From Ralstonia sp. UNC404CL21Col (GTDB taxonomy: Bacteria > Pseudomonadota > Gammaproteobacteria > Burkholderiales > Burkholderiaceae): a stretch of DNA of 64,000 nt. Positions 1 to 64,000 of the stretch are shown piece by piece. Within the stretch, counting starts at the first letter, position 1. Each line of letters begins with the position of its first letter. Location of the stretch: positions 313,964 to 377,963 of the forward strand of contig NZ_KK211140.1 of the NCBI RefSeq assembly GCF_000620465.1, written 5' to 3'. The position numbers and the translations under genes were made by a program. Under the pieces are notes generated by a model, which was not told the DNA's origin, did not search any database, and worked only from the letters and a program-made list of their open reading frames with translations.

Positions 1-21
1 CTCGGGCGCGCCTTTCTTTTG

Positions 22-55
22 CTTACTTTTCTTTGGCAAGACAAAGAAAAGTGAG
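22..55. repeat. long hairpin downstream of metG
   Basis: Imperfect 14-bp inverted repeat around a 6-nt loop (GCAAGA). The inner arms CTTTTCTTTG and CAAAGAAAAG are perfect, and the outer part has one G-T wobble. It lies 63 nt beyond the metG stop, so it could terminate metG transcription, although neither arm is followed by a clean T-run. It may instead be one copy of a dispersed palindromic element. The remaining bases between it and metG hold nothing I recognise. Confidence 0.5.
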
Positions 56-117
56 TCGGTCCCGGCAGGGAACGAAAGGGAGATGGACCACCAAGCCCAA
101 CTCCCCATCAAACCAAA

Positions 118-2187
118 TCAACGCACCCGCATCCCCGGCACCGCCCCAGAATGCGGCTCAAGAATATAAAGCCCCGGCTGAGCCTTCTCATCAGCAGCCG
201 AAGCCGCCAACACCATCCCTTCCGACATCCCGAACTTCATCTTGCGCGGTGCCAGGTTGGCAACCATCACGGTCAGCTTGCCCACGAGATCTTCCGGCGC
301 ATACGCCGACTGGATGCCCGAAAACACATTCCGCGTCTGTCCTTCACCCACATCCAGCGTCAGCTGCAGCAGCTTGTTCGATCCTTCCACGCGCTGGCAG
401 GCGACGATCTTGGCGACACGCAGGTCGATCTTGGCGAAGTCGTCGATGGTGATGGTCTCGGCGATCGGCTCGATGGCGGCAGCACCGTTGGAGGCAGCAG
501 CCGGGGCATCGGCGGTCGCCTGCAGGGACTGACGATTTGCCTCCACCAGCGCATCCACCTGCTTTTTGTCCACCCGCGTCATCAGGTGCGAGTACGGCTG
601 GATCGGCTTGTCCGACGAAAGTTGCGAATCGATCGAGCGCCACGTCAGCGGCTCAACGTTGAGGAACGCCTCGATGCGCTCGACCGTGGTCGGCAGAATC
701 GGCTTGAGGTACACAGCCAGCAGGCGGAACGCTTCCAGCGCGACCGAGCACGCGGCGTGCAGCTTTTCGCGGTTGGCCTCGTCCTTGGCCAGATCCCACG
801 GCTTCTCGGTGTCGACGAAGGCGTTGACGGCGTCGGCCAGTTCCATCACGGCGCGCAGCGCCTTGCTGTACTCGCGCTTTTCGTACAGATCGGCAATCTG
901 CGGGGCGGCTTCGCGCAGTTGCACCATGAGCGGATGACCCAGCGCGGCATCGCTCACGCGGCCCTCGAAGCGCTTGACCAGGAAGCCCGCCGAGCGGCTG
1001 GCGATGTTGACGAACTTGCCGACCAGATCACTGTTCACGCGCGCGATGAAATCGTCCAGGTTCAGGTCCAGATCTTCCATCGTCGCGTTCAGCTTGGCGG
1101 CGAAGTAGTAGCGCAGCCATTCCGGATTCAGGCCAGTGTCGATGTAGCTCTGTGCGGTGATGAACGTGCCGCGCGACTTGCTCATCTTGGCGCCGTCCAC
1201 GGTCAGGAAGCCGTGGGCGAACACGTTGGTCGGCGTGCGGTGGCCCGAGAACTTCAGCATCGCCGGCCAGAACAGCGTGTGGAAATACAGGATGTCCTTG
1301 CCGATGAAGTGGTACTGCTCGGTGGTGGAGTGTTCGTTGATCCACGCGTCGAAATCGAGACCCCGCTTGGCGCACAGGTTCTTGAAGCTGGCGTAGTAGC
1401 CGACCGGCGCATCCAGCCACACATAGAAGTATTTGCCCGGCGCGCCCGGAATCTCGAAGCCGAAGTACGGTGCGTCACGCGAGATGTCCCAGTCCGAGAG
1501 CTTGGCCTCGCCTGCCTCGCCGAGCCATTCGCGCATCTTGTTGGTGGCTTCGGGCTGCGCCAGGTCGGCCACCCAGTCGCGCAGGAAATTCTCGCAGCGC
1601 GGGTCGGACAGCTTGAAGAAGTAGTGCTCCGACGACTTGCGCACCGGTGTCGCGCCCGACACCACGGAATACGGGTTTTTCAGGTCGGTCGGCTGGTACG
1701 TCGCGCCGCAGACTTCACACGAATCGCCGTATTGGTCTTTCGCGCCGCATTTCGGGCATTCGCCCTTGATGAAGCGGTCCGGCAGGAACATCTCCTTGAC
1801 CGGGTCGTAGAACTGCTCGACCTCGCGCACGTCGATCAGGCCGGCTTCCTTGAGCTTGAGGTAGACGTTCTGGCACAGCTCCTTGTTTTCGTCGGAGTCG
1901 GTGCTGTAGTAGTTGTCGAACGAGACGAGGAAGTTGTCGAAGTCGCGTTTGTGCTCCGTCCAGACCCGTTCGATCAGCTGGCGCGGCGTCAGGCCTTCCT
2001 TCTCTGCACGTAGCATGACGGGCGTGCCGTGCGTGTCGTCGGCGCCCACGTAATAGGTCTCGTGGCCGCGCATGCGTTGGAAGCGCACCCAGATATCGGT
2101 CTGGATGTACTCGACCAGGTGGCCGATGTGAATCGGCCCGTTGGCATAGGGCAGGGCGGAAGTGACGAGGATGCGACGTTCGGACAT
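118..2187 (-). CDS. metG: methionyl-tRNA synthetase
   Basis: Charges tRNA-Met with methionine in the cytoplasm. The 689-residue protein begins [17 protein letters not shown] and has the class I HIGH motif at residues 20-23 and KMSKS at about 334-338. Paired CxxC zinc-knuckle motifs lie at about 144-160. A C-terminal tRNA-binding (EMAP II/Trbp111-like) domain of about 110 residues starts at [15 protein letters not shown], giving the long dimeric form of the enzyme. The reading frame extends 20 codons further upstream, but homologues start at MSERR, so I chose 2187. It is divergent from nothing: the next gene upstream is also on the minus strand and is separated by a terminator. Confidence 0.97.
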
Positions 2188-2356
2188 GGGCAGGCCAGAA
2201 AGGTGCGGGCGGGCCGCAAACAGGGCGCGGCGCGCGGAGAAACGCATATTTTAGCGCGCCCGGCGGTATCGGGCCGGGTGCAGACGAATCTGCGGAATGG
2301 CGGGTGTGATCGTCCGCTTTGACCCATGCGTCAAGATGCCGCGCATGGCGTGGCCC

Positions 2357-2384
2357 AAAAAAAAGCGCCGGTCAGCGCCGGCGC
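2357..2384 (-). terminator. rho-independent terminator of the OmpA-like gene
   Basis: Read on the minus strand: GCGCCGG, a 6-nt loop, CCGGCGC, then eight T. It lies 109 nt after the stop of the OmpA-like lipoprotein gene and before metG, so metG must have its own promoter in 2188-2356. Apart from this hairpin, the roughly 305-nt gap 2188-2492 shows no gene or other recognisable element. Confidence 0.85.
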
Positions 2385-2492
2385 AGCTTTCCACAACGGA
2401 AAAGGAGGAGAAATCAGGTACCGCCCGGGAGGTCAGCCACGCATCGCGAGCCAGCAACGTGTGGCAAGCGGCACCTGTTTTCTATGACAGGG

Positions 2493-3122
2493 TTACCCCT
2501 GAATTGGTTTCAAATAAATTTCGACGCGGCGATTTTGGGCGCGGCCGGCCTCCGTGGCGTTGTCGGCAACGGGCTGGTTTTGGCCGCGGCCTTCGGCGGA
2601 CAGGCGATTGCGCGCCACACCTCGGTCGGTCAGGTAGCTCGCCACGCTCTGCGCACGTTTTTGCGACAGCGTCATGTTGTAGTTCGGGTTGCCGGTGCTG
2701 TCCGTGTGGCCGACCACATTGGCCGCCAGTTCCGGATGTTGCGTCAGCGTTTGTGCCACGCTATCCAGCGGGCCGCGGAACGACGGCTTGATCACCGCGC
2801 TGTCGGTGTCGAACGAGACCTGGCTCGGAATGTTCAGCTTGAGCGAGCCGTCGGGCTGCTCCGAAATTTGCGTGCCCGTGCCGGCCGTATCGCCAGCCAG
2901 CTTGGACTTGATGGCGCCCCAGTTGTAGCCGACGGCTGCACCGGTGGCCGCGCCCAGCGCACCGCCAATGGCGGCGCCCTTGCCGTTGCCGACCAGCGCG
3001 CCGATGCCAGCGCCCACGGCCGCGCCAACGCCGGTGCCCATGGCGGTCTGGTTCTGCTGCTCGGTGGCGCAGCCGGCGGCCAGCAGGGCGATGAGCGAGA
3101 CGGAAATAAGCTTGGCTTTCAT
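2493..3122 (-). CDS. OmpA-family outer-membrane lipoprotein with glycine zipper (YiaD-like)
   Basis: Predicted outer-membrane lipoprotein that anchors the envelope to peptidoglycan. The 209-residue protein starts with a lipoprotein signal peptide (MKAKLISVSLIALLAAGC, lipobox LAAGC). A glycine-zipper segment rich in GxGxxxG repeats follows at about 30-70. The C-terminal OmpA peptidoglycan-binding domain contains GHTDSTGN, the LSQKRAQSV helix and NRRVEI. An AGGAG Shine-Dalgarno 6 nt before the ATG fixes the start, rather than an in-frame ATG 50 codons upstream. It is divergent from apbC. The exact role of YiaD-like proteins is not well defined, so the function is by family. Confidence 0.9.
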   Translation of the reverse strand: MKAKLISVSLIALLAAGCATEQQNQTAMGTGVGAAVGAGIGALVGNGKGAAIGGALGAATGAAVGYNWGAIKSKLAGDTAGTGTQISEQPDGSLKLNIPSQVSFDTDSAVIKPSFRGPLDSVAQTLTQHPELAANVVGHTDSTGNPNYNMTLSQKRAQSVASYLTDRGVARNRLSAEGRGQNQPVADNATEAGRAQNRRVEIYLKPIQG

Positions 3123-3322
3123 GGTTTCTCCTACGGGTAACGGGATCGGTTCTTGTGGATTTGCCGATATCCGGCGCATCGGAGGGATATTGGGGGAATC
3201 GGACGGAGGATGCGCCGGCAAAATACAATAGCAAAACAGTACGTAGAGTGGCCAGGGCGCCGCAAAGTTCATGCCGCGTCACCGTTGGCCCGTCCCCCAT
3301 TCGCATTAGATTTGTGGAGCAA

Positions 3323-4414
3323 ATGTTGAGCGTAACCATCGAACAGATCACCGAAGCCCTGCGCGGCGTGGTGGATCCCAATACCGGGCGCGACCTCGTG
3401 TCGTCCAAATCGGCGCGCAACATCCGGGTCGATGGCGGCGAGGTATCGCTCGACGTGGAGCTGGGCTATCCGGCCAAGAGCCAGTTCGATCCGATCCGCA
3501 AGTTGGTGATCGGGGCGCTGCGCCAGGTGCAAGGTGTCGAAAATGTGAGCGTGCAGGTATCGATGAAGATCGTCGCGCACGCCGTGCAGCGCGGCGTGCA
3601 TCTGATGCCGAACGTGAAGAACATCATCGCCGTGGCCTCCGGCAAGGGCGGTGTGGGCAAGTCGACGACCGCCGTGAATCTGGCGCTGGCGCTGGCCGCG
3701 GAAGGTGCCAACGTCGGCATTCTCGACGCCGATATCTACGGTCCGAGCCAGCCGATGATGCTGGGCATCCAGGGCCAGCCGGAGTCAGCCGACGGCAAGA
3801 CGATGGAGCCGATGGAGGGCCACGGCCTGCAGGCCAATTCGATCGGTTTCCTGATCGAGCAGGACAACCCGATGGTTTGGCGCGGCCCGATGGTCACCTC
3901 GGCGCTGGAGCAACTGCTCAAGCAGACGAACTGGCGCGACCTGGATTACCTCATCGTCGACATGCCGCCGGGCACGGGCGACATCCAGCTCACGCTGTCG
4001 CAGAAGGTGCCCGTGACGGGCGCGGTGATCGTCACCACGCCGCAGGACATCGCGCTGCTCGACGCCAAGAAGGGCCTGAAGATGTTCGAGAAGGTGGGGA
4101 TTCCCATCATCGGCGTGGTCGAGAACATGGCGGTCTACTGCTGCCCGAACTGCGGCCACACCGAACACATTTTCGGTGCCGGCGGCGGCGAGAAGATGTG
4201 CGAACAGTACGGCGTGCCGTTCCTGGGCAGCCTGCCGTTGAATCTGTCCATCCGCGAGCAGGCCGATTCAGGCCGTCCGACCGTGGTGGCCGACCCGGAC
4301 GGCGCCATTGCCGGCGTCTACAAGCAGATCGCGCGCCGCGTCGCCATCGCCGTGGCCGAAAAGGCGAAGGACATGACGAGCAAGTTCCCGTCGATCGTCG
4401 TGCAGAACACCTGA
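3323..4414 (+). CDS. apbC: iron-sulfur cluster carrier ATPase ApbC/Mrp
   Basis: P-loop ATPase of the Mrp/NBP35 family that carries and transfers Fe-S clusters in the cytoplasm. The 363-residue protein begins MLSVTIEQITEALRGV after a GGAG ribosome site. An N-terminal MIP18/DUF59 domain covers about residues 5-85. The deviant Walker A GKGGVGKS is at 107-114, and a CCPNC cluster-binding motif lies near 273-277. It stands directly before a formate dehydrogenase locus that needs many [4Fe-4S] clusters, and DUF3305 starts 4 nt after its stop, so co-expression with that locus is likely but inferred. Confidence 0.95.
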   Translation: MLSVTIEQITEALRGVVDPNTGRDLVSSKSARNIRVDGGEVSLDVELGYPAKSQFDPIRKLVIGALRQVQGVENVSVQVSMKIVAHAVQRGVHLMPNVKNIIAVASGKGGVGKSTTAVNLALALAAEGANVGILDADIYGPSQPMMLGIQGQPESADGKTMEPMEGHGLQANSIGFLIEQDNPMVWRGPMVTSALEQLLKQTNWRDLDYLIVDMPPGTGDIQLTLSQKVPVTGAVIVTTPQDIALLDAKKGLKMFEKVGIPIIGVVENMAVYCCPNCGHTEHIFGAGGGEKMCEQYGVPFLGSLPLNLSIREQADSGRPTVVADPDGAIAGVYKQIARRVAIAVAEKAKDMTSKFPSIVVQNT

Positions 4415-4418
4415 CGCC

Positions 4419-4946
4419 ATGGAACCCACGTCGCCGCTGCCCGCCGACCGCCCGTCCGTACGGGTGGCGGTGGTGCTGTGCCGCCGCCCGACGGCCAACC
4501 GTTGGCAGCCGTATCAGTGGCGGCTGGAAGCGGTCGTGCCCGACCTGGGCGAATACGGCACGGCGCCGCGCTGCCTCGATCGAGCCGACGATGGGACCGG
4601 CGAAGAGCGTTGGCTCACGCCAGGCTTCTCCGTTACGCTGTTTCGCGACGAGGCCGAAGGCTATTACTTGAACGTGACCTCCGCCGCGCCCTGCTGGTTT
4701 GTGCTGTGGCGCCTGGGCGAGCCGGGCACGGCCGACGAAGGCCGCGCGATTCCGCATACGGTTTCGCTGAGCTACAACGAAGCCGGTCGCTGGCTCGACG
4801 GCGGCGAGACGGTCGAAAACGTGCCGTTGGATGCCGCTGCGCTGGAGTGGCTGCAGGCGTACGTGGCTGAAAACTACCGGCCCGAGCCGAAGAGGCGGCG
4901 CCGACCGGAGTCGTTTCTGCCGCCGGAAGACCGCGCGAAGTTCTGA
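4419..4946 (+). CDS. DUF3305 protein of the formate dehydrogenase locus
   Basis: A 175-residue protein of a family (DUF3305) found almost only in formate dehydrogenase loci. Its biochemical function is unknown. The sequence has VRVAVVLCRRPTANRW near the N-terminus, and a central segment in which an aromatic 'YYLNVTSAAPCWFVLWR' stretch is the most distinctive. There is no signal peptide, so it is probably cytoplasmic. It begins 4 nt after apbC and is followed after 11 nt by its usual partner DUF3306, which is the main support for the assignment. A maturation or assembly role for formate dehydrogenase is inference from context. Confidence 0.85.
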   Translation: MEPTSPLPADRPSVRVAVVLCRRPTANRWQPYQWRLEAVVPDLGEYGTAPRCLDRADDGTGEERWLTPGFSVTLFRDEAEGYYLNVTSAAPCWFVLWRLGEPGTADEGRAIPHTVSLSYNEAGRWLDGGETVENVPLDAAALEWLQAYVAENYRPEPKRRRRPESFLPPEDRAKF

Positions 4947-4957
4947 GTGAAGCTGCT

Positions 4958-5527
4958 GTGAGCGAAGAAACTTTCCTCTCGCGCTGGTCGCGCCGCAAGG
5001 CTGCCGAGCGGCGGGGCGAACCCGAGCCGGAACCGCAACCGCCAGCGGCCCCGCCCGCCGAGCCTGCGCCGGTGGCCGTGCCCGAAGCGTCGGCGGCCGC
5101 GCCCACGCCGGAGGCGCCACCGCCGCTGACGCTGGCAGACGCCGCCAAGCTGACGCCCTCCGATGATTTCGCGCCGTTCGTCGCGCAAGGGGTGGACGAA
5201 GCCGTCAAGCGCGCCGCGCTCAAGAAGCTCTTTGCCGATCCGCACTTCAACGTGATGGACGGCCTCGATACCTACATCGACGACTATTCGCAGCCTGACC
5301 CAATCCCCCCCGAGATGTTGCGCGAGCTGCGCCATACGGCGGAATTACGGTTGTTCGAGCCGCTTGACGACGATGTGGCGCCGCCGGTAGGAGTCGAACC
5401 GGTATCGGACGCTTCGCCCGCTGTGACCGGCGAGACCCCGCCTGAAGCCGCGGATGCCGAGCCGCCCGCCGACGACCCCGCCCAGGCAAGCCCGCATGGC
5501 GGCGCTAAGCCACCGTCCGTAGAATAA
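4958..5527 (+). CDS. DUF3306 protein of the formate dehydrogenase locus
   Basis: A 189-residue protein with a GTG start (SEETFLSRWSRRKAAERR). Its low-complexity middle is rich in Pro, Ala and Glu (about residues 20-55). The conserved DUF3306 core FADPHFNVMDGLDTYIDDYS and PEMLRELRH lies at about 90-125, followed by another acidic, proline-rich tail. No signal peptide or membrane segment is visible. DUF3306 regularly pairs with DUF3305 in formate dehydrogenase loci, as here. The function is unknown. The short positively charged N-terminus and flexible linkers suggest a scaffold or adaptor, which is only a guess. Confidence 0.85.
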   Translation: MSEETFLSRWSRRKAAERRGEPEPEPQPPAAPPAEPAPVAVPEASAAAPTPEAPPPLTLADAAKLTPSDDFAPFVAQGVDEAVKRAALKKLFADPHFNVMDGLDTYIDDYSQPDPIPPEMLRELRHTAELRLFEPLDDDVAPPVGVEPVSDASPAVTGETPPEAADAEPPADDPAQASPHGGAKPPSVE

Positions 5528-5561
5528 AAAAAGAGTACCGCCCGGCAACGACCGTGCGGCC

Positions 5562-7769
5562 ATGTCCCCACAGCCTGCGCCATGCACGCAGGCGCTTACG
5601 CTCAAATTCATGCCGACGCTGCTCTGCAGTTGCAATCACACCATGCCGCTCGATGCCGATGCGGTGGGCGACGCCCTGCGCGCGTCCGACGCCGCCATCG
5701 ATGCGCCCGGCAAGACGCACCACCTGCTCTGCCGCCGCGAGATCGGCGCCTTCACGCAGGCGCTGGACGGCACGGAAGACGTCATCGTCGCGTGCACGCA
5801 GGAAAAGGCGCTGTTTGCAGAAGTGGCCGCACAGCATGAAGGCGTGACCGCGCCGATCCATTTCGTCAACGTGCGCGAAACGGGCGGGTGGTCGGCCGGG
5901 GCCAAGCGCGATGCGCGCGGCCTCCATGCCAAGACAGCGGCGTTGTTGGCCGTGGCAGGGTTGCCGGCGCCCGATCCGGTGCCGGTGGTCGACTATCGCT
6001 CCGAGGGCAATGTGCTGATCGTCGGCCCTGCCGAGCGCGCGATGCCCTGGGCGGAGCGCCTGGCCGCCCAGTTGAACGTGACGTTGCTCGTCACCGGACG
6101 CGACCGCGCGAAGGGTGCGCTTGTGCCGCCGATGGAGCGTCGCTGGCCCGTACACGCAGGCGAGCTGGCGGAGATGAAGGGCTGGCTCGGCGCGTTCGAG
6201 GTGAAGTGGCGCAACCGCAATCCGATCGACCTGGACCGCTGCACGCGCTGCAACGCCTGCATCGATGTCTGCCCGGAAGGCGCCATCGATGCGCTCTACC
6301 AGATCGATCTGGATGCCTGCCGCGACCACCGCGCGTGCGTCAAGGCGTGCGGCGACGCAATGGCAATCGATTTCAGCCGCGTGCAGGCACCCCAGGCGCT
6401 ATCGGGGCAATTCGACCTGATTTTCGATTTGAACGACGCGCCGGCGTTTGCCCAGCACCAGCCGCCGCAGGGCTACTTTCATGCGGGCGCCGACGCGGGC
6501 CGCCAGCTGACGGCATCGCTGGCGCTGCTGCAGATGGTGGGCGAGTTCGAGAAGCCAAAGTTCTTCCAATACAAGGAATCGATCTGCGCGCATGGGCGCA
6601 ACGGCCAGGTCGGTTGCGACGCCTGCGTGCAGGTGTGTTCTGCTTCGGCCATCGCATCGCAATGGAAGGACGGCCGCGGCAGCGTGCAGGTCACGCCCAA
6701 TCTGTGCGTTGGCTGCGGTGCGTGTACGACCGCGTGCCCGACCGGCGCCATGACGTATGCCTATCCCAATGCGCCGTACCAGGGACGCAAGCTCAAGACG
6801 CTGCTGAGCACCTACGCAGCGGCGGGCGGGCGTGATGCCGTGGTTCTGCTGCACAACGGTGAGCGCGGCCGCACGGTGATCGAGCAGCTGGGCCATGCCG
6901 CCCGCATCGGCAAGGCGCAGGGCGTGCCGGTGAATGTGCTGCCGGTTGAAGTTTTCCATGCGGCATCGACGGGGTTGGATCTATGGTTTGCCGCCCTGGC
7001 TTACGGCGCCGCGCGCATCGCGATTTTGCTGACGGAAGACGACGCACCGCAGTACCGCGCGATGCTCGCCGAGCAGGTTGCCGCGGCACAGGCCATTCTG
7101 CACGGGCTAGGCGAGCCGGCGGACGGGGCCGGCGTGGTGCTGATCGACGTGGCCGATGCGGCTGCGCTCGACGCGCATCTGGGCCGCGCTGACGTGTCGG
7201 GCCCGCTGCGCGGCTTTCGCCGTGACATGCCGGCTGCCACCTTTGCCGTGGCCGCAGCCAAGCGCGAAACGCTCGATTTCGCCCTCGACCACCTCGCGCG
7301 CCACGCCAAGGCCACCGAGGCCGTCATCCCGCTGCCGGCCGGCGCACCGTTTGGCGCCATCACCGTAAACCGCGAACGCTGCACGCTGTGCATGGCGTGT
7401 GTTGGCGCGTGCCCGTCGCAGGCGTTGCGCGATCAGGCCGAGCGCCCCGTGCTGGCCATGATCGAGCGCAACTGCGTCCAATGCGGCCTGTGCGAAACGA
7501 CGTGCCCCGAAAGCGCCATCGCGCTCGTGCCGCGGCTGAATCTGTCGGCCGAAGCGCGCCAGCCGGTCACGCTCAACGAGGCGCAACCGTTCCATTGCAT
7601 CCGCTGCAGCAAGCCGTTCGGCACCGCGCAGATGGTCACGACGATGCTGGCCAAGCTCGGCGCGCATCCGGCGTTCTCCGGGGCCGCCGCCGAGCGCCTG
7701 AAGATGTGCAGCGACTGCCGCGTGATCGACATGATGCAGCACGGCGAACGCCCGGGCGCCCCGCACTGA
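5562..7769 (+). CDS. polyferredoxin-like 4Fe-4S protein
   Basis: A 735-residue cytoplasmic electron-transfer protein with several [4Fe-4S] motifs. CxxCxxCxxxCP-type sites occur at about residues 227-237 (CTRCNACIDVCP), 382-392 (CVGCGACTTACP), 607-617 (CTLCMACVGACP) and 638-648 (CVQCGLCETTCP). Further cysteine groups lie near 252-262 and 345-358, and CxxC pairs near 679 and 716. Between the second and third ferredoxin blocks lies a cluster-free domain of about 200 residues. It is likely to pass electrons between formate dehydrogenase and a partner, or to help cluster assembly; neither is shown by sequence. An alternative start at Met17 (5610, MPTLLCSCNHTMPL) is possible, and neither start has a strong ribosome site. 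Confidence 0.85.
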   Translation: MSPQPAPCTQALTLKFMPTLLCSCNHTMPLDADAVGDALRASDAAIDAPGKTHHLLCRREIGAFTQALDGTEDVIVACTQEKALFAEVAAQHEGVTAPIHFVNVRETGGWSAGAKRDARGLHAKTAALLAVAGLPAPDPVPVVDYRSEGNVLIVGPAERAMPWAERLAAQLNVTLLVTGRDRAKGALVPPMERRWPVHAGELAEMKGWLGAFEVKWRNRNPIDLDRCTRCNACIDVCPEGAIDALYQIDLDACRDHRACVKACGDAMAIDFSRVQAPQALSGQFDLIFDLNDAPAFAQHQPPQGYFHAGADAGRQLTASLALLQMVGEFEKPKFFQYKESICAHGRNGQVGCDACVQVCSASAIASQWKDGRGSVQVTPNLCVGCGACTTACPTGAMTYAYPNAPYQGRKLKTLLSTYAAAGGRDAVVLLHNGERGRTVIEQLGHAARIGKAQGVPVNVLPVEVFHAASTGLDLWFAALAYGAARIAILLTEDDAPQYRAMLAEQVAAAQAILHGLGEPADGAGVVLIDVADAAALDAHLGRADVSGPLRGFRRDMPAATFAVAAAKRETLDFALDHLARHAKATEAVIPLPAGAPFGAITVNRERCTLCMACVGACPSQALRDQAERPVLAMIERNCVQCGLCETTCPESAIALVPRLNLSAEARQPVTLNEAQPFHCIRCSKPFGTAQMVTTMLAKLGAHPAFSGAAAERLKMCSDCRVIDMMQHGERPGAPH

Positions 7770-7812
7770 AAACCGCGTATTGAAGCCGCGCATTGAAGCC
7801 GATCCCGATCCC

Positions 7813-8484
7813 ATGACCGACGCCCAGCCCCTGCAATTCCAGCCCGCCGCCACGCCTGCCGACAGCGCCGAGGACCTCGCCCGTGCGGACCTCTACGGCC
7901 TGCTGGCCACGCTGTTCTTCCACGCCGCGGACGCCGATTTGCTGCAGCGCATCGCCGCCGCGCCGCTGGGCCCGATAGGCGATGACGATACCGCCCCGGC
8001 CGACGCGGAAGCTGCCGCCAGCAGCGCACTCACTCAGGCCTGGCGGAGGCTCGTCGCCCGCGCCGGCAAGACGACCGCCGCGCAGGCTGACGACGAATAC
8101 ACCGAACTGTTCATCGGCGTCGGCAAGCCCGAGGTGTTCCTGTACGGCTCGTACTACCAGGCGGGTTTCATGAACGAAAAGCCGCTCGTCGTGCTGCGGG
8201 ACGATCTGCGGCGCTTTGGCCTTGAGCGCGCCGAGGGCGTCACGGAAACAGAGGACCACCTCGCCACGCTGTGCGAGGTCATGCGTTATCTCATCGCCGG
8301 CGATGACATCCACCTTGTGCGCATCGAAGAGCAGCGCGCATTTTTCCAGCGTCATCTGGCGCCGTGGGTCGATACGGCTTGTGATGCTGTATTGCAGCAT
8401 CCGCGCGCTGCCTTCTATGCCGATGTGGCGGGATTGGCGAAAGCGTTTTTCGACGTCGAGCGGCTCGCCCTTGAATTGGCGTGA
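7813..8484 (+). CDS. TorD/DmsD-family molybdoenzyme chaperone
   Basis: Cytoplasmic chaperone of the TorD family that binds the Tat signal and apo-form of a molybdoenzyme, here presumably the formate dehydrogenase alpha subunit encoded 560 nt downstream. The 223-residue helical protein has the family signature EYTELFIGVGKPEVFLYGSYY, followed by EDHLATLCEVMRYLI and FFQRHLAPW. The frame is open from a TTG at 7780, but the ATG at 7813 gives the expected N-terminus. The gene follows the polyferredoxin by 43 nt. Confidence 0.9.
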   Translation: MTDAQPLQFQPAATPADSAEDLARADLYGLLATLFFHAADADLLQRIAAAPLGPIGDDDTAPADAEAAASSALTQAWRRLVARAGKTTAAQADDEYTELFIGVGKPEVFLYGSYYQAGFMNEKPLVVLRDDLRRFGLERAEGVTETEDHLATLCEVMRYLIAGDDIHLVRIEEQRAFFQRHLAPWVDTACDAVLQHPRAAFYADVAGLAKAFFDVERLALELA

Positions 8485-8626
8485 CAGCCATCGCCTGGCT
8501 GCCTAAAAATTAAGCGCAAGCCGAAGAGCCGCGCCCCGCCCACGTCACGGCGGACCGGTTCAAACCGCACTCATTGAAAAAATTCATCGGTAAATCGTCA
8601 GAAAAATCCCAGGAAGAGGGGTTTTG

Positions 8627-8659
8627 GGCATGGTTTTCCCATGCCGTTGCTCCTAAAAT
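8627..8659 (+). promoter_or_regulatory. possible promoter with palindromic operator before the fdh Tat gene
   Basis: A perfect 7-bp inverted repeat GGCATGG-N5-CCATGCC (8627-8645) sits just upstream of a -10-like TAAAAT (8654-8659). The region 8485-8718 is AT-richer than its surroundings and holds no gene. The palindrome would overlap the -35 position, which suits a regulator site controlling the catalytic fdh genes separately from the upstream accessory genes. The promoter itself is weakly supported. Confidence 0.3.
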
Positions 8660-8718
8660 GTGTTCAAAAATTCCTATTACATTCGGTCATCGGTTTGATT
8701 GAGCCGGGGAGCATCGAA

Positions 8719-8973
8719 ATGCCAAGTCCGAACACCGTCGTCCCTTACGCGCGCCCAGAAGCGGATTCCGCTGATGCTGCACCCACTCGCCGCCGCTTTC
8801 TGATGGGCGCAGCCGTTGCAGCCGCCGCTGCAGGCACAGCCGCCACAGCGGGCCATCTGGTGCAAGCGCCCACCGCTCCGGCTACACCCGCCACTGACGC
8901 AGCGGATGACGGCGCCACCGGCTACCGTCTGAGCGAACACATCCGCAAGTACTACAAGACGACGTGGATCTGA
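8719..8973 (+). CDS. formate dehydrogenase region Tat mini-protein
   Basis: An 84-residue protein with a twin-arginine motif (TRRRFLMGAAVAAAAAGTA), an Ala/Pro/Thr-rich linker, and a conserved C-terminus GYRLSEHIRKYYKTTWI. It matches the 'formate dehydrogenase region TAT target' family (TIGR02811), small proteins always encoded beside formate dehydrogenase. The role is unknown; the tail could contact the alpha subunit during export. I chose the ATG at 8719 rather than one 26 codons upstream because it places the RRR motif about 24 residues in. It lies 67 nt before the alpha subunit gene. Confidence 0.88.
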   Translation: MPSPNTVVPYARPEADSADAAPTRRRFLMGAAVAAAAAGTAATAGHLVQAPTAPATPATDAADDGATGYRLSEHIRKYYKTTWI

Positions 8974-9040
8974 CGCGGCCGCATGCGCGCCGCTTCCGCT
9001 TCATCGTCATTGCACGCACCCCACATCCTCAGGTGACCTC

Positions 9041-12000
9041 ATGCTTCTGACCCGCAAACCGGCGGTACAGGACACCAAAGCCGCTTCGGCGCGACGTTCA
9101 CGCGGCCAGGGCGCTTCGTCGCTCACTGGCAGTTTGGCCCGCAGCCTGGCCGGCGCATTGCCGACCATGGACCGTCGCACGTTCCTCAAGCGCTCTGGCA
9201 TCGGCGTCGGCGCAGGGCTGGCCGCAACGCAACTTTCGCTGGTGAAGAAATCTGTGGTGGGCGACGCCCAGGCCGCCGAAGGGAAGGGGGACATCGTCGT
9301 ACGCCGCACGGTGTGCTCGCACTGCTCGGTCGGATGCTCGGTGGACGCCGTCGTGCAGAACGGCGTGTGGGTGCGCCAGGAGCCGGTGTTCGATTCGCCG
9401 ATCAACCTCGGCGCGCATTGCGCCAAGGGCGCCGCCCTGCGTGAGCATGGGCACGGCGAATACCGCCTGAAGACGCCGATGAAGCTCGTCGACGGCCGCT
9501 ACCAGCGCATCAGCTGGGAGCAGGCGTTGAACGAGATCGTCGCCAAGATGCAGAGCATCCGCCAGGAGACCGGACCGGATTCGTTCTTCTTCGTCGGCTC
9601 ATCCAAGCACAGCAACGAACAGGCGTACCTGCTGCGCAAGTGGGTGTCGTTCTTCGGCACCAACAACTGCGACCACCAGGCACGCATCTGCCACAGCACC
9701 ACCGTCGCCGGCGTGGCCAACACGTGGGGCTACGGTGCGATGACGAACTCGTACAACGACATGCAGAACGCCAAGTGCGCGTTGTACATCGGTTCGAACG
9801 CAGCCGAGGCGCATCCGGTGTCGATGCTGCACCTGCTGCATGCCAAGGAAACGGGCTGCAAGGTCATCGTCGTCGACCCGCGCTATACGCGGACGGCGGC
9901 CAAGTCCGATGAATACGTGCGCATCCGCTCGGGCACCGACATCGCGTTCCTGTTCGGCGTGCTGTATCACATCTTCAAGAACGGCTGGGAAGACAAGCAG
10001 TACATCCACGACCGCGTCTACGGCATGGACAAGGTGCGCGAGGAAGTGCTCGCCAAGTGGACGCCGGACAAGGTCGAAGAGGTGTGCGGCGTGCCGGAAG
10101 CGCAGGTCCACAAGGTCGCCGAGATGATGGCGATGAACCGCCCCAGCACGCTGGTGTGGTGCATGGGCCAGACGCAGCACACCATCGGCAACGCCATCGT
10201 GCGCGCATCGTGCATCGTGCAGCTGGCGCTCGGCAATATCGGCAAGTCGGGCGGCGGTGCCAATATCTTCCGCGGCCACGACAACGTGCAGGGCGCGACC
10301 GATGTCGGCCCGAACCCCGATTCGTTGCCTGGCTACTACGGCCTGGCTGCCGGGGCGTGGAAGCACTTCGCCAACGTCTGGGGCGTGGATTACGACTGGA
10401 TCAAGGGCCGCTTTGCTTCGCAGGCCATGATGGAGAAGTCGGGCACCACCGTCTCGCGCTGGGCCGATGCGGTGCTGGAGAAGAACGATCTGATCGATCA
10501 GGACAACAACGTCCGCGCGGTCTTCTACTGGGGCCACGCGCCCAACTCGCAAACGCGCGGGATGGACATCAAGCGCGCGCTCGACAAGCTCGACCTGCTG
10601 GTCGTGATCGATCCATACCCGTCGGCCACCGCGGCCATGGCCAACATGCCCGCCGCCGACGGCACGCCGCCCAATCCGAACCGCGCCGTCTACCTGTTGC
10701 CGGCGGCCACGCAGTTCGAAACGTCCGGCTCGTGCACCGCATCGAACCGCTCGCTGCAATGGCGCGAAAAGGTCATCGACCCGCTGTTCGAGTCGCAGCC
10801 GGACCACGTGATCATGCAGGCCTTTGCCGATCGCCTCGGCTTCGGCAAGGAGCTGTCGAAGAACTGCAAGATCACCGAATACAAGCGTGCCGGCATGACA
10901 TGGCGCGAGCCCGAGATCGAATCGATCCTGCGCGAGATCAATCACGGCAACTGGACGATCGGCTACACGGGCCAATCGCCGGAACGCCTGAAGGCCCACA
11001 TGCGCAACATGCACCTGTTTGATGTGCGCACGTTGCGCTGCAAGGGTGGCAAGGATGCCGAAACCGGCTACGACCTGACCGGCGACTACTTCGGCCTGCC
11101 GTGGCCGTGCTACGGCACGCCGGAACTCAAGCACCCCGGCTCGCCCAACCTGTACGACACCAGCAAGCATGTGATGGAAGGGGGCGGTAACTTCCGCGCC
11201 AACTTCGGCGTGGAGCGCGACGGCGTCAACCTGCTGGCCGAAGATGGCTCGTTCTCGCTCGGCTCGGAGTTGACCACCGGCTACCCCGAGTTCGACCACG
11301 TCTTCCTCAAGAAACTCGGCTGGTGGGATGACCTGACCGATGCCGAGAAGAAGGCCGCCGAAGGCAAGAACTGGAAGACCGATCTGTCCGGCGGCATCCA
11401 GCGCGTGGCGATGAAGCACGGCTGCCATCCGTTCGGCAATGCCAAGGCACGCGCCATCGTGTGGAACTTCCCCGACGGCATTCCGCAGCACCGGGAGCCG
11501 CTGTATTCCACGCGGCCCGACATGGTCGCCAAGTACCCGACGCACGACGACAAGAAGGCCTTCTGGCGCCTGCCGACGCTGTACAAGACGGTGCAGCAGC
11601 GCAATATCGAAAACAAGGTCTACGAGAAATTCCCGATCATCCTCACGTCCGGCCGCCTTGTCGAATACGAGGGCGGCGGCGAAGAGACGCGCTCCAACCC
11701 GTGGCTTGCCGAGCTGCAGCAGGAGAACTTTGTCGAGATCAACCCGAAGGCTGCATCTGACCGCGGCATCCGACACAACGATTTCGTCTGGGTCAAGACG
11801 CCGACCGGCGCCCAGATCAAGGTGCGCGCGCTGGTGACGGAGCGTGTGGGGGTCGACCACGCCTTCATCCCGTTCCACTTCTCCGGCTGGTGGCAGGGCA
11901 AGGACCTGCTCGATTACTACCCGGAAGGCGCCCACCCGATCGTGCGCGGCGAGGCCGTCAACACGGCCACCACCTACGGCTACGACTCGGTGACGATGAT

Positions 12001-12046
12001 GCAGGAAACGAAAACGACGGTCTGCCAGATCGAGCGGTTCGCATAA
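9041..12046 (+). CDS. formate dehydrogenase, catalytic alpha subunit (FdoG/FdnG-like, cysteine form)
   Basis: Periplasmic molybdopterin enzyme that oxidises formate to CO2. The 1001-residue protein carries a Tat signal (MDRRTFLKRSGIGVGAG at about 43-59) and the N-terminal [4Fe-4S] motif CSHCSVGCSVDAV. The active-site segment is RICHSTTVAG, with Cys217 where E. coli FdoG/FdnG have selenocysteine. A C-terminal dinucleotide-binding domain is present (SGRLVEYEGGGEETRSNPWLAEL). An AGGTGA ribosome site precedes the 9041 ATG, which puts an unusually long basic stretch before the Tat motif; the ATG at 9167 would begin right at the motif. Beta and gamma subunits follow. Confidence 0.96.
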   Translation: MLLTRKPAVQDTKAASARRSRGQGASSLTGSLARSLAGALPTMDRRTFLKRSGIGVGAGLAATQLSLVKKSVVGDAQAAEGKGDIVVRRTVCSHCSVGCSVDAVVQNGVWVRQEPVFDSPINLGAHCAKGAALREHGHGEYRLKTPMKLVDGRYQRISWEQALNEIVAKMQSIRQETGPDSFFFVGSSKHSNEQAYLLRKWVSFFGTNNCDHQARICHSTTVAGVANTWGYGAMTNSYNDMQNAKCALYIGSNAAEAHPVSMLHLLHAKETGCKVIVVDPRYTRTAAKSDEYVRIRSGTDIAFLFGVLYHIFKNGWEDKQYIHDRVYGMDKVREEVLAKWTPDKVEEVCGVPEAQVHKVAEMMAMNRPSTLVWCMGQTQHTIGNAIVRASCIVQLALGNIGKSGGGANIFRGHDNVQGATDVGPNPDSLPGYYGLAAGAWKHFANVWGVDYDWIKGRFASQAMMEKSGTTVSRWADAVLEKNDLIDQDNNVRAVFYWGHAPNSQTRGMDIKRALDKLDLLVVIDPYPSATAAMANMPAADGTPPNPNRAVYLLPAATQFETSGSCTASNRSLQWREKVIDPLFESQPDHVIMQAFADRLGFGKELSKNCKITEYKRAGMTWREPEIESILREINHGNWTIGYTGQSPERLKAHMRNMHLFDVRTLRCKGGKDAETGYDLTGDYFGLPWPCYGTPELKHPGSPNLYDTSKHVMEGGGNFRANFGVERDGVNLLAEDGSFSLGSELTTGYPEFDHVFLKKLGWWDDLTDAEKKAAEGKNWKTDLSGGIQRVAMKHGCHPFGNAKARAIVWNFPDGIPQHREPLYSTRPDMVAKYPTHDDKKAFWRLPTLYKTVQQRNIENKVYEKFPIILTSGRLVEYEGGGEETRSNPWLAELQQENFVEINPKAASDRGIRHNDFVWVKTPTGAQIKVRALVTERVGVDHAFIPFHFSGWWQGKDLLDYYPEGAHPIVRGEAVNTATTYGYDSVTMMQETKTTVCQIERFA

Positions 12047-12062
12047 GGACGGGGAGATCAAC

Positions 12063-12731
12063 ATGGCACGCATGAAATTCATCTGTGACAGCGAGCGCTG
12101 CATCGAATGCAACGCCTGCGCCACGGCCTGCAAGAACGAACACGAGGTGCCCTGGGGCGTGAACCGGCGCCGCGTGGTCACCATCAACGACGGCATGATC
12201 GGCGCGGAGAAATCCATCTCCGTGGCGTGCATGCATTGCTCCGATGCGCCGTGCATGGCGGTCTGCCCGGTCGACTGCTTCTACCGCACCGAAGACGGCG
12301 TGGTGCTGCACGACAAGGACGTCTGCATCGGGTGCGGCTATTGCTCGTATGCGTGCCCGTTCGGTGCGCCTCAGTTCCCGAGCCAGGGCACGTTTGGCGT
12401 GCGCGGCAAGATGGACAAGTGCACCTTCTGCGCGGGCGGCCCCGAGAAGAACGGTAGCGAGGAAGAATTCGAAAAGTACGGCCGCAACCGCCTGGCCGAA
12501 GGGAAGCTGCCGCTGTGCGCGGAAATGTGCTCGACCAAGGCGCTGCTCGGCGGCGATGGCGACGTGATTTCCGACATCCTGCGTAACCGCGTCATGAAAC
12601 GCGGGAAGGGCGGGGAGTTGTTCGGATGGGGCACGGCCTACGGCGGCGCGCAGGGCAAGGGCGGTCAGGCGGCACCGGCAACTCCGGCCGCACCGGCCAC
12701 GCCGGCTTCCGCGCCGGGAGCGCAATCATGA
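12063..12731 (+). CDS. formate dehydrogenase iron-sulfur beta subunit
   Basis: The 222-residue electron-transfer subunit carries four [4Fe-4S] clusters. The motifs are CIECNACATACK (near residue 14), CMHCSDAPCMAVCP, CIGCGYCSYACP, and a split CTFC...CAEMC group. It relays electrons from the catalytic subunit to the membrane cytochrome b. It lacks the C-terminal membrane helix of E. coli FdnH; instead the tail is a flexible Ala/Pro-rich stretch. A GGGGAG ribosome site precedes the ATG. It starts 16 nt after the alpha gene, and its stop overlaps the next start (ATGA). Confidence 0.95.
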   Translation: MARMKFICDSERCIECNACATACKNEHEVPWGVNRRRVVTINDGMIGAEKSISVACMHCSDAPCMAVCPVDCFYRTEDGVVLHDKDVCIGCGYCSYACPFGAPQFPSQGTFGVRGKMDKCTFCAGGPEKNGSEEEFEKYGRNRLAEGKLPLCAEMCSTKALLGGDGDVISDILRNRVMKRGKGGELFGWGTAYGGAQGKGGQAAPATPAAPATPASAPGAQS

Positions 12732-12973
12732 TCGCCCGGGCACGATCGACCGGCCTGCTGGTCGCGCTTGGCGCCGTGCTGCTGCTCGGTGCCTGCGGCG
12801 AGCGCCCGCAAACCGCGTTCGCTTCGCATCGCAAGGACGACGCGCCTGCCTACAAGGGGGCGGAAGGCGACCCGTTCATGGCCAAGAACTGGACACCCGG
12901 TGACCGCACGAGCTGGCAGAACCAGATCCGCGCACGCGGCCAATACCAGAACGAGTACAACAAGACGCCATGA
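12728..12973 (+). CDS. small lipoprotein of the fdh locus
   Basis: An 81-residue protein with a clear lipoprotein signal (LLVALGAVLLLGACG; predicted lipidated Cys near residue 22). A short mature part contains DDAPAYKGAEGDPFMAKNW and QIRARGQYQNEYNKT. I do not recognise the family. Its ATG overlaps the beta-subunit stop and its own stop is followed directly by the gamma gene, so it is translated as part of the fdh operon. It may be an accessory or stabilising subunit on the periplasmic side; this is inference from position. Confidence 0.75.
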   Translation: MIARARSTGLLVALGAVLLLGACGERPQTAFASHRKDDAPAYKGAEGDPFMAKNWTPGDRTSWQNQIRARGQYQNEYNKTP

Positions 12974-12996
12974 CGCGCGCAAGCGGAGGTTCGTCC

Positions 12997-14160
12997 ATGG
13001 GCACTTCCTGGAAACATCTTGTGATGGCCGTGTTGCTGGGCAGCGCAGCAGCGTTGGCGAGCGCGCAGCAGCCGGCCAGTGCGCCCGCGGCCGACGCCGC
13101 CCCGGTCAATCCGGCCGTACAGCCGGCACAGCCGTTCTCCAACATCGTCTCGGAGAATGTGTTTGATCTGCAGAAGCGTGATCTTTCCAAAGAGGCGCAC
13201 GACCAGGCCGCGCGCCGCGCCGCGCAACCGGGCAACAATGCGCCCGTCTGGCGTGAAGTGAACTCAGACCAGGCGCATTACGCGAGCATTCCCGGGCTGG
13301 AGGCCGGCGTGCTGATTCAGCGCACCGGGCAGAAATGGCGGCTGTTCCGCAATGGCGTGATCACCGTGTGGGGCGGTTGGCTGATGGTGCTCGTGCCGCT
13401 GGTCATCCTTGGTTTCTTCCTTTGGCGCGGCATGATCCCGCTGAAGGAAGCGCCCACCGGCCGCAAGATCGAGCGCTTCACCCCCACCGAGCGCTACGTG
13501 CACTGGACGATGGCCATCTCGTTCGTCACGCTCGGCGTGTCGGGCATCGTCATGCTGTGGGGCAAGCATTTCCTCTTGCCGATCCTCGGCCACCAGTTGT
13601 TCGGCTGGCTGACGTATGTGCTGAAAAACCTGCACAACCTGGTGGGGCCGCTCTTCACGGTCAGCATCATCGTGGCCTTCGTGATGTGGGTGCGGGACAA
13701 CCTGCCGCGCCAGGGCGATGTGAAATGGCTGCTGAGCCTGGGTGGCATGTTTGCCGGCGAACACGGCGCAGAAGTGCCGTCGCACCGTTTCAACGCCGGC
13801 GAGAAACTCTGGTTCTGGGGCGGGCTCGTCGTGTTTGGCCTGATCCTGTCGGCCTCAGGCTGGACGCTCGATCGCATCGTCCCGGGCGTGGATTACTACC
13901 GCAGCACGATGCAACTGGCCGAGATCATTCACGCGATTGCGGCGGTTGGCATGATGTGCATGTCGCTCGGCCACATCTACATGGGCACGATCGGCATGGA
14001 AGGCGCTTACCGCGCCATGCGCGACGGCTATGTCGACGAGGCCTGGGCGAAGGAGCACCACGAGCTTTGGTACGACGACGTCAAGGCCGGCAAGATTCCG
14101 GCGCAACGTTCCCAGCCGCCTGCACCGCCGTCGCCCAGCGAGCAGCCCGTCAAGTCATGA
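12997..14160 (+). CDS. formate dehydrogenase cytochrome b gamma subunit
   Basis: Membrane subunit (387 residues) that passes electrons from the iron-sulfur subunit to the quinone pool. It has an N-terminal signal-like segment ending ALASAQQ and a periplasmic domain of about 100 residues (VFDLQKRDLSKEAHDQAARRA). The FdnI/FdoI-type membrane core follows, with at least four helices and heme-ligand histidine candidates in ERYVHWTMAISF, KNLHNLVG and IIHAIAAVGMM. A strong GGAGG 7 nt before the ATG at 12997 favours this start over an in-frame ATG at 12970 that overlaps the preceding stop. The periplasmic domain is longer than in E. coli FdnI. Confidence 0.93.
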   Translation: MGTSWKHLVMAVLLGSAAALASAQQPASAPAADAAPVNPAVQPAQPFSNIVSENVFDLQKRDLSKEAHDQAARRAAQPGNNAPVWREVNSDQAHYASIPGLEAGVLIQRTGQKWRLFRNGVITVWGGWLMVLVPLVILGFFLWRGMIPLKEAPTGRKIERFTPTERYVHWTMAISFVTLGVSGIVMLWGKHFLLPILGHQLFGWLTYVLKNLHNLVGPLFTVSIIVAFVMWVRDNLPRQGDVKWLLSLGGMFAGEHGAEVPSHRFNAGEKLWFWGGLVVFGLILSASGWTLDRIVPGVDYYRSTMQLAEIIHAIAAVGMMCMSLGHIYMGTIGMEGAYRAMRDGYVDEAWAKEHHELWYDDVKAGKIPAQRSQPPAPPSPSEQPVKS

Positions 14161-14195
14161 CGCCATCGACCGCCACCGATTCGAGGAACCTCTCC

Positions 14196-14513
14196 ATGCA
14201 TGCATCCGCGCTGACCCGCGCCGCAGGTATGGCGCTTGCTGCCGCCATGCTGAGCCTGACAAGCGGACTGGCCGGCGCCAAGCTGCCGGCGCCGACGGAA
14301 GAACAGAAAGCCCAGGCGGACTTGGCGAAAGCCAAAGCGGCCTGGGGCGACAAGGTGGCCGCGTTCCAGACGTGCAAGGCCCAGGACAAGGTGGCGGCGT
14401 CTTACCAGGCCGGTGGCAAGGCGGCGCATACGCAGCCGGGTGCGCCGTGCGTTGACCCCGGGCCGTTTGTCGCACCTGTCCCGCCCGCGTCAGGGCCGGC
14501 GGCCAAAGGGTGA
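14196..14513 (+). CDS. small secreted protein at the end of the fdh operon
   Basis: A 105-residue protein with a cleavable signal peptide (MHASALTRAAGMALAAAM...SGLAGA, likely cut near residue 30). The small mature domain starts LPAPTEEQKAQADLAKAKAAWGDKVAAFQTCKAQDKVAASY and ends in a Pro-rich tail containing a second cysteine (APCVDPG), so one periplasmic disulfide is possible. I do not recognise a function. An upstream ATG at 14157 overlaps the gamma stop, but GAGGA before the 14196 ATG and the signal peptide favour the shorter form. Confidence 0.7.
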   Translation: MHASALTRAAGMALAAAMLSLTSGLAGAKLPAPTEEQKAQADLAKAKAAWGDKVAAFQTCKAQDKVAASYQAGGKAAHTQPGAPCVDPGPFVAPVPPASGPAAKG

Positions 14514-14595
14514 GCCGTTGCTGCCAATGTTGCTTGTTCATCATCCGGCAGTACAATCGTCCGCTCCCCGAGTGAACCCTGACTGGAGGTGACAC

Positions 14596-15147
14596 ATGAA
14601 GCAACTCGTGATTGCACTCGCCGCGATCGGCCTGATGGCCGGCTGCGCATCGAACTCAGCGTCGACGGCCAAGGCCGGCAATGCCGGTGACGGCGCCATG
14701 GCGGCCTCCGCCGTGCTCGCACCCAAGAGCGGCAGCACCGTGCAAGGCAGCGTGAAGCTCGCACAGCAAGGCGACAATCGGGTTGCCATGGCGGTGGATA
14801 TTTCCGGCCTGCCGGCCAACGGCATGTTCGGTTTCCACGTGCATGAGAAGGGCGATTGCTCCTCGCCGGACGGCAATAGCGCGGGTGGGCACTTCAACCC
14901 GACCGGCCAGCAGCACGGTGATCCGCGTCAAGGCGCGCATCACGCCGGCGACATCCCGATGCTGCAATCCGATGCCAACGGCAAGGCTGTCGGCTCGATC
15001 GTTCTTTCCGGCGTGACGCTGTCGCCCGGGCCCACCAGCCTGGTCGGCCACGCGTTGATCGTTCACGCAGGCAAGGACGACTACATGACTCAACCCACCG
15101 GCAATTCCGGCGGGCGCGTCGCCTGCGGCGTGATCGTGGCGAACTGA
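14596..15147 (+). CDS. sodC: Cu/Zn superoxide dismutase, periplasmic lipoprotein
   Basis: Converts superoxide to peroxide and oxygen in the envelope. The 183-residue precursor has a lipobox (IGLMAGC) and the SodC fold. Metal ligands are visible in FHVHEKGDC, GGHFNP, HHAGDIP and GHALIVHAGKDDY, and the disulfide cysteines are in GDCSSPDG and RVACGVI. The signal is lipoprotein-type, so it is probably membrane-tethered. A GGAGGTGA ribosome site lies directly upstream. It sits between the formate dehydrogenase operon and fdhD, which may reflect protection of an oxygen-sensitive periplasmic enzyme, though that link is speculative. Confidence 0.95.
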   Translation: MKQLVIALAAIGLMAGCASNSASTAKAGNAGDGAMAASAVLAPKSGSTVQGSVKLAQQGDNRVAMAVDISGLPANGMFGFHVHEKGDCSSPDGNSAGGHFNPTGQQHGDPRQGAHHAGDIPMLQSDANGKAVGSIVLSGVTLSPGPTSLVGHALIVHAGKDDYMTQPTGNSGGRVACGVIVAN

Positions 15148-15237
15148 TCGCCCGCACGCGGTATCCGCTTTCGGGCGGGTACCGGCGGCACCATGCGCAC
15201 GCTTGCCGTGCGCATTTTTATTTGAACGAAGACATTG

Positions 15238-16113
15238 ATGCCGCTGCGCCCAGAACTGACCAACGCTTCCGTTCCACTGCTCGACGAGGTTGAAGTGCTC
15301 GACGAGCTGGGCCGCGCTCGCCATGTCTACATTCCCGGCGAGCGCCCGCTCACCGTCTACCTCGACAAGCGCGAACTCGTCACGCTGATGACGCTGGGCG
15401 GTGCCCCCGAAGCGCTCGTGCTGGGCTATCTGCGTAACCAGCGCCTGGTCGGCAGCATCGAAGACATCGCCTCCATCCAGGTCGACTGGGAAACCGAATC
15501 GGCTGCTGTCACCACGCGCGCCGGCATTGCCGACTTGGACGAGAAGACCGCCCGCCGCACCGTGACCACCGGCTGCGGGCAGGGCACCGTGTTCGGCTCG
15601 CTGATGGACGAGATCGACGCCATCCATCTACCGCCCGACGCGCGCATGACGCAGACCACGCTGTACCGCGTGGTCGACACCATCCGCCTGCAGCAGTCGA
15701 TCTACAAGCAGGCGGGCTCGGTGCATGGCTGCGCGTTGTTCGACGCGCAGGGCGAACTGCTGCACTTCATCGAAGACGTCGGTCGCCACAATGCCGTGGA
15801 TGCCATCGCCGGCCGCATGTGGCTTGAGGGCATGGACGGCGGCGACAAGATCTTCTACACCACCGGCCGTCTTACCTCCGAGATGGTCATCAAGGGCGCG
15901 CAGATGGGCATTCCGTTCCTGCTGTCGCGCTCGGGCGTTACGCAGATGGGCCACCAGATGGCCGAGCGCGTCAACCTGACGCTGTTTGCGCGGTGCACTG
16001 GGCGGCACTTTCTGCTCTACACGGGGCGCGACCGCTTCGTGGCCGAACCCGAGATGGCGGGCACCGTGGGGCCGCGCGGCGAGTTGCCCCAGGCGGCGGA
16101 ATCCGGTCGCTGA
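15238..16113 (+). CDS. fdhD: formate dehydrogenase sulfurtransferase FdhD
   Basis: Cytoplasmic factor that transfers sulfur from IscS to the molybdenum cofactor of formate dehydrogenase, making the enzyme active. The 291-residue protein shows FdhD signatures: RPLTVYLDKRELVTLMTLG, VTTGCGQGTVFG, SVHGCALFD, EDVGRHNAVDAIAGR and SEMVIKGAQMGIPFLLSRSG. The E. coli CxxC pair (Cys121/Cys124) is represented here by a single cysteine in TGCGQG. I took the ATG at 15238; a TTG immediately before it is also in frame. It is close to the fdh operon but separated by sodC. Confidence 0.95.
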   Translation: MPLRPELTNASVPLLDEVEVLDELGRARHVYIPGERPLTVYLDKRELVTLMTLGGAPEALVLGYLRNQRLVGSIEDIASIQVDWETESAAVTTRAGIADLDEKTARRTVTTGCGQGTVFGSLMDEIDAIHLPPDARMTQTTLYRVVDTIRLQQSIYKQAGSVHGCALFDAQGELLHFIEDVGRHNAVDAIAGRMWLEGMDGGDKIFYTTGRLTSEMVIKGAQMGIPFLLSRSGVTQMGHQMAERVNLTLFARCTGRHFLLYTGRDRFVAEPEMAGTVGPRGELPQAAESGR

Positions 16114-16239
16114 TCCGCTCGGCGGGTTCGATAAGGCCAGCGCAAGCCATCGGCTGCCACGGGGTTTTCCGTCACGGGTTTGGGAGTACAATCCGCGTTC
16201 CAAAACCGGGCCAAAGATCGACGGCCTGGCTGGCATGAC

Positions 16240-16282
16240 CAAATGGGGACAGTTTTCGCACCGCGAAGCCTGCCCCCATTTG
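16240..16282. repeat. 43-nt nested hairpin before dcd
   Basis: The arms CAAATGGGG and CCCCATTTG are perfect. After one A/C mismatch they continue with CAG/CTG, and inside lies a second stem TTCGC-acc-GCGAA. The element ends 25 nt before the dcd start, in the 194-nt gap after fdhD. There is no T-run, so it is not a standard terminator. A weak -10-like TACAAT (16187-16192) lies upstream, so the hairpin would be in the dcd leader. Confidence 0.55.
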
Positions 16283-16307
16283 TTCATCCAAGGTATCTGG
16301 ACGCTCC

Positions 16308-16874
16308 ATGAGCATCAAATCCGACAAGTGGATCCGCCGCATGGCCGAGCAGCACGGCATGATCGAGCCGTTCGAGCCCGGTCAGGTGCGCGAATCCGAA
16401 GGGCGCCGCATCGTTTCCTACGGCACGTCGAGCTACGGCTACGACATCCGCTGCGCCGACGAATTCAAGATCTTCACCAACATCAACAGCACCATCGTCG
16501 ATCCGAAGAACTTCGACGAGAAGTCGTTTGTCGACTTCAAGGGCGATGTGTGCATCATCCCGCCGAACTCGTTCGCGCTGGCCCGCACGATGGAGTACTT
16601 CCGCATCCCGCGCACCGTGCTGACGGTGTGTCTGGGCAAGAGCACGTACGCGCGCTGCGGGATCATCGTCAACGTCACGCCGTTCGAGCCCGAGTGGGAA
16701 GGCTACGTGACGCTGGAGTTCTCCAACACTACGCCGCTGCCTGCCAAGATCTACGCCGGCGAAGGCTGCGCGCAGGTGCTGTTCTTCGAGAGCGACGAGG
16801 AATGCGAAACCTCGTACAAGGATCGTGGTGGCAAGTACCAGGGCCAGCACGGTGTGACGCTGCCCAAGACCTAG
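16308..16874 (+). CDS. dcd: dCTP deaminase
   Basis: Deaminates dCTP to dUTP for thymidylate synthesis. The 188-residue trimeric enzyme has the normal length. Conserved segments are [50 protein letters not shown] (containing the catalytic Glu of the EGYVTLE segment) and the C-terminal [14 protein letters not shown] nested hairpin lies just upstream of the start, and no strong Shine-Dalgarno is visible. It is followed by a decarboxylase gene after 73 nt. Confidence 0.96.
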
Positions 16875-16947
16875 TTTTTGTAGTCCGTTTCCGCGCGTTC
16901 AGGCGTATCCGGAGCGGTGCCTTTAGCTTCATCCATAAGGAACCACG

Positions 16948-19227
16948 ATGAAATTCCGTTTTCCCGTCATCATCATTGACGAGGACTTCCGCTCCGAGAA
17001 CATCTCCGGGTCGGGCATTCGCGCGCTGGCCCAGGCCATCGAAACCGAAGGCATGGAGGTCATCGGCCTCACCAGCTATGGTGACCTGACCTCGTTCGCG
17101 CAACAGTCGAGCCGCGCGTCCACCTTCATCGTCTCGATCGACGACGATGAATTCATCAACCCGGACAACGACAAGCCGGAACCGGAGGCGGTCGAAAACC
17201 TGCGCGCCTTCGTGGCCGAAGTGCGTCGCCGCAACGCCGACATCCCCATCTTCCTGTACGGTGAAACGCGCACCTCGCGCCATCTGCCGAACGACGTGCT
17301 GCGCGAGCTGCACGGCTTCATCCACATGTTCGAGGACACGCCCGAGTTCGTGGCCCGACACATCATTCGTGAAGCGCGCAATTACCTGGATTCGCTGCCG
17401 CCGCCGTTCTTCAAGGCGCTGATCGACTACGCGCAGGACAGCTCGTATTCGTGGCATTGCCCGGGGCACTCGGGCGGCGTGGCGTTCCTGAAGAGCCCGG
17501 TGGGGCAGGTGTTCCACCAGTTCTTCGGCGAGAACATGCTGCGCGCCGACGTCTGCAACGCCGTGGAAGAACTCGGCCAACTGCTTGACCACACCGGCCC
17601 CGTCGCCGCGTCTGAGCGCAACGCTGCGCGCATCTTCGGTTCGGACCACATGTTCTTCGTGACCAACGGTACGTCGACGTCGAACAAGATGGTGTGGCAC
17701 GCCAACGTGGCGCCCGGCGACATCGTGGTGGTCGACCGCAACTGCCACAAGTCGAATCTGCACGCGATCATGATGACGGGCGCGATTCCCGTGTTCCTGA
17801 TGCCGACGCGCAACCACTTCGGCATCATCGGCCCGATCCCGAAGAGCGAGTTCGAGCCGGAAACGATTGCCAAGAAGATTGCCGACCATCCGTTTGCCAG
17901 CAAGGCCAAGAACAAGAAGCCGCGCATCCTGACCATCACGCAGGGTACGTACGACGGCGTGCTCTACAACGCCGAGATGATCAAGAACATGCTGTCGACC
18001 GAAATCGACACGCTGCACTTTGACGAAGCGTGGCTGCCGCACGCATCGTTCCACCCGTTCTACGAGAACATGCACGCGATCGGCCACGGCCGTCCCCGCA
18101 GCAAGGACGCGCTGGTCTACGCGACGCAGAGCACGCACAAGCTGCTGGCCGGTCTGTCGCAGGCCTCGCAGATCCTCGTGCAGGATTCCGAGACGCGCAA
18201 GCTCGATACGTATCGCTTCAACGAGGCGTATCTGATGCATACCTCGACGAGCCCGCAGTACTCGATCATTGCCTCGTGCGACGTCGCCGCGGCGATGATG
18301 GAAGCGCCGGGCGGCACCGCGCTGGTGGAAGAGAGCATTGCCGAGGCGCTGGACTTCCGCCGCGCCATGCGCAAGGTCGAGCACGAATACCTCGGCGCGA
18401 ATGGCGGCAACGGCCGCGGTGACGACTGGTGGTTCAAGGTCTGGGGCCCGAACGACCTGTCGGACGAAGGCATCGAAGAACGCGCAGCGTGGATGCTCAA
18501 GGCCAACGAGCGCTGGCACGGCTTCGGCAACCTGGCCGAAGACTTCAACCTGCTCGATCCGATCAAGGCCACCATCATCACCCCGGGCTTGGATGTGGAC
18601 GGCAAGTTCAGCGATTCCGGCATCCCGGCCGCCATCGTCACGCGCTACCTGGCCGAGCACGGCATCATCGTCGAGAAGACCGGTCTGTACTCGTTCTTCA
18701 TCATGTTCACCATCGGCATCACCAAGGGCCGCTGGAATTCGCTCGTGACGGAGCTGCAGCAGTTCAAGGACGATTACGACAACAATCAGCCGCTGTGGCG
18801 TGTGCTGCCGGAATTCGTGCGCCAGTATCCGCAATACGAGCGCATCGGCCTGCGTGAACTGTGCGACAGCATCCACAGCGTCTATCAGGCCAACGACGTG
18901 GCCCGCGTGACGACCGAGATGTACCTGTCCGACATGGAGCCGGCGATGATTCCGTCGGATGCCTGGGCCAAGATGGCGCACCGAGAGACCGAGCGTGTCG
19001 CGATCGACGATCTGGAAGGCCGCATCACCGGTATCCTGCTCACGCCGTATCCGCCGGGCATTCCGCTGCTGATTCCGGGCGAGCGCTTCAACAAGACGAT
19101 CGTGCAGTATCTGCAGTTCGCACGCGAGTTCAACAAGCTGTTCCCGGGCTTCGAGACCGACATCCACGGGCTGGTCGAGGAAGAGGTCGACGGCAAGATG
19201 GGGTACTTCGTCGACTGCGTGCGCTGA
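16948..19227 (+). CDS. arginine/lysine/ornithine decarboxylase (fold type I, PLP)
   Basis: A 759-residue PLP enzyme of the inducible basic amino acid decarboxylase family. It has an N-terminal receiver-like wing domain (about 1-140), a catalytic core containing STHKLLAGLSQAS with the PLP lysine (SxHK), and a C-terminal domain with the PGIPLLIPGE motif. These enzymes release CO2 from arginine, lysine or ornithine, giving agmatine, cadaverine or putrescine and often acid resistance. Sequence alone does not fix the substrate here. The nearby agmatinase/guanidinobutyrase gene would suit arginine, but this is only circumstantial. AAGGA precedes the ATG, and a strong terminator follows. Confidence 0.93.
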   Translation: MKFRFPVIIIDEDFRSENISGSGIRALAQAIETEGMEVIGLTSYGDLTSFAQQSSRASTFIVSIDDDEFINPDNDKPEPEAVENLRAFVAEVRRRNADIPIFLYGETRTSRHLPNDVLRELHGFIHMFEDTPEFVARHIIREARNYLDSLPPPFFKALIDYAQDSSYSWHCPGHSGGVAFLKSPVGQVFHQFFGENMLRADVCNAVEELGQLLDHTGPVAASERNAARIFGSDHMFFVTNGTSTSNKMVWHANVAPGDIVVVDRNCHKSNLHAIMMTGAIPVFLMPTRNHFGIIGPIPKSEFEPETIAKKIADHPFASKAKNKKPRILTITQGTYDGVLYNAEMIKNMLSTEIDTLHFDEAWLPHASFHPFYENMHAIGHGRPRSKDALVYATQSTHKLLAGLSQASQILVQDSETRKLDTYRFNEAYLMHTSTSPQYSIIASCDVAAAMMEAPGGTALVEESIAEALDFRRAMRKVEHEYLGANGGNGRGDDWWFKVWGPNDLSDEGIEERAAWMLKANERWHGFGNLAEDFNLLDPIKATIITPGLDVDGKFSDSGIPAAIVTRYLAEHGIIVEKTGLYSFFIMFTIGITKGRWNSLVTELQQFKDDYDNNQPLWRVLPEFVRQYPQYERIGLRELCDSIHSVYQANDVARVTTEMYLSDMEPAMIPSDAWAKMAHRETERVAIDDLEGRITGILLTPYPPGIPLLIPGERFNKTIVQYLQFAREFNKLFPGFETDIHGLVEEEVDGKMGYFVDCVR

Positions 19228-19250
19228 GTTTCAGTCGTACCAAAAGAAAG

Positions 19251-19281
19251 GCCGCGCGAGAGTATCGGGCGGCTTTTTTTT
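19251..19281 (+). terminator. terminator of the decarboxylase gene
   Basis: Stem GCCGC/GCGGC with an inner CGA/TCG pair across one mismatch, followed by eight T. It lies 24 nt after the decarboxylase stop. Confidence 0.85.
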
Positions 19282-19352
19282 CGTTTGGCGCTTCTGCGAT
19301 GCGTTCGGCGGTATGAAGTGTTACCGACCGCTGCAAGGCAAAAAAACTTGAG

Positions 19353-20084
19353 CTATCGGTTCTTCGCCCGGAGGTGTTGCAGCCGCTGCTGCTGCGATGG
19401 CTCCAGCGCTCGGGTTGCTTCCCTGAAAGTCAAAGCCGACATCTCGGCAGCATGTCGCTCCACGAAGCCGATCGTTCGCAATGGTGTTTTTTTGCAGGTC
19501 GAGCGCAGCACCCATCCGATTGCCTTTCGGATGAAGAACTCCCGCTCCTGCAGCAGCGGAACAGCCCGCCGGTCGAAACGTTCGAAGTCACCTTGGCCGG
19601 CTGCGAGTCGGTCATGACTGGCTAACAGCGCACTGCGCCGCACCCAGAAATTCGTATGTGCGGACCATTCGTCCAGGTCCGTCTCGACCGCTGGTATCCG
19701 GGTGGCCAGCGCGCCAACCACTTTGATCGCAAGCCAGTCGACATGAGCCCACGTCGTGCTTCGATCGATCAGGCCCTTCAACCATCCGACATCCGATTTG
19801 CGGAGCAGGTCGCTCCGCAGTTCGAGCACCGCGATTCCAACAGATCGCAATTCATGGGTGTGTGTATTCCAGAGCGCCTCGACCAGCCCCTTGAGGTCTT
19901 CCACAGTAAGGGCGGGGCAGTCGGCGACAAAGGTTCGGGCCACCCGTCGCACAGCTGGCACGGAAGCACCGATGAAGCGGAGGTCGCTCTTCAAGTATTG
20001 CTTTTCTTTTTCCGCCCTCTCGGCAGTGGCGTCCCCGGCAAGGGACTCGGCCAGCTGGCCGACAACGGTCGTCTGGTCGTTCAA
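19353..20084 (-). CDS. DNA alkylation repair protein (AlkD-like HEAT-repeat glycosylase family)
   Basis: A 243-residue all-helical protein of the AlkC/AlkD superfamily (PF08713) that excises alkylated bases from DNA. Family features include EKEKQYLKSDLRFIGASVPAVR, HELRSVGIAVLE, TTWAHVDWLA, NFWVRRSALLA and REFFIRKAIGWVLR. There is no suitable ATG. An ideal AGGAGG followed after 7 nt by TTG (20084) marks the start, giving the sequence LNDQTTVVGQLAES. Starting from the far upstream ATG would add 37 unrelated residues. It is an isolated gene in a region of convergent and tandem neighbours. Confidence 0.88.
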   Translation of the reverse strand: MNDQTTVVGQLAESLAGDATAERAEKEKQYLKSDLRFIGASVPAVRRVARTFVADCPALTVEDLKGLVEALWNTHTHELRSVGIAVLELRSDLLRKSDVGWLKGLIDRSTTWAHVDWLAIKVVGALATRIPAVETDLDEWSAHTNFWVRRSALLASHDRLAAGQGDFERFDRRAVPLLQEREFFIRKAIGWVLRSTCKKTPLRTIGFVERHAAEMSALTFREATRALEPSQQQRLQHLRAKNR

Positions 20085-20175
20085 GGATGGCCCTCCTGTG
20101 CGCGTTGGCTTGCAGCATAGCCGTGCTTCGCAAATATCGGCAATTCGCCAGACCGCGCCAGCGTGCGTCACAAAC

Positions 20176-20212
20176 AAAAACGCCGCGCTGATCAACTCAG
20201 CGCGGCGTTTTG
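20176..20212. terminator. bidirectional terminator downstream of argH
   Basis: A perfect 11-bp stem CGCCGCGCTGA/TCAGCGCGGCG around TCAAC. It is flanked by AAAAA on the left and TTTTG on the right, so it can act on both strands; argH (minus strand) ends 19 nt before it. Confidence 0.9.
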
Positions 20213-20230
20213 TTTAGAGCGTGCAGCGGA

Positions 20231-21646
20231 TTATTCAGCCAGCGCAGCGCGCGCAAACGCAATGGCCTGCTTCACCTGCTCCGGCGCTGTCCCGCCGATG
20301 TGGTTGCGCGAAGCGACCGAGCCTTCCAGCGTCAGCACGGCGTGCACATCGTCGCTGATCAGATCGGACTTGTCGCCGAGGCCGCAGATGTCACGCAGTT
20401 GCGCAACCGACAGGTCTGCCAGGTCGCAACGCAGGTCGTCGCACGCGCGCACGGCGTGGGCCACGGCTTCGTGCGCATCGCGGAAGGGCAAGCCGCGCTT
20501 GACCAGGTAGTCGGCCAGGTCGGTGGCGGTGGCGTAGCCCTGCAGCGCGGCGGCACGCATGGCGTCGGCCTTGACGGTGATGCCCGGCACCATGTCGGCA
20601 AAGATGCGCAGCGTGTCGACCACCGTATCCACGGTGTCGAACAGCGGTTCCTTGTCTTCCTGGTTGTCCTTGTTGTACGCCAGCGGCTGGCCCTTCATCA
20701 GCGTGAGCAGGCCGATCAGGTGGCCGTTGACGCGGCCGGTCTTGCCGCGCGCCAGTTCGGGCACGTCCGGGTTTTTCTTCTGCGGCATGATCGAGCTGCC
20801 GGTGCAGAAGCGGTCTGCAATGTCGATAAAGCCCACGCGCGGGCTCATCCACAGCACCAGCTCTTCAGAGAAGCGCGAGATGTGCGTCATGACGAGCGCG
20901 GCGGCGGCGCAGAATTCGATGGCGAAGTCGCGGTCGGACACGGCGTCCAGCGAGTTGCGGCATACACCGTCAAAGCCGAGTTGCTGGGCGACGAATTCGC
21001 GGTCGATCGGGTAGCTCGTACCGGCCAGCGCGGCGGCGCCCAGCGGCAGGCGGTTGACGCGCTTGCGGGCGTCGAGCATGCGCTCGGTGTCGCGCGTGAA
21101 CATCTCGACGTAGGCCAGCAGGTGGTGGCCGAACACCACCGGTTGCGCGACCTGCAGGTGCGTGAAGCCCGGGACGATGGTGTTGGTGTGTTGCTCCGCC
21201 AAGTCCAGCAGCGCGCTGCGCAGAGCCTTGAGCAGACCGACGATGTTGTCGATCTCGCTGCGCAGCCACAGGCGGATGTCGGTGGCGACCTGGTCGTTGC
21301 GCGAGCGGCCCGTGTGCAGACGCTTGCCCGCGTCGCCGGCCATGGCGGTCAGGCGCGCTTCGATGTTCAGGTGGACGTCTTCCAGATCCAGCTTCCACTC
21401 GAACGTGCCGGCCTCGATCTCTTGGCGGATCTGCGCCATGCCCTTTTCGATGGCGGCGCGATCGGCTTCGGCGATGATGCCCTGCTTGGCGAGCATGGCA
21501 GCGTGCGCCAGCGAGCCCTGGATGTCGAACAGTGCGAGGCGCTTGTCAAAGAACACCGACGCGGTATAGCGCTTGACGAGATCGGACACCGGCTCGTTAA
21601 AGCGGGCGGACCACGCTTCGGCCTTCTTGGCGAGTTGGGAGGTCAT
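20231..21646 (-). CDS. argH: argininosuccinate lyase
   Basis: Last step of arginine biosynthesis: splits argininosuccinate into arginine and fumarate. The 471-residue cytoplasmic tetramer starts [16 protein letters not shown]. It carries the superfamily signature [22 protein letters not shown], with the catalytic serine loop near its start, the conserved [13 protein letters not shown] and the [13 protein letters not shown] segment (here [12 protein letters not shown]). The frame runs 15 codons further upstream, but homologues start at MTSQ. A strong terminator follows. Confidence 0.97.
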
Positions 21647-21749
21647 GGGCGGACAGCAGGAGGAGCGCGGCCGGCGAGGCGCCAGCCGCAAATTCAGGAA
21701 ACCGCGATTATATCGCCCGCCGGGCCTTCCGGCCCCCGCGCCGGGGTGC

Positions 21750-22469
21750 CTACAGCGTGCTGTCGATCAGCGCGCCCTTGAAGACCACCGGGCCCGTCGG
21801 CCCCTCCGGATTGGGCGAGCCACCACGCGGTTCCACGCTGATGGCGAGCGCCGGCACTTGCCGCAACGGCTGCGCCACCGTCAACCGCACGGCGCGCTGG
21901 TGCCCGATCACCCCAAGTGACTGCGGATGCCCGCCGGGCGGCAGCGCCCAGAGCTGCAAGGCCTGTTCGGTATTGAGCGGCGTTGCGTCCAGCCGCTTGA
22001 GCGACAGCGTGCCGGTGCGCGCATCCCAGGTGACGAGGACGGCCGCCTGGGCCTGCGCGTCCTGCAGCACGGCCACGGCGTTGGCGACAGGCGCTTCGCG
22101 CAATTGCTGCGCCAGCCGCAGGTTCAGGCCGATCGCCACCGCCGCGACCACCGCCGCGACGGCCGTGGCGCTGCGCCAGAAGCCTGCGCCCTGCCAAAGC
22201 CGTTGCCAGAGCGCCTTCTGCTGCGGCGCGGGCTCGCGCCAGCCGAGTTGCACTTCGATGCGGCGGAGAATGTCCGCCAACGGTGCCGTGGCCGGCTGAA
22301 GCGAGGGCAGGTCGGCCAGATAGCGCTGCCAGCGTTCCACCGTCGCGCGCGTGGCGGCGTCGTGGCGAATGATCTGCTCGAAACGGCGGCGTGCGCCGGC
22401 GCGCAGCGTTCCGACCGCGTATTCAGCGGCCAGCTTGTCGACGAGTTCGGGGTGGCGGCGCGGGTCCAT
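21750..22469 (-). CDS. anti-sigma factor, RskA family
   Basis: A 239-residue membrane protein, predicted to hold the adjacent ECF sigma factor inactive. The N-terminal cytoplasmic zinc-free anti-sigma domain ([31 protein letters not shown]) is followed by one membrane helix at about 103-122 ([18 protein letters not shown]). The periplasmic RskA-type domain includes [19 protein letters not shown] and [25 protein letters not shown]. The start codon overlaps the sigma factor stop (TGATG), with GGAG upstream, so the two are translationally coupled. The inducing signal is unknown. Confidence 0.9.
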
Positions 22470-23116
22470 CACGGTGCTCCAAGGCATTCGCGCAGGCGGT
22501 CCAGCCCCCGCCGCATCCAGGACTTGACGGTGCCCAGCGGCAGCGACAGCGATTGCGCCAGCTCGCTGTGCGACAGGTCACGCAGATACGCGAGCGACAC
22601 GACCTGGCGCTGCTTCGGGTCGAGCCGCTTGAGGCATTCGGCCAGCGCGCGGGCCTGCTGACCGGCGAGCGCGATGTCCGCAGGGCCCGGGGCGTGGTCG
22701 GCCAGGACATCGGCGTAGGCGTCGTCCAGGGGCACGGATTCCTGCACGCGCTCGGCATGCTGCCGGCGCAGGCAATCGAGTGCACGGTTGCGCACGATGG
22801 TGGTCATCCACGTCATGGGGGCGGCCAGATGCGGGCGGTAATCGCCGGCATGGCGCCAGATGTTGACGAAACTTTCTTGCAAAACGTCCTCGGCCCAGTC
22901 CTTCCTGACCAAGATACGCAGCGCGAGCCCAAACAGTTTCGGTGCGCAGCGCGTATATAGCGTGCGCAGGGCGTCGCGGTCGCCCAGGCTGATGCGTTGC
23001 AGCAATGCGGCCAGCTCTTCAGCGTCGGCGCTCGGGGGGCGCGCTGCCGCGGACGTCGCTGGCGGGTCGGCAGGTTGCTCGGCGGGGTCTTCGGCGGAGC
23101 GCTGATAGGAGAGCAC
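22469..23116 (-). CDS. ECF RNA polymerase sigma factor (SigK-like)
   Basis: Alternative sigma factor with region 2 (LRTLYTRCAPKLFGLALRIL, DWAEDVLQESFVNIWRH, MTWMTTIVRNRALDCLRR) and region 4 (RLDPKQRQVVSLAYLRDLSHSELAQSLSLPLGTVKSWMRRGL). No ATG lies at a plausible place. I used the GTG at 23116 (VLSYQRSAED), giving about 215 residues, but no good ribosome site is visible and the true start could be further downstream. It is coupled to the anti-sigma gene and divergent from a ferritin-like gene that may be its target. Confidence 0.85.
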   Translation of the reverse strand: MLSYQRSAEDPAEQPADPPATSAAARPPSADAEELAALLQRISLGDRDALRTLYTRCAPKLFGLALRILVRKDWAEDVLQESFVNIWRHAGDYRPHLAAPMTWMTTIVRNRALDCLRRQHAERVQESVPLDDAYADVLADHAPGPADIALAGQQARALAECLKRLDPKQRQVVSLAYLRDLSHSELAQSLSLPLGTVKSWMRRGLDRLRECLGAP

Positions 23117-23206
23117 GTGGGCAGTTTTCTGTGGACGGTTTTGCCCAAAGTGTAGGTAGAAACGGTGCCCGTGGGTGAATTCACGTGAAAGGCGCTGAGG
23201 TTTTTT

Positions 23207-23234
23207 TGCATCCAGTTGGGTACGCCGTTCGTAC
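23207..23234 (+). promoter_or_regulatory. candidate ECF-type promoter before the ferritin-like gene
   Basis: TGCATCC and CGTAC separated by 16 nt, in the intergenic region between the divergent sigma factor and the ferritin-like gene. It loosely resembles promoters of SigK-type ECF factors (CATCC plus a CG-containing -10). A TTCACGTGAA palindrome lies at 23180-23189. This is a suggestion only. Confidence 0.25.
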
Positions 23235-23322
23235 AAGCGATCAGGCGGTGAATAAACGCCCGCGATTCGGACTTCGTACCGCACGGGTCGCGCTTCCTTC
23301 CCACAATGCAAGGAGATCGACG

Positions 23323-23928
23323 ATGGATACAACCCAAGAGATGGATCAGTTGGCGAGCGACAGCCCACGCATCGATGTGCGTCGTCGCGTGCTGCTGCGC
23401 GCGCCGGGGCTGATGGCGCTGGGCTCGCTGGCGGCGGTGTCGCTGGGGCAGTCGATGCCGGCCTGGGCGCAGACGCAATCCGGCAGCGTGAAAGACGACG
23501 TCAACATCCTGAACGTGGCGCTCGGCCTCGAATATCAGGCCATCGCCGCCTATCAGGTGGGCGCGGAAAGCGGCCTGTTGCAAAAGCCCGTGCTGGCAAC
23601 CGCGGTGAAGTTCCAGGGCCACCACAAAGCGCATGCGTCGGTGCTGGCAGGCGCGGTGTCCAAGCTGGGCGGCACGCCCGTCATGGAGAAAACGGCGGCG
23701 GAATACAACTTTCCGGTCAGCCAGCTGAAGACGCAGGCCGACGTGCTGCGTTTTGCCGCGGGCCTGGAGAAGGGCGCTGCCTCGGCTTACCTGGGCGTGA
23801 TACCGAGCTTCTACACGCGCGACCTCGCCAAGGCCGCCGCCAGCATCCTGGGCGACGAGACGATGCATTGGGCGGTGCTGCTCTCGGCGCTGGGTGAAGA
23901 CCCGGTGCCCGTCGCGTTCATCAGCTAA
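23323..23928 (+). CDS. exported ferritin-like domain protein
   Basis: A 202-residue protein with an RRRVLLRAPG-type, Tat-like signal and a hydrophobic stretch ending MPAWAQ. The helical ferritin-like domain (PF13668 type) contains NVALGLEYQAIAAYQVGAES, KFQGHHKAHASVLAGAV and LGDETMHWAVLLSALGE. The conserved Glu and His residues could bind a di-metal centre. The function is unproven; such proteins are often under ECF sigma/anti-sigma control and linked to stress. An AAGGAGAT ribosome site lies 6 nt before the ATG. It is divergent from the sigma/anti-sigma pair. Confidence 0.85.
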   Translation: MDTTQEMDQLASDSPRIDVRRRVLLRAPGLMALGSLAAVSLGQSMPAWAQTQSGSVKDDVNILNVALGLEYQAIAAYQVGAESGLLQKPVLATAVKFQGHHKAHASVLAGAVSKLGGTPVMEKTAAEYNFPVSQLKTQADVLRFAAGLEKGAASAYLGVIPSFYTRDLAKAAASILGDETMHWAVLLSALGEDPVPVAFIS

Positions 23929-23941
23929 GCGGTTTGTTGGG

Positions 23942-23982
23942 CCGCCACACCGGCCGCTCGTTACGGTGTGGCGGTTTTTTTT
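23942..23982 (+). terminator. terminator of the ferritin-like gene
   Basis: Perfect 11-bp stem CCGCCACACCG/CGGTGTGGCGG followed by eight T. It overlaps the 3' end of the convergent LysR gene, whose stop codon (23961-23963) lies in the loop. Confidence 0.92.
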
Positions 23983-24845
23983 GGCGCGTCGAACGCTTCG
24001 ACGATGCAATCGAGCAGGGCACGCACGCGCGCGGTCTTGTGCAGATCGGCGTGCGTCACGAGCCAGACGTCCTGCATGCTGCGCCGATTGGGCAACACAC
24101 GCACAAGTTGCGGATAGACCTGCGCACGCCTGCACACCAGTTCGGTCATGCCAATGCCTGCGGCCACCGCCTCGAACAGCGCCAGCGCCGAGTTGCTCTG
24201 CAAGACGACACGCCCGCGCGTAATGGGCTCGCCGCAGAGGTCTTCCCACATCCACGGCACTTCGTTGCGCGGATAAAGCACGAGATCGTGCCCCGCAAAG
24301 GCCGTCCCTTCCTCGGGCTCGCCACGCGCGGCCACGTAGCTGCGGCTCGCATAGATACCGGTTTCCATTTGCCCGATGCGCCGCGCGATGAGGTCCGGAG
24401 AATCGGGCCGTAGCGTGCGCACGGCCACGTCGGCCTCGCGCTTGGTGAGGTTGGCAATGCTCTTGGACGCCATGCAGACGACCTCAATGCCCGGATGCCG
24501 CTGCCGTAGCTGCGCGATGGCCGGCAGCACAAACGTGGCGGCCATGGTGTCGGTCGTGGCCACGCGGATCGTGCCGGCGAGTTGATCGTCGATGCCGGCA
24601 ACGCGGCGCTCAATGGTGTGCGCCGCCTGCTCCATCGCTTCGGCCGGGCCGATCAGCGCTTCTCCGGCCGGGGTGAGCACCAGCGCGGTCGACGTCCGCA
24701 AGAAGAGTTTGGCTGACAGCTCGTCTTCCAGCGCGGTGATGCGGCGGCCCACCGTGGCCTGATCCACGCCCAGACGCTGAGCCGCACCGCGCAGCGTGCC
24801 GGTGCGCGCCACGGCCAGGAAAAAGCGTCCGTTATCCCAGTTCAC
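23961..24845 (-). CDS. LysR-family transcriptional regulator
   Basis: A 294-residue DNA-binding regulator. The N-terminal winged helix (FFLAVARTGTLRGAAQRLGVDQATVGRRITALEDEL) leads to a periplasmic-binding-protein-like effector domain. A GTG start (VNWDNGRF) with GGAG 6 nt upstream is better than the distant in-frame ATG at 24920, which would put the start beyond the operator region. It is divergent from an MFS pump gene, and the palindrome between them suggests control of that pump. The effector is unknown. Confidence 0.9.
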   Translation of the reverse strand: MNWDNGRFFLAVARTGTLRGAAQRLGVDQATVGRRITALEDELSAKLFLRTSTALVLTPAGEALIGPAEAMEQAAHTIERRVAGIDDQLAGTIRVATTDTMAATFVLPAIAQLRQRHPGIEVVCMASKSIANLTKREADVAVRTLRPDSPDLIARRIGQMETGIYASRSYVAARGEPEEGTAFAGHDLVLYPRNEVPWMWEDLCGEPITRGRVVLQSNSALALFEAVAAGIGMTELVCRRAQVYPQLVRVLPNRRSMQDVWLVTHADLHKTARVRALLDCIVEAFDAPKKTATP

Positions 24846-24895
24846 GTCTGGCTCCGAATGTTCGTAGATGGATGATGCAGATTTGCAGTGGTGCG

Positions 24896-24920
24896 ATGCA
24901 AAAACGCTGCTTTTTTGCAT
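24896..24920. promoter_or_regulatory. palindromic operator between LysR and MFS genes
   Basis: A perfect 9-bp inverted repeat ATGCAAAAA-N7-TTTTTGCAT, overlapped on its right by the palindrome TTGCATGCAA (24915-24924). It lies midway between the divergent LysR and MFS starts, as expected for a LysR binding site. A -10-like TACACT at 24934-24939 precedes the MFS gene. Confidence 0.6.
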
Positions 24921-24946
24921 GCAATCCCCAGCCTACACTGGGCTGC

Positions 24947-26398
24947 ATGAAATTTCCAAACGGTTCCGCGATGTCTTCATGCAACGCCAACTCCATGGGA
25001 GCGGCGCCCCGGGCTGACTTGCAACCCAACCTCAGCCGGTGGCGCCGCAACGCCACGCTGGGCATTCTCACGTCGGGCGTGTTCATGGCAGTGCTCGACA
25101 CCACCGTGGTCAACGTGGCGCTCATCGCCATGCGCGACAGCCTGCACAGCAGCGTCGCAGAACTTGCCTGGATCGTTGACGCCTACACGCTGGCGTTTGC
25201 CGCGTTCATCCTCACGGGCGGTTTGCTGAGCGATCGCATTGGCGCGCGCACCGTGTTCATGGCAGGAATGGCGGTCTTCATCGTTGCATCAGCCGGTTGT
25301 GGAGTGGCGCCTTCCGTGACCACGCTGATTGCCGCGCGCATCCTGCAAGGCGTGGGCGCGGCGATGTTTCTGCCGAGTTCGCTGTCGCTGATCCGCAGCA
25401 CGTTTCAGGACCCGCGCGAGCGCGCCTGGGCCATCGGCCTGTGGGGCGCCATCGTCGCGACTGCCGCAGCCGTGGGCCCGGCGTTGGGCGGCGTGCTGGT
25501 CGACACATACGGCTGGCGCAGCGCCTTCCTGATCAACGTGCCGCTGGGCGTGGTCGGCATGCTGGGCACGTGGATGATCGTGCGCAACGACACGCCGGCA
25601 CGGGCCAAGCCGTTCGACTGGGCGGGGCAGGTGACGAGCGCCGTGATGCTCGCGGCGCTGTGTTTTGCTGCCATCGAGTGGCCGGTGCGGGGCGCGCGAT
25701 CGCCCTGGGTGTGGGGTGCCGCGCTGCTGACGGTGGCGGCCGGTGCGCTGTTCGTTGTGGCCGAACGCCGTGCGCGCGCGCCGCTCGTGCCGCTGGCCTG
25801 GCTGGGGCATCGCACGCTGGGCGCGGTCAACGGCGTGGGGTTCCTGCTGAATTTCGGCTATTACGGTGCCCTGTTCGTGCTGAGCCTGCATTTGCAGAAC
25901 ATCGAACATCTCAGCGCACGGCAGACCGGCCTCGTCATGCTACCGATGGCGGTGAGCCTGTCGGCGGGCAACATCTTCGCCGGCAAGCTGATGGCGCATT
26001 TTTCAACGCCGACGATGATGCTGAGTGGCCTCTTGATCGGCGCAGCGGGTTTGCTGGCAACGTCGGCTGCGCTGACGGGCCATGCGCACCTGTGGGTGGT
26101 GAGCGCAACGATGGTGGCTTACGGCGGCGGTACCGCGCTGGCGATTGCGCCGATGACTTCGACGATCCTGTCTGCGGCGCCGGGCGAGCTGGCCGGCACG
26201 GCATCGGGCCTGCTCAACGCCGCCCGGCAGACGGGCAGTTTGCTGGGCGTGGCAGCGGCGGGCGCCGTCGTGACGGTGGTGCCCGAGCTGGCGCACGCCT
26301 CGCCGATGGTGTTTGGCCTGATGACGCTGTCGTACGCCGGCGCGATGGCGATGGCGTGGATCAGCCGACGCCCGGCCGCCACCGCGCTGGCAGCCTGA
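24947..26398 (+). CDS. MFS drug-efflux-type transporter (DHA2 family, 14 TM)
   Basis: Inner-membrane proton-driven exporter of the EmrB/QacA type. The family hallmarks are motif D1 (LDTTVVNVALIAM), motif A (GGLLSDRIGARTVFMAG) and motif C (GPALGGVLVDTYGWRSAFLINVP), with about 14 membrane helices over some 480 residues. The substrate cannot be told from sequence. Possible starts are 24947 (MKFPNGSAM) or 24971 (MSSCNANS), both with poor ribosome sites; the first is very close to the likely transcription start. The stop lies one base before the convergent ppc stop. Confidence 0.92.
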   Translation: MKFPNGSAMSSCNANSMGAAPRADLQPNLSRWRRNATLGILTSGVFMAVLDTTVVNVALIAMRDSLHSSVAELAWIVDAYTLAFAAFILTGGLLSDRIGARTVFMAGMAVFIVASAGCGVAPSVTTLIAARILQGVGAAMFLPSSLSLIRSTFQDPRERAWAIGLWGAIVATAAAVGPALGGVLVDTYGWRSAFLINVPLGVVGMLGTWMIVRNDTPARAKPFDWAGQVTSAVMLAALCFAAIEWPVRGARSPWVWGAALLTVAAGALFVVAERRARAPLVPLAWLGHRTLGAVNGVGFLLNFGYYGALFVLSLHLQNIEHLSARQTGLVMLPMAVSLSAGNIFAGKLMAHFSTPTMMLSGLLIGAAGLLATSAALTGHAHLWVVSATMVAYGGGTALAIAPMTSTILSAAPGELAGTASGLLNAARQTGSLLGVAAAGAVVTVVPELAHASPMVFGLMTLSYAGAMAMAWISRRPAATALAA

Positions 26399-29398
26399 TC
26401 AGCCGCTATTGCGAAGGCCCGCGGCAATCCCGTTGATCGACAGATGGATGCCGCGCCGCACGCGTGCATCGTCGCTGCCGGCCTTGCCAGAGCGGAAGCG
26501 CTTGAGCAGCTCGACCTGCAAATGGTTCAGCGGGTCGAGATACGGGAAGCGGTTCTTGATGGAGCGCGCCAGCAGCGGGTTGTCGGCCAGGCGCTCCGAC
26601 TGCCCCGTGATGGCGGCCAGCATCTGCTCGGTCAACGTGAACTCCGCCGAGATGCGCGAGAACACCGCGTTACGCAGCTTGCGGTCGTCGCAGAGCTGCG
26701 CGTAGCGCGAGGCCACGTTCAGATCCGCCTTGGACAGCACCATGTCCATGTTCGACAGCAGGTTCGCAAAGAACGGCCACTGCTTGTGCATGCGCTTGAG
26801 CGTGGTCAGGCGGGCGGCGCGGGCCTTGGCGTTGCCGGCGTCGTCCAACCAGCGCTGGACGGCGCTGCCAAAGCCGAACCAGCCCGGCAGCAGCAGACGG
26901 CATTGGCCCCACGAGAAGCCCCACGGAATCGCACGCAGGTCTTCGATGCGGCGGTGCTTCTTGTCCATCAGCTTGCGCGAGGCCGGGCGCGAACCGAGGT
27001 TCAGGTCGGCAATCTCGGTGATCGGCGTGGTGGCGAAGAAGTAGTCCTTGAAGCCCGGCGTTTCGTAGACGAGGTTGCGGTACGCGGCAAAGGCGTTGTC
27101 CGAAAGCGCCTGCATGGCGGCTTCGAACTCTTCCAGGCCCTCGGGGCGGTTGCGCGTAGGCAGCAGCGTCGCTTCCAGCGTGGCAGCGACGATGGTCTCC
27201 AGGTTGCGCCGGCCGATCTCGGGATTGGCGAACTTGCTGGAGATGATTTCGCCTTGTTCGGTCAGACGGATCTGGCCGTTCACGGTGCCTGGCGGCTGCG
27301 ACAGGATGGCCTGGTAGGTCGGGCCGCCGCCCCGGCCCACCGTGCCGCCGCGGCCGTGGAACAGGCGCAGGCGCACGCCCTTGCGCTCGAACAGCTCCAC
27401 CAGCGCCAGCTCGGCCTTGTACAGCTCCCAGTTGGAAGTGAGGAAGCCGCCGTCCTTGTTGGAATCGGAATAGCCGAGCATGACTTCCTGCTCGTTGCCT
27501 TGCGCGGCCAGCACGGCATCGAAGCCGGGCAGGGCCAGCAGGTCGCCCATGATTTCCGGGGCGTTGCGCAAGTCTTCGATGGTTTCAAACAGGGGGATCA
27601 CCATGACGTCCAGCGCGGCGCCACCGCTGCCATTGGCGCCCGTGCGGTACATGCCGGCTTCCTTCTGCAGCAGCATCACTTCGAGCAGGTCGGACAGCGT
27701 CTCGGTGTGCGAAATGATGTAGTTGCGCACGATGCGGTTGCCGTAGCGGGCACGCACCTCGCGCGCGGCGCGGAAGATGTCGATTTCCGACGTGGTCTGC
27801 TCGCTGTACGCGTGGAACGGCAGCGTCAGCACGCGCGGCTGTTGCAGCTCGCGCAGCAGCAGCGTGCGCTTGTCAGCCTCGGACAGCGCCGCATACGCGC
27901 CTTCCACACCGGCCACCTTCAGCAGCTCGGCGACGGTCGCTTCGTGCACGTCCGACACTTGCCGCAAATCGATCGATGAAAGATGGAAACCGAACACATC
28001 GATCGCGCGCGCCAGCGATGCGAGCCGCGCGTCGGCCAGCACCTCGCCGTGGTGCGCCGCCAGCGAATCGATCACGATCTGGATGTCGGCGCGCAGTTCT
28101 TCTGCATTGCTATAAGCCGGAGCGGGCCCGACGGCGTGGCGGCCGGCGTCTTCACCGGTCAGCTCACGGCAGGTGGCGGCCAGTCGCGCATAGACGCCGA
28201 TCAGCGCCCGGCGGTACGGCTCGTCCGCGCGATGTTCAGAGTGGTCGGGCGAGCGCTCGGCCAGCGCCTGCAGCTCCGCGCTCACGTCCACCAGCGAGGT
28301 CGACATCGACAGTTCCGCGCCCAGCGCGTGGATCTCTTCCAGGTACCACGCCAGGATCACGCTTGCCTGCTTTTGTGCCGCGTCGCGCAACGTTGTCGCG
28401 GTGACAAACGGATTGCCGTCGCGGTCGCCGCCGATCCACGAGCCCATCTGGAAGAAGGGCGGCAGCGGGGCCGGCTCACCGCGTGCGCCGCGACGCGGGA
28501 ACACGGTCGCGATGTCTTCTTCCAGCTCACGGTACAGCGCCGGGATTTCGCGCAGGAAGGTGGTCTGGTAATACGACAGCGCGTTTTCGATCTCATCGGC
28601 CACCATCAGGCGCGTGGTGCGCAGCATGCGCGTTTGCCACAGCTTGGTGACGTGGGCGCGCAGCAGCGCCGTGTTGCGCTCGCGTTCACGCGTGGTCAGC
28701 GGTGCGTCGCGTTCGGCCAGCAAGCGCGCGATTTCGCGTTGCGCATCGAGCGTGCTCTTGCGCTGCACCTCGGTCGGATGCGCGGTCAGCACCGGCACGA
28801 TCAGCGCGGTCTCGAAGAATCGGCGCAGCACGTCGCCCGACAGGCCTTCGTCTGCGGCAGACAGCAGCGCGCGCATCAGGCTGCCCGGCTGCGGCGGCGA
28901 TCCGGCCAGCGCATGCACGCGGCGGCGGCGATTGTGATGCTGGTCTTCAGCGATGTTCGCCAGATGCGAGAAGTAGCTGAAGGCGCGCACCACCGACGTG
29001 GTCTGGTCGCGCGAGAGCGTTTTCAGCAGCCGGTCGAGATCCTGCTCGGCCTGGCGGTCGCCGTCGCGGCGGAAGCGCACGGCGGTCTGGCGGATGGTCT
29101 CGACGGTTTCGAAAACGGTGCCGCCTTCCTGGTCACGCAGCACGTCGCCCAGCAGGCGCCCGAGGAAGCGGATGTCTTCCTTCAGCGGCTGATCCTTGGC
29201 CGCGGCGCTGCCCGACGAGCGTCGGGAAGTGGGGCCGAGTGTTGCGCCATTGGCTTCGTCCGCGCCATTGGCCTTGGCCACCGGTTTCGCGGCGGGCTTG
29301 GCTGTCTTAATGGCCTTGCTGGTCTTGGCGGGGGCGGCGGAAGCCTTGCGGGCGGTGGTCGCGCGCGAGGAAGCGCGGCGCGCGGCGGGCTGCGTCAT
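26399..29398 (-). CDS. ppc: phosphoenolpyruvate carboxylase
   Basis: Carboxylates phosphoenolpyruvate to oxaloacetate, refilling the TCA cycle. At 999 residues it is longer than the E. coli enzyme because of an N-terminal extension of about 75 residues rich in Ala, Arg and Lys ([20 protein letters not shown]). Catalytic motifs are [12 protein letters not shown] (His) and [14 protein letters not shown], with the C-terminal RNTG-type end replaced here by GLRNSG. AGGAG lies 5 nt before the ATG. It is convergent with the MFS gene and divergent from hemC. Confidence 0.97.
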
Positions 29399-29507
29399 GG
29401 TGTCTCCTAGGTTGGGTGCTCGAAGGTGCCTGAAGGGCCCTCGTTTCTGTATCACTTCAACGTGATAGCCGGACTGTCGCGAAAAAGCTGCGTGCTACCA
29501 TTGCCGC

Positions 29508-30524
29508 ATGTCTTCCAACGCCCGTCCGACTCCCGTCGAATCCCAGCTTGCAACGACTCCTGCAGCCCAGGCGCCGACCAAGCTGGTCATTGCCTCGCGC
29601 GAAAGCCGGCTCGCCCTCTGGCAAGCCGAACACGTGCGTGCTGCATTGCAAAAATACTATCCCGCGTGCGACGTGTCCATCCTTGGAATGACCACGCGCG
29701 GTGACCAGATTCTCGACCGCTCGCTCGCCAAGGTGGGCGGCAAAGGTTTGTTTGTGAAGGAACTGGAAGTCGCGCTGGCCGAGGGTCGTGCCGATCTGGC
29801 GGTCCATTCGCTCAAGGATGTGCCGATGGAACTGCCGGAAGGCTTTGCGCTGTCGACCATCCTCGAACGCGAAGATCCGCGCGACGCCTTTGTTTCCAAC
29901 GACTACGCCGATCTGGCTTCGTTGCCTGCCGGCGCCGTAGTGGGCACGTCGAGCCTGCGCCGCGAGGCTTCGTTGCGGGCGCGGTTTCCGCATCTGGTGA
30001 TCCAGCCGCTGCGGGGCAACCTCGATACGCGCCTCGGCAAGCTCGATCGCGGCGACTACGCCGCCATCATCCTGGCTGCCGCCGGGCTCAAGCGCCTCGG
30101 GTTGGTCGATCGCATTCGCTCCACCATCGCGCCGGAAGAGTCGCTGCCGGCAGCGGGGCAGGGTGCACTCGGCATTGAAATTCGCGCGGATCGTGAGGAC
30201 GTGCGCGCGTGCCTCGCGCCGCTGCACGATGCACCGACTGCGCTGGCCGTCACCGCTGAGCGCGCTGTTTCGCGCATTCTTGGCGGTTCGTGCCAGGTGC
30301 CGCTCGCCTCGTTCGCGCAGTGGTCGGACGCGGGCGCCTTGCGCCTGCGTGCCTTTGTCGCGTCGCAGGACGGCACCCGCAAACTTGCCGCAGATGGCGA
30401 AGCCACGCCATCTACGCTGGCCGAAGCTGACGCACTGGGTGTGCGCGTCGCCCAGCAGATGCTGGCCGGCGGTGCACGTGACATCCTCGCCATGCTGGGC
30501 GCCGACGCGCCGCCTGCTACCTAA
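29508..30524 (+). CDS. hemC: porphobilinogen deaminase (hydroxymethylbilane synthase)
   Basis: Joins four porphobilinogen units into hydroxymethylbilane in heme synthesis. The 338-residue protein has an N-terminal extension of about 25 residues before [19 protein letters not shown]. It also has [15 protein letters not shown], the catalytic-Asp region [16 protein letters not shown], and the dipyrromethane-cofactor cysteine in LGGSCQVPL. It heads a hemC-hemDX-hemY operon (gap of 15 nt, then direct coupling). A 6-bp inverted repeat TATCAC-N6-GTGATA lies 40 nt upstream (29450-29467). Confidence 0.97.
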
Positions 30525-30539
30525 CTCCCACGGCCCGCC

Positions 30540-32654
30540 ATGGACGACCACTTGCCACCGCGCTTGTCACCATCGTCGCCCGCATCCAGCACGCCGCCTG
30601 TTCAACCGGCACCCCCACCCGTGGTGGTGGTCACGCGGCCGCGCGCGCAGGCGCCCATGCTGGTGGCGGCGCTTGAGCGCCACGGCCTGCGCACGCACCA
30701 GTTTCCGCTGCTCGACATTGCGCCGACGCCCAATCTCGACGATTTGCGTGCCGCGCTGAGCGATCCTTCGCGCTATGCGCTGGTCGTGTTCGTGAGCCCC
30801 AACGCCGTGCAGCAGGCTTTTGCCGCCATGCCCGAAGGGTTTCGCTGGCCGCAGGAAGTGCCGGTGGCCGTGGTGGGCCCCGCGAGCGCACAGGCGCTTG
30901 CCACGCACGGGGTCGCGCCGCCCGCGCACCGTGTGATCAAGCCCGACACGCATGCCGACGATGCGCGCCAGGATTCCGAGGCGTTGTATGAGCGGCTGGA
31001 TGTGCCTTCGCTCGGCGGTCGTGAAGTGCTGATCGTGCGCGGCAACGGTGGCCGTGAATGGCTGGCCGATCAACTGCGCGAAGCCGGTGCATCGGTCCGC
31101 ACGGTGGAGGCCTACCGCCGCAGCGTCCCGGTGCCCGATGCTGCTGCGTGGCTCGCGTTGCGAGCGGTGCTGTCGGCCCGCCATGCCTGGACGCTCACCA
31201 GTTCGGAAGCCGTGCGCAATCTCGATGAGCTGGCTCGCGCGAATCTGTCGCCGGCCGATCTCGACACGCTGCATGGCGCGCCGTGCTTTGCTTCGCACGC
31301 CCGCATCGTCGAACAGGCCAAATCGCTGGGCTTTCGCGACGTGACGCTGACCGGCGCTGGCGACGACCGGCTGCTCGCCAGCGTGCTGGCCTGGGCCGGG
31401 CCGGTATCGGCGCCCGAGCATGGGTCGCCGGCGGTGCCGGCTGAATCAACCCCGTCTACTTCTTCTTCCACTGTGACGCAGACTCCCGTTCCCTCGTCCG
31501 CTCCCGCTTCGACATCCGCACCGGAATCCGCGCCGGCCGCCGCCACGCCCACGCCGGCCCCCGCGCCTGCAGCGTTTGCGCCCACCATGACGGTCAGCCA
31601 TGCGCCAGCCCGCGGCGGTTGGTTGATTTGGGTAGTCCTGGTGGCCGTCGTGGCGGCGGTGGCCGCGCTGCAGGTGCGCAACGAGCGCCTTGCACGCGAG
31701 ATTCGCCAGCACGCCCAAACGAACGAAGCGCTGGCGCAGGAGATGCGCGTGCTGTCCCGCGCGGATCAGGATTCGGTTTCCCAGTTGCAGCAGAAGTTCG
31801 GCGCGCTGGATGCCCGTACCGCGGAAACGCGCGATCGCCAGGCTGCGCTGGAGCAGGCCAATCAAGACCTCCTGCGCAACCGCGACGACTGGCAGCGCGC
31901 CGAGATCCAGCGTTCGCTGGAAGTCACCGCCGAGCAGCTGCAACTGACGGGCAACGTCGCGGGCGCACTGGCGGCGCTGCAAACGGTCGATGCGCGCCTG
32001 GCCACGCTCGACAAACCGCAGTTCAACGCGGTGCGCCGCGCGGTATCGCGCGACATCGCCAAGCTCAAGTCGATGCCGTCGTTAGATCTGGCCGGTGCCG
32101 CGCTGCGATTGGACGACGCCATCAACGCGGTCGATACACTGCCGCTCATCTCGTCGGCCCAGCCGCTGGAGGCGGAACAGGCTGCGCAGGCGCCGCCTGC
32201 TGTCGCGAAGTCCACGAAAAATGCCAAGGCGCAGGCTGCGTCGGCACCGGCGGCATCCACGCCGCCAAACGCCGGATGGTCTGCTGGCGTACGCGCCTGG
32301 TGGGGCCGCTTGTGGAACGACGTGCGAGGCGAACTCGGCCAGATTGTGCAGGTCCGCCGCGTCGATCAGACCGAGGCGCTGCTGCTGTCTTCCGACCAGG
32401 CGTGGTTCCTGCGCGAAAACCTCAAGCTGCGCCTGATGAATGCGCGCCTGGCGCTCCTCTCGCGCAATGACGACGTGTTCCGCGCCGATCTCAGTCGCGC
32501 CGATACGCTGCTCGCGCGTTACTTCGATACGCAGTCTTCGCGCGTGACCACGGTGCAGAATCAACTGTCGCAAGTGCGCGCGACGGTGGGCACGCTGCAG
32601 GTGCCGACGCTGGCTGACAGCCTTGCCGCCGTGCGCGGTTCGGGCAAGGAGTGA
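30540..32654 (+). CDS. hemDX: fused uroporphyrinogen-III synthase HemD and membrane protein HemX
   Basis: A 704-residue fusion. Residues about 20-295 are a HemD domain that closes hydroxymethylbilane to uroporphyrinogen III (VVVTRPRAQAPMLVAALERHGL; SPNAVQQAF; LIVRGNGGREWLADQLREAGA; WTLTSSEAVRNL). A Pro/Ala/Ser-rich linker of about 60 residues leads to a single membrane helix at about 359-379 and a HemX domain with a coiled-coil (ALAQEMRVLSRADQDSVSQLQQKF) and the C-terminal HemX core. The fusion is typical of Ralstonia/Burkholderia relatives. There is no frameshift: one uninterrupted frame spans both parts. hemY starts 3 nt after. Confidence 0.95.
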   Translation: MDDHLPPRLSPSSPASSTPPVQPAPPPVVVVTRPRAQAPMLVAALERHGLRTHQFPLLDIAPTPNLDDLRAALSDPSRYALVVFVSPNAVQQAFAAMPEGFRWPQEVPVAVVGPASAQALATHGVAPPAHRVIKPDTHADDARQDSEALYERLDVPSLGGREVLIVRGNGGREWLADQLREAGASVRTVEAYRRSVPVPDAAAWLALRAVLSARHAWTLTSSEAVRNLDELARANLSPADLDTLHGAPCFASHARIVEQAKSLGFRDVTLTGAGDDRLLASVLAWAGPVSAPEHGSPAVPAESTPSTSSSTVTQTPVPSSAPASTSAPESAPAAATPTPAPAPAAFAPTMTVSHAPARGGWLIWVVLVAVVAAVAALQVRNERLAREIRQHAQTNEALAQEMRVLSRADQDSVSQLQQKFGALDARTAETRDRQAALEQANQDLLRNRDDWQRAEIQRSLEVTAEQLQLTGNVAGALAALQTVDARLATLDKPQFNAVRRAVSRDIAKLKSMPSLDLAGAALRLDDAINAVDTLPLISSAQPLEAEQAAQAPPAVAKSTKNAKAQAASAPAASTPPNAGWSAGVRAWWGRLWNDVRGELGQIVQVRRVDQTEALLLSSDQAWFLRENLKLRLMNARLALLSRNDDVFRADLSRADTLLARYFDTQSSRVTTVQNQLSQVRATVGTLQVPTLADSLAAVRGSGKE

Positions 32655-32656
32655 CC

Positions 32657-33850
32657 ATGCGCTGGGTATTCTGGGTCGCGCTCCTGTTTGCCGCCGCCGT
32701 CGGGCTGGCGCTGTTTACTGAACTGAACCTGAGCAACGTCGTGCTGTTCTACCCGCCGTACCGGGTGGAGATGTCGCTGAACTTCGTGCTGGCGGCACTG
32801 CTGGCGACGTTCGTGGTGCTGCATCTCGTGATGCGGCTCTTCCACCATGTGGCCGGTATGCCGGCGCGTGCTGCGGCGTATCGCGAGCGAAACCGCATCC
32901 TGAAGGCATCCGCCGCGCTGCGCGAAGCGATGGAAAGCCTGTTTGCCGGCCGCTTCGGCCATGCGGAGCGCCAGGCGCGAGAAGCCCAGGCCTGGGAGCC
33001 ACAGCGCGAGACGGCCGCACTGATCGGCGCGCGTGCCGCACACCGCATGCAGGAAACCGAACGCCGCGACGCGTGGATGGCAGAAGTCGCCTCGCCCGAT
33101 CGTGAGCAGGCGAAGCTCGTGTCGATGGCGGAATTGCTGGTCGATGCGCGCGATGCCGAAGGCGCGCTGGAAAAAATCGCGCAATTGCAGTCGCAGGGTT
33201 CGCGGCAGATTCAGGCGCAGCGCATTGCACTGCGCGCGCATCAGCATCTGAAGAATTGGGGCGAGGTGCTGCGCCTCACGCGCGCACTGGAAAAGCGCAA
33301 CGCGATCCATTCGGTGTTGGCCGCGCGTCTTAAGCAGATGGCGTGTGAAACGCTGCTGGCCGAGCGCCGCCACGATGCTGATGCCCTCAACGGCTTCTGG
33401 CGCGAACTCACCACGGAGGAGCGCCGCTCGCCGCGCATTGCCTCACAGGCGGCGCTGTATTTTGCGCAGCTGGGTCGCACGGATGACGCCAAACGCATCG
33501 TCGAGGACGGCTTGAAGGCGCATTGGGATGGCCGTCTGATCCGCCGTTATGCCGATTGCGCCGTGCCGGGCAAGGCACTGCCGCTGATCCAGCAAGCCGA
33601 GAAATGGCTGGGCCAGCATCCGGTGGATGCCGACCTGTTCTACACGCTGGGCATGTTGTGCTTCAAGGAGCAGCTCTGGGGCAAGGCGCAGTCGAGCCTG
33701 GAATCGGCGCTGAAGTATGCCGATGCAGATCATTCCGGCAACCTGCGCGCCCATGCGCACTTGGCGCTCGCCCAGATGTTCGAGCAGACGGAGCGGATGG
33801 AAGACGCCCAGCGACACTATCGGCAAAGCGCCTTGCTTGCCGTGAAATGA
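32657..33850 (+). CDS. hemY: HemY, heme-biosynthesis-associated TPR membrane protein
   Basis: A 397-residue inner-membrane protein with two N-terminal membrane helices (WVFWVALLFAAAVGLALF and FVLAALLATFVVLHLVMRLF) and a cytoplasmic tetratricopeptide-repeat domain. It is the proteobacterial HemY encoded after hemX, not the protoporphyrinogen oxidase of the same name. Its precise role in heme synthesis is unsettled. AAGGAG precedes the ATG at 32657; a GTG two codons earlier is also in frame. It ends the operon, and a terminator follows its stop at once. Confidence 0.94.
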   Translation: MRWVFWVALLFAAAVGLALFTELNLSNVVLFYPPYRVEMSLNFVLAALLATFVVLHLVMRLFHHVAGMPARAAAYRERNRILKASAALREAMESLFAGRFGHAERQAREAQAWEPQRETAALIGARAAHRMQETERRDAWMAEVASPDREQAKLVSMAELLVDARDAEGALEKIAQLQSQGSRQIQAQRIALRAHQHLKNWGEVLRLTRALEKRNAIHSVLAARLKQMACETLLAERRHDADALNGFWRELTTEERRSPRIASQAALYFAQLGRTDDAKRIVEDGLKAHWDGRLIRRYADCAVPGKALPLIQQAEKWLGQHPVDADLFYTLGMLCFKEQLWGKAQSSLESALKYADADHSGNLRAHAHLALAQMFEQTERMEDAQRHYRQSALLAVK

Positions 33851-33879
33851 AAAAGGCCGGGATGACCCCGGCCTTTTTT
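33851..33879. terminator. bidirectional terminator between hemY and MFS gene
   Basis: Stem GGCCGGG/CCCGGCC around ATGAC, with A's on the left and six T on the right. It serves hemY on the plus strand and can serve the convergent MFS gene. Confidence 0.9.
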
Positions 33880-33896
33880 CTTGCGCGCGACGGCGC

Positions 33897-35231
33897 CTAT
33901 TTGTTCACCATCCGCGCCGGCACGGAAAGCGTGAGGACCGCGCCCAGCACCATCGATGCGGCCAGCATGTACATGCCCGAATCGGTACTCTGCGTCGCGT
34001 CTTTCAGCCAGCCGACGGCGTAGGGGCTCAGGAAGCCGGCGAGGTTGCCCAGAGAGTTGATCAGCGCAATGCCCGCCGCAGCGCCGGTACCCGCCAGGAA
34101 GGCAGTCGGCAGGCTCCAGAACAGCGGCAATGTGGTCAGGATGCCCATGGTGCCGAGTGTGAGCGCTGCCATGGCCAGCGTGGTATCGGCGTGCCAGACG
34201 GCCGACAGCACGAGCCCCACGGCGCCCACCACTGCCGGAATCGCGATGTGCCAGCGGCGCTCGCGCAGGCGATCGGCGCTGCGTGCCACCAAGACCATCG
34301 CGACGACGGCCGCGCCGTACGGAATCGCCGTCAGCAAGCCCACTGAGAACGGATCCGCCACGCCGGTCTGCTTGATCAGCGTGGGCAGCCAGAAGCTCAC
34401 GCCATACAGGCCCATCACGAAGGTGAAGTAAATCAGGCTCATCAGCCATACGCGCGGGCTGGACAGGACGGTGCCGATGGGCGGGTCTTCCTTATCGGCG
34501 TCTTCCGCGGCGATGTTGCGGGCGAGCAGCGCCTTCTCTTCGTCGGTCAGCCACTTCGCGTGGGTGATGCGGTCGTCCAGATACGCCAGCACGAAGATGC
34601 CGACGATGATCGACGGAATGCCTTCGATCAGGAACATCCACTGCCAGCCGGCCAGGCCGTAGACGCCGGCAAACGCCTTCATCGCCCACCCCGAGATGGG
34701 GCCGCCGATCACGCCCGACAGCGCAATCGCCGTCATGAAGAAGGTGGTGGTGCGCCCGCGCCGCTGCGCCGGATACCAGTACGTGAGGTACAGGATGATG
34801 CCCGGGAAGAAGCCGGCTTCTGCCAGCCCCAGGAGGAAGCGCATGACGTAGAACATGGCCGGCGTGGTGACGAACATCATGGCCGCCGAGATCACGCCCC
34901 ACGAGATCATGATCCGCGCGATCCAGATGCGCGCGCCCACCCGGTGCAGGATCACGTTGCTCGGCACTTCAAAGAGGAAGTAGCCGATGAAGAAGATGCC
35001 GGCGCCAAGGCCGTAGATGGTCTCGCTGAACTTGAGGTCGTTGAGCATCTGCAGCTTGGCAAAGCCCACGTTGACGCGATCGAGGTACGCGACCACGTAG
35101 CACAGCAGCAGGAACGGAACCAGTCGCCACGTCACCTTGCGGTACGTGGCTTCTTCAAACGCGCTGGCGGATTGAGGCGGCAGCGTACCTGCGCCGCCGA
35201 CCGGTGAGGTGGGTGGGGTGGTGATGGCCAT
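33897..35231 (-). CDS. MFS transporter, anion:cation symporter type (organic acid/sugar acid uptake)
   Basis: A 444-residue inner-membrane importer of the ACS family (tartrate, galactonate, phthalate and similar acids). Family features are VVAYLDRVNVGFAKLQM in helix 1, VPSNVILHRVGARIWIARIMISWG, and FLLGLAEAGFFPGIILYLTYWYPAQRRGR, with 12 predicted helices. GGAG lies 6 nt before the ATG. It is the last gene of a minus-strand set with an SDR dehydrogenase and an aldehyde dehydrogenase, so its substrate is probably an acid or polyol degraded by them. A hairpin with GC-rich arms (35322-35345) lies between it and the SDR gene. Confidence 0.9.
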   Translation of the reverse strand: MAITTPPTSPVGGAGTLPPQSASAFEEATYRKVTWRLVPFLLLCYVVAYLDRVNVGFAKLQMLNDLKFSETIYGLGAGIFFIGYFLFEVPSNVILHRVGARIWIARIMISWGVISAAMMFVTTPAMFYVMRFLLGLAEAGFFPGIILYLTYWYPAQRRGRTTTFFMTAIALSGVIGGPISGWAMKAFAGVYGLAGWQWMFLIEGIPSIIVGIFVLAYLDDRITHAKWLTDEEKALLARNIAAEDADKEDPPIGTVLSSPRVWLMSLIYFTFVMGLYGVSFWLPTLIKQTGVADPFSVGLLTAIPYGAAVVAMVLVARSADRLRERRWHIAIPAVVGAVGLVLSAVWHADTTLAMAALTLGTMGILTTLPLFWSLPTAFLAGTGAAAGIALINSLGNLAGFLSPYAVGWLKDATQSTDSGMYMLAASMVLGAVLTLSVPARMVNK

Positions 35232-35353
35232 CGGGTCTCCAGAGTTATTGTGAGTTCAGGCCGAGTGCTCCTCGTTACCTACCTCGGCCTGGAAAACCGC
35301 CACAGCATTCTGCGCTTCTCGGGCGGGCGCGCCAAGACGCCCGCCGGCAGGGT

Positions 35354-36112
35354 TTATACGCAGCGCCCGCCGTCCACTTCCAGGCACGTGCCGGTAATGA
35401 ACTCCGCTTCGTCCGATGCCAGATACAGGCATGCGTTGGCCACATCCTGCGGCGTGGACAGCCGCCCCATCGGGATCGTCGCCAGGAAGCGCGCGCGGTT
35501 CTCGGGCGTGTCGGGTACGCCCATGAACTGCTCGATGAGGCCCGTGGCGCCCATCACGGGGTTCACGCAGTTCACGCGGATCTTGTCCGGGCCCAGCTCG
35601 GCTGCCATCGCCTTGCTGGCCGTGATGACGGCGCCCTTGCTGGCGTTGTACCAGACCAGTCCCGGTCGCGGCCGGATGCCCGCCGTGGACGCCACATTGA
35701 CGAACACGCCGCCGCCGCGCTCCCGGAAGTGCGGGACGATGTGATGCGCCGTCCAGTAAATGCTCTTCACGTTGACGGCCATCACGCGGTCGAACTCGTC
35801 TTCGGTGATCTGCAGCAGCGGCTTGTTCTTGTGCGTGGTGCCGGCGTTGTTCACGACGATATGCAGATCGCCATAGCGCGCCAGCGTGGCACCGAGCAGC
35901 TTGGCAACAGAATCGCCATTCGAGACGTCGGCCTGCACGAAATGGGCATCGCCGCCGGCCACACGAATGGCGCTGGCCACGCGTTCTCCAGCCTCCGCAT
36001 TCAAGTCGTTGACAACGACGCGCGCGCCTTCGCGGGCAAAGGTGTTGGCGATGCCCTCGCCAAAGCCTGAACCCGCGCCCGTGACGATGGCAATCTTGCC
36101 GGCAAGCCGCAT
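35354..36112 (-). CDS. short-chain dehydrogenase/reductase
   Basis: A 252-residue NAD(P)-dependent oxidoreductase of the classical SDR family. Features are the cofactor motif TGAGSGFG (11-18), the NNAG segment (88-91), and the catalytic Ser142, Tyr155 and Lys159 (YNASK). Asp36 after the second strand (VVVNDLN) suggests NAD preference. It is similar to glucose 1-dehydrogenase or 3-oxoacyl reductase-type enzymes, and the substrate is unknown. It lies 41 nt after an aldehyde dehydrogenase gene and precedes an MFS importer, so a small catabolic operon is likely. Confidence 0.92.
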   Translation of the reverse strand: MRLAGKIAIVTGAGSGFGEGIANTFAREGARVVVNDLNAEAGERVASAIRVAGGDAHFVQADVSNGDSVAKLLGATLARYGDLHIVVNNAGTTHKNKPLLQITEDEFDRVMAVNVKSIYWTAHHIVPHFRERGGGVFVNVASTAGIRPRPGLVWYNASKGAVITASKAMAAELGPDKIRVNCVNPVMGATGLIEQFMGVPDTPENRARFLATIPMGRLSTPQDVANACLYLASDEAEFITGTCLEVDGGRCV

Positions 36113-36153
36113 GGTGTCTCCTCGTGTTGTGGGTGGAATGCTGCGTGGTGCCT

Positions 36154-37590
36154 TTAGCCGTGGCGGATGGCGATGGTCTTGAGCGTGGTGAAGCCGTAGA
36201 GCGCTTCGAAGCCCTTTTCGCGCCCGTGCCCCGATTGGCCCGTTCCGCCGAAGGGCAGCTCAACGCCGCCGCCCGCGCCGAAGTTGTTGATGAAGACCTG
36301 GCCGGCCCTGAGCTTGCGCGCAAGGCGCATCTGGCGGCCGCCGTCGTTTGTCCACACGCCGGCCACCAGGCCGTAAGGCGTGCCGTTGGCCAGGGCCAGC
36401 GCTTCGGCTTCGGTGTCGAACGGCATGGCGGCCAGCAGCGGGCCGAACACTTCCTGCTGCGCGAGGCGGTGCGTGTGCGGCACATCGCGCAGCAGCATCG
36501 GTGCCTGGTAATAGCCGGTCTCGGGCGCTTCGGGCACCACCTGGCCCTGCGCCATCACCGGAATGTTGGCGTGCTGCGCATCCGAGACGAAATCCCACAC
36601 GCGCTGCTGCTGCTTGGGGTTGATGAGCGGGCCGCAATCCAGGTCCAGCGACGACGGGCCCACCCTGATGGATTCGAACACCATGGCCAGCCGATCCAGC
36701 ATCGCCTCATACACGCTGCGCTCGATCAGCACGCGGCTGCCGGCGGAGCACGTCTGCCCGGCGTTCTGGATGATGCCGTTCACCACGGCCGGAATGGCCG
36801 CTTCCAGATCGGCGTCGGCAAACACGATCTGCGGAGATTTGCCGCCCAGCTCCAGCGTGACGGGCACGTGGTTTTCCGCCGCGGCGCGAACAATCGCCTT
36901 GCCCGTTTCCGGCGAGCCCGTGAACGACACATGGTTGACGCCGGGATGCGCCGCCAGAGCCGCACCGGCTTCGTGGCCATAGCCGGTGACGATGTTGAGT
37001 GCGCCATCGGGCAGACCGGCCTCGGCGGCCAGCTCGGCCACGCGCAACACCGACAGGCACGCATCTTCCGCCGGCTTGACCACGCACGCGTTGCCGGCCG
37101 CCAATGCAGCGCCCACGCTGCGCCCGAAAATCTGCATCGGGTAGTTCCACGGGATGATGTGCGCGGTCACGCCATGCGGCTCGCGCACGGTCAGCACGGT
37201 GGTATCAGCCGGATAGGGGATGGTCTGCCCGTGCAGCTTGTCGGCGGCGCCGGCGTAGAACTCGAAGTAGCGGGCGACGGCGCGGGCATCGGCGCGCGCC
37301 TGGCGCATGGGCTTGCCGGTGTCGCGGGCTTCCAGGCGGGCCAACTCTTCTTCGTGGTCGGCCAGGCGCAGGGCTACGCGCATGAGCACGCGGCCGCGCT
37401 CGGCCGGCGCCAACTGGCCCCACACGCCTTCGAACGCCCGCCGCGCGGCATGCACGGCCACGTTGATATCGGTGGCGTTGCCGCGCGCAATCTCGGCAAA
37501 GGACTGGCCGTCCGACGGATCGAACACCTTGATGCGCATCCCCGAATCGGGCGACATCAGACGGTTGGCGATGAAGTGCTGGGCATGCAT
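36154..37590 (-). CDS. NAD-dependent aldehyde dehydrogenase
   Basis: A 478-residue enzyme of the ALDH superfamily that oxidises an aldehyde to its acid. Residues include the IIPWNYPMQIFGRSVGAALAAGN cofactor segment, the catalytic base in LELGGKSPQ, nucleophile Cys281 in NAGQTCSAGSR, and EVFGPLLAAMPFD near the C-terminus. The frame is open 14 codons further upstream, but AGGA precedes the ATG at 37590 and homologues start near there. It is first of a three-gene minus-strand set with an SDR and an ACS-type importer. The substrate is not identifiable. Confidence 0.92.
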   Translation of the reverse strand: MHAQHFIANRLMSPDSGMRIKVFDPSDGQSFAEIARGNATDINVAVHAARRAFEGVWGQLAPAERGRVLMRVALRLADHEEELARLEARDTGKPMRQARADARAVARYFEFYAGAADKLHGQTIPYPADTTVLTVREPHGVTAHIIPWNYPMQIFGRSVGAALAAGNACVVKPAEDACLSVLRVAELAAEAGLPDGALNIVTGYGHEAGAALAAHPGVNHVSFTGSPETGKAIVRAAAENHVPVTLELGGKSPQIVFADADLEAAIPAVVNGIIQNAGQTCSAGSRVLIERSVYEAMLDRLAMVFESIRVGPSSLDLDCGPLINPKQQQRVWDFVSDAQHANIPVMAQGQVVPEAPETGYYQAPMLLRDVPHTHRLAQQEVFGPLLAAMPFDTEAEALALANGTPYGLVAGVWTNDGGRQMRLARKLRAGQVFINNFGAGGGVELPFGGTGQSGHGREKGFEALYGFTTLKTIAIRHG

Positions 37591-37673
37591 GGGGGGTTCC
37601 TGCAAAAGATCGGCAACGCGCGATTTTCGCACGCGCGCGCGCCGGGTAGGGCAAGCGGCCGGGTGTGAGGGGC

Positions 37674-37679
37674 TATAAT
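37674..37679 (+). promoter_or_regulatory. -10 element of the ppa promoter
   Basis: A consensus TATAAT, 81 nt before the ppa start. No convincing -35 is visible at the right spacing. Confidence 0.5.
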
Positions 37680-37759
37680 GCCCGCCGACAGTTTTTTACG
37701 CTTCTTTCCAACCATTTGCGTCGCGTTTTTACGCACTTCGCGCATTCCGGAGCATTTTC

Positions 37760-38287
37760 ATGAGCTTCAACAACGTCTCGCCGGGCAAGGACATCCCCAA
37801 CGACTTCAACGTCATCATCGAGATCCCGGCGCAGAGCGACCCGGTCAAGTACGAAGCCGACAAGGAAACCGGCCTGCTGTTCGTGGACCGCTTCGTTGGT
37901 ACCGGCATGCGCTATCCGGCGAACTACGGCTTCATCCCGCAGACGCTGTCGGGCGATGGCGACCCGGTGGACGTGCTGGTCGTCACGCCGTTCCCGCTAA
38001 TCCACGGTTGCGTGGTGCGCTGCCGTGCCCTGGGCATGCTGAAGATGACGGACGAATCCGGCGTGGACGCCAAGCTGGTTGCCGTGCCTGTCAACAAGCT
38101 GAGCCCGGCGACGGCCCATGTGACCGACCTGTCGGACATCGGCCAGAACCTGCTGGACCAGATCAAGCACTTCTTCGAGCACTACAAGGCGCTGGAAGCC
38201 GGCAAGTGGGTCAAGGTCGAAGGCTGGGGCGGGATTGAAGAAGCCCACAAGGAAATCGCCGACGGCGTTGCCAACTATAAGAAGTAA
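37760..38287 (+). CDS. ppa: inorganic pyrophosphatase
   Basis: Hydrolyses pyrophosphate to phosphate, pulling biosynthetic reactions forward. The 175-residue family I enzyme matches the E. coli length. The catalytic motif [12 protein letters not shown] with its three metal-binding aspartates is intact, as are the active-site [12 protein letters not shown] and the lysine/tyrosine-containing KYEADKETG. It is a single-gene unit with a consensus -10 upstream and a terminator downstream. It is divergent from the aldehyde dehydrogenase gene. Confidence 0.97.
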
Positions 38288-38322
38288 GCTTTTTTAGGAT
38301 TTCGCCGTACGGCGTGTCTGAC

Positions 38323-38358
38323 AAATCCCGGTCTTCGGATGGAGCGCCGGGATTTTTT
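38323..38358 (+). terminator. terminator of ppa
   Basis: Stem AAATCCCGG/CCGGGATTT with a 15-nt loop and a T-run, 36 nt after the ppa stop. Confidence 0.8.
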
Positions 38359-38523
38359 CTTTGCAAAGTCGCGATCGGCCTGATGCGTCTCGGTTGGCCA
38401 ACTCGCGTCAGATCGCCATCTCCGCGCGGTGTCGGTGTTCTATGTGTTTCATGATCATTTTCATGAGATTCGCATACTTACCGTCCGGTAGTTCTGCTAC
38501 ACAGAGATTTAAGAAACGCTCAT

Positions 38524-38552
38524 TTGCCCACCGGAAACGACGCCTCTAGACT
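38524..38552 (+). promoter_or_regulatory. promoter of the 63-aa exported protein gene
   Basis: TTGCCC and TAGACT separated by exactly 17 nt, each four of six to consensus, 36 nt before the small gene's ATG. Confidence 0.5.
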
Positions 38553-38587
38553 CCCCGTCAAGTTTGACTCCAACCCCTGGTACTGCG

Positions 38588-38779
38588 ATGTTGAACAAGA
38601 CTGTTGTCGTTCCCGTGCTGTCCGCTGTGGCCATGGCTGCATTCACCGTGTGGGCGTTGCTGGTGGGTCCGCCGGACGCAGCCCACGCTGGCGAGCGTGC
38701 CGTCGCCTCGGCCTCCATGGCTGTTGATTCGAACGCCGCACATTGCGTGATTGCTCAGCAGAAACCTGCCGCGCACTAA
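38588..38779 (+). CDS. small exported or membrane protein, unknown
   Basis: A 63-residue protein with a hydrophobic N-terminus (MLNKTVVVPVLSAVAMAAFTVWALLVG), then PPDAAHAGERA, which resembles a signal peptidase site. The mature tail is short, with one cysteine. I do not recognise it. Support comes from its context: a sigma-70-like promoter 36 nt upstream and a GC-rich hairpin with TCTTTT 12 nt after the stop, both on the same strand. No Shine-Dalgarno is visible. The ATG at 38564 would add eight residues. The 230-nt gap before it (38359-38587) holds nothing else recognisable. Confidence 0.55.
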   Translation: MLNKTVVVPVLSAVAMAAFTVWALLVGPPDAAHAGERAVASASMAVDSNAAHCVIAQQKPAAH

Positions 38780-38790
38780 GCTTCGCCCCC

Positions 38791-38821
38791 GCGTCCGCCG
38801 TTCGTGCGGACGCTGTCTTTT
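38791..38821 (+). terminator. terminator after the small exported protein gene
   Basis: Perfect 8-bp stem GCGTCCGC/GCGGACGC with a 7-nt loop, then TGTCTTTT. Confidence 0.7.
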
Positions 38822-38845
38822 CCCGCCTTCGCTGTTTTCCCGCCG

Positions 38846-40078
38846 CTAGTCCGATTCCAGCCGTTGCTTGAACGGCGAGCGGTCCGTCAGTTCGTCCAGA
38901 TACGCTTCCATGCCGGCCGTTTCGCGGTCAAGGAACCTGCCCACTGCATCGGCAAATGCAGGGTGCGCCAGCCAGTGCGCCGACAGCGTTGCCACGGGCT
39001 CGAAGCCGCGTGCCATCTTGTGTTCGCCTTGCGCGCCACCTTCGAACGTGCGGATGCCGTGCGCGATGCAGTACGTCAGCGGCTGGTAATACGCCGTCTC
39101 GAAGTGCAGGCAGGGGTGATGCTCGATCGCGCCCCAGTAACGGCCGTACATGACCGACGCCTCGGGGCGCATGTCGATCACCAGCAGCGCGCTGGCGATG
39201 TCGTTGCCGTCGCGCGAGGCGATCACCAGCAGGAGGTTTTCCGGCATCGTCCGGCCGATCTGGCGGAAAAACTCCAGGTTCAGATACGGCGACGAGTGAT
39301 GCTCGCGGTAGGTGGTGCGGTAACACCGGTGGAAGAAGCGCCAGTCCGCGTCCGTCGCGGCTGCGCCGGGCACGTGGCGGAAGGTGATGCCTGCGTCGTG
39401 CACGCGCCGGCGCTCGGCACGGACGTTCTTGCGCTTCTTCTGTTCCAGCGCGGCCAGAAAGTCGTCGAAGCTGGCAAAGCCCGGATTGCACCAGTGGAAC
39501 TGCACGCCGTGTCGCAGCAGCATGCCGGCGCCGCGCAGTTGCTCAGCTTCATCAGCGGTGGGAAACAGCACATGCAGCGATGACAACTCGCTCTGCCGCG
39601 CCACCGCCAGCATTGTGTCGACCAGCGCCGCGCGCGCAGCCGCATCCCACGCCAGCAAGCGCGCACCCTGCACCGGCGTAAACGGCACAGCGGACAGCCA
39701 TTTCGGGTAGTACTCCAGCCCGTGCTGCGCATAGGCATTGGCCCACGCCCAGTCGAAGACGTACTCGCCGTAGGAGTGGCCCTTCACGTACAGCGGCACG
39801 GCCGCCGCGAGCACTTCGCCGTCGGGGCCGTCTTGCCACAGTGTCAGGTATTGCGGCGACCAGCCGGTGTCGGGCGATGCGCTGCCGCTCTCATGCAGGG
39901 CGTGCAGGAAATCGTAGCGCAGAAAAGGCGTCGCTTCGGGCTGCAGGGCAAGCAGGGCATCCCACGCGTCGCGGCCGATGTCGCGCAGATCGGTCACAAG
40001 TCGCGTGCGATAATTGGCCAATTCGTGTCGCGAACCAGCGCGCGCTTGAGGCTCGGGAACAAGGGGGCGAGAGGTCAT
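38846..40078 (-). CDS. GNAT/FemAB-like acyltransferase family protein (PF04339)
   Basis: A 410-residue protein of a family annotated as peptidoglycan-related or GNAT N-acyltransferase. It contains PEATPFLRYDFLHALHESG, GEYVFDWAWANAYAQHGLEYYPKW, KKRKNVRAERRRV, and the C-terminal RYWGAIEHHPCLHFETAYYQPLTYCI and FEGGAQGEHKMARGFEP segments, which define the family. No biochemical role has been firmly shown. The frame continues 65 codons upstream, but homologues start near MTSRPLVPEP (40078). It is divergent from nadE with only 55 nt between starts, so the two promoters must overlap. Confidence 0.85.
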   Translation of the reverse strand: MTSRPLVPEPQARAGSRHELANYRTRLVTDLRDIGRDAWDALLALQPEATPFLRYDFLHALHESGSASPDTGWSPQYLTLWQDGPDGEVLAAAVPLYVKGHSYGEYVFDWAWANAYAQHGLEYYPKWLSAVPFTPVQGARLLAWDAAARAALVDTMLAVARQSELSSLHVLFPTADEAEQLRGAGMLLRHGVQFHWCNPGFASFDDFLAALEQKKRKNVRAERRRVHDAGITFRHVPGAAATDADWRFFHRCYRTTYREHHSSPYLNLEFFRQIGRTMPENLLLVIASRDGNDIASALLVIDMRPEASVMYGRYWGAIEHHPCLHFETAYYQPLTYCIAHGIRTFEGGAQGEHKMARGFEPVATLSAHWLAHPAFADAVGRFLDRETAGMEAYLDELTDRSPFKQRLESD

Positions 40079-40133
40079 GCCGCCGATTCTAATTCCAGCT
40101 TCGACTGGCGCGCTTGCAATCCATATTGCCCCC

Positions 40134-41771
40134 ATGACCGTCTCTGTCGCTCTCGCCCAGATCAACTGCACCGTCGGCGATTTCGCCGGCAATGCCGCCC
40201 GCATCGTCGCCGCGGCGCGCGAAGCGCACCAGGCTGGTGCGCGGATTCTCCTCACGCCGGAACTGTCGCTCACGGGCTATCCGCCCGAAGACCTGCTGCT
40301 GCGCCCGGCGTTTATTGATGCCAGTGCGCGCGCGCTTGACGCGCTCATCGCCGAACTGGCGGCCTTCCCGGGTTTGCACGTGCTGATCGGGCACCCGCAA
40401 CTCTCGCTGGAAGCGCCGGCGCCTGGTGTGCTGCCCAAGCCGACCAACAGCGCGACGGTGGCCGTCGACGGCCGCGTGGTCGGCCGGTACAACAAGCTCG
40501 AACTGCCCAACAACGAAGTCTTCGACGAGAAGCGCTACTTCCAGCCCGGCACCGAGCCATTTGTGTTCGAAGTGGACGGCACGCGCTTCGGCGTCGTCAT
40601 CTGCGAAGACGCCTGGTATGCCACCGCGACGGCTTACGCCAAGGCGGCCGGCGCGCAGGTGGTGCTGATCCCCAACGCGTCGCCGTATCACCTCGACAAG
40701 GAAGACCTGCGCGAGCGGATCATCGGTGCGCGCGTGAAGGAATCGGGCTTGCCGCATGTGTATGCAAACCTCGTCGGCGGGCAAGACGAGTTGGTGTTCG
40801 ACGGGGGCTCGTTCGTGCTCGATGCCGAAGGCAACGTCGTCGTGCGGATGGGGCAGTTTGTCGAGGGCGTCGGCTACGTGCAGTTCGACGGTGGACGCGC
40901 GTTGCCGGGCACGGTCGTGCCGGAGGCGCCGCTGGAGGCCCAGGTGTATCAGGCGCTCAAGCTGGGCGTGCGCGATTACCTTGGCAAGAACGGCTTCCCG
41001 GGCGCGATCATCGGCTTGTCGGGCGGTGTCGATTCAGCGTTGGTGCTGGCGATTGCCGTCGATGCGCTGGGCGCCGACCGTGTGCGCGCAGTGATGATGC
41101 CCTCGCGTTACACGGCGGATATCTCGTGGGTCGACGCCCGCGACATGGCGGCCCGCCTGGGCGTGCAGTACGACGAAATCGCCATCAGCCCGATGTTCGA
41201 CGCATTCAAGGACGCGCTGGCGGAGGAGTTCCGCGGGCTGCCGGAAGATGCGACGGAAGAGAACATCCAGGCGCGCATTCGCGGCACGCTGCTGATGGCG
41301 CTGTCGAACAAGAGTGGCCGGATCGTGCTGACGACCGGCAACAAGAGCGAAATGGCCGTGGGCTACTGCACGCTGTACGGCGACATGGCCGGTGGTTTTG
41401 CCGTCATCAAGGACATCTTCAAGACGCTGGTCTACCGCCTGTGCCGCTACCGCAATGCGTTGTCGGAAGTGATTCCGGAGCGCATCCTGACGCGCGCGCC
41501 GTCGGCCGAGCTGCGTGAAAACCAGACCGACCAGGACAGCCTGCCCGAATACGATGCGCTCGACGCCATCGTGCAGCGTTACATGGAGCAGAACCAGCCG
41601 GTGGCCGACATCATCGCGGCCGGCTTTGCCGAGGCCGACGTGCAGAAGATCGTGCGTCTCATCAAGATCAACGAATACAAGCGGCGTCAGGCGCCGGTGG
41701 GCATTCGCGTGACGCAGCGGGCGTTCGGGCGCGACTGGCGGTATCCGATCACGTCGCGCTTCAAGGAATAG
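40134..41771 (+). CDS. nadE: glutamine-dependent NAD+ synthetase
   Basis: Amidates nicotinate adenine dinucleotide to NAD+ using glutamine. The 545-residue protein has an N-terminal nitrilase-type glutaminase domain with the Glu43-Lys121-Cys157 triad (LTPELSLTGYP; NKLELPN; ICEDAW). Its C-terminal ATP-dependent synthetase domain has the P-loop GLSGGVDSAL. Other synthetase residues are in TTGNKSEMAVGY and LPEYDALDAIV. The start 40134 (MTVSVALAQINCTVGDF) agrees with the family, although the frame is open further upstream. It is followed after 9 nt by a methyltransferase gene and then a PII gene. Confidence 0.97.
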   Translation: MTVSVALAQINCTVGDFAGNAARIVAAAREAHQAGARILLTPELSLTGYPPEDLLLRPAFIDASARALDALIAELAAFPGLHVLIGHPQLSLEAPAPGVLPKPTNSATVAVDGRVVGRYNKLELPNNEVFDEKRYFQPGTEPFVFEVDGTRFGVVICEDAWYATATAYAKAAGAQVVLIPNASPYHLDKEDLRERIIGARVKESGLPHVYANLVGGQDELVFDGGSFVLDAEGNVVVRMGQFVEGVGYVQFDGGRALPGTVVPEAPLEAQVYQALKLGVRDYLGKNGFPGAIIGLSGGVDSALVLAIAVDALGADRVRAVMMPSRYTADISWVDARDMAARLGVQYDEIAISPMFDAFKDALAEEFRGLPEDATEENIQARIRGTLLMALSNKSGRIVLTTGNKSEMAVGYCTLYGDMAGGFAVIKDIFKTLVYRLCRYRNALSEVIPERILTRAPSAELRENQTDQDSLPEYDALDAIVQRYMEQNQPVADIIAAGFAEADVQKIVRLIKINEYKRRQAPVGIRVTQRAFGRDWRYPITSRFKE

Positions 41772-41780
41772 GCCGCCGCC

Positions 41781-42760
<980 letters not shown>

Positions 42761-42803
42761 AGCCGCCGCCTGTGGCCGGCGCGCTCGCGCCGGTCAGCGT
42801 TGA

Positions 42804-43427
42804 TCAACGCGGCAGGGTGATGTTCCAGCGCAGCGTCACCAGCCGCCCGACCACGATCGCCAGCGTGGCGATCACCACAGACACGCTCGGCAGCAAGTCC
42901 GTGTGTGTCAGCCCGACGTAAAGGAAGCACCCGAGAAACGCGCACGTTGCGTACGGGTGATTGTCCCGCAGCAGCATCGGCACTTCATTGCAGACCACAT
43001 CGCGCAGCAGGCCGCCGAAGGCCGCCGTGATCACGCCCATCATCACCGACACGAAGACCGGCACACCTGCATCGAGCGCCAGCTGCGTGCCGAGCACGCC
43101 AAAGAGCCCCAAGCCGATGGCGTCGGCCACGATCAGCACGCGGTCGGAAACCAGCTGGCTCACCAGCCGGATCACCCAATTGGCAAACAGGCTCATCACG
43201 AACAGCGCGAGCAGGTATTGCTCGTGCTCGATCCAGTAGAAGGGCCGCCGATCCAGCAACAGATCGCGCAGCGTGCCGCCGCCGAACGCGGTCAGAAAGG
43301 CGACGATGAACGCGCCCACGGCATCGAGGCGGCGCCGTTTGGCCTCGGCCAGCCCTGAGATGGCAAACGAGAAGACCGCGAGGATCTCCACCCAGTGCAT
43401 CACCAACTGCAGGCGTGTTACGTGCAT
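42804..43427 (-). CDS. TRIC cation channel family protein (UPF0126)
   Basis: A 207-residue inner-membrane protein with about seven helices arranged as two homologous halves. Each half has the UPF0126/TRIC signature: TAFGGGTLRDLLLDRRPFYW and TAAFGGLLRDVVCNEVPMLL. Prokaryotic TRIC proteins form potassium-permeable channels, although the physiological role of this branch is unclear. Its stop codon lies inside a 14-bp palindrome (GCGTTGATCAACGC, 42797-42810). It is convergent with the PII gene. Confidence 0.9.
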   Translation of the reverse strand: MHVTRLQLVMHWVEILAVFSFAISGLAEAKRRRLDAVGAFIVAFLTAFGGGTLRDLLLDRRPFYWIEHEQYLLALFVMSLFANWVIRLVSQLVSDRVLIVADAIGLGLFGVLGTQLALDAGVPVFVSVMMGVITAAFGGLLRDVVCNEVPMLLRDNHPYATCAFLGCFLYVGLTHTDLLPSVSVVIATLAIVVGRLVTLRWNITLPR

Positions 43428-43449
43428 GCGTGTGCTGTCCGACCGCGCA

Positions 43450-44115
43450 TCAGGAACCGTACGGCTGGCGTAGCAGCACGAGCACGGCGCCCGCGCCGCC
43501 CGCCGTGTTGCGCGGCTCGACGAAGGCGATTACCTCTTCCTTCTGCACCAGCCACGAGCGCACCTTGCCCTTGAGCACGGGCGTTTTGTCGGGCGAGCCG
43601 AGGCCCTTGCCGTGGATCACGCGCACGCAGCGGATGCCGCGCTGCACGGCACGGCGCAGGAAGGCGGCCAACGCCTCGCGGGCTTCTTCGCGGCGCATGC
43701 CGTGCAGGTCGATCTGGTCTTGCGTGGCCCACTCGCCGCGGCGCAGCTTTTTGAGCACGTCGTCACCGATGCCCGGGCGACGGTAGGACAGCGTGTCGTC
43801 GGTTTCGAGCAAGTTGTCCACATCAAATTCATCCGACAGGGAATCGCGCAGGACGGTCTGCTCTTCGGCGCGCGAATGCACGGGGTCGGGCGCGGGCGGA
43901 TTGCGCGGATGTTCAACGCGCTTGTTCTGGCGCAGGGCGCTCACCTCGCCGATGCTGGCGCGGAACACGTTGGCTTCTTCGGCCGCCTTGCGTGCGGCGG
44001 CTTCGGCGCGCTGGCGCTCGGCTTCGCGTGCCTCCGTCTCGTGTTTGAGCTGGTCACGCAGGCCGGCCAGGTCGGTCAGGCTGAGCTTGTTGGCGGAGGA
44101 AGAAGCGCGTTTCAT
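43450..44115 (-). CDS. Smr-domain protein (MutS2 C-terminal-like nuclease family)
   Basis: A 221-residue cytoplasmic protein. The N-terminal half is a charged helical region (LRDQLKHETEAREAERQRAEAAARKAAEE), likely a coiled coil. The C-terminal Smr domain has the DLHGMRREEA and VIHGKGLGSPD motifs seen in proteins with DNA or RNA nicking activity. Stand-alone Smr proteins such as E. coli SmrA/SmrB are nucleases; SmrB cuts mRNA at collided ribosomes. Which activity applies here is not known. The start is at MKRASSSANKLSL (44115). Confidence 0.88.
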   Translation of the reverse strand: MKRASSSANKLSLTDLAGLRDQLKHETEAREAERQRAEAAARKAAEEANVFRASIGEVSALRQNKRVEHPRNPPAPDPVHSRAEEQTVLRDSLSDEFDVDNLLETDDTLSYRRPGIGDDVLKKLRRGEWATQDQIDLHGMRREEAREALAAFLRRAVQRGIRCVRVIHGKGLGSPDKTPVLKGKVRSWLVQKEEVIAFVEPRNTAGGAGAVLVLLRQPYGS

Positions 44116-44180
44116 GGTGAAGGGCGGGCGAGCACGTCGGGTGGAGCGTCTATCGATTATACGAAGGCGCCGCACATGGC

Positions 44181-44208
44181 AAAACGGCCGATGGTTACCC
44201 ATCGGCCG
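44181..44208 (-). terminator. terminator of trxB
   Basis: Perfect 10-bp stem CGGCCGATGG/CCATCGGCCG with a 4-nt loop, followed on the minus strand by TTTT. It lies 37 nt after the trxB stop. Confidence 0.8.
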
Positions 44209-44244
44209 CGTTGCTTGCGCCCGGGAAACCCGGGGCGGTGAAGC

Positions 44245-45336
<1,092 letters not shown>

Positions 45337-45420
45337 TTACAATCCTCGGCATCGTATTTGTGCTGTCCCAAGCCGCGTGGCCTTGCCCAAGCGGCACATC
45401 CGTCTCTCCGCGTCTCCCGC

Positions 45421-47766
45421 ATGGCTCGAGCTTCCACCACTCCGACAACACGCACTGATCCATCCGCACTGCCGTCCCGCATTGGGCGGCTGCTGGGGGA
45501 GGTCCGCTGGTTCCTGTTGCTGGCGGTGACCATCGCCTTCCTGATCATCCTTCTGTCATACAACCGGGCCGACCCCGGTTTCACCCACGCCAGCCAGGTC
45601 GATGAGATCCGCAACCTGGGCGGCCGCGTGGGCGCGTGGCTGGCCGATCTGCTGCTGTTTGTCTTTGGCGCGTCCGCCTACTGGTGGGCGGTGCTGCTGG
45701 TGCGCAAGGTCTGGCGCGGCTGGCGCGAGCTGATGTCGGACGAACGCCTGCCGCGCACGGCCATGCCGCGCGTTGACGCCAGTGTCACGTGGATCGGCTT
45801 TGCGCTGATCCTCGCTTCCAGCATGGGTTTGGAAGCCATTCGCATGTACTCGCTGCACATGAAGCTGCCGCGCGCGCCTGGGGGCGTGCTGGGCGATGTG
45901 ATCGGCGGGGCGGTGCAGCATTCGCTGGGCTTTACCGGCGGCACGCTGGCGCTGCTGTTTGCGTTCCTGGTGGGGCTGTCGCTGTTCTTCCATTTCTCGT
46001 GGCTGAACCTGGCCGAGCAGATTGGCGCAGGCGTCGAGATGCTGTTCGTCGGCTTCAAGACACGCCGCGAGAGCAAGCAGGACCGCGCCATCGGCGAGGC
46101 GGCCAAGGTTGAGCGCGAAGAGGTGGTTGAAACCCGCCGCGTGCGCATTGAAGAATCGCCGCCGGTGCAGATCGTGCGCCCGACGGCCGTGGTCAAGAGC
46201 GAGCGCGTGGAGCGCGAGAAGCAGCAGCCGCTGTTTGTCGACATCCACGATTCCGACCTGCCGCCGCTGGCGCTGCTTGATCCGATCCCGCCGGTCGTTG
46301 AAACCGTCAGCGCCGAGACGCTGGAATTTACCTCGCGCCTGATCGAGAAGAAGCTCAAGGATTTCGGCGTGGAAGTGCAAGTGGTGGCGGCCTACCCGGG
46401 CCCGGTCATCACGCGCTACGAAATCGAGCCTGCTACAGGCGTGAAGGGCAGCCAGATCGTCAACCTGGCGAAGGACCTGGCGCGTTCGCTGTCGTTGGTG
46501 TCGATCCGCGTGGTGGAGACGATTCCGGGCAAGAATTACATGGGCCTGGAGCTGCCGAACCCCAAGCGCCAGGCCGTGCGCCTGTCGGAGATTCTCGGCT
46601 CGCAGGTCTACAACGAGAGCGCATCGCAGCTCACGCTGGCGCTGGGCAAGGACATCGCCGGCAAGCCGGTGGTGGCAGACCTCGCCAAGATGCCGCACTG
46701 CATGGTGGCCGGCACCACGGGTTCCGGTAAGTCGGTCGGCATCAACGCGATGATCCTGTCGTTGCTGTACAAGGCCAAGGCCGACGCAGTGCGCCTGATC
46801 CTGATCGACCCGAAGATGCTGGAGCTGAGCATCTACGAAGGCATTCCGCACCTGCTGTGCCCGGTCGTGACGGACATGCGCCAGGCCGGCCATGCGCTCA
46901 ATTGGGCCGTGGGCGAAATGGAGCGCCGCTACAAGCTCATGAGCAAGATGGGCGTGCGCAACCTGGCCGGCTTCAACAAGAAGATCGAAGAAGCCGCCGC
47001 GCGCGAAGAAAAGATTCCCAACCCGTTCAGCCTCACGCCCGACGCGCCGGAGCCGCTCGACAAGCTGCCGATGATCGTCATCGTGATCGACGAACTGGCC
47101 GACCTGATGATGGTGGTCGGCAAGAAGGTCGAAGAGCTGATCGCGCGGATTGCGCAGAAGGCGCGTGCGGCCGGCATCCACCTGGTGCTGGCGACGCAGC
47201 GTCCGTCGGTGGACGTGATCACGGGCCTGATCAAGGCCAACGTGCCGACGCGGATTGCGTTCCAAGTCAGCAGCAAGATCGACTCGCGCACGATTCTCGA
47301 CCAGCAGGGCGCCGAAGCGCTGCTCGGCATGGGCGACATGCTGTACCTGGCGCCCGGCACCGGCTTGCCGGTGCGCGTGCACGGCGCGTTCGTGTCGGAC
47401 GACGAAGTGCATCGCGTGGTCGACAACCTCAAGGCGCAGGGCGAGCCGAACTACATCGAAGGCATTCTCGAAGGCGGCGTGGCCGATGGCGAGAGCGGCG
47501 GCGATGGTTTTGGCGGCGGCGCTGGCCTTGTCGGTGCGGGCGGCGGCGAGGCCGATCCGTTGTACGACCAGGCGGTCGACGTGGTGCTCAAGAACCGCCG
47601 CGCGTCGATCTCGCTGGTGCAGCGTCACCTGCGCATCGGCTACAACCGCGCTGCTCGCCTGCTCGAAGATATGGAAAAGGCGGGGCTTGTGTCCGCCATG
47701 TCGGGCAACGGCAACCGCGAAATCCTGGCGCCCAACCGCAACGGCAACGTCGTCGAAGAGGAATGA
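45421..47766 (+). CDS. ftsK: DNA translocase FtsK
   Basis: Septum-located ATPase that pumps chromosome ends apart and activates XerCD recombination at dif. The 781-residue protein has an N-terminal membrane domain with four to five helices (about 25-205) and a short linker of about 100 residues. The motor domain has Walker A GTTGSGKS at 431-438 and Walker [15 protein letters not shown]. The C-terminal gamma winged helix ([41 protein letters not shown]) reads KOPS sequences. The linker is much shorter than in E. coli FtsK. Residues about 700-720 are very glycine-rich. The start is at [14 protein letters not shown]; the frame continues 55 codons upstream. Confidence 0.96.
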
Positions 47767-47886
47767 CGCTGCCCGCATGGCGCGCGCATTTGCCCGCATT
47801 TTGCAGTTACATCGCGTTACCGCGCGGGCGGAATGTTCCGGCGCGGCCGGCCACTAACAACAAGATCAACTGAAACCGGGATTCCT

Positions 47887-48534
47887 ATGTTTGTGTTGAA
47901 AGCACGTCACCTGATGGCCGCCGGGCTGGTCTCGCTGGCGGCATGGTCTGCCGGCGCCTATGCAGGTGCGGTCGAACAGCTCAACGCCTTCGTGAGCAAT
48001 GTCAGCACCGCGCGCGGCGAGTTCGTGCAGCGGCAAGTGAAGGGCGGCACCAACGGCAGCCCGCTGCGCGTGGCCGGGACGTCCAACGGCGATTTCGTTT
48101 TCTCGCGGCCGGGCCGCTTTGTCTGGCGCTATGTGAAGCCTTACGAACAGCAGCTCTCGGCCGACGGCCAGACGCTCTACATCTTCGACAAGGACCTGAA
48201 CCAGATCACGGAGCGCAAGCTCGATGCGTCGCTGGGCTCCAGCCCGGCCGCCATCCTGTTCGGCAGCAACGATCTGGCGAAGAATTTCACGCTCAAGGAA
48301 GGTGGTACCAAGGACGGCATCGACTGGGCCGAACTCACGCCCAAAGCGAAGGACACCCAGTTCGAGCGCATCGCCATCGGCTTTCGCAGCGGCGAGCTGC
48401 AGGGGATGGAGCTGCGTGACGCCTTCGGGAACACCACCCTGCTGACGTTCTCGAACATCCAGAAGAATCCGCAACTGCCGGCCAACGTGTTCCGCTTTAC
48501 GCCGCCCAAAGGGGCCGACGTCATCAAGCAATGA
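47887..48534 (+). CDS. lolA: outer-membrane lipoprotein carrier protein LolA
   Basis: Periplasmic chaperone that carries lipoproteins from LolCDE to LolB. The 215-residue precursor has a signal peptide ([24 protein letters not shown]). The LolA fold has [46 protein letters not shown] and [16 protein letters not shown], all conserved in the family. The first ATG of the frame lies 18 codons upstream, but the signal peptide places the start at 47887. It lies 120 nt after ftsK, the usual ftsK-lolA-rarA order being interrupted here by five genes. Confidence 0.95.
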
Positions 48535-48580
48535 CGCGTGGAGGCCGGCGCCGTTGCTGTCCTAGACCAGGAGACCGACC

Positions 48581-49006
48581 ATGCCTTTGCCGTTCACCAC
48601 GTCGCTGCACCGAGCCGCCGCTGTTGTCGCTGCGGCGTCAGCGGCGGTTGTCTTCGCGGGATGCGCCTCCACGGGTGCGTCCCGTTTTGATGTCGATTCG
48701 TTCCTCACCGCGCCAGACACGGTGCTGGCCGAGGCCTTGGTCAACAAGGATTTCCTGCATGCGACCGAGCTGCCCAGCGCCGAGTGCAGTGCCTTGGTGA
48801 AAGGCCACGCTGGGCAGGTCGTGCCGATCCAGGCGCCGGTTGATCCGCGTCTGCCAGAGGCTTCGGCGCGTCAGCCGTTCGTGATTCAGCCGCCAGCCAG
48901 CGAGAACGTGTGGCTGCTGCTGCGCGCGGCCAACGGCACGCAGTCGTGCCATGGGCCGCTTCCGGCCAAGGCGTTCATGGGATTGGTGCAGCGCGCGTCG
49001 AACTGA
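48581..49006 (+). CDS. hypothetical lipoprotein
   Basis: A 141-residue predicted lipoprotein: the signal peptide ends VVFAGCAS with lipidated Cys28. The mature part contains FDVDSFLTAPDTVLAEALVNKDFLHATELPSAEC and VWLLLRAANGTQSCHGPLPAKAF, with two cysteines that could pair. I do not recognise the family. AGGAG lies 7 nt before the ATG, which supports expression. It follows lolA by 46 nt and may share its transcript. It is convergent with a LysR gene 15 nt away. Confidence 0.75.
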   Translation: MPLPFTTSLHRAAAVVAAASAAVVFAGCASTGASRFDVDSFLTAPDTVLAEALVNKDFLHATELPSAECSALVKGHAGQVVPIQAPVDPRLPEASARQPFVIQPPASENVWLLLRAANGTQSCHGPLPAKAFMGLVQRASN

Positions 49007-49021
49007 CGGCGTGCGCGTCTT

Positions 49022-49918
49022 TTAGGCGTGGGCCGCTTTCATGTCGGCAATGAAGGCGGCCAGCAGATCATTGCGCCGGGCATCGCGGCGCACCACCATG
49101 TCGAACGGCACCTCGTAGCGCATGGCAGCGGGTGCCAAGGGCGTCAGCAGGCCCTGCGCCACATAGGGCGCCGCAAAGTGCTCCGGCAGGTAACCCAGGT
49201 GCCGGCCGGACAGCACCAGCATTGCCACCGCTTCCATGTTGTCTGCCACCGCAGTCACCGGCCGCTCGGCCGGCGACCCCGCCGCTTCCGGCAGCGGATA
49301 GCTGCGCCACGCCCACGCGTGCGCCAGCGCCTGCGCGGGCGTCACGTCCCCAGCCTTGCTGAACAGCGGATGGCCGCGCCCCGCATACGCCAGCTGCGTC
49401 TCGTGGAAGATCGTCGTGTAGTCCAGCGCCGGCACGCGGTGCCAGAAATAGCCGATCGCCATATGGATCTTGTTGTCGAGCAGCAGTCCTTCCAGCTCCC
49501 CGGGCGGGCGTACCGAGACCGTGAAATGCACGGATTCATCGCGTTGCCGAAAGCGCTCGATGGCCTGGCTGATGCGCGCATTCGCGTTGACGGGCGCATG
49601 GCCGATCAAGCCGAGATTCAATGTGCCGACCAGCGTGCGGCCCACCTTGCGCGTCTCGGCGCTGAAGACGTCGAGTGCGCCCAGCAGCTTGCGTGCGGAA
49701 TCGACGAAGCGTTCGCCGCGCGCGGTGAGCCGGAAGCCGCTGCGGCCGCGCTCGCATAGCCGGTAGCCCAGTCGCGTCTCCAGCGTGGACAGCTGCGTGC
49801 TAATGGTGGATTGCCCCACGTTCAGCGTTGCCTGGGCAGGGGTGATGCCACCCGCGTCGACCACGGCGAGAAATACGCGGATCAGTCGCAGATCAAGATC
49901 GGAAGCTTGTCCCAGCAC
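49022..49918 (-). CDS. LysR-family regulator, probably of the guanidinobutyrase operon
   Basis: A 298-residue LysR-type regulator. The winged helix DLRLIRVFLAVVDAGGITPAQATLNVGQSTISTQLSTLETRLGYRLCERGRSGFRLT is followed by an effector-binding domain. It is divergent from a guanidinobutyrase/agmatinase gene and its transporter, the arrangement seen for GbuR of Pseudomonas. Three palindromes in the 133-nt space between them are likely binding sites, and one lies 11 nt from this gene's start, consistent with autoregulation. The effector is probably the guanidino compound; this is inference. Confidence 0.9.
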   Translation of the reverse strand: MLGQASDLDLRLIRVFLAVVDAGGITPAQATLNVGQSTISTQLSTLETRLGYRLCERGRSGFRLTARGERFVDSARKLLGALDVFSAETRKVGRTLVGTLNLGLIGHAPVNANARISQAIERFRQRDESVHFTVSVRPPGELEGLLLDNKIHMAIGYFWHRVPALDYTTIFHETQLAYAGRGHPLFSKAGDVTPAQALAHAWAWRSYPLPEAAGSPAERPVTAVADNMEAVAMLVLSGRHLGYLPEHFAAPYVAQGLLTPLAPAAMRYEVPFDMVVRRDARRNDLLAAFIADMKAAHA

Positions 49919-49928
49919 GGTGGTCGAT

Positions 49929-49948
49929 ACATCGATTTATATCGATGT
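49929..49948. promoter_or_regulatory. operator 1, ACATCG-N8-CGATGT
   Basis: A perfect 8-bp inverted repeat ACATCGAT-TTAT-ATCGATGT, 10 nt upstream of the LysR start codon. Its outer six bases and spacing are identical to the second site at 50017-50036. Confidence 0.6.
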
Positions 49949-49958
49949 TTGATTCGGA

Positions 49959-49983
49959 GATTTCGCATTCTACGTGCGAAATC
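49959..49983. promoter_or_regulatory. central inverted repeat, LysR-type box
   Basis: A perfect 9-bp inverted repeat GATTTCGCA-N7-TGCGAAATC between the two ACATCG sites. It fits the T-N11-A form of LysR boxes. A TTGACA hexamer follows at 50005-50010. Confidence 0.55.
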
Positions 49984-50016
49984 CATCAGCAAGAATGCAG
50001 TGTATTGACACTCCTT

Positions 50017-50036
50017 ACATCGGCTCGGGCCGATGT
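50017..50036. promoter_or_regulatory. operator 2 or leader hairpin, ACATCG-N8-CGATGT
   Basis: An 8-bp inverted repeat ACATCGGC-TCGG-GCCGATGT ending 15 nt before the guanidinobutyrase start. It has the same outer hexamers and N8 spacing as 49929-49948, though it could also fold as an RNA stem near the ribosome site. Confidence 0.55.
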
Positions 50037-50051
50037 GACCATGCGACTGCC

Positions 50052-51011
50052 ATGAACGACCGCGCCGACCTCTTCCAGCCCGCTTCGGGCAACGCCATGC
50101 CCCGCTTTGGCGGCATTGCCACCATGATGCGGCTGCCTGCCGCCACGTCTGCTGCCGGGCTGGACGCCTGCTTTGTCGGCGTGCCGTTCGACCTTGGCAC
50201 GTCCAACCGCAACGGCGCGAGGCTCGGCCCCCGGCAGATCCGCGCAGAATCCGTCCTCCTGCGGCCGTACAACATGGCCACACGCGCGGCGCCGTTCGAC
50301 TCGCTGCGCGTGGCCGACATCGGCGACGTGCCGACCAACCCATACAACCTGCATGACTCGATCGCGCGCATCGAGGCCGCATACCGGGAGATCATCGCTG
50401 GCGGCTGCCGCCCGATCGGCCTGGGCGGCGACCACACCGTCACGCTGCCCATCCTGCGCGCGATGCATGGGAAGTACGGCCGCATCGGCCTCATCCACGT
50501 GGACGCGCATGCCGACGTCAACGACACGATGTTCGGCGAGAAGATCGCGCACGGCACGCCATTTCGCCGCGCGGTGGAAGAGGGCTTGCTCGATTGCAAC
50601 CGTGTCGTGCAGATCGGCCTGCGCGGCACGGGCTACGCGGCCGAGGATTTCGACTGGTGCCGTGAACAGGGCTTTCGCGTGGTGACCGCGGAGGAGTGCT
50701 GGCACCGATCGCTCGCGCCGCTCATGGAAGAGGTGCGCGCTCGCGTGCAGGGCGGGCCGGTCTACATCAGCTTCGACATCGACGGGATCGACCCGGCCTA
50801 TGCGCCGGGTACCGGCACGCCGGAGATTGGCGGCCTGACCGTGCCGCAGGCGCTGGAGATCGTGCGCGGCGCACGCGGTCTCGACATCGTCGGGGCGGAT
50901 CTGGTCGAAGTGTCCCCGCCATACGACCCGTTCGGGACGACGGCGTTGCTCGGCGCCAACCTCGCGTTCGAGATGCTGTGCGTGCTGCCCGGCGTCGAAT
51001 ACCGCGCCTGA
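50052..51011 (+). CDS. guanidinobutyrase/agmatinase-type ureohydrolase
   Basis: A 320-residue di-manganese hydrolase that splits urea from a guanidino compound. Metal ligands are in GGDHT (His128), DAHAD (151-155) and SFDIDGIDP (Asp242, Asp244). The N-terminal segments MPRFGGIATMMRLP and RAESVLLRPYNMATRAAPFDSL resemble guanidinobutyrases such as Pseudomonas GbuA more than SpeB agmatinases, so 4-guanidinobutyrate is the likelier substrate. This would leave 4-aminobutyrate and urea. The start at MNDRADLF is preferred over upstream ATGs. It is followed by an MHS-family importer and divergent from a LysR regulator. Confidence 0.88.
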   Translation: MNDRADLFQPASGNAMPRFGGIATMMRLPAATSAAGLDACFVGVPFDLGTSNRNGARLGPRQIRAESVLLRPYNMATRAAPFDSLRVADIGDVPTNPYNLHDSIARIEAAYREIIAGGCRPIGLGGDHTVTLPILRAMHGKYGRIGLIHVDAHADVNDTMFGEKIAHGTPFRRAVEEGLLDCNRVVQIGLRGTGYAAEDFDWCREQGFRVVTAEECWHRSLAPLMEEVRARVQGGPVYISFDIDGIDPAYAPGTGTPEIGGLTVPQALEIVRGARGLDIVGADLVEVSPPYDPFGTTALLGANLAFEMLCVLPGVEYRA

Positions 51012-51043
51012 CGCGACACCCATAAGAACAGAGAGGAGACCCC

Positions 51044-52348
51044 ATGCAAGCAGCGCAGTCGATCGCTCAGCCACGCCGTGCGGCGATGGCATCGTTCATC
51101 GGCACCACCATCGAGTGGTACGACTTCTACAGCTACGCCACGGCGGCGGCGCTTGTCTTCGGGCCGCTGTTCTTCCCGGGAGAGAACCGCTTGCTGGGGC
51201 TGCTGGCTTCGTTCGGGTCGTTCGCCATCGGATTTCTCGCGCGGCCCATCGGCGGCGTGCTGTTCGGCCGCATCGGCGACAAGCTCGGCCGCAAACGCGC
51301 GCTCATGGGCACGCTCACGCTCATGGCCGTTGCCACCGTGCTGATCGGTTGTCTGCCCACCTATGCGCAGGCCGGATGGATTGCGCCGGTCGCGCTGGTG
51401 GCGTTGCGTGTGGTGCAAGGCATTGCCGTGGGTGGCGAGTGGGGCGGCGCGGTCCTGCTGGCCGGCGAGCATGCGCCGAAAGGCCGGCGTACGTTCTTCG
51501 CCTCGTTCGCGCAGCTTGGCAGCGCCGGTGGCTTGATCCTCTCGATGCTGGCCTTTTCCGCCGTCAGCCGGCTTGAGCCGGAGGCCTTCATGGCGTGGGG
51601 CTGGCGCTTGCCCTTCCTGGCGAGCGCGGTGCTGCTGGCCGTGGGTTTTGTGATCCGCATGTCGGTCAACGAATCGCCGGAATTCGAGGCGATGCAGGCC
51701 TCCGGCGACGTGGCGAAGCAGCCGCTGGCGGAGGCGTTCAAGGCGTGGCCGCTGATCGCGCTGGCCATCGGCGCCAACGTGTACGGCATCGCGGGCGTGT
51801 ACTTCAGCAATATCTTCATGATTTCGTATGCCACGCAGTACCTGCAGCTCGATCGCGCGATGATTCTCGACTGCATGTTCTGGGTCGCCGTGCTGCAGTT
51901 CTTCGTGCAGCTTGGTGCGGCCACGCTGGCCGACCGTTTCGGAACACGCCGCATGCTGGTCATCCTCGCGGCCTTCGCGGTGGTCGTGCCGTTCATCATG
52001 CTCCCGCTGGTCCGCATGGGCGAGGCGCATACCGTGTTTGCAGGAGTGGCCATCGCAACGCTGGCCGAGTCCGGCTACTACGCGATCATCGCGGGCTTTG
52101 TCAGCGCCATGTTTGCGGCGCGCATCCGCTACACGGCGATCTCGTTGTCGTATCAGGTGTGCGGCGCATTTGCGGGTGGCCTGACACCGCTGCTTGCGAC
52201 GGTGCTGGCTGATCGCTTTTTCCCGCTGTGGTGGCCGATGGCGATCTTCTATGCCGGTTTTGCGGCGCTGTCGCTGGTCTGCGTGCTTTTGATCGGCCGG
52301 AGCAGGCTGGCCGCAGAGGCGCCGGCGCTGGACGCACGCGCCGCCTGA
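51044..52348 (+). CDS. MFS transporter, metabolite:H+ symporter (MHS) family
   Basis: A 434-residue importer of the MHS family with 12 helices. It begins with the hallmark GTTIEWYDFYSYATAAALVFGPLFFPGE. It also shows RPIGGVLFGRIGDKLGRKRAL (motif A), GGEWGGAVLLAGEHAP and ESPEFEAM. GAGGAG lies upstream. It starts 32 nt after the guanidinobutyrase gene, so it probably takes up the guanidino compound or its product. The actual substrate is not visible in the sequence. Confidence 0.92.
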   Translation: MQAAQSIAQPRRAAMASFIGTTIEWYDFYSYATAAALVFGPLFFPGENRLLGLLASFGSFAIGFLARPIGGVLFGRIGDKLGRKRALMGTLTLMAVATVLIGCLPTYAQAGWIAPVALVALRVVQGIAVGGEWGGAVLLAGEHAPKGRRTFFASFAQLGSAGGLILSMLAFSAVSRLEPEAFMAWGWRLPFLASAVLLAVGFVIRMSVNESPEFEAMQASGDVAKQPLAEAFKAWPLIALAIGANVYGIAGVYFSNIFMISYATQYLQLDRAMILDCMFWVAVLQFFVQLGAATLADRFGTRRMLVILAAFAVVVPFIMLPLVRMGEAHTVFAGVAIATLAESGYYAIIAGFVSAMFAARIRYTAISLSYQVCGAFAGGLTPLLATVLADRFFPLWWPMAIFYAGFAALSLVCVLLIGRSRLAAEAPALDARAA

Positions 52349-52395
52349 GGTTGCCGGGGAAGCGGCCGGCGGGCGGATTCTGCGACAATCTCCGC

Positions 52396-53745
52396 ATGAA
52401 CGCTTCCGCATCTCTCTTCCCGGACGCGCCCGCCCACATGCCGCTGGCCGAGCGCCTCCGCCCCCATTCCGCCGACGATGTGATCGGCCAGCAGCATCTG
52501 CTGGGGCCGGGCAAGCCGCTGCGCGTCGCCTTCGCGTCCGGCGAACCGCATTCGATGATCCTCTGGGGGCCGCCCGGCGTCGGGAAGACCACGCTGGCGC
52601 GGCTGATGGCCAATGCGTTTGACGCAGAATTCATCGCGCTGTCCGCCGTGCTCTCGGGCGTCAAGGACATCCGCGAGGCCGTGGAGCGTGCGGAGCAGTT
52701 TCGCGCCAATGGCCGACGCACGCTCGTCTTCGTCGACGAGGTCCATCGCTTCAACAAAAGCCAGCAGGATGCCTTTCTGCCGCACGTGGAAAGCGGGCTG
52801 TTCACCTTTATCGGCGCGACGACGGAAAACCCCTCGTTCGAAGTGAACGGCGCATTGCTGTCGCGTGCCGCGGTGTACGTGCTCAAGAGCCTGTCGGACG
52901 ACGAGCTGAAGCAGCTTGCCGAACGCGCACGCCAGGAGCTGGGCGGGCTGGAGTGGACGCCCGCCGCACTCGACGCCATCGTCGCGTCGGCCGACGGCGA
53001 TGGCCGCAAGCTGCTCAACAACGTGGAAATCGTCACCCGCGCCGCGCGTGCGCAGGCCGAGGGCGATACCGTTCCGGTGATCGACGAGGCGCTGCTGGCC
53101 TCCGCGCTGTCGGAAAACCTGCGCCGCTTCGACAAGGGCGGGGACGCCTTCTACGACCAGATCAGCGCGCTGCACAAGTCCGTGCGCGGCTCCGATCCGG
53201 ACGGCGCGCTGTACTGGTTCTGCCGCATGCTCGATGGCGGCGCAGACCCGCGCTATCTCGCGCGCCGCATCGTGCGCATGGCGTGGGAAGACATCGGCCT
53301 GGCCGACCCGCGCGCCGGCCGCATCACGCTCGACGCCGCGGAAACGTACGAACGCCTGGGCTCGCCGGAAGGGGAGCTGGCGCTGGCTCAGGCGGTGATC
53401 TACCTGGCCATCGCGCCCAAGTCGAACGCCGGCTATAACGCCTACAACGCGGCGCGCGCCTTCGTCAGTCAGGACAAGTCGCGCAACGTGCCCGTGCATC
53501 TGCGCAATGCGCCCACCAAGCTGATGAAGGAACTCGGCTACGGCCATGCCTACCGCTACGCGCATGACGAGCCCGAGGCCTACGCTGCCGGCGAAACCTA
53601 CTTTCCCGACGATCTGTCGCCGCAGAACTGGTACGTGCCGACGCCGCGCGGCCTGGAAGGCAAGATTGGCGAGAAGCTGCGGCACCTCCGCGAGCTGGAT
53701 GCGCAGTGGCACGCCCAGCAGGACAAATCCTCTCGTAACAAATAG
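52396..53745 (+). CDS. rarA: replication-associated recombination protein RarA (MgsA)
   Basis: A 449-residue AAA+ ATPase related to clamp loaders that acts at stalled replication forks. Features are Walker A GPPGVGKTT (near residue 60), Walker B VFVDEVHRFNKSQQDAFLPHVE, the sensor GATTENPSFEVNGALLSR, and the C-terminal tetramerisation domain (DPDGALYWFCRMLDGGADPRYLARRIVRMAWEDIGLADPRA). No strong ribosome site is seen. It is followed after 78 nt by serS, a common order in this group. Confidence 0.96.
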   Translation: MNASASLFPDAPAHMPLAERLRPHSADDVIGQQHLLGPGKPLRVAFASGEPHSMILWGPPGVGKTTLARLMANAFDAEFIALSAVLSGVKDIREAVERAEQFRANGRRTLVFVDEVHRFNKSQQDAFLPHVESGLFTFIGATTENPSFEVNGALLSRAAVYVLKSLSDDELKQLAERARQELGGLEWTPAALDAIVASADGDGRKLLNNVEIVTRAARAQAEGDTVPVIDEALLASALSENLRRFDKGGDAFYDQISALHKSVRGSDPDGALYWFCRMLDGGADPRYLARRIVRMAWEDIGLADPRAGRITLDAAETYERLGSPEGELALAQAVIYLAIAPKSNAGYNAYNAARAFVSQDKSRNVPVHLRNAPTKLMKELGYGHAYRYAHDEPEAYAAGETYFPDDLSPQNWYVPTPRGLEGKIGEKLRHLRELDAQWHAQQDKSSRNK

Positions 53746-53766
53746 GCCCCACGGCCGGTACGATAA

Positions 53767-55140
<1,374 letters not shown>

Positions 55141-55158
55141 TGAGGTGTGCCGACCCTC

Positions 55159-55188
55159 TTGATCAGGTCGGAAAAATTTTGTTATACT
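55159..55188 (+). promoter_or_regulatory. promoter of tRNA-Ser
   Basis: TTGATC and TATACT with an 18-nt spacer, ending 31 nt before the tRNA 5' end. Confidence 0.7.
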
Positions 55189-55219
55189 CGCGGTTTCGCG
55201 ATTCAGCGACCCAGTTACC

Positions 55220-55310
<91 letters not shown>

Positions 55311-55320
55311 CAGTAGCAAA

Positions 55321-55352
55321 AGCCCCTTGGTTTTACGACCAAGGGGCTTTTT
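55321..55352 (+). terminator. terminator after tRNA-Ser
   Basis: Perfect 11-bp stem AGCCCCTTGGT/ACCAAGGGGCT around a 6-nt loop, followed by TTTT. It is also close to the 3' end of the convergent acyltransferase gene and could act on it. Confidence 0.9.
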
Positions 55353-55361
55353 GTTTGGCGC

Positions 55362-56312
55362 CTAGATTTGGTCTGGCGAAAAAACATCGGCACCGGTGGT
55401 CACGCTGCGCCGCTGGCCCGCCCGCGCCAGCATGTTCTCAATCTGCTGATCTTTCTCCTCCCACAGTTGGGCAAGCCAGCGGTGGAAATCGCTGCGGAAG
55501 GCGGCGTCGGTGCTGTAGTCGTGCGTGCAGAAATCCGGCGGAATCGGCAGTTCGCGAATATGCACCATCACGCGGCCGGCTTGGCCGCAGGCCAGTTGCC
55601 AGAAGCTCGGCGTGCCGTCCGGATAGGCGATGCTGATATCGAGCAGCGACTGGAACCGCTGGCCCATGGCGTTGAGCGTCAGGGCCAGCGCGCCGGCCTT
55701 CGGCTTGAGCAGATGGCGATAGGGGGACGACTGCCTCCGGTGCTTTGCCGGCGTGTACCGCGTGCCTTCGGCAAAGTTCATGACGTTGGTCGGCACGTGG
55801 GCGAACTTGGCGCAGGCGCGCCGCGTGGTTTCGCGGTCTTGATTGCGCAGCTCGGGGTGCTTGCGCAACGCGGCTTTGGAGTGCCGCCGCATGAACGGAA
55901 AATCCAGCGCCCACCACGCCAGGCCGATGACCGGCACGTAGATCAGCTGTTGCTTGAGAAAGAACTTCAGCAGCGGGATGCGCCGGTTCAACACCCGCTG
56001 CAGCACGAAGATGTCCACCCAAGACCGATGGTTGCAATTGACCAGGTACCAGCCCGCGTAACGCAGGTTGTCGGCGCCTTCCACGCTCCAGGGCTCGCGT
56101 TGCAGCACGCCGATCCAGGCGTTGTTACAGCCGATCCAGCACGTGGCGACCCAATTGAGCATCGGGTCGATCCGGCGGCGGACGGCTACTGCCGGCACCA
56201 GCAGCTTGAACGCCGACAGCGTGAACAGCGGCACACTCCAGAACAAGGTGTTCAAGGCCAGCAGGATGAGGCTGAGCGTGCCGAGGACAAAGGCAGGCAG
56301 GACGCGAATCAA
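55362..56312 (-). CDS. 1-acyl-glycerol-3-phosphate-type acyltransferase (YihG-like)
   Basis: Membrane acyltransferase of the PlsC superfamily. It has an N-terminal membrane segment (FVLGTLSLILLALNTLFWSVPLFTL), the catalytic HX4D box NHRSWVD, the glycerol-phosphate-binding FAEGTRYT, and a PKAGALALTLNAM segment. It is close in layout to E. coli YihG (about 310 residues). I place the start at a TTG (56312) with GGAGGTG directly upstream, giving 316 residues. The alternative ATG at 56408 adds 32 residues, and its nearest Shine-Dalgarno is 16 nt away. Confidence 0.82.
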   Translation of the reverse strand: MIRVLPAFVLGTLSLILLALNTLFWSVPLFTLSAFKLLVPAVAVRRRIDPMLNWVATCWIGCNNAWIGVLQREPWSVEGADNLRYAGWYLVNCNHRSWVDIFVLQRVLNRRIPLLKFFLKQQLIYVPVIGLAWWALDFPFMRRHSKAALRKHPELRNQDRETTRRACAKFAHVPTNVMNFAEGTRYTPAKHRRQSSPYRHLLKPKAGALALTLNAMGQRFQSLLDISIAYPDGTPSFWQLACGQAGRVMVHIRELPIPPDFCTHDYSTDAAFRSDFHRWLAQLWEEKDQQIENMLARAGQRRSVTTGADVFSPDQI

Positions 56313-56446
56313 GGCACCTCCAATGAGCGCCCGCCGCGTGGGTGCGGCAGGCAGGAATCGTGACGTTGAGAATATTTCAGCGTAGCGCGGATCGCCTGTC
56401 CAGACCATGCGCTGCGTCAGGATTCCTCCTTCATATCCCGAGGCCC

Positions 56447-56475
56447 AAAAAAAAACCCTTGGCGTTGGCCAAGGG
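56447..56475 (-). terminator. terminator of the porin gene
   Basis: On the minus strand: CCCTTGGC, a 4-nt loop, GCCAAGGG, then nine T. It lies 25 nt after the porin stop; a TTTT on the other side may also serve plus-strand transcripts. Confidence 0.9.
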
Positions 56476-56499
56476 CTTTTCTTACTGCTTGGGTGCCGC

Positions 56500-57630
56500 T
56501 CAGAACGAATGCTTCAGCCCGACGCCTGCGAGTACGGTCTTCGCGCCCGGCGCCGTGCCGCCCGCAACGATCGACGTCTTGAGGCTTTCCAGCGGATCCG
56601 CCGTACCCACTGCGCCTGCACTCACGTACACGAGTTGCGCGTACAGCGTGGTGCGCTTGGAGAACGCGTAGTCGTTGCTCAGCACGATCGATTTGGTGGA
56701 GCTGTCGTGCGTGCTGCTTTCGTACTTGCTGTAGTAGCCGGCCAGCGTGGCGGTATTGGCAGGGCTCCACTTGTAGTCGAGCCCGACGCCGATCGATTTG
56801 ACGTCTGACACACGTTGCCCGGTCGGCGCATTGTTGGTGACGCCGATGTAGTTGACCCGGCCCGTGAAGGCATCGAACGGCACGGCGACGCCTGCGCTCC
56901 ACAAGCGGCTGAGGGTCTCGCCTGTGCCGCTGTCCGCCGTCGATTGATAGCCGAGACCGACGGCGACCGGGCCGGTGTATGTGGCCCCCAGCGACAGCTC
57001 GTTGCCGCGCTTGAAGCTGCCGGCGGTCTCTCCGAATGAATAGGCAACGCCCAGCCACACGGGGCCGAAGTTGTTGGAGTACTGCAGTGCGTTGCCGATG
57101 AACACGCCCACGTCGTTGCCGGGGTTCGTGCCTGCGCCCATCGCGTTGCCCGGGGCGGGGAGCTGGTTGTAGGCCCAGCCGTACAGGTTCGAGAACTGCT
57201 CCTTGAAGCCGCGCGCTTCCGTGCCGATCGTGCCGATGAGGGCTGGGCTGTACTGGCGCCCCAGCGTGATCGCCCCCCAGTTGCCGCTCAGGCCGACGTT
57301 GGCTTGCCGGCGGAACAACTCTGAGCTGAAGCCCGGGCCGGTGGTAAGCGTGCCGGTGTCGCTGCTGAAATGCCCTTCGAGGTTGAAGTTGGCTTTCAGC
57401 CCGCTGCCCAGGTCTTCCGAGCCCTTGAGGCCCCAGATGCTGGGGCTGATGCCGCCCGAATGCATTTCGGTGATGCTGCCGCCGGCCGCACTGCGGTTTT
57501 GATACTGGAGTCCGGCATCGACGGTGCCGTAGATCGTGACCGACGATTGTGCGATGGCGCCACCCGCTGCACAGCCGAGGGCGGTTGCGATGGCGGTCAG
57601 GACGCCGGGTCGAAGGCGTGAGTTCTGCAT
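56500..57630 (-). CDS. Gram-negative general porin
   Basis: A 376-residue outer-membrane trimeric porin of the Burkholderiales type. It has a signal peptide (MQNSRLRPGVLTAIATALGCAAGGAIAQ) followed directly by SSVTIYGTVDAGLQYQNRS, and many alternating amphipathic strands. The constriction-loop region is near GTEARGFKEQFSNLYGWAYN, and the C-terminal GVGLKHSF ends in Phe, as needed for BAM assembly. GGAG lies before the ATG. A sigma-54-like promoter 105 nt upstream and an enhancer-like site shared with the aldehyde dehydrogenase locus suggest induction with the downstream oxidation genes. Confidence 0.94.
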   Translation of the reverse strand: MQNSRLRPGVLTAIATALGCAAGGAIAQSSVTIYGTVDAGLQYQNRSAAGGSITEMHSGGISPSIWGLKGSEDLGSGLKANFNLEGHFSSDTGTLTTGPGFSSELFRRQANVGLSGNWGAITLGRQYSPALIGTIGTEARGFKEQFSNLYGWAYNQLPAPGNAMGAGTNPGNDVGVFIGNALQYSNNFGPVWLGVAYSFGETAGSFKRGNELSLGATYTGPVAVGLGYQSTADSGTGETLSRLWSAGVAVPFDAFTGRVNYIGVTNNAPTGQRVSDVKSIGVGLDYKWSPANTATLAGYYSKYESSTHDSSTKSIVLSNDYAFSKRTTLYAQLVYVSAGAVGTADPLESLKTSIVAGGTAPGAKTVLAGVGLKHSF

Positions 57631-57655
57631 GTTGTCTCCGTATTGTCGTTGTCTG

Positions 57656-57684
57656 ATGCGTCCATTGAATGGGCTCGGACGCAT
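57656..57684. repeat. inverted repeat in the porin leader
   Basis: Perfect 8-bp arms ATGCGTCC/GGACGCAT around 13 nt, 25-54 nt upstream of the porin start. Downstream of the predicted sigma-54 start site it would be a hairpin in the leader RNA. Confidence 0.4.
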
Positions 57685-57734
57685 GCGGTGTTGGCGCCAA
57701 ACACGCGGGGGCGCGCTCAACGCCGGCGGGACTT

Positions 57735-57750
57735 TGCAATATGCGTACCA
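57735..57750 (-). promoter_or_regulatory. sigma-54 promoter of the porin gene
   Basis: Minus-strand TGGTACG-N4-TTGCA, differing from consensus TGGCACG-N4-TTGCA at one base and with the required GG-N10-GC spacing. The predicted start near 57725 gives a leader of about 95 nt. Confidence 0.7.
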
Positions 57751-57866
57751 CGGCGTTCGCAGTGGATTGCAAGGAGTTGCATGCCGTTGATTAACGTTTG
57801 CGACACGCGTGCCGATGGGGGCGATGTGGCGTGGCGGGACAGTCGGCGCAACACCTGTCCGCGGTC

Positions 57867-57883
57867 TGTTCCGCAATGGAGCA
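57867..57883. promoter_or_regulatory. putative enhancer site TGTTCC-N5-GGAGCA (porin)
   Basis: An imperfect inverted repeat located about 117 nt upstream of the porin -24 element. The same 6+6 bases with the same spacing occur at 60708-60724. The 10-mer GCAACACCTG also precedes both (57848-57857 here). Confidence 0.6.
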
Positions 57884-57890
57884 GCCGCGG

Positions 57891-58859
57891 TCAGGCGCTC
57901 GGCGCGCTTTGCATCCAGCGATCTTCAAGCTCGCGCCATGCACGTCCGACGTTCAGCGCATGGCGAGGGTGGAAGTTGCGCCAGTCGCGGTAGGTGTCGC
58001 CCGGGACGTAGTCGAGTGCGCGGGCCGCGTCGCCGCCGGCTTCAATGGCGCGCGTGATGGTGCTTGCGAGCATGTCGAGATACGACAAGGTCGGGCGCAG
58101 CATCTGCGCAGGCGTGCCGATGCTGGTGCCGACGACGATGTGGGCGGGCAGTTGCTCCAGCCCATGCAGCGCGCGTTGCCACCCAACCAGCGAGCCGTCC
58201 TGCAGGTCTGGGACGCGCTGCCGATATGCCAGCCCACCTGTGCACAGCACCCCGCGCTGCGGCGCGTACAGCACCGTATCGGATGCGCTGTGTGCTGCTG
58301 TGTAGACGTGCACCTGCCACGCCGTCTTGCCGGTGTGCAGCCAATCGCCATCGCGCAGTGCCGGTTCCGGATACACGATCTGCGTTTCATGCATGACGCG
58401 CGCACCGAGCAGGGTGGTCAGCCGCGCCAAACAGGTTTCGCAACGCTGCCGCATGAGGTCAGCCGTGGCGGCGGATGCCAGGAAGGCCGGGCGCGGCTGC
58501 AGTTGTGCGAAGGCGGCGTTGGCCAGCACATGCTCGGGATGCGCGTGCGTGTTGACGACCCAGCGAATGGGCTCGGCCGTGATGTGCCGGATGGCCGCGA
58601 TCAGTTGGTGTCCCCATCGCGCGTGCGGGCCAGGGTCGACCACGAGTACGCCGTTGCCTGTGGTGTGTACCAGCGTGGGCACGACTTCTCCGGCATTCGC
58701 GCGTGAGGCTTCTGCGTTGGCAGCGCGCGCGGCGTAGAGGCCGTCCTGCAGGCGCAGCAGCGTGACACGTGCGGGTGCCGCAGATACGGTCGGCGCCGGG
58801 GTGATCAAGGTCGCGAGCATGATGCGCATCCAGCGTCGCCGGGCGGGGTCTGGCGCCAT
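57891..58859 (-). CDS. quinoprotein relay system metallohydrolase (MBL fold)
   Basis: A 322-residue exported protein of the metallo-beta-lactamase fold, related to SoxH. It belongs to the group named 'quinoprotein relay system zinc metallohydrolase', which occurs with SoxYZ-like carriers beside PQQ dehydrogenases. The metal motif is THAHPEH (105-110, with Glu where Asp is usual). A further His190 lies in AAHSASD, but the C-terminal metal-ligand histidine is absent (VVGTSIG instead). A hydrophobic N-terminal segment follows an arginine run (ARRRWMRIMLATLITP). The function is unknown. It is the last gene of the operon, 1 nt after its sister gene. Confidence 0.85.
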   Translation of the reverse strand: MAPDPARRRWMRIMLATLITPAPTVSAAPARVTLLRLQDGLYAARAANAEASRANAGEVVPTLVHTTGNGVLVVDPGPHARWGHQLIAAIRHITAEPIRWVVNTHAHPEHVLANAAFAQLQPRPAFLASAATADLMRQRCETCLARLTTLLGARVMHETQIVYPEPALRDGDWLHTGKTAWQVHVYTAAHSASDTVLYAPQRGVLCTGGLAYRQRVPDLQDGSLVGWQRALHGLEQLPAHIVVGTSIGTPAQMLRPTLSYLDMLASTITRAIEAGGDAARALDYVPGDTYRDWRNFHPRHALNVGRAWRELEDRWMQSAPSA

Positions 58860-58860
58860 G

Positions 58861-59808
58861 TCAGGGCGCCAGGGCGGCGTGCTCGTAGCCGGGGTAGAAG
58901 CGGGTCACGTTGCGCGTGTACTCCGCGGGCATGCCACCCCACTGCGCGTAGGGCGCGTCTACCGGCATCGCAATCACCTCGGCCAGGTCGCGTCCTTCGG
59001 TTGCCGCGCGGCGCATGCGGGCATCGAGCCACTGCAGGTACTGGCGTGTCTGGGCGATGGCGTCTGCGTTGCCCAGGGCGGGCCCGTGGCTCGGGATCAA
59101 CACGCGCGCGCCGCTGTCGGCAACGATCTTCTGCAGCCGATCGAGGCTCGCCAGCCAATGCGCAATGTTGGCGTGCGGCGTGGTGGGAATCCGGTCGCGA
59201 AAGGCAATGCCGCCAGCGAAGACCACACCGCTCGTCCGGTCCACAACTACGAGGTCGTCATCGGTATGTCCGTCGAGGCGGATGAGGTCGATGCGATGGC
59301 GCCCCATGGTGCGAGCTCCCGGGCTCAATGGCGTGCCGGGCGGTGTCGATACCGTGTTCTGCATCCACGCACCGCAGATGCGGTAGAGATTGTCGGCATA
59401 GGCCGCGCCCTCGCGTTGCGCACCGGCGATGGTGCCGGGTAGCGCTTGCGCGCCGACATCCGCATAGGCCTGGTTGCCGAAGAAATAGTCGGGGTGCAGG
59501 TTCAGGTTGAATACCCAGCGCACCGGGGCCGATGTGACCGTGCGAATGGCTTCGCGCTGCTGCTCGCCGTACTGCAGCGACGGCCCGGTATTGATGACGA
59601 GCACGCCATCGCCGGTATCAATGAAGCCGGTGTTGATGATGTTGCAGCCGTTGCGCGCAGAAAAATCCGCGTTGGCGCCTTCCAGCACCCAGACGTCCGG
59701 CGCAACCGCGCGCGGTACGAGGTGGTAGTCGGGGCCCGCCGCACGTGCCAGGGCACTCAACATTGCAAGACACAGCAGGAGGCCCAACCATGGGTGGCGT
59801 CGGCTCAT
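58861..59808 (-). CDS. quinoprotein relay system metallohydrolase, divergent metal site
   Basis: A 315-residue periplasmic protein with signal peptide WLGLLLCLAMLSALARA, of the same SoxH-related metallo-beta-lactamase fold. The usual HxHxDH motif is changed to N103-L-H105-P-D107-Y108. His181 (GHTDDD) and His241 (PSHGP) remain, and the NTGFIDTGDGVLVINTG strand is typical. So it keeps the late ligands and loses early ones, the opposite of its neighbour. It overlaps the SoxYZ-like gene by 4 nt and is probably co-translated. The catalytic activity is not established for the family. Confidence 0.85.
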   Translation of the reverse strand: MSRRHPWLGLLLCLAMLSALARAAGPDYHLVPRAVAPDVWVLEGANADFSARNGCNIINTGFIDTGDGVLVINTGPSLQYGEQQREAIRTVTSAPVRWVFNLNLHPDYFFGNQAYADVGAQALPGTIAGAQREGAAYADNLYRICGAWMQNTVSTPPGTPLSPGARTMGRHRIDLIRLDGHTDDDLVVVDRTSGVVFAGGIAFRDRIPTTPHANIAHWLASLDRLQKIVADSGARVLIPSHGPALGNADAIAQTRQYLQWLDARMRRAATEGRDLAEVIAMPVDAPYAQWGGMPAEYTRNVTRFYPGYEHAALAP

Positions 59809-60584
59809 CGTGTCACCTGTGCGCGGATGCGGTTGCCGTTGTTGTCGACGCCGGCGACGCTGATGCCGCGTTCAACGGGGCCATCTATATCGAACGAGAA
59901 GATCGGGTTCTCGGCGACGGGCTCGTACAGCGCGAGTTCAAGCATGGGCTGGCGCTTGGCATCGAGCAGGTTGAGCTGCTCGATATGGAACGACGGAATG
60001 CCCGCCACCAGGCCGGTGTCCATCGGATGCATCACGCGCACGCGGATGCGGCTGCCTGCGCCGTTGAAGCCCGGAAACACGCGCGACTCGACCTGGTTCA
60101 GCGTGGTGCTCCAGGTGGCGTTCTGGCGCGTGGCGCCCGGCAGCGTGCAGCCGCCGCCGGTGGCGTCCACCTGCAACGTACCGACATGCCAGACACCGTC
60201 CTGCGTACGCGCCGCCACGCGCAGTGCAGACGCTTCCTGCAGCTTGAACCGGAACGACAGCGCCGGCCGCGCACGCATCGGCGTGAATTCCAGCACCTTG
60301 CGGATCGGGTTGCGATCCACCACGACGATGATGCGCTCCACCTTGCCGAGCGCCGACGCATCAAACGCAATCGGCACCTGCATCGGATCTTCCGCAAATG
60401 CCGGCCCGGTGATCCTGATGCGGTTGTCGAACGTCGTCCGCGCTGGGCCAAACACTTCCTGACGAATCGTCGGCCACAGCGGCGAGCCTGCAGGGTCGAC
60501 GTTCGTATCGGCGCAGGCCTGCGATGACAGACACGCCACGGCCAGCGCGGCAGCGGCAGCAGCATGAAGGGGAGCCGTTCTCAT
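59805..60584 (-). CDS. quinoprotein dehydrogenase-associated SoxYZ-like carrier
   Basis: A 259-residue periplasmic fusion of SoxY-like and SoxZ-like halves. The signal peptide (PLHAAAAAALAVACLSSQACA) is followed by a SoxY-like part ending in DATGGGCTLPG with Cys146, the likely carrier thiol. The SoxZ-like part has SRIRVRVMHPMDTGL and PIFSFDIDGP. In sulfur oxidation SoxYZ holds substrates on a cysteine arm. Here the family is tied to PQQ enzymes, and the bound substrate is unknown. It heads the three-gene minus-strand operon and is divergent from an aldehyde dehydrogenase. No clear ribosome site is seen. Confidence 0.88.
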   Translation of the reverse strand: MRTAPLHAAAAAALAVACLSSQACADTNVDPAGSPLWPTIRQEVFGPARTTFDNRIRITGPAFAEDPMQVPIAFDASALGKVERIIVVVDRNPIRKVLEFTPMRARPALSFRFKLQEASALRVAARTQDGVWHVGTLQVDATGGGCTLPGATRQNATWSTTLNQVESRVFPGFNGAGSRIRVRVMHPMDTGLVAGIPSFHIEQLNLLDAKRQPMLELALYEPVAENPIFSFDIDGPVERGISVAGVDNNGNRIRAQVTR

Positions 60585-60620
60585 GGTGTGGCGTGGAAGT
60601 TCGGATGAAAGGCTCGCATC

Positions 60621-60635
60621 GCGAAAGTCGTGCCA
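60621..60635 (-). promoter_or_regulatory. sigma-54-like promoter of the SoxYZ-metallohydrolase operon
   Basis: Minus-strand TGGCACG (exact -24 consensus), then N4 and TCGC, keeping the GG-N10-GC spacing; the -12 element is weaker than consensus. The predicted start near 60609 is 25 nt before the SoxYZ-like ATG. Confidence 0.55.
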
Positions 60636-60686
60636 TGCGTGCAGCGTGTTCGCACGCGGGGCCGCCCGTTGTTCAGGCGATGGGGC

Positions 60687-60724
60687 GTTGCGCTTTGCAA
60701 CACCTGCTGTTCCATTCTGGAGCA
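60687..60724. promoter_or_regulatory. putative shared enhancer region between divergent sigma-54 promoters
   Basis: Contains GTTGC-N5-GCAAC (60687-60701) and TGTTCC-N5-GGAGCA (60708-60724), the latter identical in arms and spacing to the site before the porin. It lies about 64-100 nt from the plus-strand -24 element and 52-90 nt from the minus-strand one, a suitable range for an activator serving both. Confidence 0.6.
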
Positions 60725-60787
60725 GTCCGGCAAGCCGGCCGAGGTGAACTGCCGATCTGGAGAGGACGCCACATCCGCTTCAGGGGA

Positions 60788-60803
60788 TGGCCCGGGTTTT
60801 GCA
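60788..60803 (+). promoter_or_regulatory. sigma-54 promoter of the aldehyde dehydrogenase gene
   Basis: TGGCCCG-N4-TTGCA, one base from consensus, with GG-N10-GC spacing. The predicted start near 60814 gives a leader of about 56 nt to the ATG. Confidence 0.72.
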
Positions 60804-60869
60804 GATGACGACCGGACACAGCGCAGACAACGACGCTGCGGTCATCACTCAAACATCAGGAGACAACCC

Positions 60870-62390
<1,521 letters not shown>

Positions 62391-62404
62391 TGGTGTAGCA
62401 GGAC

Positions 62405-62440
62405 GGCTGGCGCACGGTCATCGACACCCGCGCGCCAGCC
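62405..62440 (+). terminator. hairpin downstream of the aldehyde dehydrogenase
   Basis: Perfect 9-bp stem GGCTGGCGC/GCGCCAGCC with an 18-nt loop, 14 nt after the stop. There is no T-run, so it may be a processing or weak termination structure. The remaining gap to 62652 has an A-rich stretch and a near-repeat of 17 nt, but no convincing gene. Confidence 0.45.
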
Positions 62441-62652
62441 GCTGACCGGCGAGGCAACGACCCCGCAGGCAAAAAAAAGAAGAGGAGACATGGCCGTGTG
62501 CCAACCATTTGCCCTGCCGCAACGCGCGCAGGTGTCTTCCCCATTGCCGCTGACTCCCTGCCGGGATTAGCCACCGCCACGCCGTTCTCCGGGATGCGTC
62601 ATCGAGACCCGCGCCCCGAGAACCGCGAGCGAGAACATCAGGGAGACACTTC

Positions 62653-64000
62653 GTGCATTCGAATACCAGCCGTTCAGGGAAGGGCGCCTGCCGTGCGCGC
62701 AATGCCGCGCCGCGCCTTGCTGGCGGGGTGGCTGCGCTCGCTGCCGTGGGGCTTTGCTCGCCCGCGTCGGCCGAAGACCAGATCGTGGCGGTGGCATTGC
62801 CGACCGCGCAGGTCGTGGGCTCCACCCCGATCGACAGCATTGGCGTGCCGCTGTCGCAGTTTCCGGCCAATGCGCAGCGCGTGAGCGCCAAGGATGCGCG
62901 CGAGCAACGCAACTCGAACCTGGCCGACCTGCTGAACGACAACCTGGGTCAGGTGAGCATCAGCAACGGGTCGGGCAATCCGTACCAGAACGACATCAAC
63001 TACCGCGGGTTTCAAGTGTCGTCGCTGCTGGGCGTGCCCATTGGCGTGTCGGTCTACTTTGACGGCGTGCGAATGAACGAGCCCTTCGGCTCCATCGTGA
63101 ACTGGGACCTCATTCCCATGAACGCGATGTCCAGCGTCAACATCCTGCCGGGCTCCAATCCGATGTTCGGCCTCAACACACTGGGCGGCGCGCTGGTCGT
63201 CAACACCAAGAACGGCAAGGACAACGCCGGCACGTCGATCGAGGCGCTGGGCGGGTCGTTTGGCCGCCGTGCGCTGAGCTTTGAGACCGGTATCGTCGAC
63301 AAGGCACACGGCACCGATTACTTCGTCGCCGGTAACGTCGACCGGCAAGACGGCTTTCGCGATCACTCGGGTTCGAACGTCAAGCAACTGTATGGAAAAG
63401 CGCGGTGGCACGGCAACGACGGCGCTACCAAGCTGGAGCTGTCGGCCGCACTTGCAGACACGTCGCTGAGCGGCACGCAGTCGTTGCCGATGGACATGAT
63501 GGCCAACCGCAGTGCCGCCTATACATGGCCCGACACCATCTCAAACCGGATGGCGCTGCTGAACCTGAAGGGCAGCCATTGGCTGAACGACACCAACCAG
63601 CTGGCCGGCAGCGTCTACTACCGCAAGGCCAGCCTTCACAACGTCAACAGCAATGCGCAGCTCGACGACGGCTGTTTCAACGACGACGGCTCCCTGGCAA
63701 CGACCACCGCTGACGGCCTCACCACGTACAAGTGCGCGAACAAGGCGCCCAATGGCACGGCAGTGAATGCCGTGACGGGCGCGAATGCGCTGGCGCTCGG
63801 CTACGGCCGTTGGACCAACGCCATCAACACGAGTGTCGTCGATTCCGCCACGCATGAAGACACGGTGGGTACGTCCCTGCAGTGGTCGAATTTCAGCCAA
63901 CTGGCGGGACGCAACAATACGTTCACCTTCGGCGGTGCGTTCGACCATTCCCGCATCACGTACGACCAGACCACATCTCTGGCACGGTTGATCAACTATC
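62653..64000 (+). CDS. TonB-dependent outer-membrane receptor (partial, runs off the window)
   Basis: The first 449 residues of a TonB-dependent receptor, open to the window end. It starts at a GTG (HSNTSRSGKG) with GGGAG 8 nt upstream. The signal peptide contains LAGGVAALAAVGLCSPASAED. The plug domain has NLADLLNDNLGQVSISNG, the DINYRGFQVSSLLGVPIGVSVYFDGVRMNEPFG segment and LGGALVVNTKNG. Beta-barrel strands follow (GTDYFVAGNVDRQDGF). No obvious siderophore signature is visible. Its place beside quinoprotein-relay genes suggests uptake of something used by the periplasmic oxidation system, which is inference. Confidence 0.9.
   Translation, partial: MHSNTSRSGKGACRARNAAPRLAGGVAALAAVGLCSPASAEDQIVAVALPTAQVVGSTPIDSIGVPLSQFPANAQRVSAKDAREQRNSNLADLLNDNLGQVSISNGSGNPYQNDINYRGFQVSSLLGVPIGVSVYFDGVRMNEPFGSIVNWDLIPMNAMSSVNILPGSNPMFGLNTLGGALVVNTKNGKDNAGTSIEALGGSFGRRALSFETGIVDKAHGTDYFVAGNVDRQDGFRDHSGSNVKQLYGKARWHGNDGATKLELSAALADTSLSGTQSLPMDMMANRSAAYTWPDTISNRMALLNLKGSHWLNDTNQLAGSVYYRKASLHNVNSNAQLDDGCFNDDGSLATTTADGLTTYKCANKAPNGTAVNAVTGANALALGYGRWTNAINTSVVDSATHEDTVGTSLQWSNFSQLAGRNNTFTFGGAFDHSRITYDQTTSLARLINY

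Follow-up and report, generated by a model that had tools for sequence, protein, structure and literature searches.

In Pseudomonas putida KT2440 the ped cluster brings together a porin (PP_2662), a SoxYZ-like protein (PP_2677), a SoxH-like hydrolase (PP_2678), cytochrome c550 (PedF), a solute-binding protein (PedG) and an alcohol dehydrogenase (PedH), and the parts of the report drawn on here describe induction of the porin with the pathway by ethanol and methanol (PMC12997753). BmoR of Thauera butanivorans is characterized, in the portion of the source used, as a sigma-54-dependent activator that answers C2-C8 n-alkanols (PMC8784404). An insect-associated genomic region in Burkholderiaceae symbionts carries genes for PQQ synthesis, for a PQQ alcohol dehydrogenase and for a Fis family regulator that depends on sigma-54 (PMC9088363). 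Titles and abstract openings of the open-licence literature yielded nothing on control of such a cluster by sigma-54 and an enhancer-binding protein (EBP) in Ralstonia or Cupriavidus, which is weak evidence of absence. The Ralstonia locus analysed here resembles the ped cluster, as far as the partial description of the latter extends, in that a porin, SoxYZ-like protein, SoxH-like hydrolase, cytochrome c and PedH-type alcohol dehydrogenase are located in one cluster.

Results

Gene content of the cluster

The window (the whole stretch of 64,000 nucleotides analysed, C5:313964-377963 of a 5.09-Mb Ralstonia assembly) contains a divergent gene pair, with a soxYZ-like carrier and two SoxH-related zinc hydrolases encoded on the minus strand and exaC on the plus strand, followed by the porin gene on the minus strand (Table 1). 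Among the named loci compared, the SoxYZ-like protein matches those of Ralstonia loci at 89-94% and those of R. pickettii at 93-94%. The genome holds 22 Porin_4 matches including the porin of the window, some of them fragments at contig ends, and the "dedicated" outer-membrane entry route proposed in an earlier, sequence-only reading of this DNA would therefore be dedicated in regulation at most.

The quinoprotein alcohol dehydrogenase gene (L048:5083-6837), beyond the window end, is the sole match in the genome over the TIGR03075 cut-off. The nearest solved relatives of the product are 6zcv and 6zcw ("quinoprotein ethanol dehydrogenase"), which we take to be PedH of P. putida. A WDFDG motif is present in the Ralstonia protein and in both structures, and 1flg has WDFSG; since the second Asp is presumably the lanthanide signature and the motif is that of the PedH-like relatives, the enzyme is possibly lanthanide-dependent. 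PqqB, PqqC and PqqE all exceed their family cut-offs, and the cytochrome c encoded beside the regulator gene was named from a CxxCH motif on reading the translation. In gene content the cluster is of the ped/exa type, since it encodes a SoxYZ-like carrier and an aldehyde dehydrogenase besides the PQQ alcohol dehydrogenase, the cytochrome c and the pqq functions. Between exaC and the alcohol dehydrogenase gene (window 62653 to L048:4876) are encoded a TonB-dependent receptor, a beta-propeller ORF (YVTN-like by reading) and a cytochrome b561; the box-dyad scan described below found no pair before any of the three. The TonB-dependent receptor might serve metal uptake.

Table 1. Genes and control sequences of the cluster (window positions unless a locus or contig is named).
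Feature	Position	Strand	Remarks
Outer-membrane porin gene (Porin_4), 376 aa	56500..57630	-	PF13609, 7.4e-51
Porin sigma-54 -24/-12 box, TGGTACG-CATA-TTGCA	57735..57750	-	1 mismatch; 10/12 columns invariant, 13 Ralstonia-group loci
IHF-like sequence between porin enhancer and box	57780..57792	-	1 mismatch to WATCAANNNNTTR
Extra half-site GCAACA (first 6 bases of the 10-mer)	57848..57853	+	kept in 12/13 aligned loci
Porin enhancer dyad, TGTTCC-GCAAT-GGAGCA	57867..57883	+	exact
SoxH-related zinc hydrolase, quinoprotein relay type	57891..58859	-	best model TIGR04559, below its cut-off
Quinoprotein relay zinc metallohydrolase 1	58861..59808	-	TIGR04558, over cut-off
Fused SoxYZ-like carrier, quinoprotein dehydrogenase-associated	59805..60584	-	TIGR04557, over cut-off
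soxYZ-hydrolase operon sigma-54-like box, TGGCACG-ACTT-TCGCG	60620..60635	-	two mismatches
Second dyad, CGTTGC-GCTTT-GCAACA	60686..60702	+	22 bp from main dyad; 10/12 arm columns invariant, 13 loci
Enhancer dyad common to soxYZ and exaC, TGTTCC-ATTCT-GGAGCA	60708..60724	+	exact; 10/12 arm columns invariant, 13 loci
exaC sigma-54 box, TGGCCCG-GGTT-TTGCA	60788..60803	+	1 mismatch; 12/12 columns invariant, 13 loci
Acetaldehyde dehydrogenase gene, exaC	60870..62390	+	NF050026, over cut-off
AcoR-type EBP gene, 676 aa	L048:11614-13644 = C5:387613-389643		GAF, Sigma54_activat, AAA lid, Fis HTH

The porin promoter

The sequence-only reading had placed upstream of the porin gene a minus-strand sigma-54 box one base off consensus and a TGTTCC-N5-GGAGCA dyad, the latter repeated at 60708-60724. 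The box and both exact dyads were recovered, the reference for the box being TGGCACG-N4-TTGCW, which we take to be the sigma-54 consensus. The dyad is upstream of the box as described, although the gap is 116 bases rather than the 117 nt given. In 13 aligned loci this gap has a mean identity of 0.80 with 40 of 116 columns invariant. Compared with the wider site TGTTSC-N5-KRAGCA defined below, the porin dyad of these loci is exact in four, has one mismatch in seven and two mismatches in two, one of the last being that of a close relative (L147); a TGTTGC variant present in three loci still fits the wider site. The porin dyad is nevertheless the least conserved of the set, with eight of 12 arm columns invariant (p = 0.03). 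The IHF-like sequence between dyad and box was scored against WATCAANNNNTTR, presumably the IHF consensus, and no such sequence turned up at any of the four further promoters scanned.

A second candidate for the porin box (57799-57814), one of the six boxes with at most two mismatches in the window, is nearer to the dyad, at 52 bases, but was discarded for lack of conservation: none of 12 aligned relatives retains its GG-N10-GC core. An inverted repeat, GGACAG...CTGTCC, at 57837-57860 surrounds the GCAACA half-site and, by reading, is partly conserved in relatives. Outside the Ralstonia group the porin itself was matched at one locus only, with 36% identity (tblastn, 1e-20, flanks up to 10 kb).

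The soxYZ-exaC intergenic region

The soxYZ box has TCGC in place of TTGC in all 13 aligned loci. The sequence-only reading had also noted a 10-mer, GCAACACCTG, preceding both dyad copies. It does precede both, at 57848 and 60697, and occurs nowhere else on either strand of the window, but at unequal distances, 9 bases from the porin dyad and 1 base from the soxYZ/exaC dyad. Since the second dyad at 60686-60702 includes the first six bases (GCAACA) of the 60697 copy, the 10-mer is best seen as a half-site. Thus, it was rejected as a separate element; GCAACA is the part kept in relatives, where 12 of 13 loci have it at soxYZ/exaC and L058 has GGAACA instead.

Frequency of the dyads and boxes

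The exact motif occurs twice in the window versus a mean of 0.02 in dinucleotide shuffles, none of 100 of which reached two. Genome-wide it occurs three times, the third time inside a coding ORF that reads in translation as an apparent subtilisin-like protease. Variants were found before the quinoprotein alcohol dehydrogenase gene beyond the window end (TGTTGC-GAAAT-GGAGCA) and between the EBP and cytochrome c genes (TGTTGC-GCCAT-GAAGCA and TGTTGC-ATTCC-TGAGCA). The wider site TGTTSC-N5-KRAGCA, derived after seeing the five cluster sites and fitted to them, occurs seven times in 5.09 Mb versus none for the reversed pattern. Five of the seven are in one 18-kb cluster, preceding the porin gene, the SoxYZ-like gene/exaC, the PedH-like alcohol dehydrogenase gene and the cytochrome c/regulator pair, and two are in coding ORFs; the site at C4:1597885 is inside an ORF of 423 aa. 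The wider site is therefore above chance frequency genome-wide, as the sequence-only reading had anticipated for its motif, although the 12 letters on which that reading relied are over-specific. Since the wider site was fitted to the cluster, the relatives provide the independent tests.

When one mismatch is allowed, the wider site occurs 97 times in the genome versus 57 for the reversed pattern, a background that swamps the signal, and no targets are claimed outside the cluster for this reason. Fourteen loci representing part of the one-mismatch sites (L001 and L021-L033) were scanned for a box near the exact or one-mismatch site. The only one-mismatch box was that of L029, the alcohol dehydrogenase locus; in L026 a one-mismatch dyad has two boxes near it, with two and three mismatches, L024, L028, L031 and L032 have three-mismatch boxes only, and eight loci are without a box. 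A recurrent background match, TGTTGCCCAGCGAAGCA, read in genome G007, is inside an ORF recognised as succinate dehydrogenase SdhA.

Taken by themselves, sigma-54 boxes occur in the window about as often as chance predicts: six with at most two mismatches were found, and 20 block-shuffled versions averaged 5.5. It is box, dyad and conservation together that make up the evidence. Pairing of a box (at most three mismatches) with a dyad (at most two) over the window and the 19.5-kb adjacent stretch gave 16 rows versus none in the reversed sequence. The rows belong to the porin, soxYZ, exaC, alcohol dehydrogenase, cytochrome c and pqqB promoters, to the second porin box at 57799 and to weak pairs at three other places (window 27748, window 36491 and L048 10258). 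Box mismatches number one for porin, exaC and alcohol dehydrogenase, two for cytochrome c and soxYZ, and three for pqqB, which is preceded by TGGCCGACTTCTTGCT and a one-mismatch dyad. Of 13 aligned loci, 12 share the pqqB box letter for letter, and the dyad is degenerate in some. By reading, an apparent terminator hairpin followed by a T-run is present between pqqA and pqqB (L048:10363-10580), with the pqqB box after the hairpin, so that pqqA and the genes from pqqB onward may be controlled apart.

Conservation within and outside the genus

Close copies of the EBP (86-100%) are encoded in 13 of 16 genus genomes, the genome of the window included, and the SoxYZ-like gene was found in the same 13 (1e-20). 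Two dyads are present beside the EBP gene in all 13 genomes with both genes and in none of the other three. In two of the latter, G004 and G007, no EBP was found at a cut-off of 1e-150, and the stretches fetched from G004 and G005 gave no matches to the proteins of the cluster. In the third, G013, whose assembly has the lowest completeness (88%), nothing closer to the EBP than a 59% relative was found; in this genome, which is without the SoxYZ-like gene, a dyad of the same type (L199:2996-3012) and a two-mismatch box stand before a diverged quinoprotein dehydrogenase gene (3299-4969; 41% identity). A second EBP at 54% is encoded in G012 and G014, and the genus thus has further EBPs of this family.

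Promoter alignments, comprising 11-13 distinct sequences per gene after identical ones were dropped, show the dyads and boxes as conserved islands. Invariant columns make up 61 of 72 in the dyad arms versus 130 of 409 between features (p = 2e-17), a figure that excludes the second alcohol dehydrogenase site, chosen because it is conserved; when that site is added the count is 72 of 84 (p = 3e-20).

For a comparison reaching beyond the genus, 64 distinct alcohol dehydrogenase promoters were obtained from 80 named loci and the genome of the window, the filter requiring 300 or more upstream bases, 68% or higher identity and an alignment start within the first 30 residues. By record title the loci are mostly Burkholderiales with a few Rhodocyclaceae and unplaced proteobacteria. 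A sigma-54 box with at most two mismatches is present within 250 bp in 60 of the 64 promoters versus 1.45 expected from 20 dinucleotide shuffles. A dyad with at most two mismatches is located 20-150 bp upstream of the box in 50 of these 60 versus 3.25 expected, leaving ten boxed promoters without one at that threshold; outside Ralstonia the dyad was found at 42 of 52 and the reversed pattern at none. The loci are related by descent and were chosen for having a SoxYZ-like gene, so these counts are not independent events. A stricter scan of 71 loci (1.27 Mb) gave 33 box-dyad rows versus none in reversed sequence, some rows being one palindromic site counted on both strands and some being away from the anchor genes. 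In the Cupriavidus loci L067 and L069 a box-dyad pair precedes the exaC match. In the 11 Cupriavidus-group loci (L060-L069 and L085) no dyad of the tested form was found within 750 bp upstream of soxYZ, nor any strict box-dyad pair near soxYZ.

The candidate regulator

An AcoR/NtrC-family regulator had been expected nearby, and the EBP gene was found 9.6 kb beyond the end of the window; gene to gene, the distance to the porin is about 16 kb. The deduced protein has Walker A (GETGTGKE) and GAFTGA motifs and, with a GAF domain, a sigma-54 AAA+ domain carrying GAFTGA and a Fis HTH, is of the AcoR type. The genome encodes two sigma-54 proteins and contains 12 strong Sigma54_activat matches, among which only the EBP of the cluster is on contig C5; the contig also has two weak matches (22-27 bits). 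A one-mismatch sigma-54 box, TGGCAAGGGTCTTGCT, on the minus strand at L048:13739-13754 (C5:389738-389753) points toward the EBP gene and overlaps one of its two dyads, an arrangement that suggests autoregulation. Ten of 12 aligned promoters have the same box letters, and the other two differ in the N4 spacer only.

Discussion

It is highly probable that one AcoR-type EBP controls the whole quinoprotein alcohol-oxidation set, porin included, through the dyads and sigma-54 boxes. The proposal that porin, SoxYZ relay and aldehyde dehydrogenase answer to a single regulator is thus well supported, but the set is larger than was proposed, adding the quinoprotein alcohol dehydrogenase, the cytochrome c/regulator intergenic site and a weaker pqqB site. 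The two repeats would be upstream activator sequences of the EBP, which is predicted to bind the 17-bp dyads as dimers, to assemble on them and, through looping of the DNA, to contact sigma-54 RNA polymerase at the -24/-12 boxes, with the N-terminal GAF region sensing an alcohol, an aldehyde or a related signal. Promoters opened in this way would be those of the porin gene, the soxYZ-hydrolase operon, exaC and the quinoprotein alcohol dehydrogenase and cytochrome c genes, and probably that of pqqB. Since the porin gene shares control sequences with the alcohol-oxidation genes and the likely regulator is encoded close by, the porin is most likely switched on together with the alcohol oxidation machinery; such co-induction with periplasmic alcohol oxidation would probably widen substrate entry and raise the supply of alcohol to the periplasmic enzyme. 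Greater entry is not necessarily an advantage to the cell, since truncation of the ped porin during adaptation to ethylene glycol is reported to have improved growth (PMC12997753).

The porin is the last same-strand gene after soxYZ and the two hydrolases, the porin dyad is the least conserved, and Porin_4 proteins are numerous in this genome, all of which would fit an enhancer that serves soxYZ, exaC and the alcohol dehydrogenase gene with an incidental copy at a porin gene that is constitutive or reached by read-through from the upstream operon. That account is improbable given that the porin box is better conserved than the adjoining gap and that the dyad stays within two mismatches in 13 of 13 loci, with some changes, such as TGTTGC, still fitting the wider site. 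Similarity of repeats and boxes by chance or local GC-rich composition could be argued from the shuffled-level frequency of boxes and the modest excess of one-mismatch dyads over the reversed pattern, but is contradicted by the exact dyads, the box pairing, the cross-genus conservation and the reversed-pattern controls, and can practically be set aside.

The 6-N5-6 geometry of the dyads is that of NtrC sites, which raises the question of whether another of the 12 EBPs, for example NtrC, reads them and the set answers nitrogen instead of alcohols. The dyad letters, however, differ from TGCACC-N5-GGTGCA, which we take to be the NtrC consensus; apart from the two matches in coding ORFs, the wider site occurs nowhere outside the quinoprotein region, which is unexpected for a general nitrogen regulator; and the EBP of the cluster tracks the SoxYZ-like gene in all 16 genus genomes. 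Control by a different EBP is accordingly very unlikely, and control by the AcoR-type EBP of the cluster is the preferred reading. For quinoprotein alcohol oxidation outside Pseudomonas, the results specify a site, a regulator and a list of targets, together with sigma-54 promoters that are probably responsive to alcohols or aldehydes, and the poorly understood SoxYZ-like relay and the porin become testable as parts of one regulon. On a broader scale, the chances are about even that in many Burkholderiales PedH-like, lanthanide-type alcohol oxidation is switched by a sigma-54 EBP with its own 17-bp dyad instead of PedS/PedR, the Ralstonia regulon having recruited the porin and SoxYZ relay to form one unit from input to periplasm.

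The likeness of the EBP to the AcoR-type activators of acetoin operons consists of the GAF, sigma-54 AAA+ and Fis-type HTH domains, and some relatives are labelled "transcriptional regulator of acetoin/glycerol metabolism". In this comparison 26 NCBIfam families were matched and, among the 25 shown, none reaches its cut-off. In contrast to AcoR, the named neighbours of the Ralstonia EBP are pqq, quinoprotein and cytochrome genes, none of them acetoin dehydrogenase. BmoR, likened here by description rather than by sequence or site, controls butane monooxygenase in the available account, unlike the alcohol-oxidation set of Ralstonia (PMC8784404). The regulator of the Burkholderiaceae symbiont region is also likened by description, the portion of the report drawn on giving gene content and trees rather than binding sites or a regulon (PMC9088363). 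Relative to the ped cluster, the porins are likened by cluster position and by an induction that in Ralstonia is predicted, rather than by sequence homology, within the excerpts used. The excerpts name PedS2-PedR2 and AgmR as regulators, with CbrB named as sigma-54-dependent (PMC12997753), whereas the Ralstonia cluster has sigma-54 boxes, dyads and an AcoR-type EBP.
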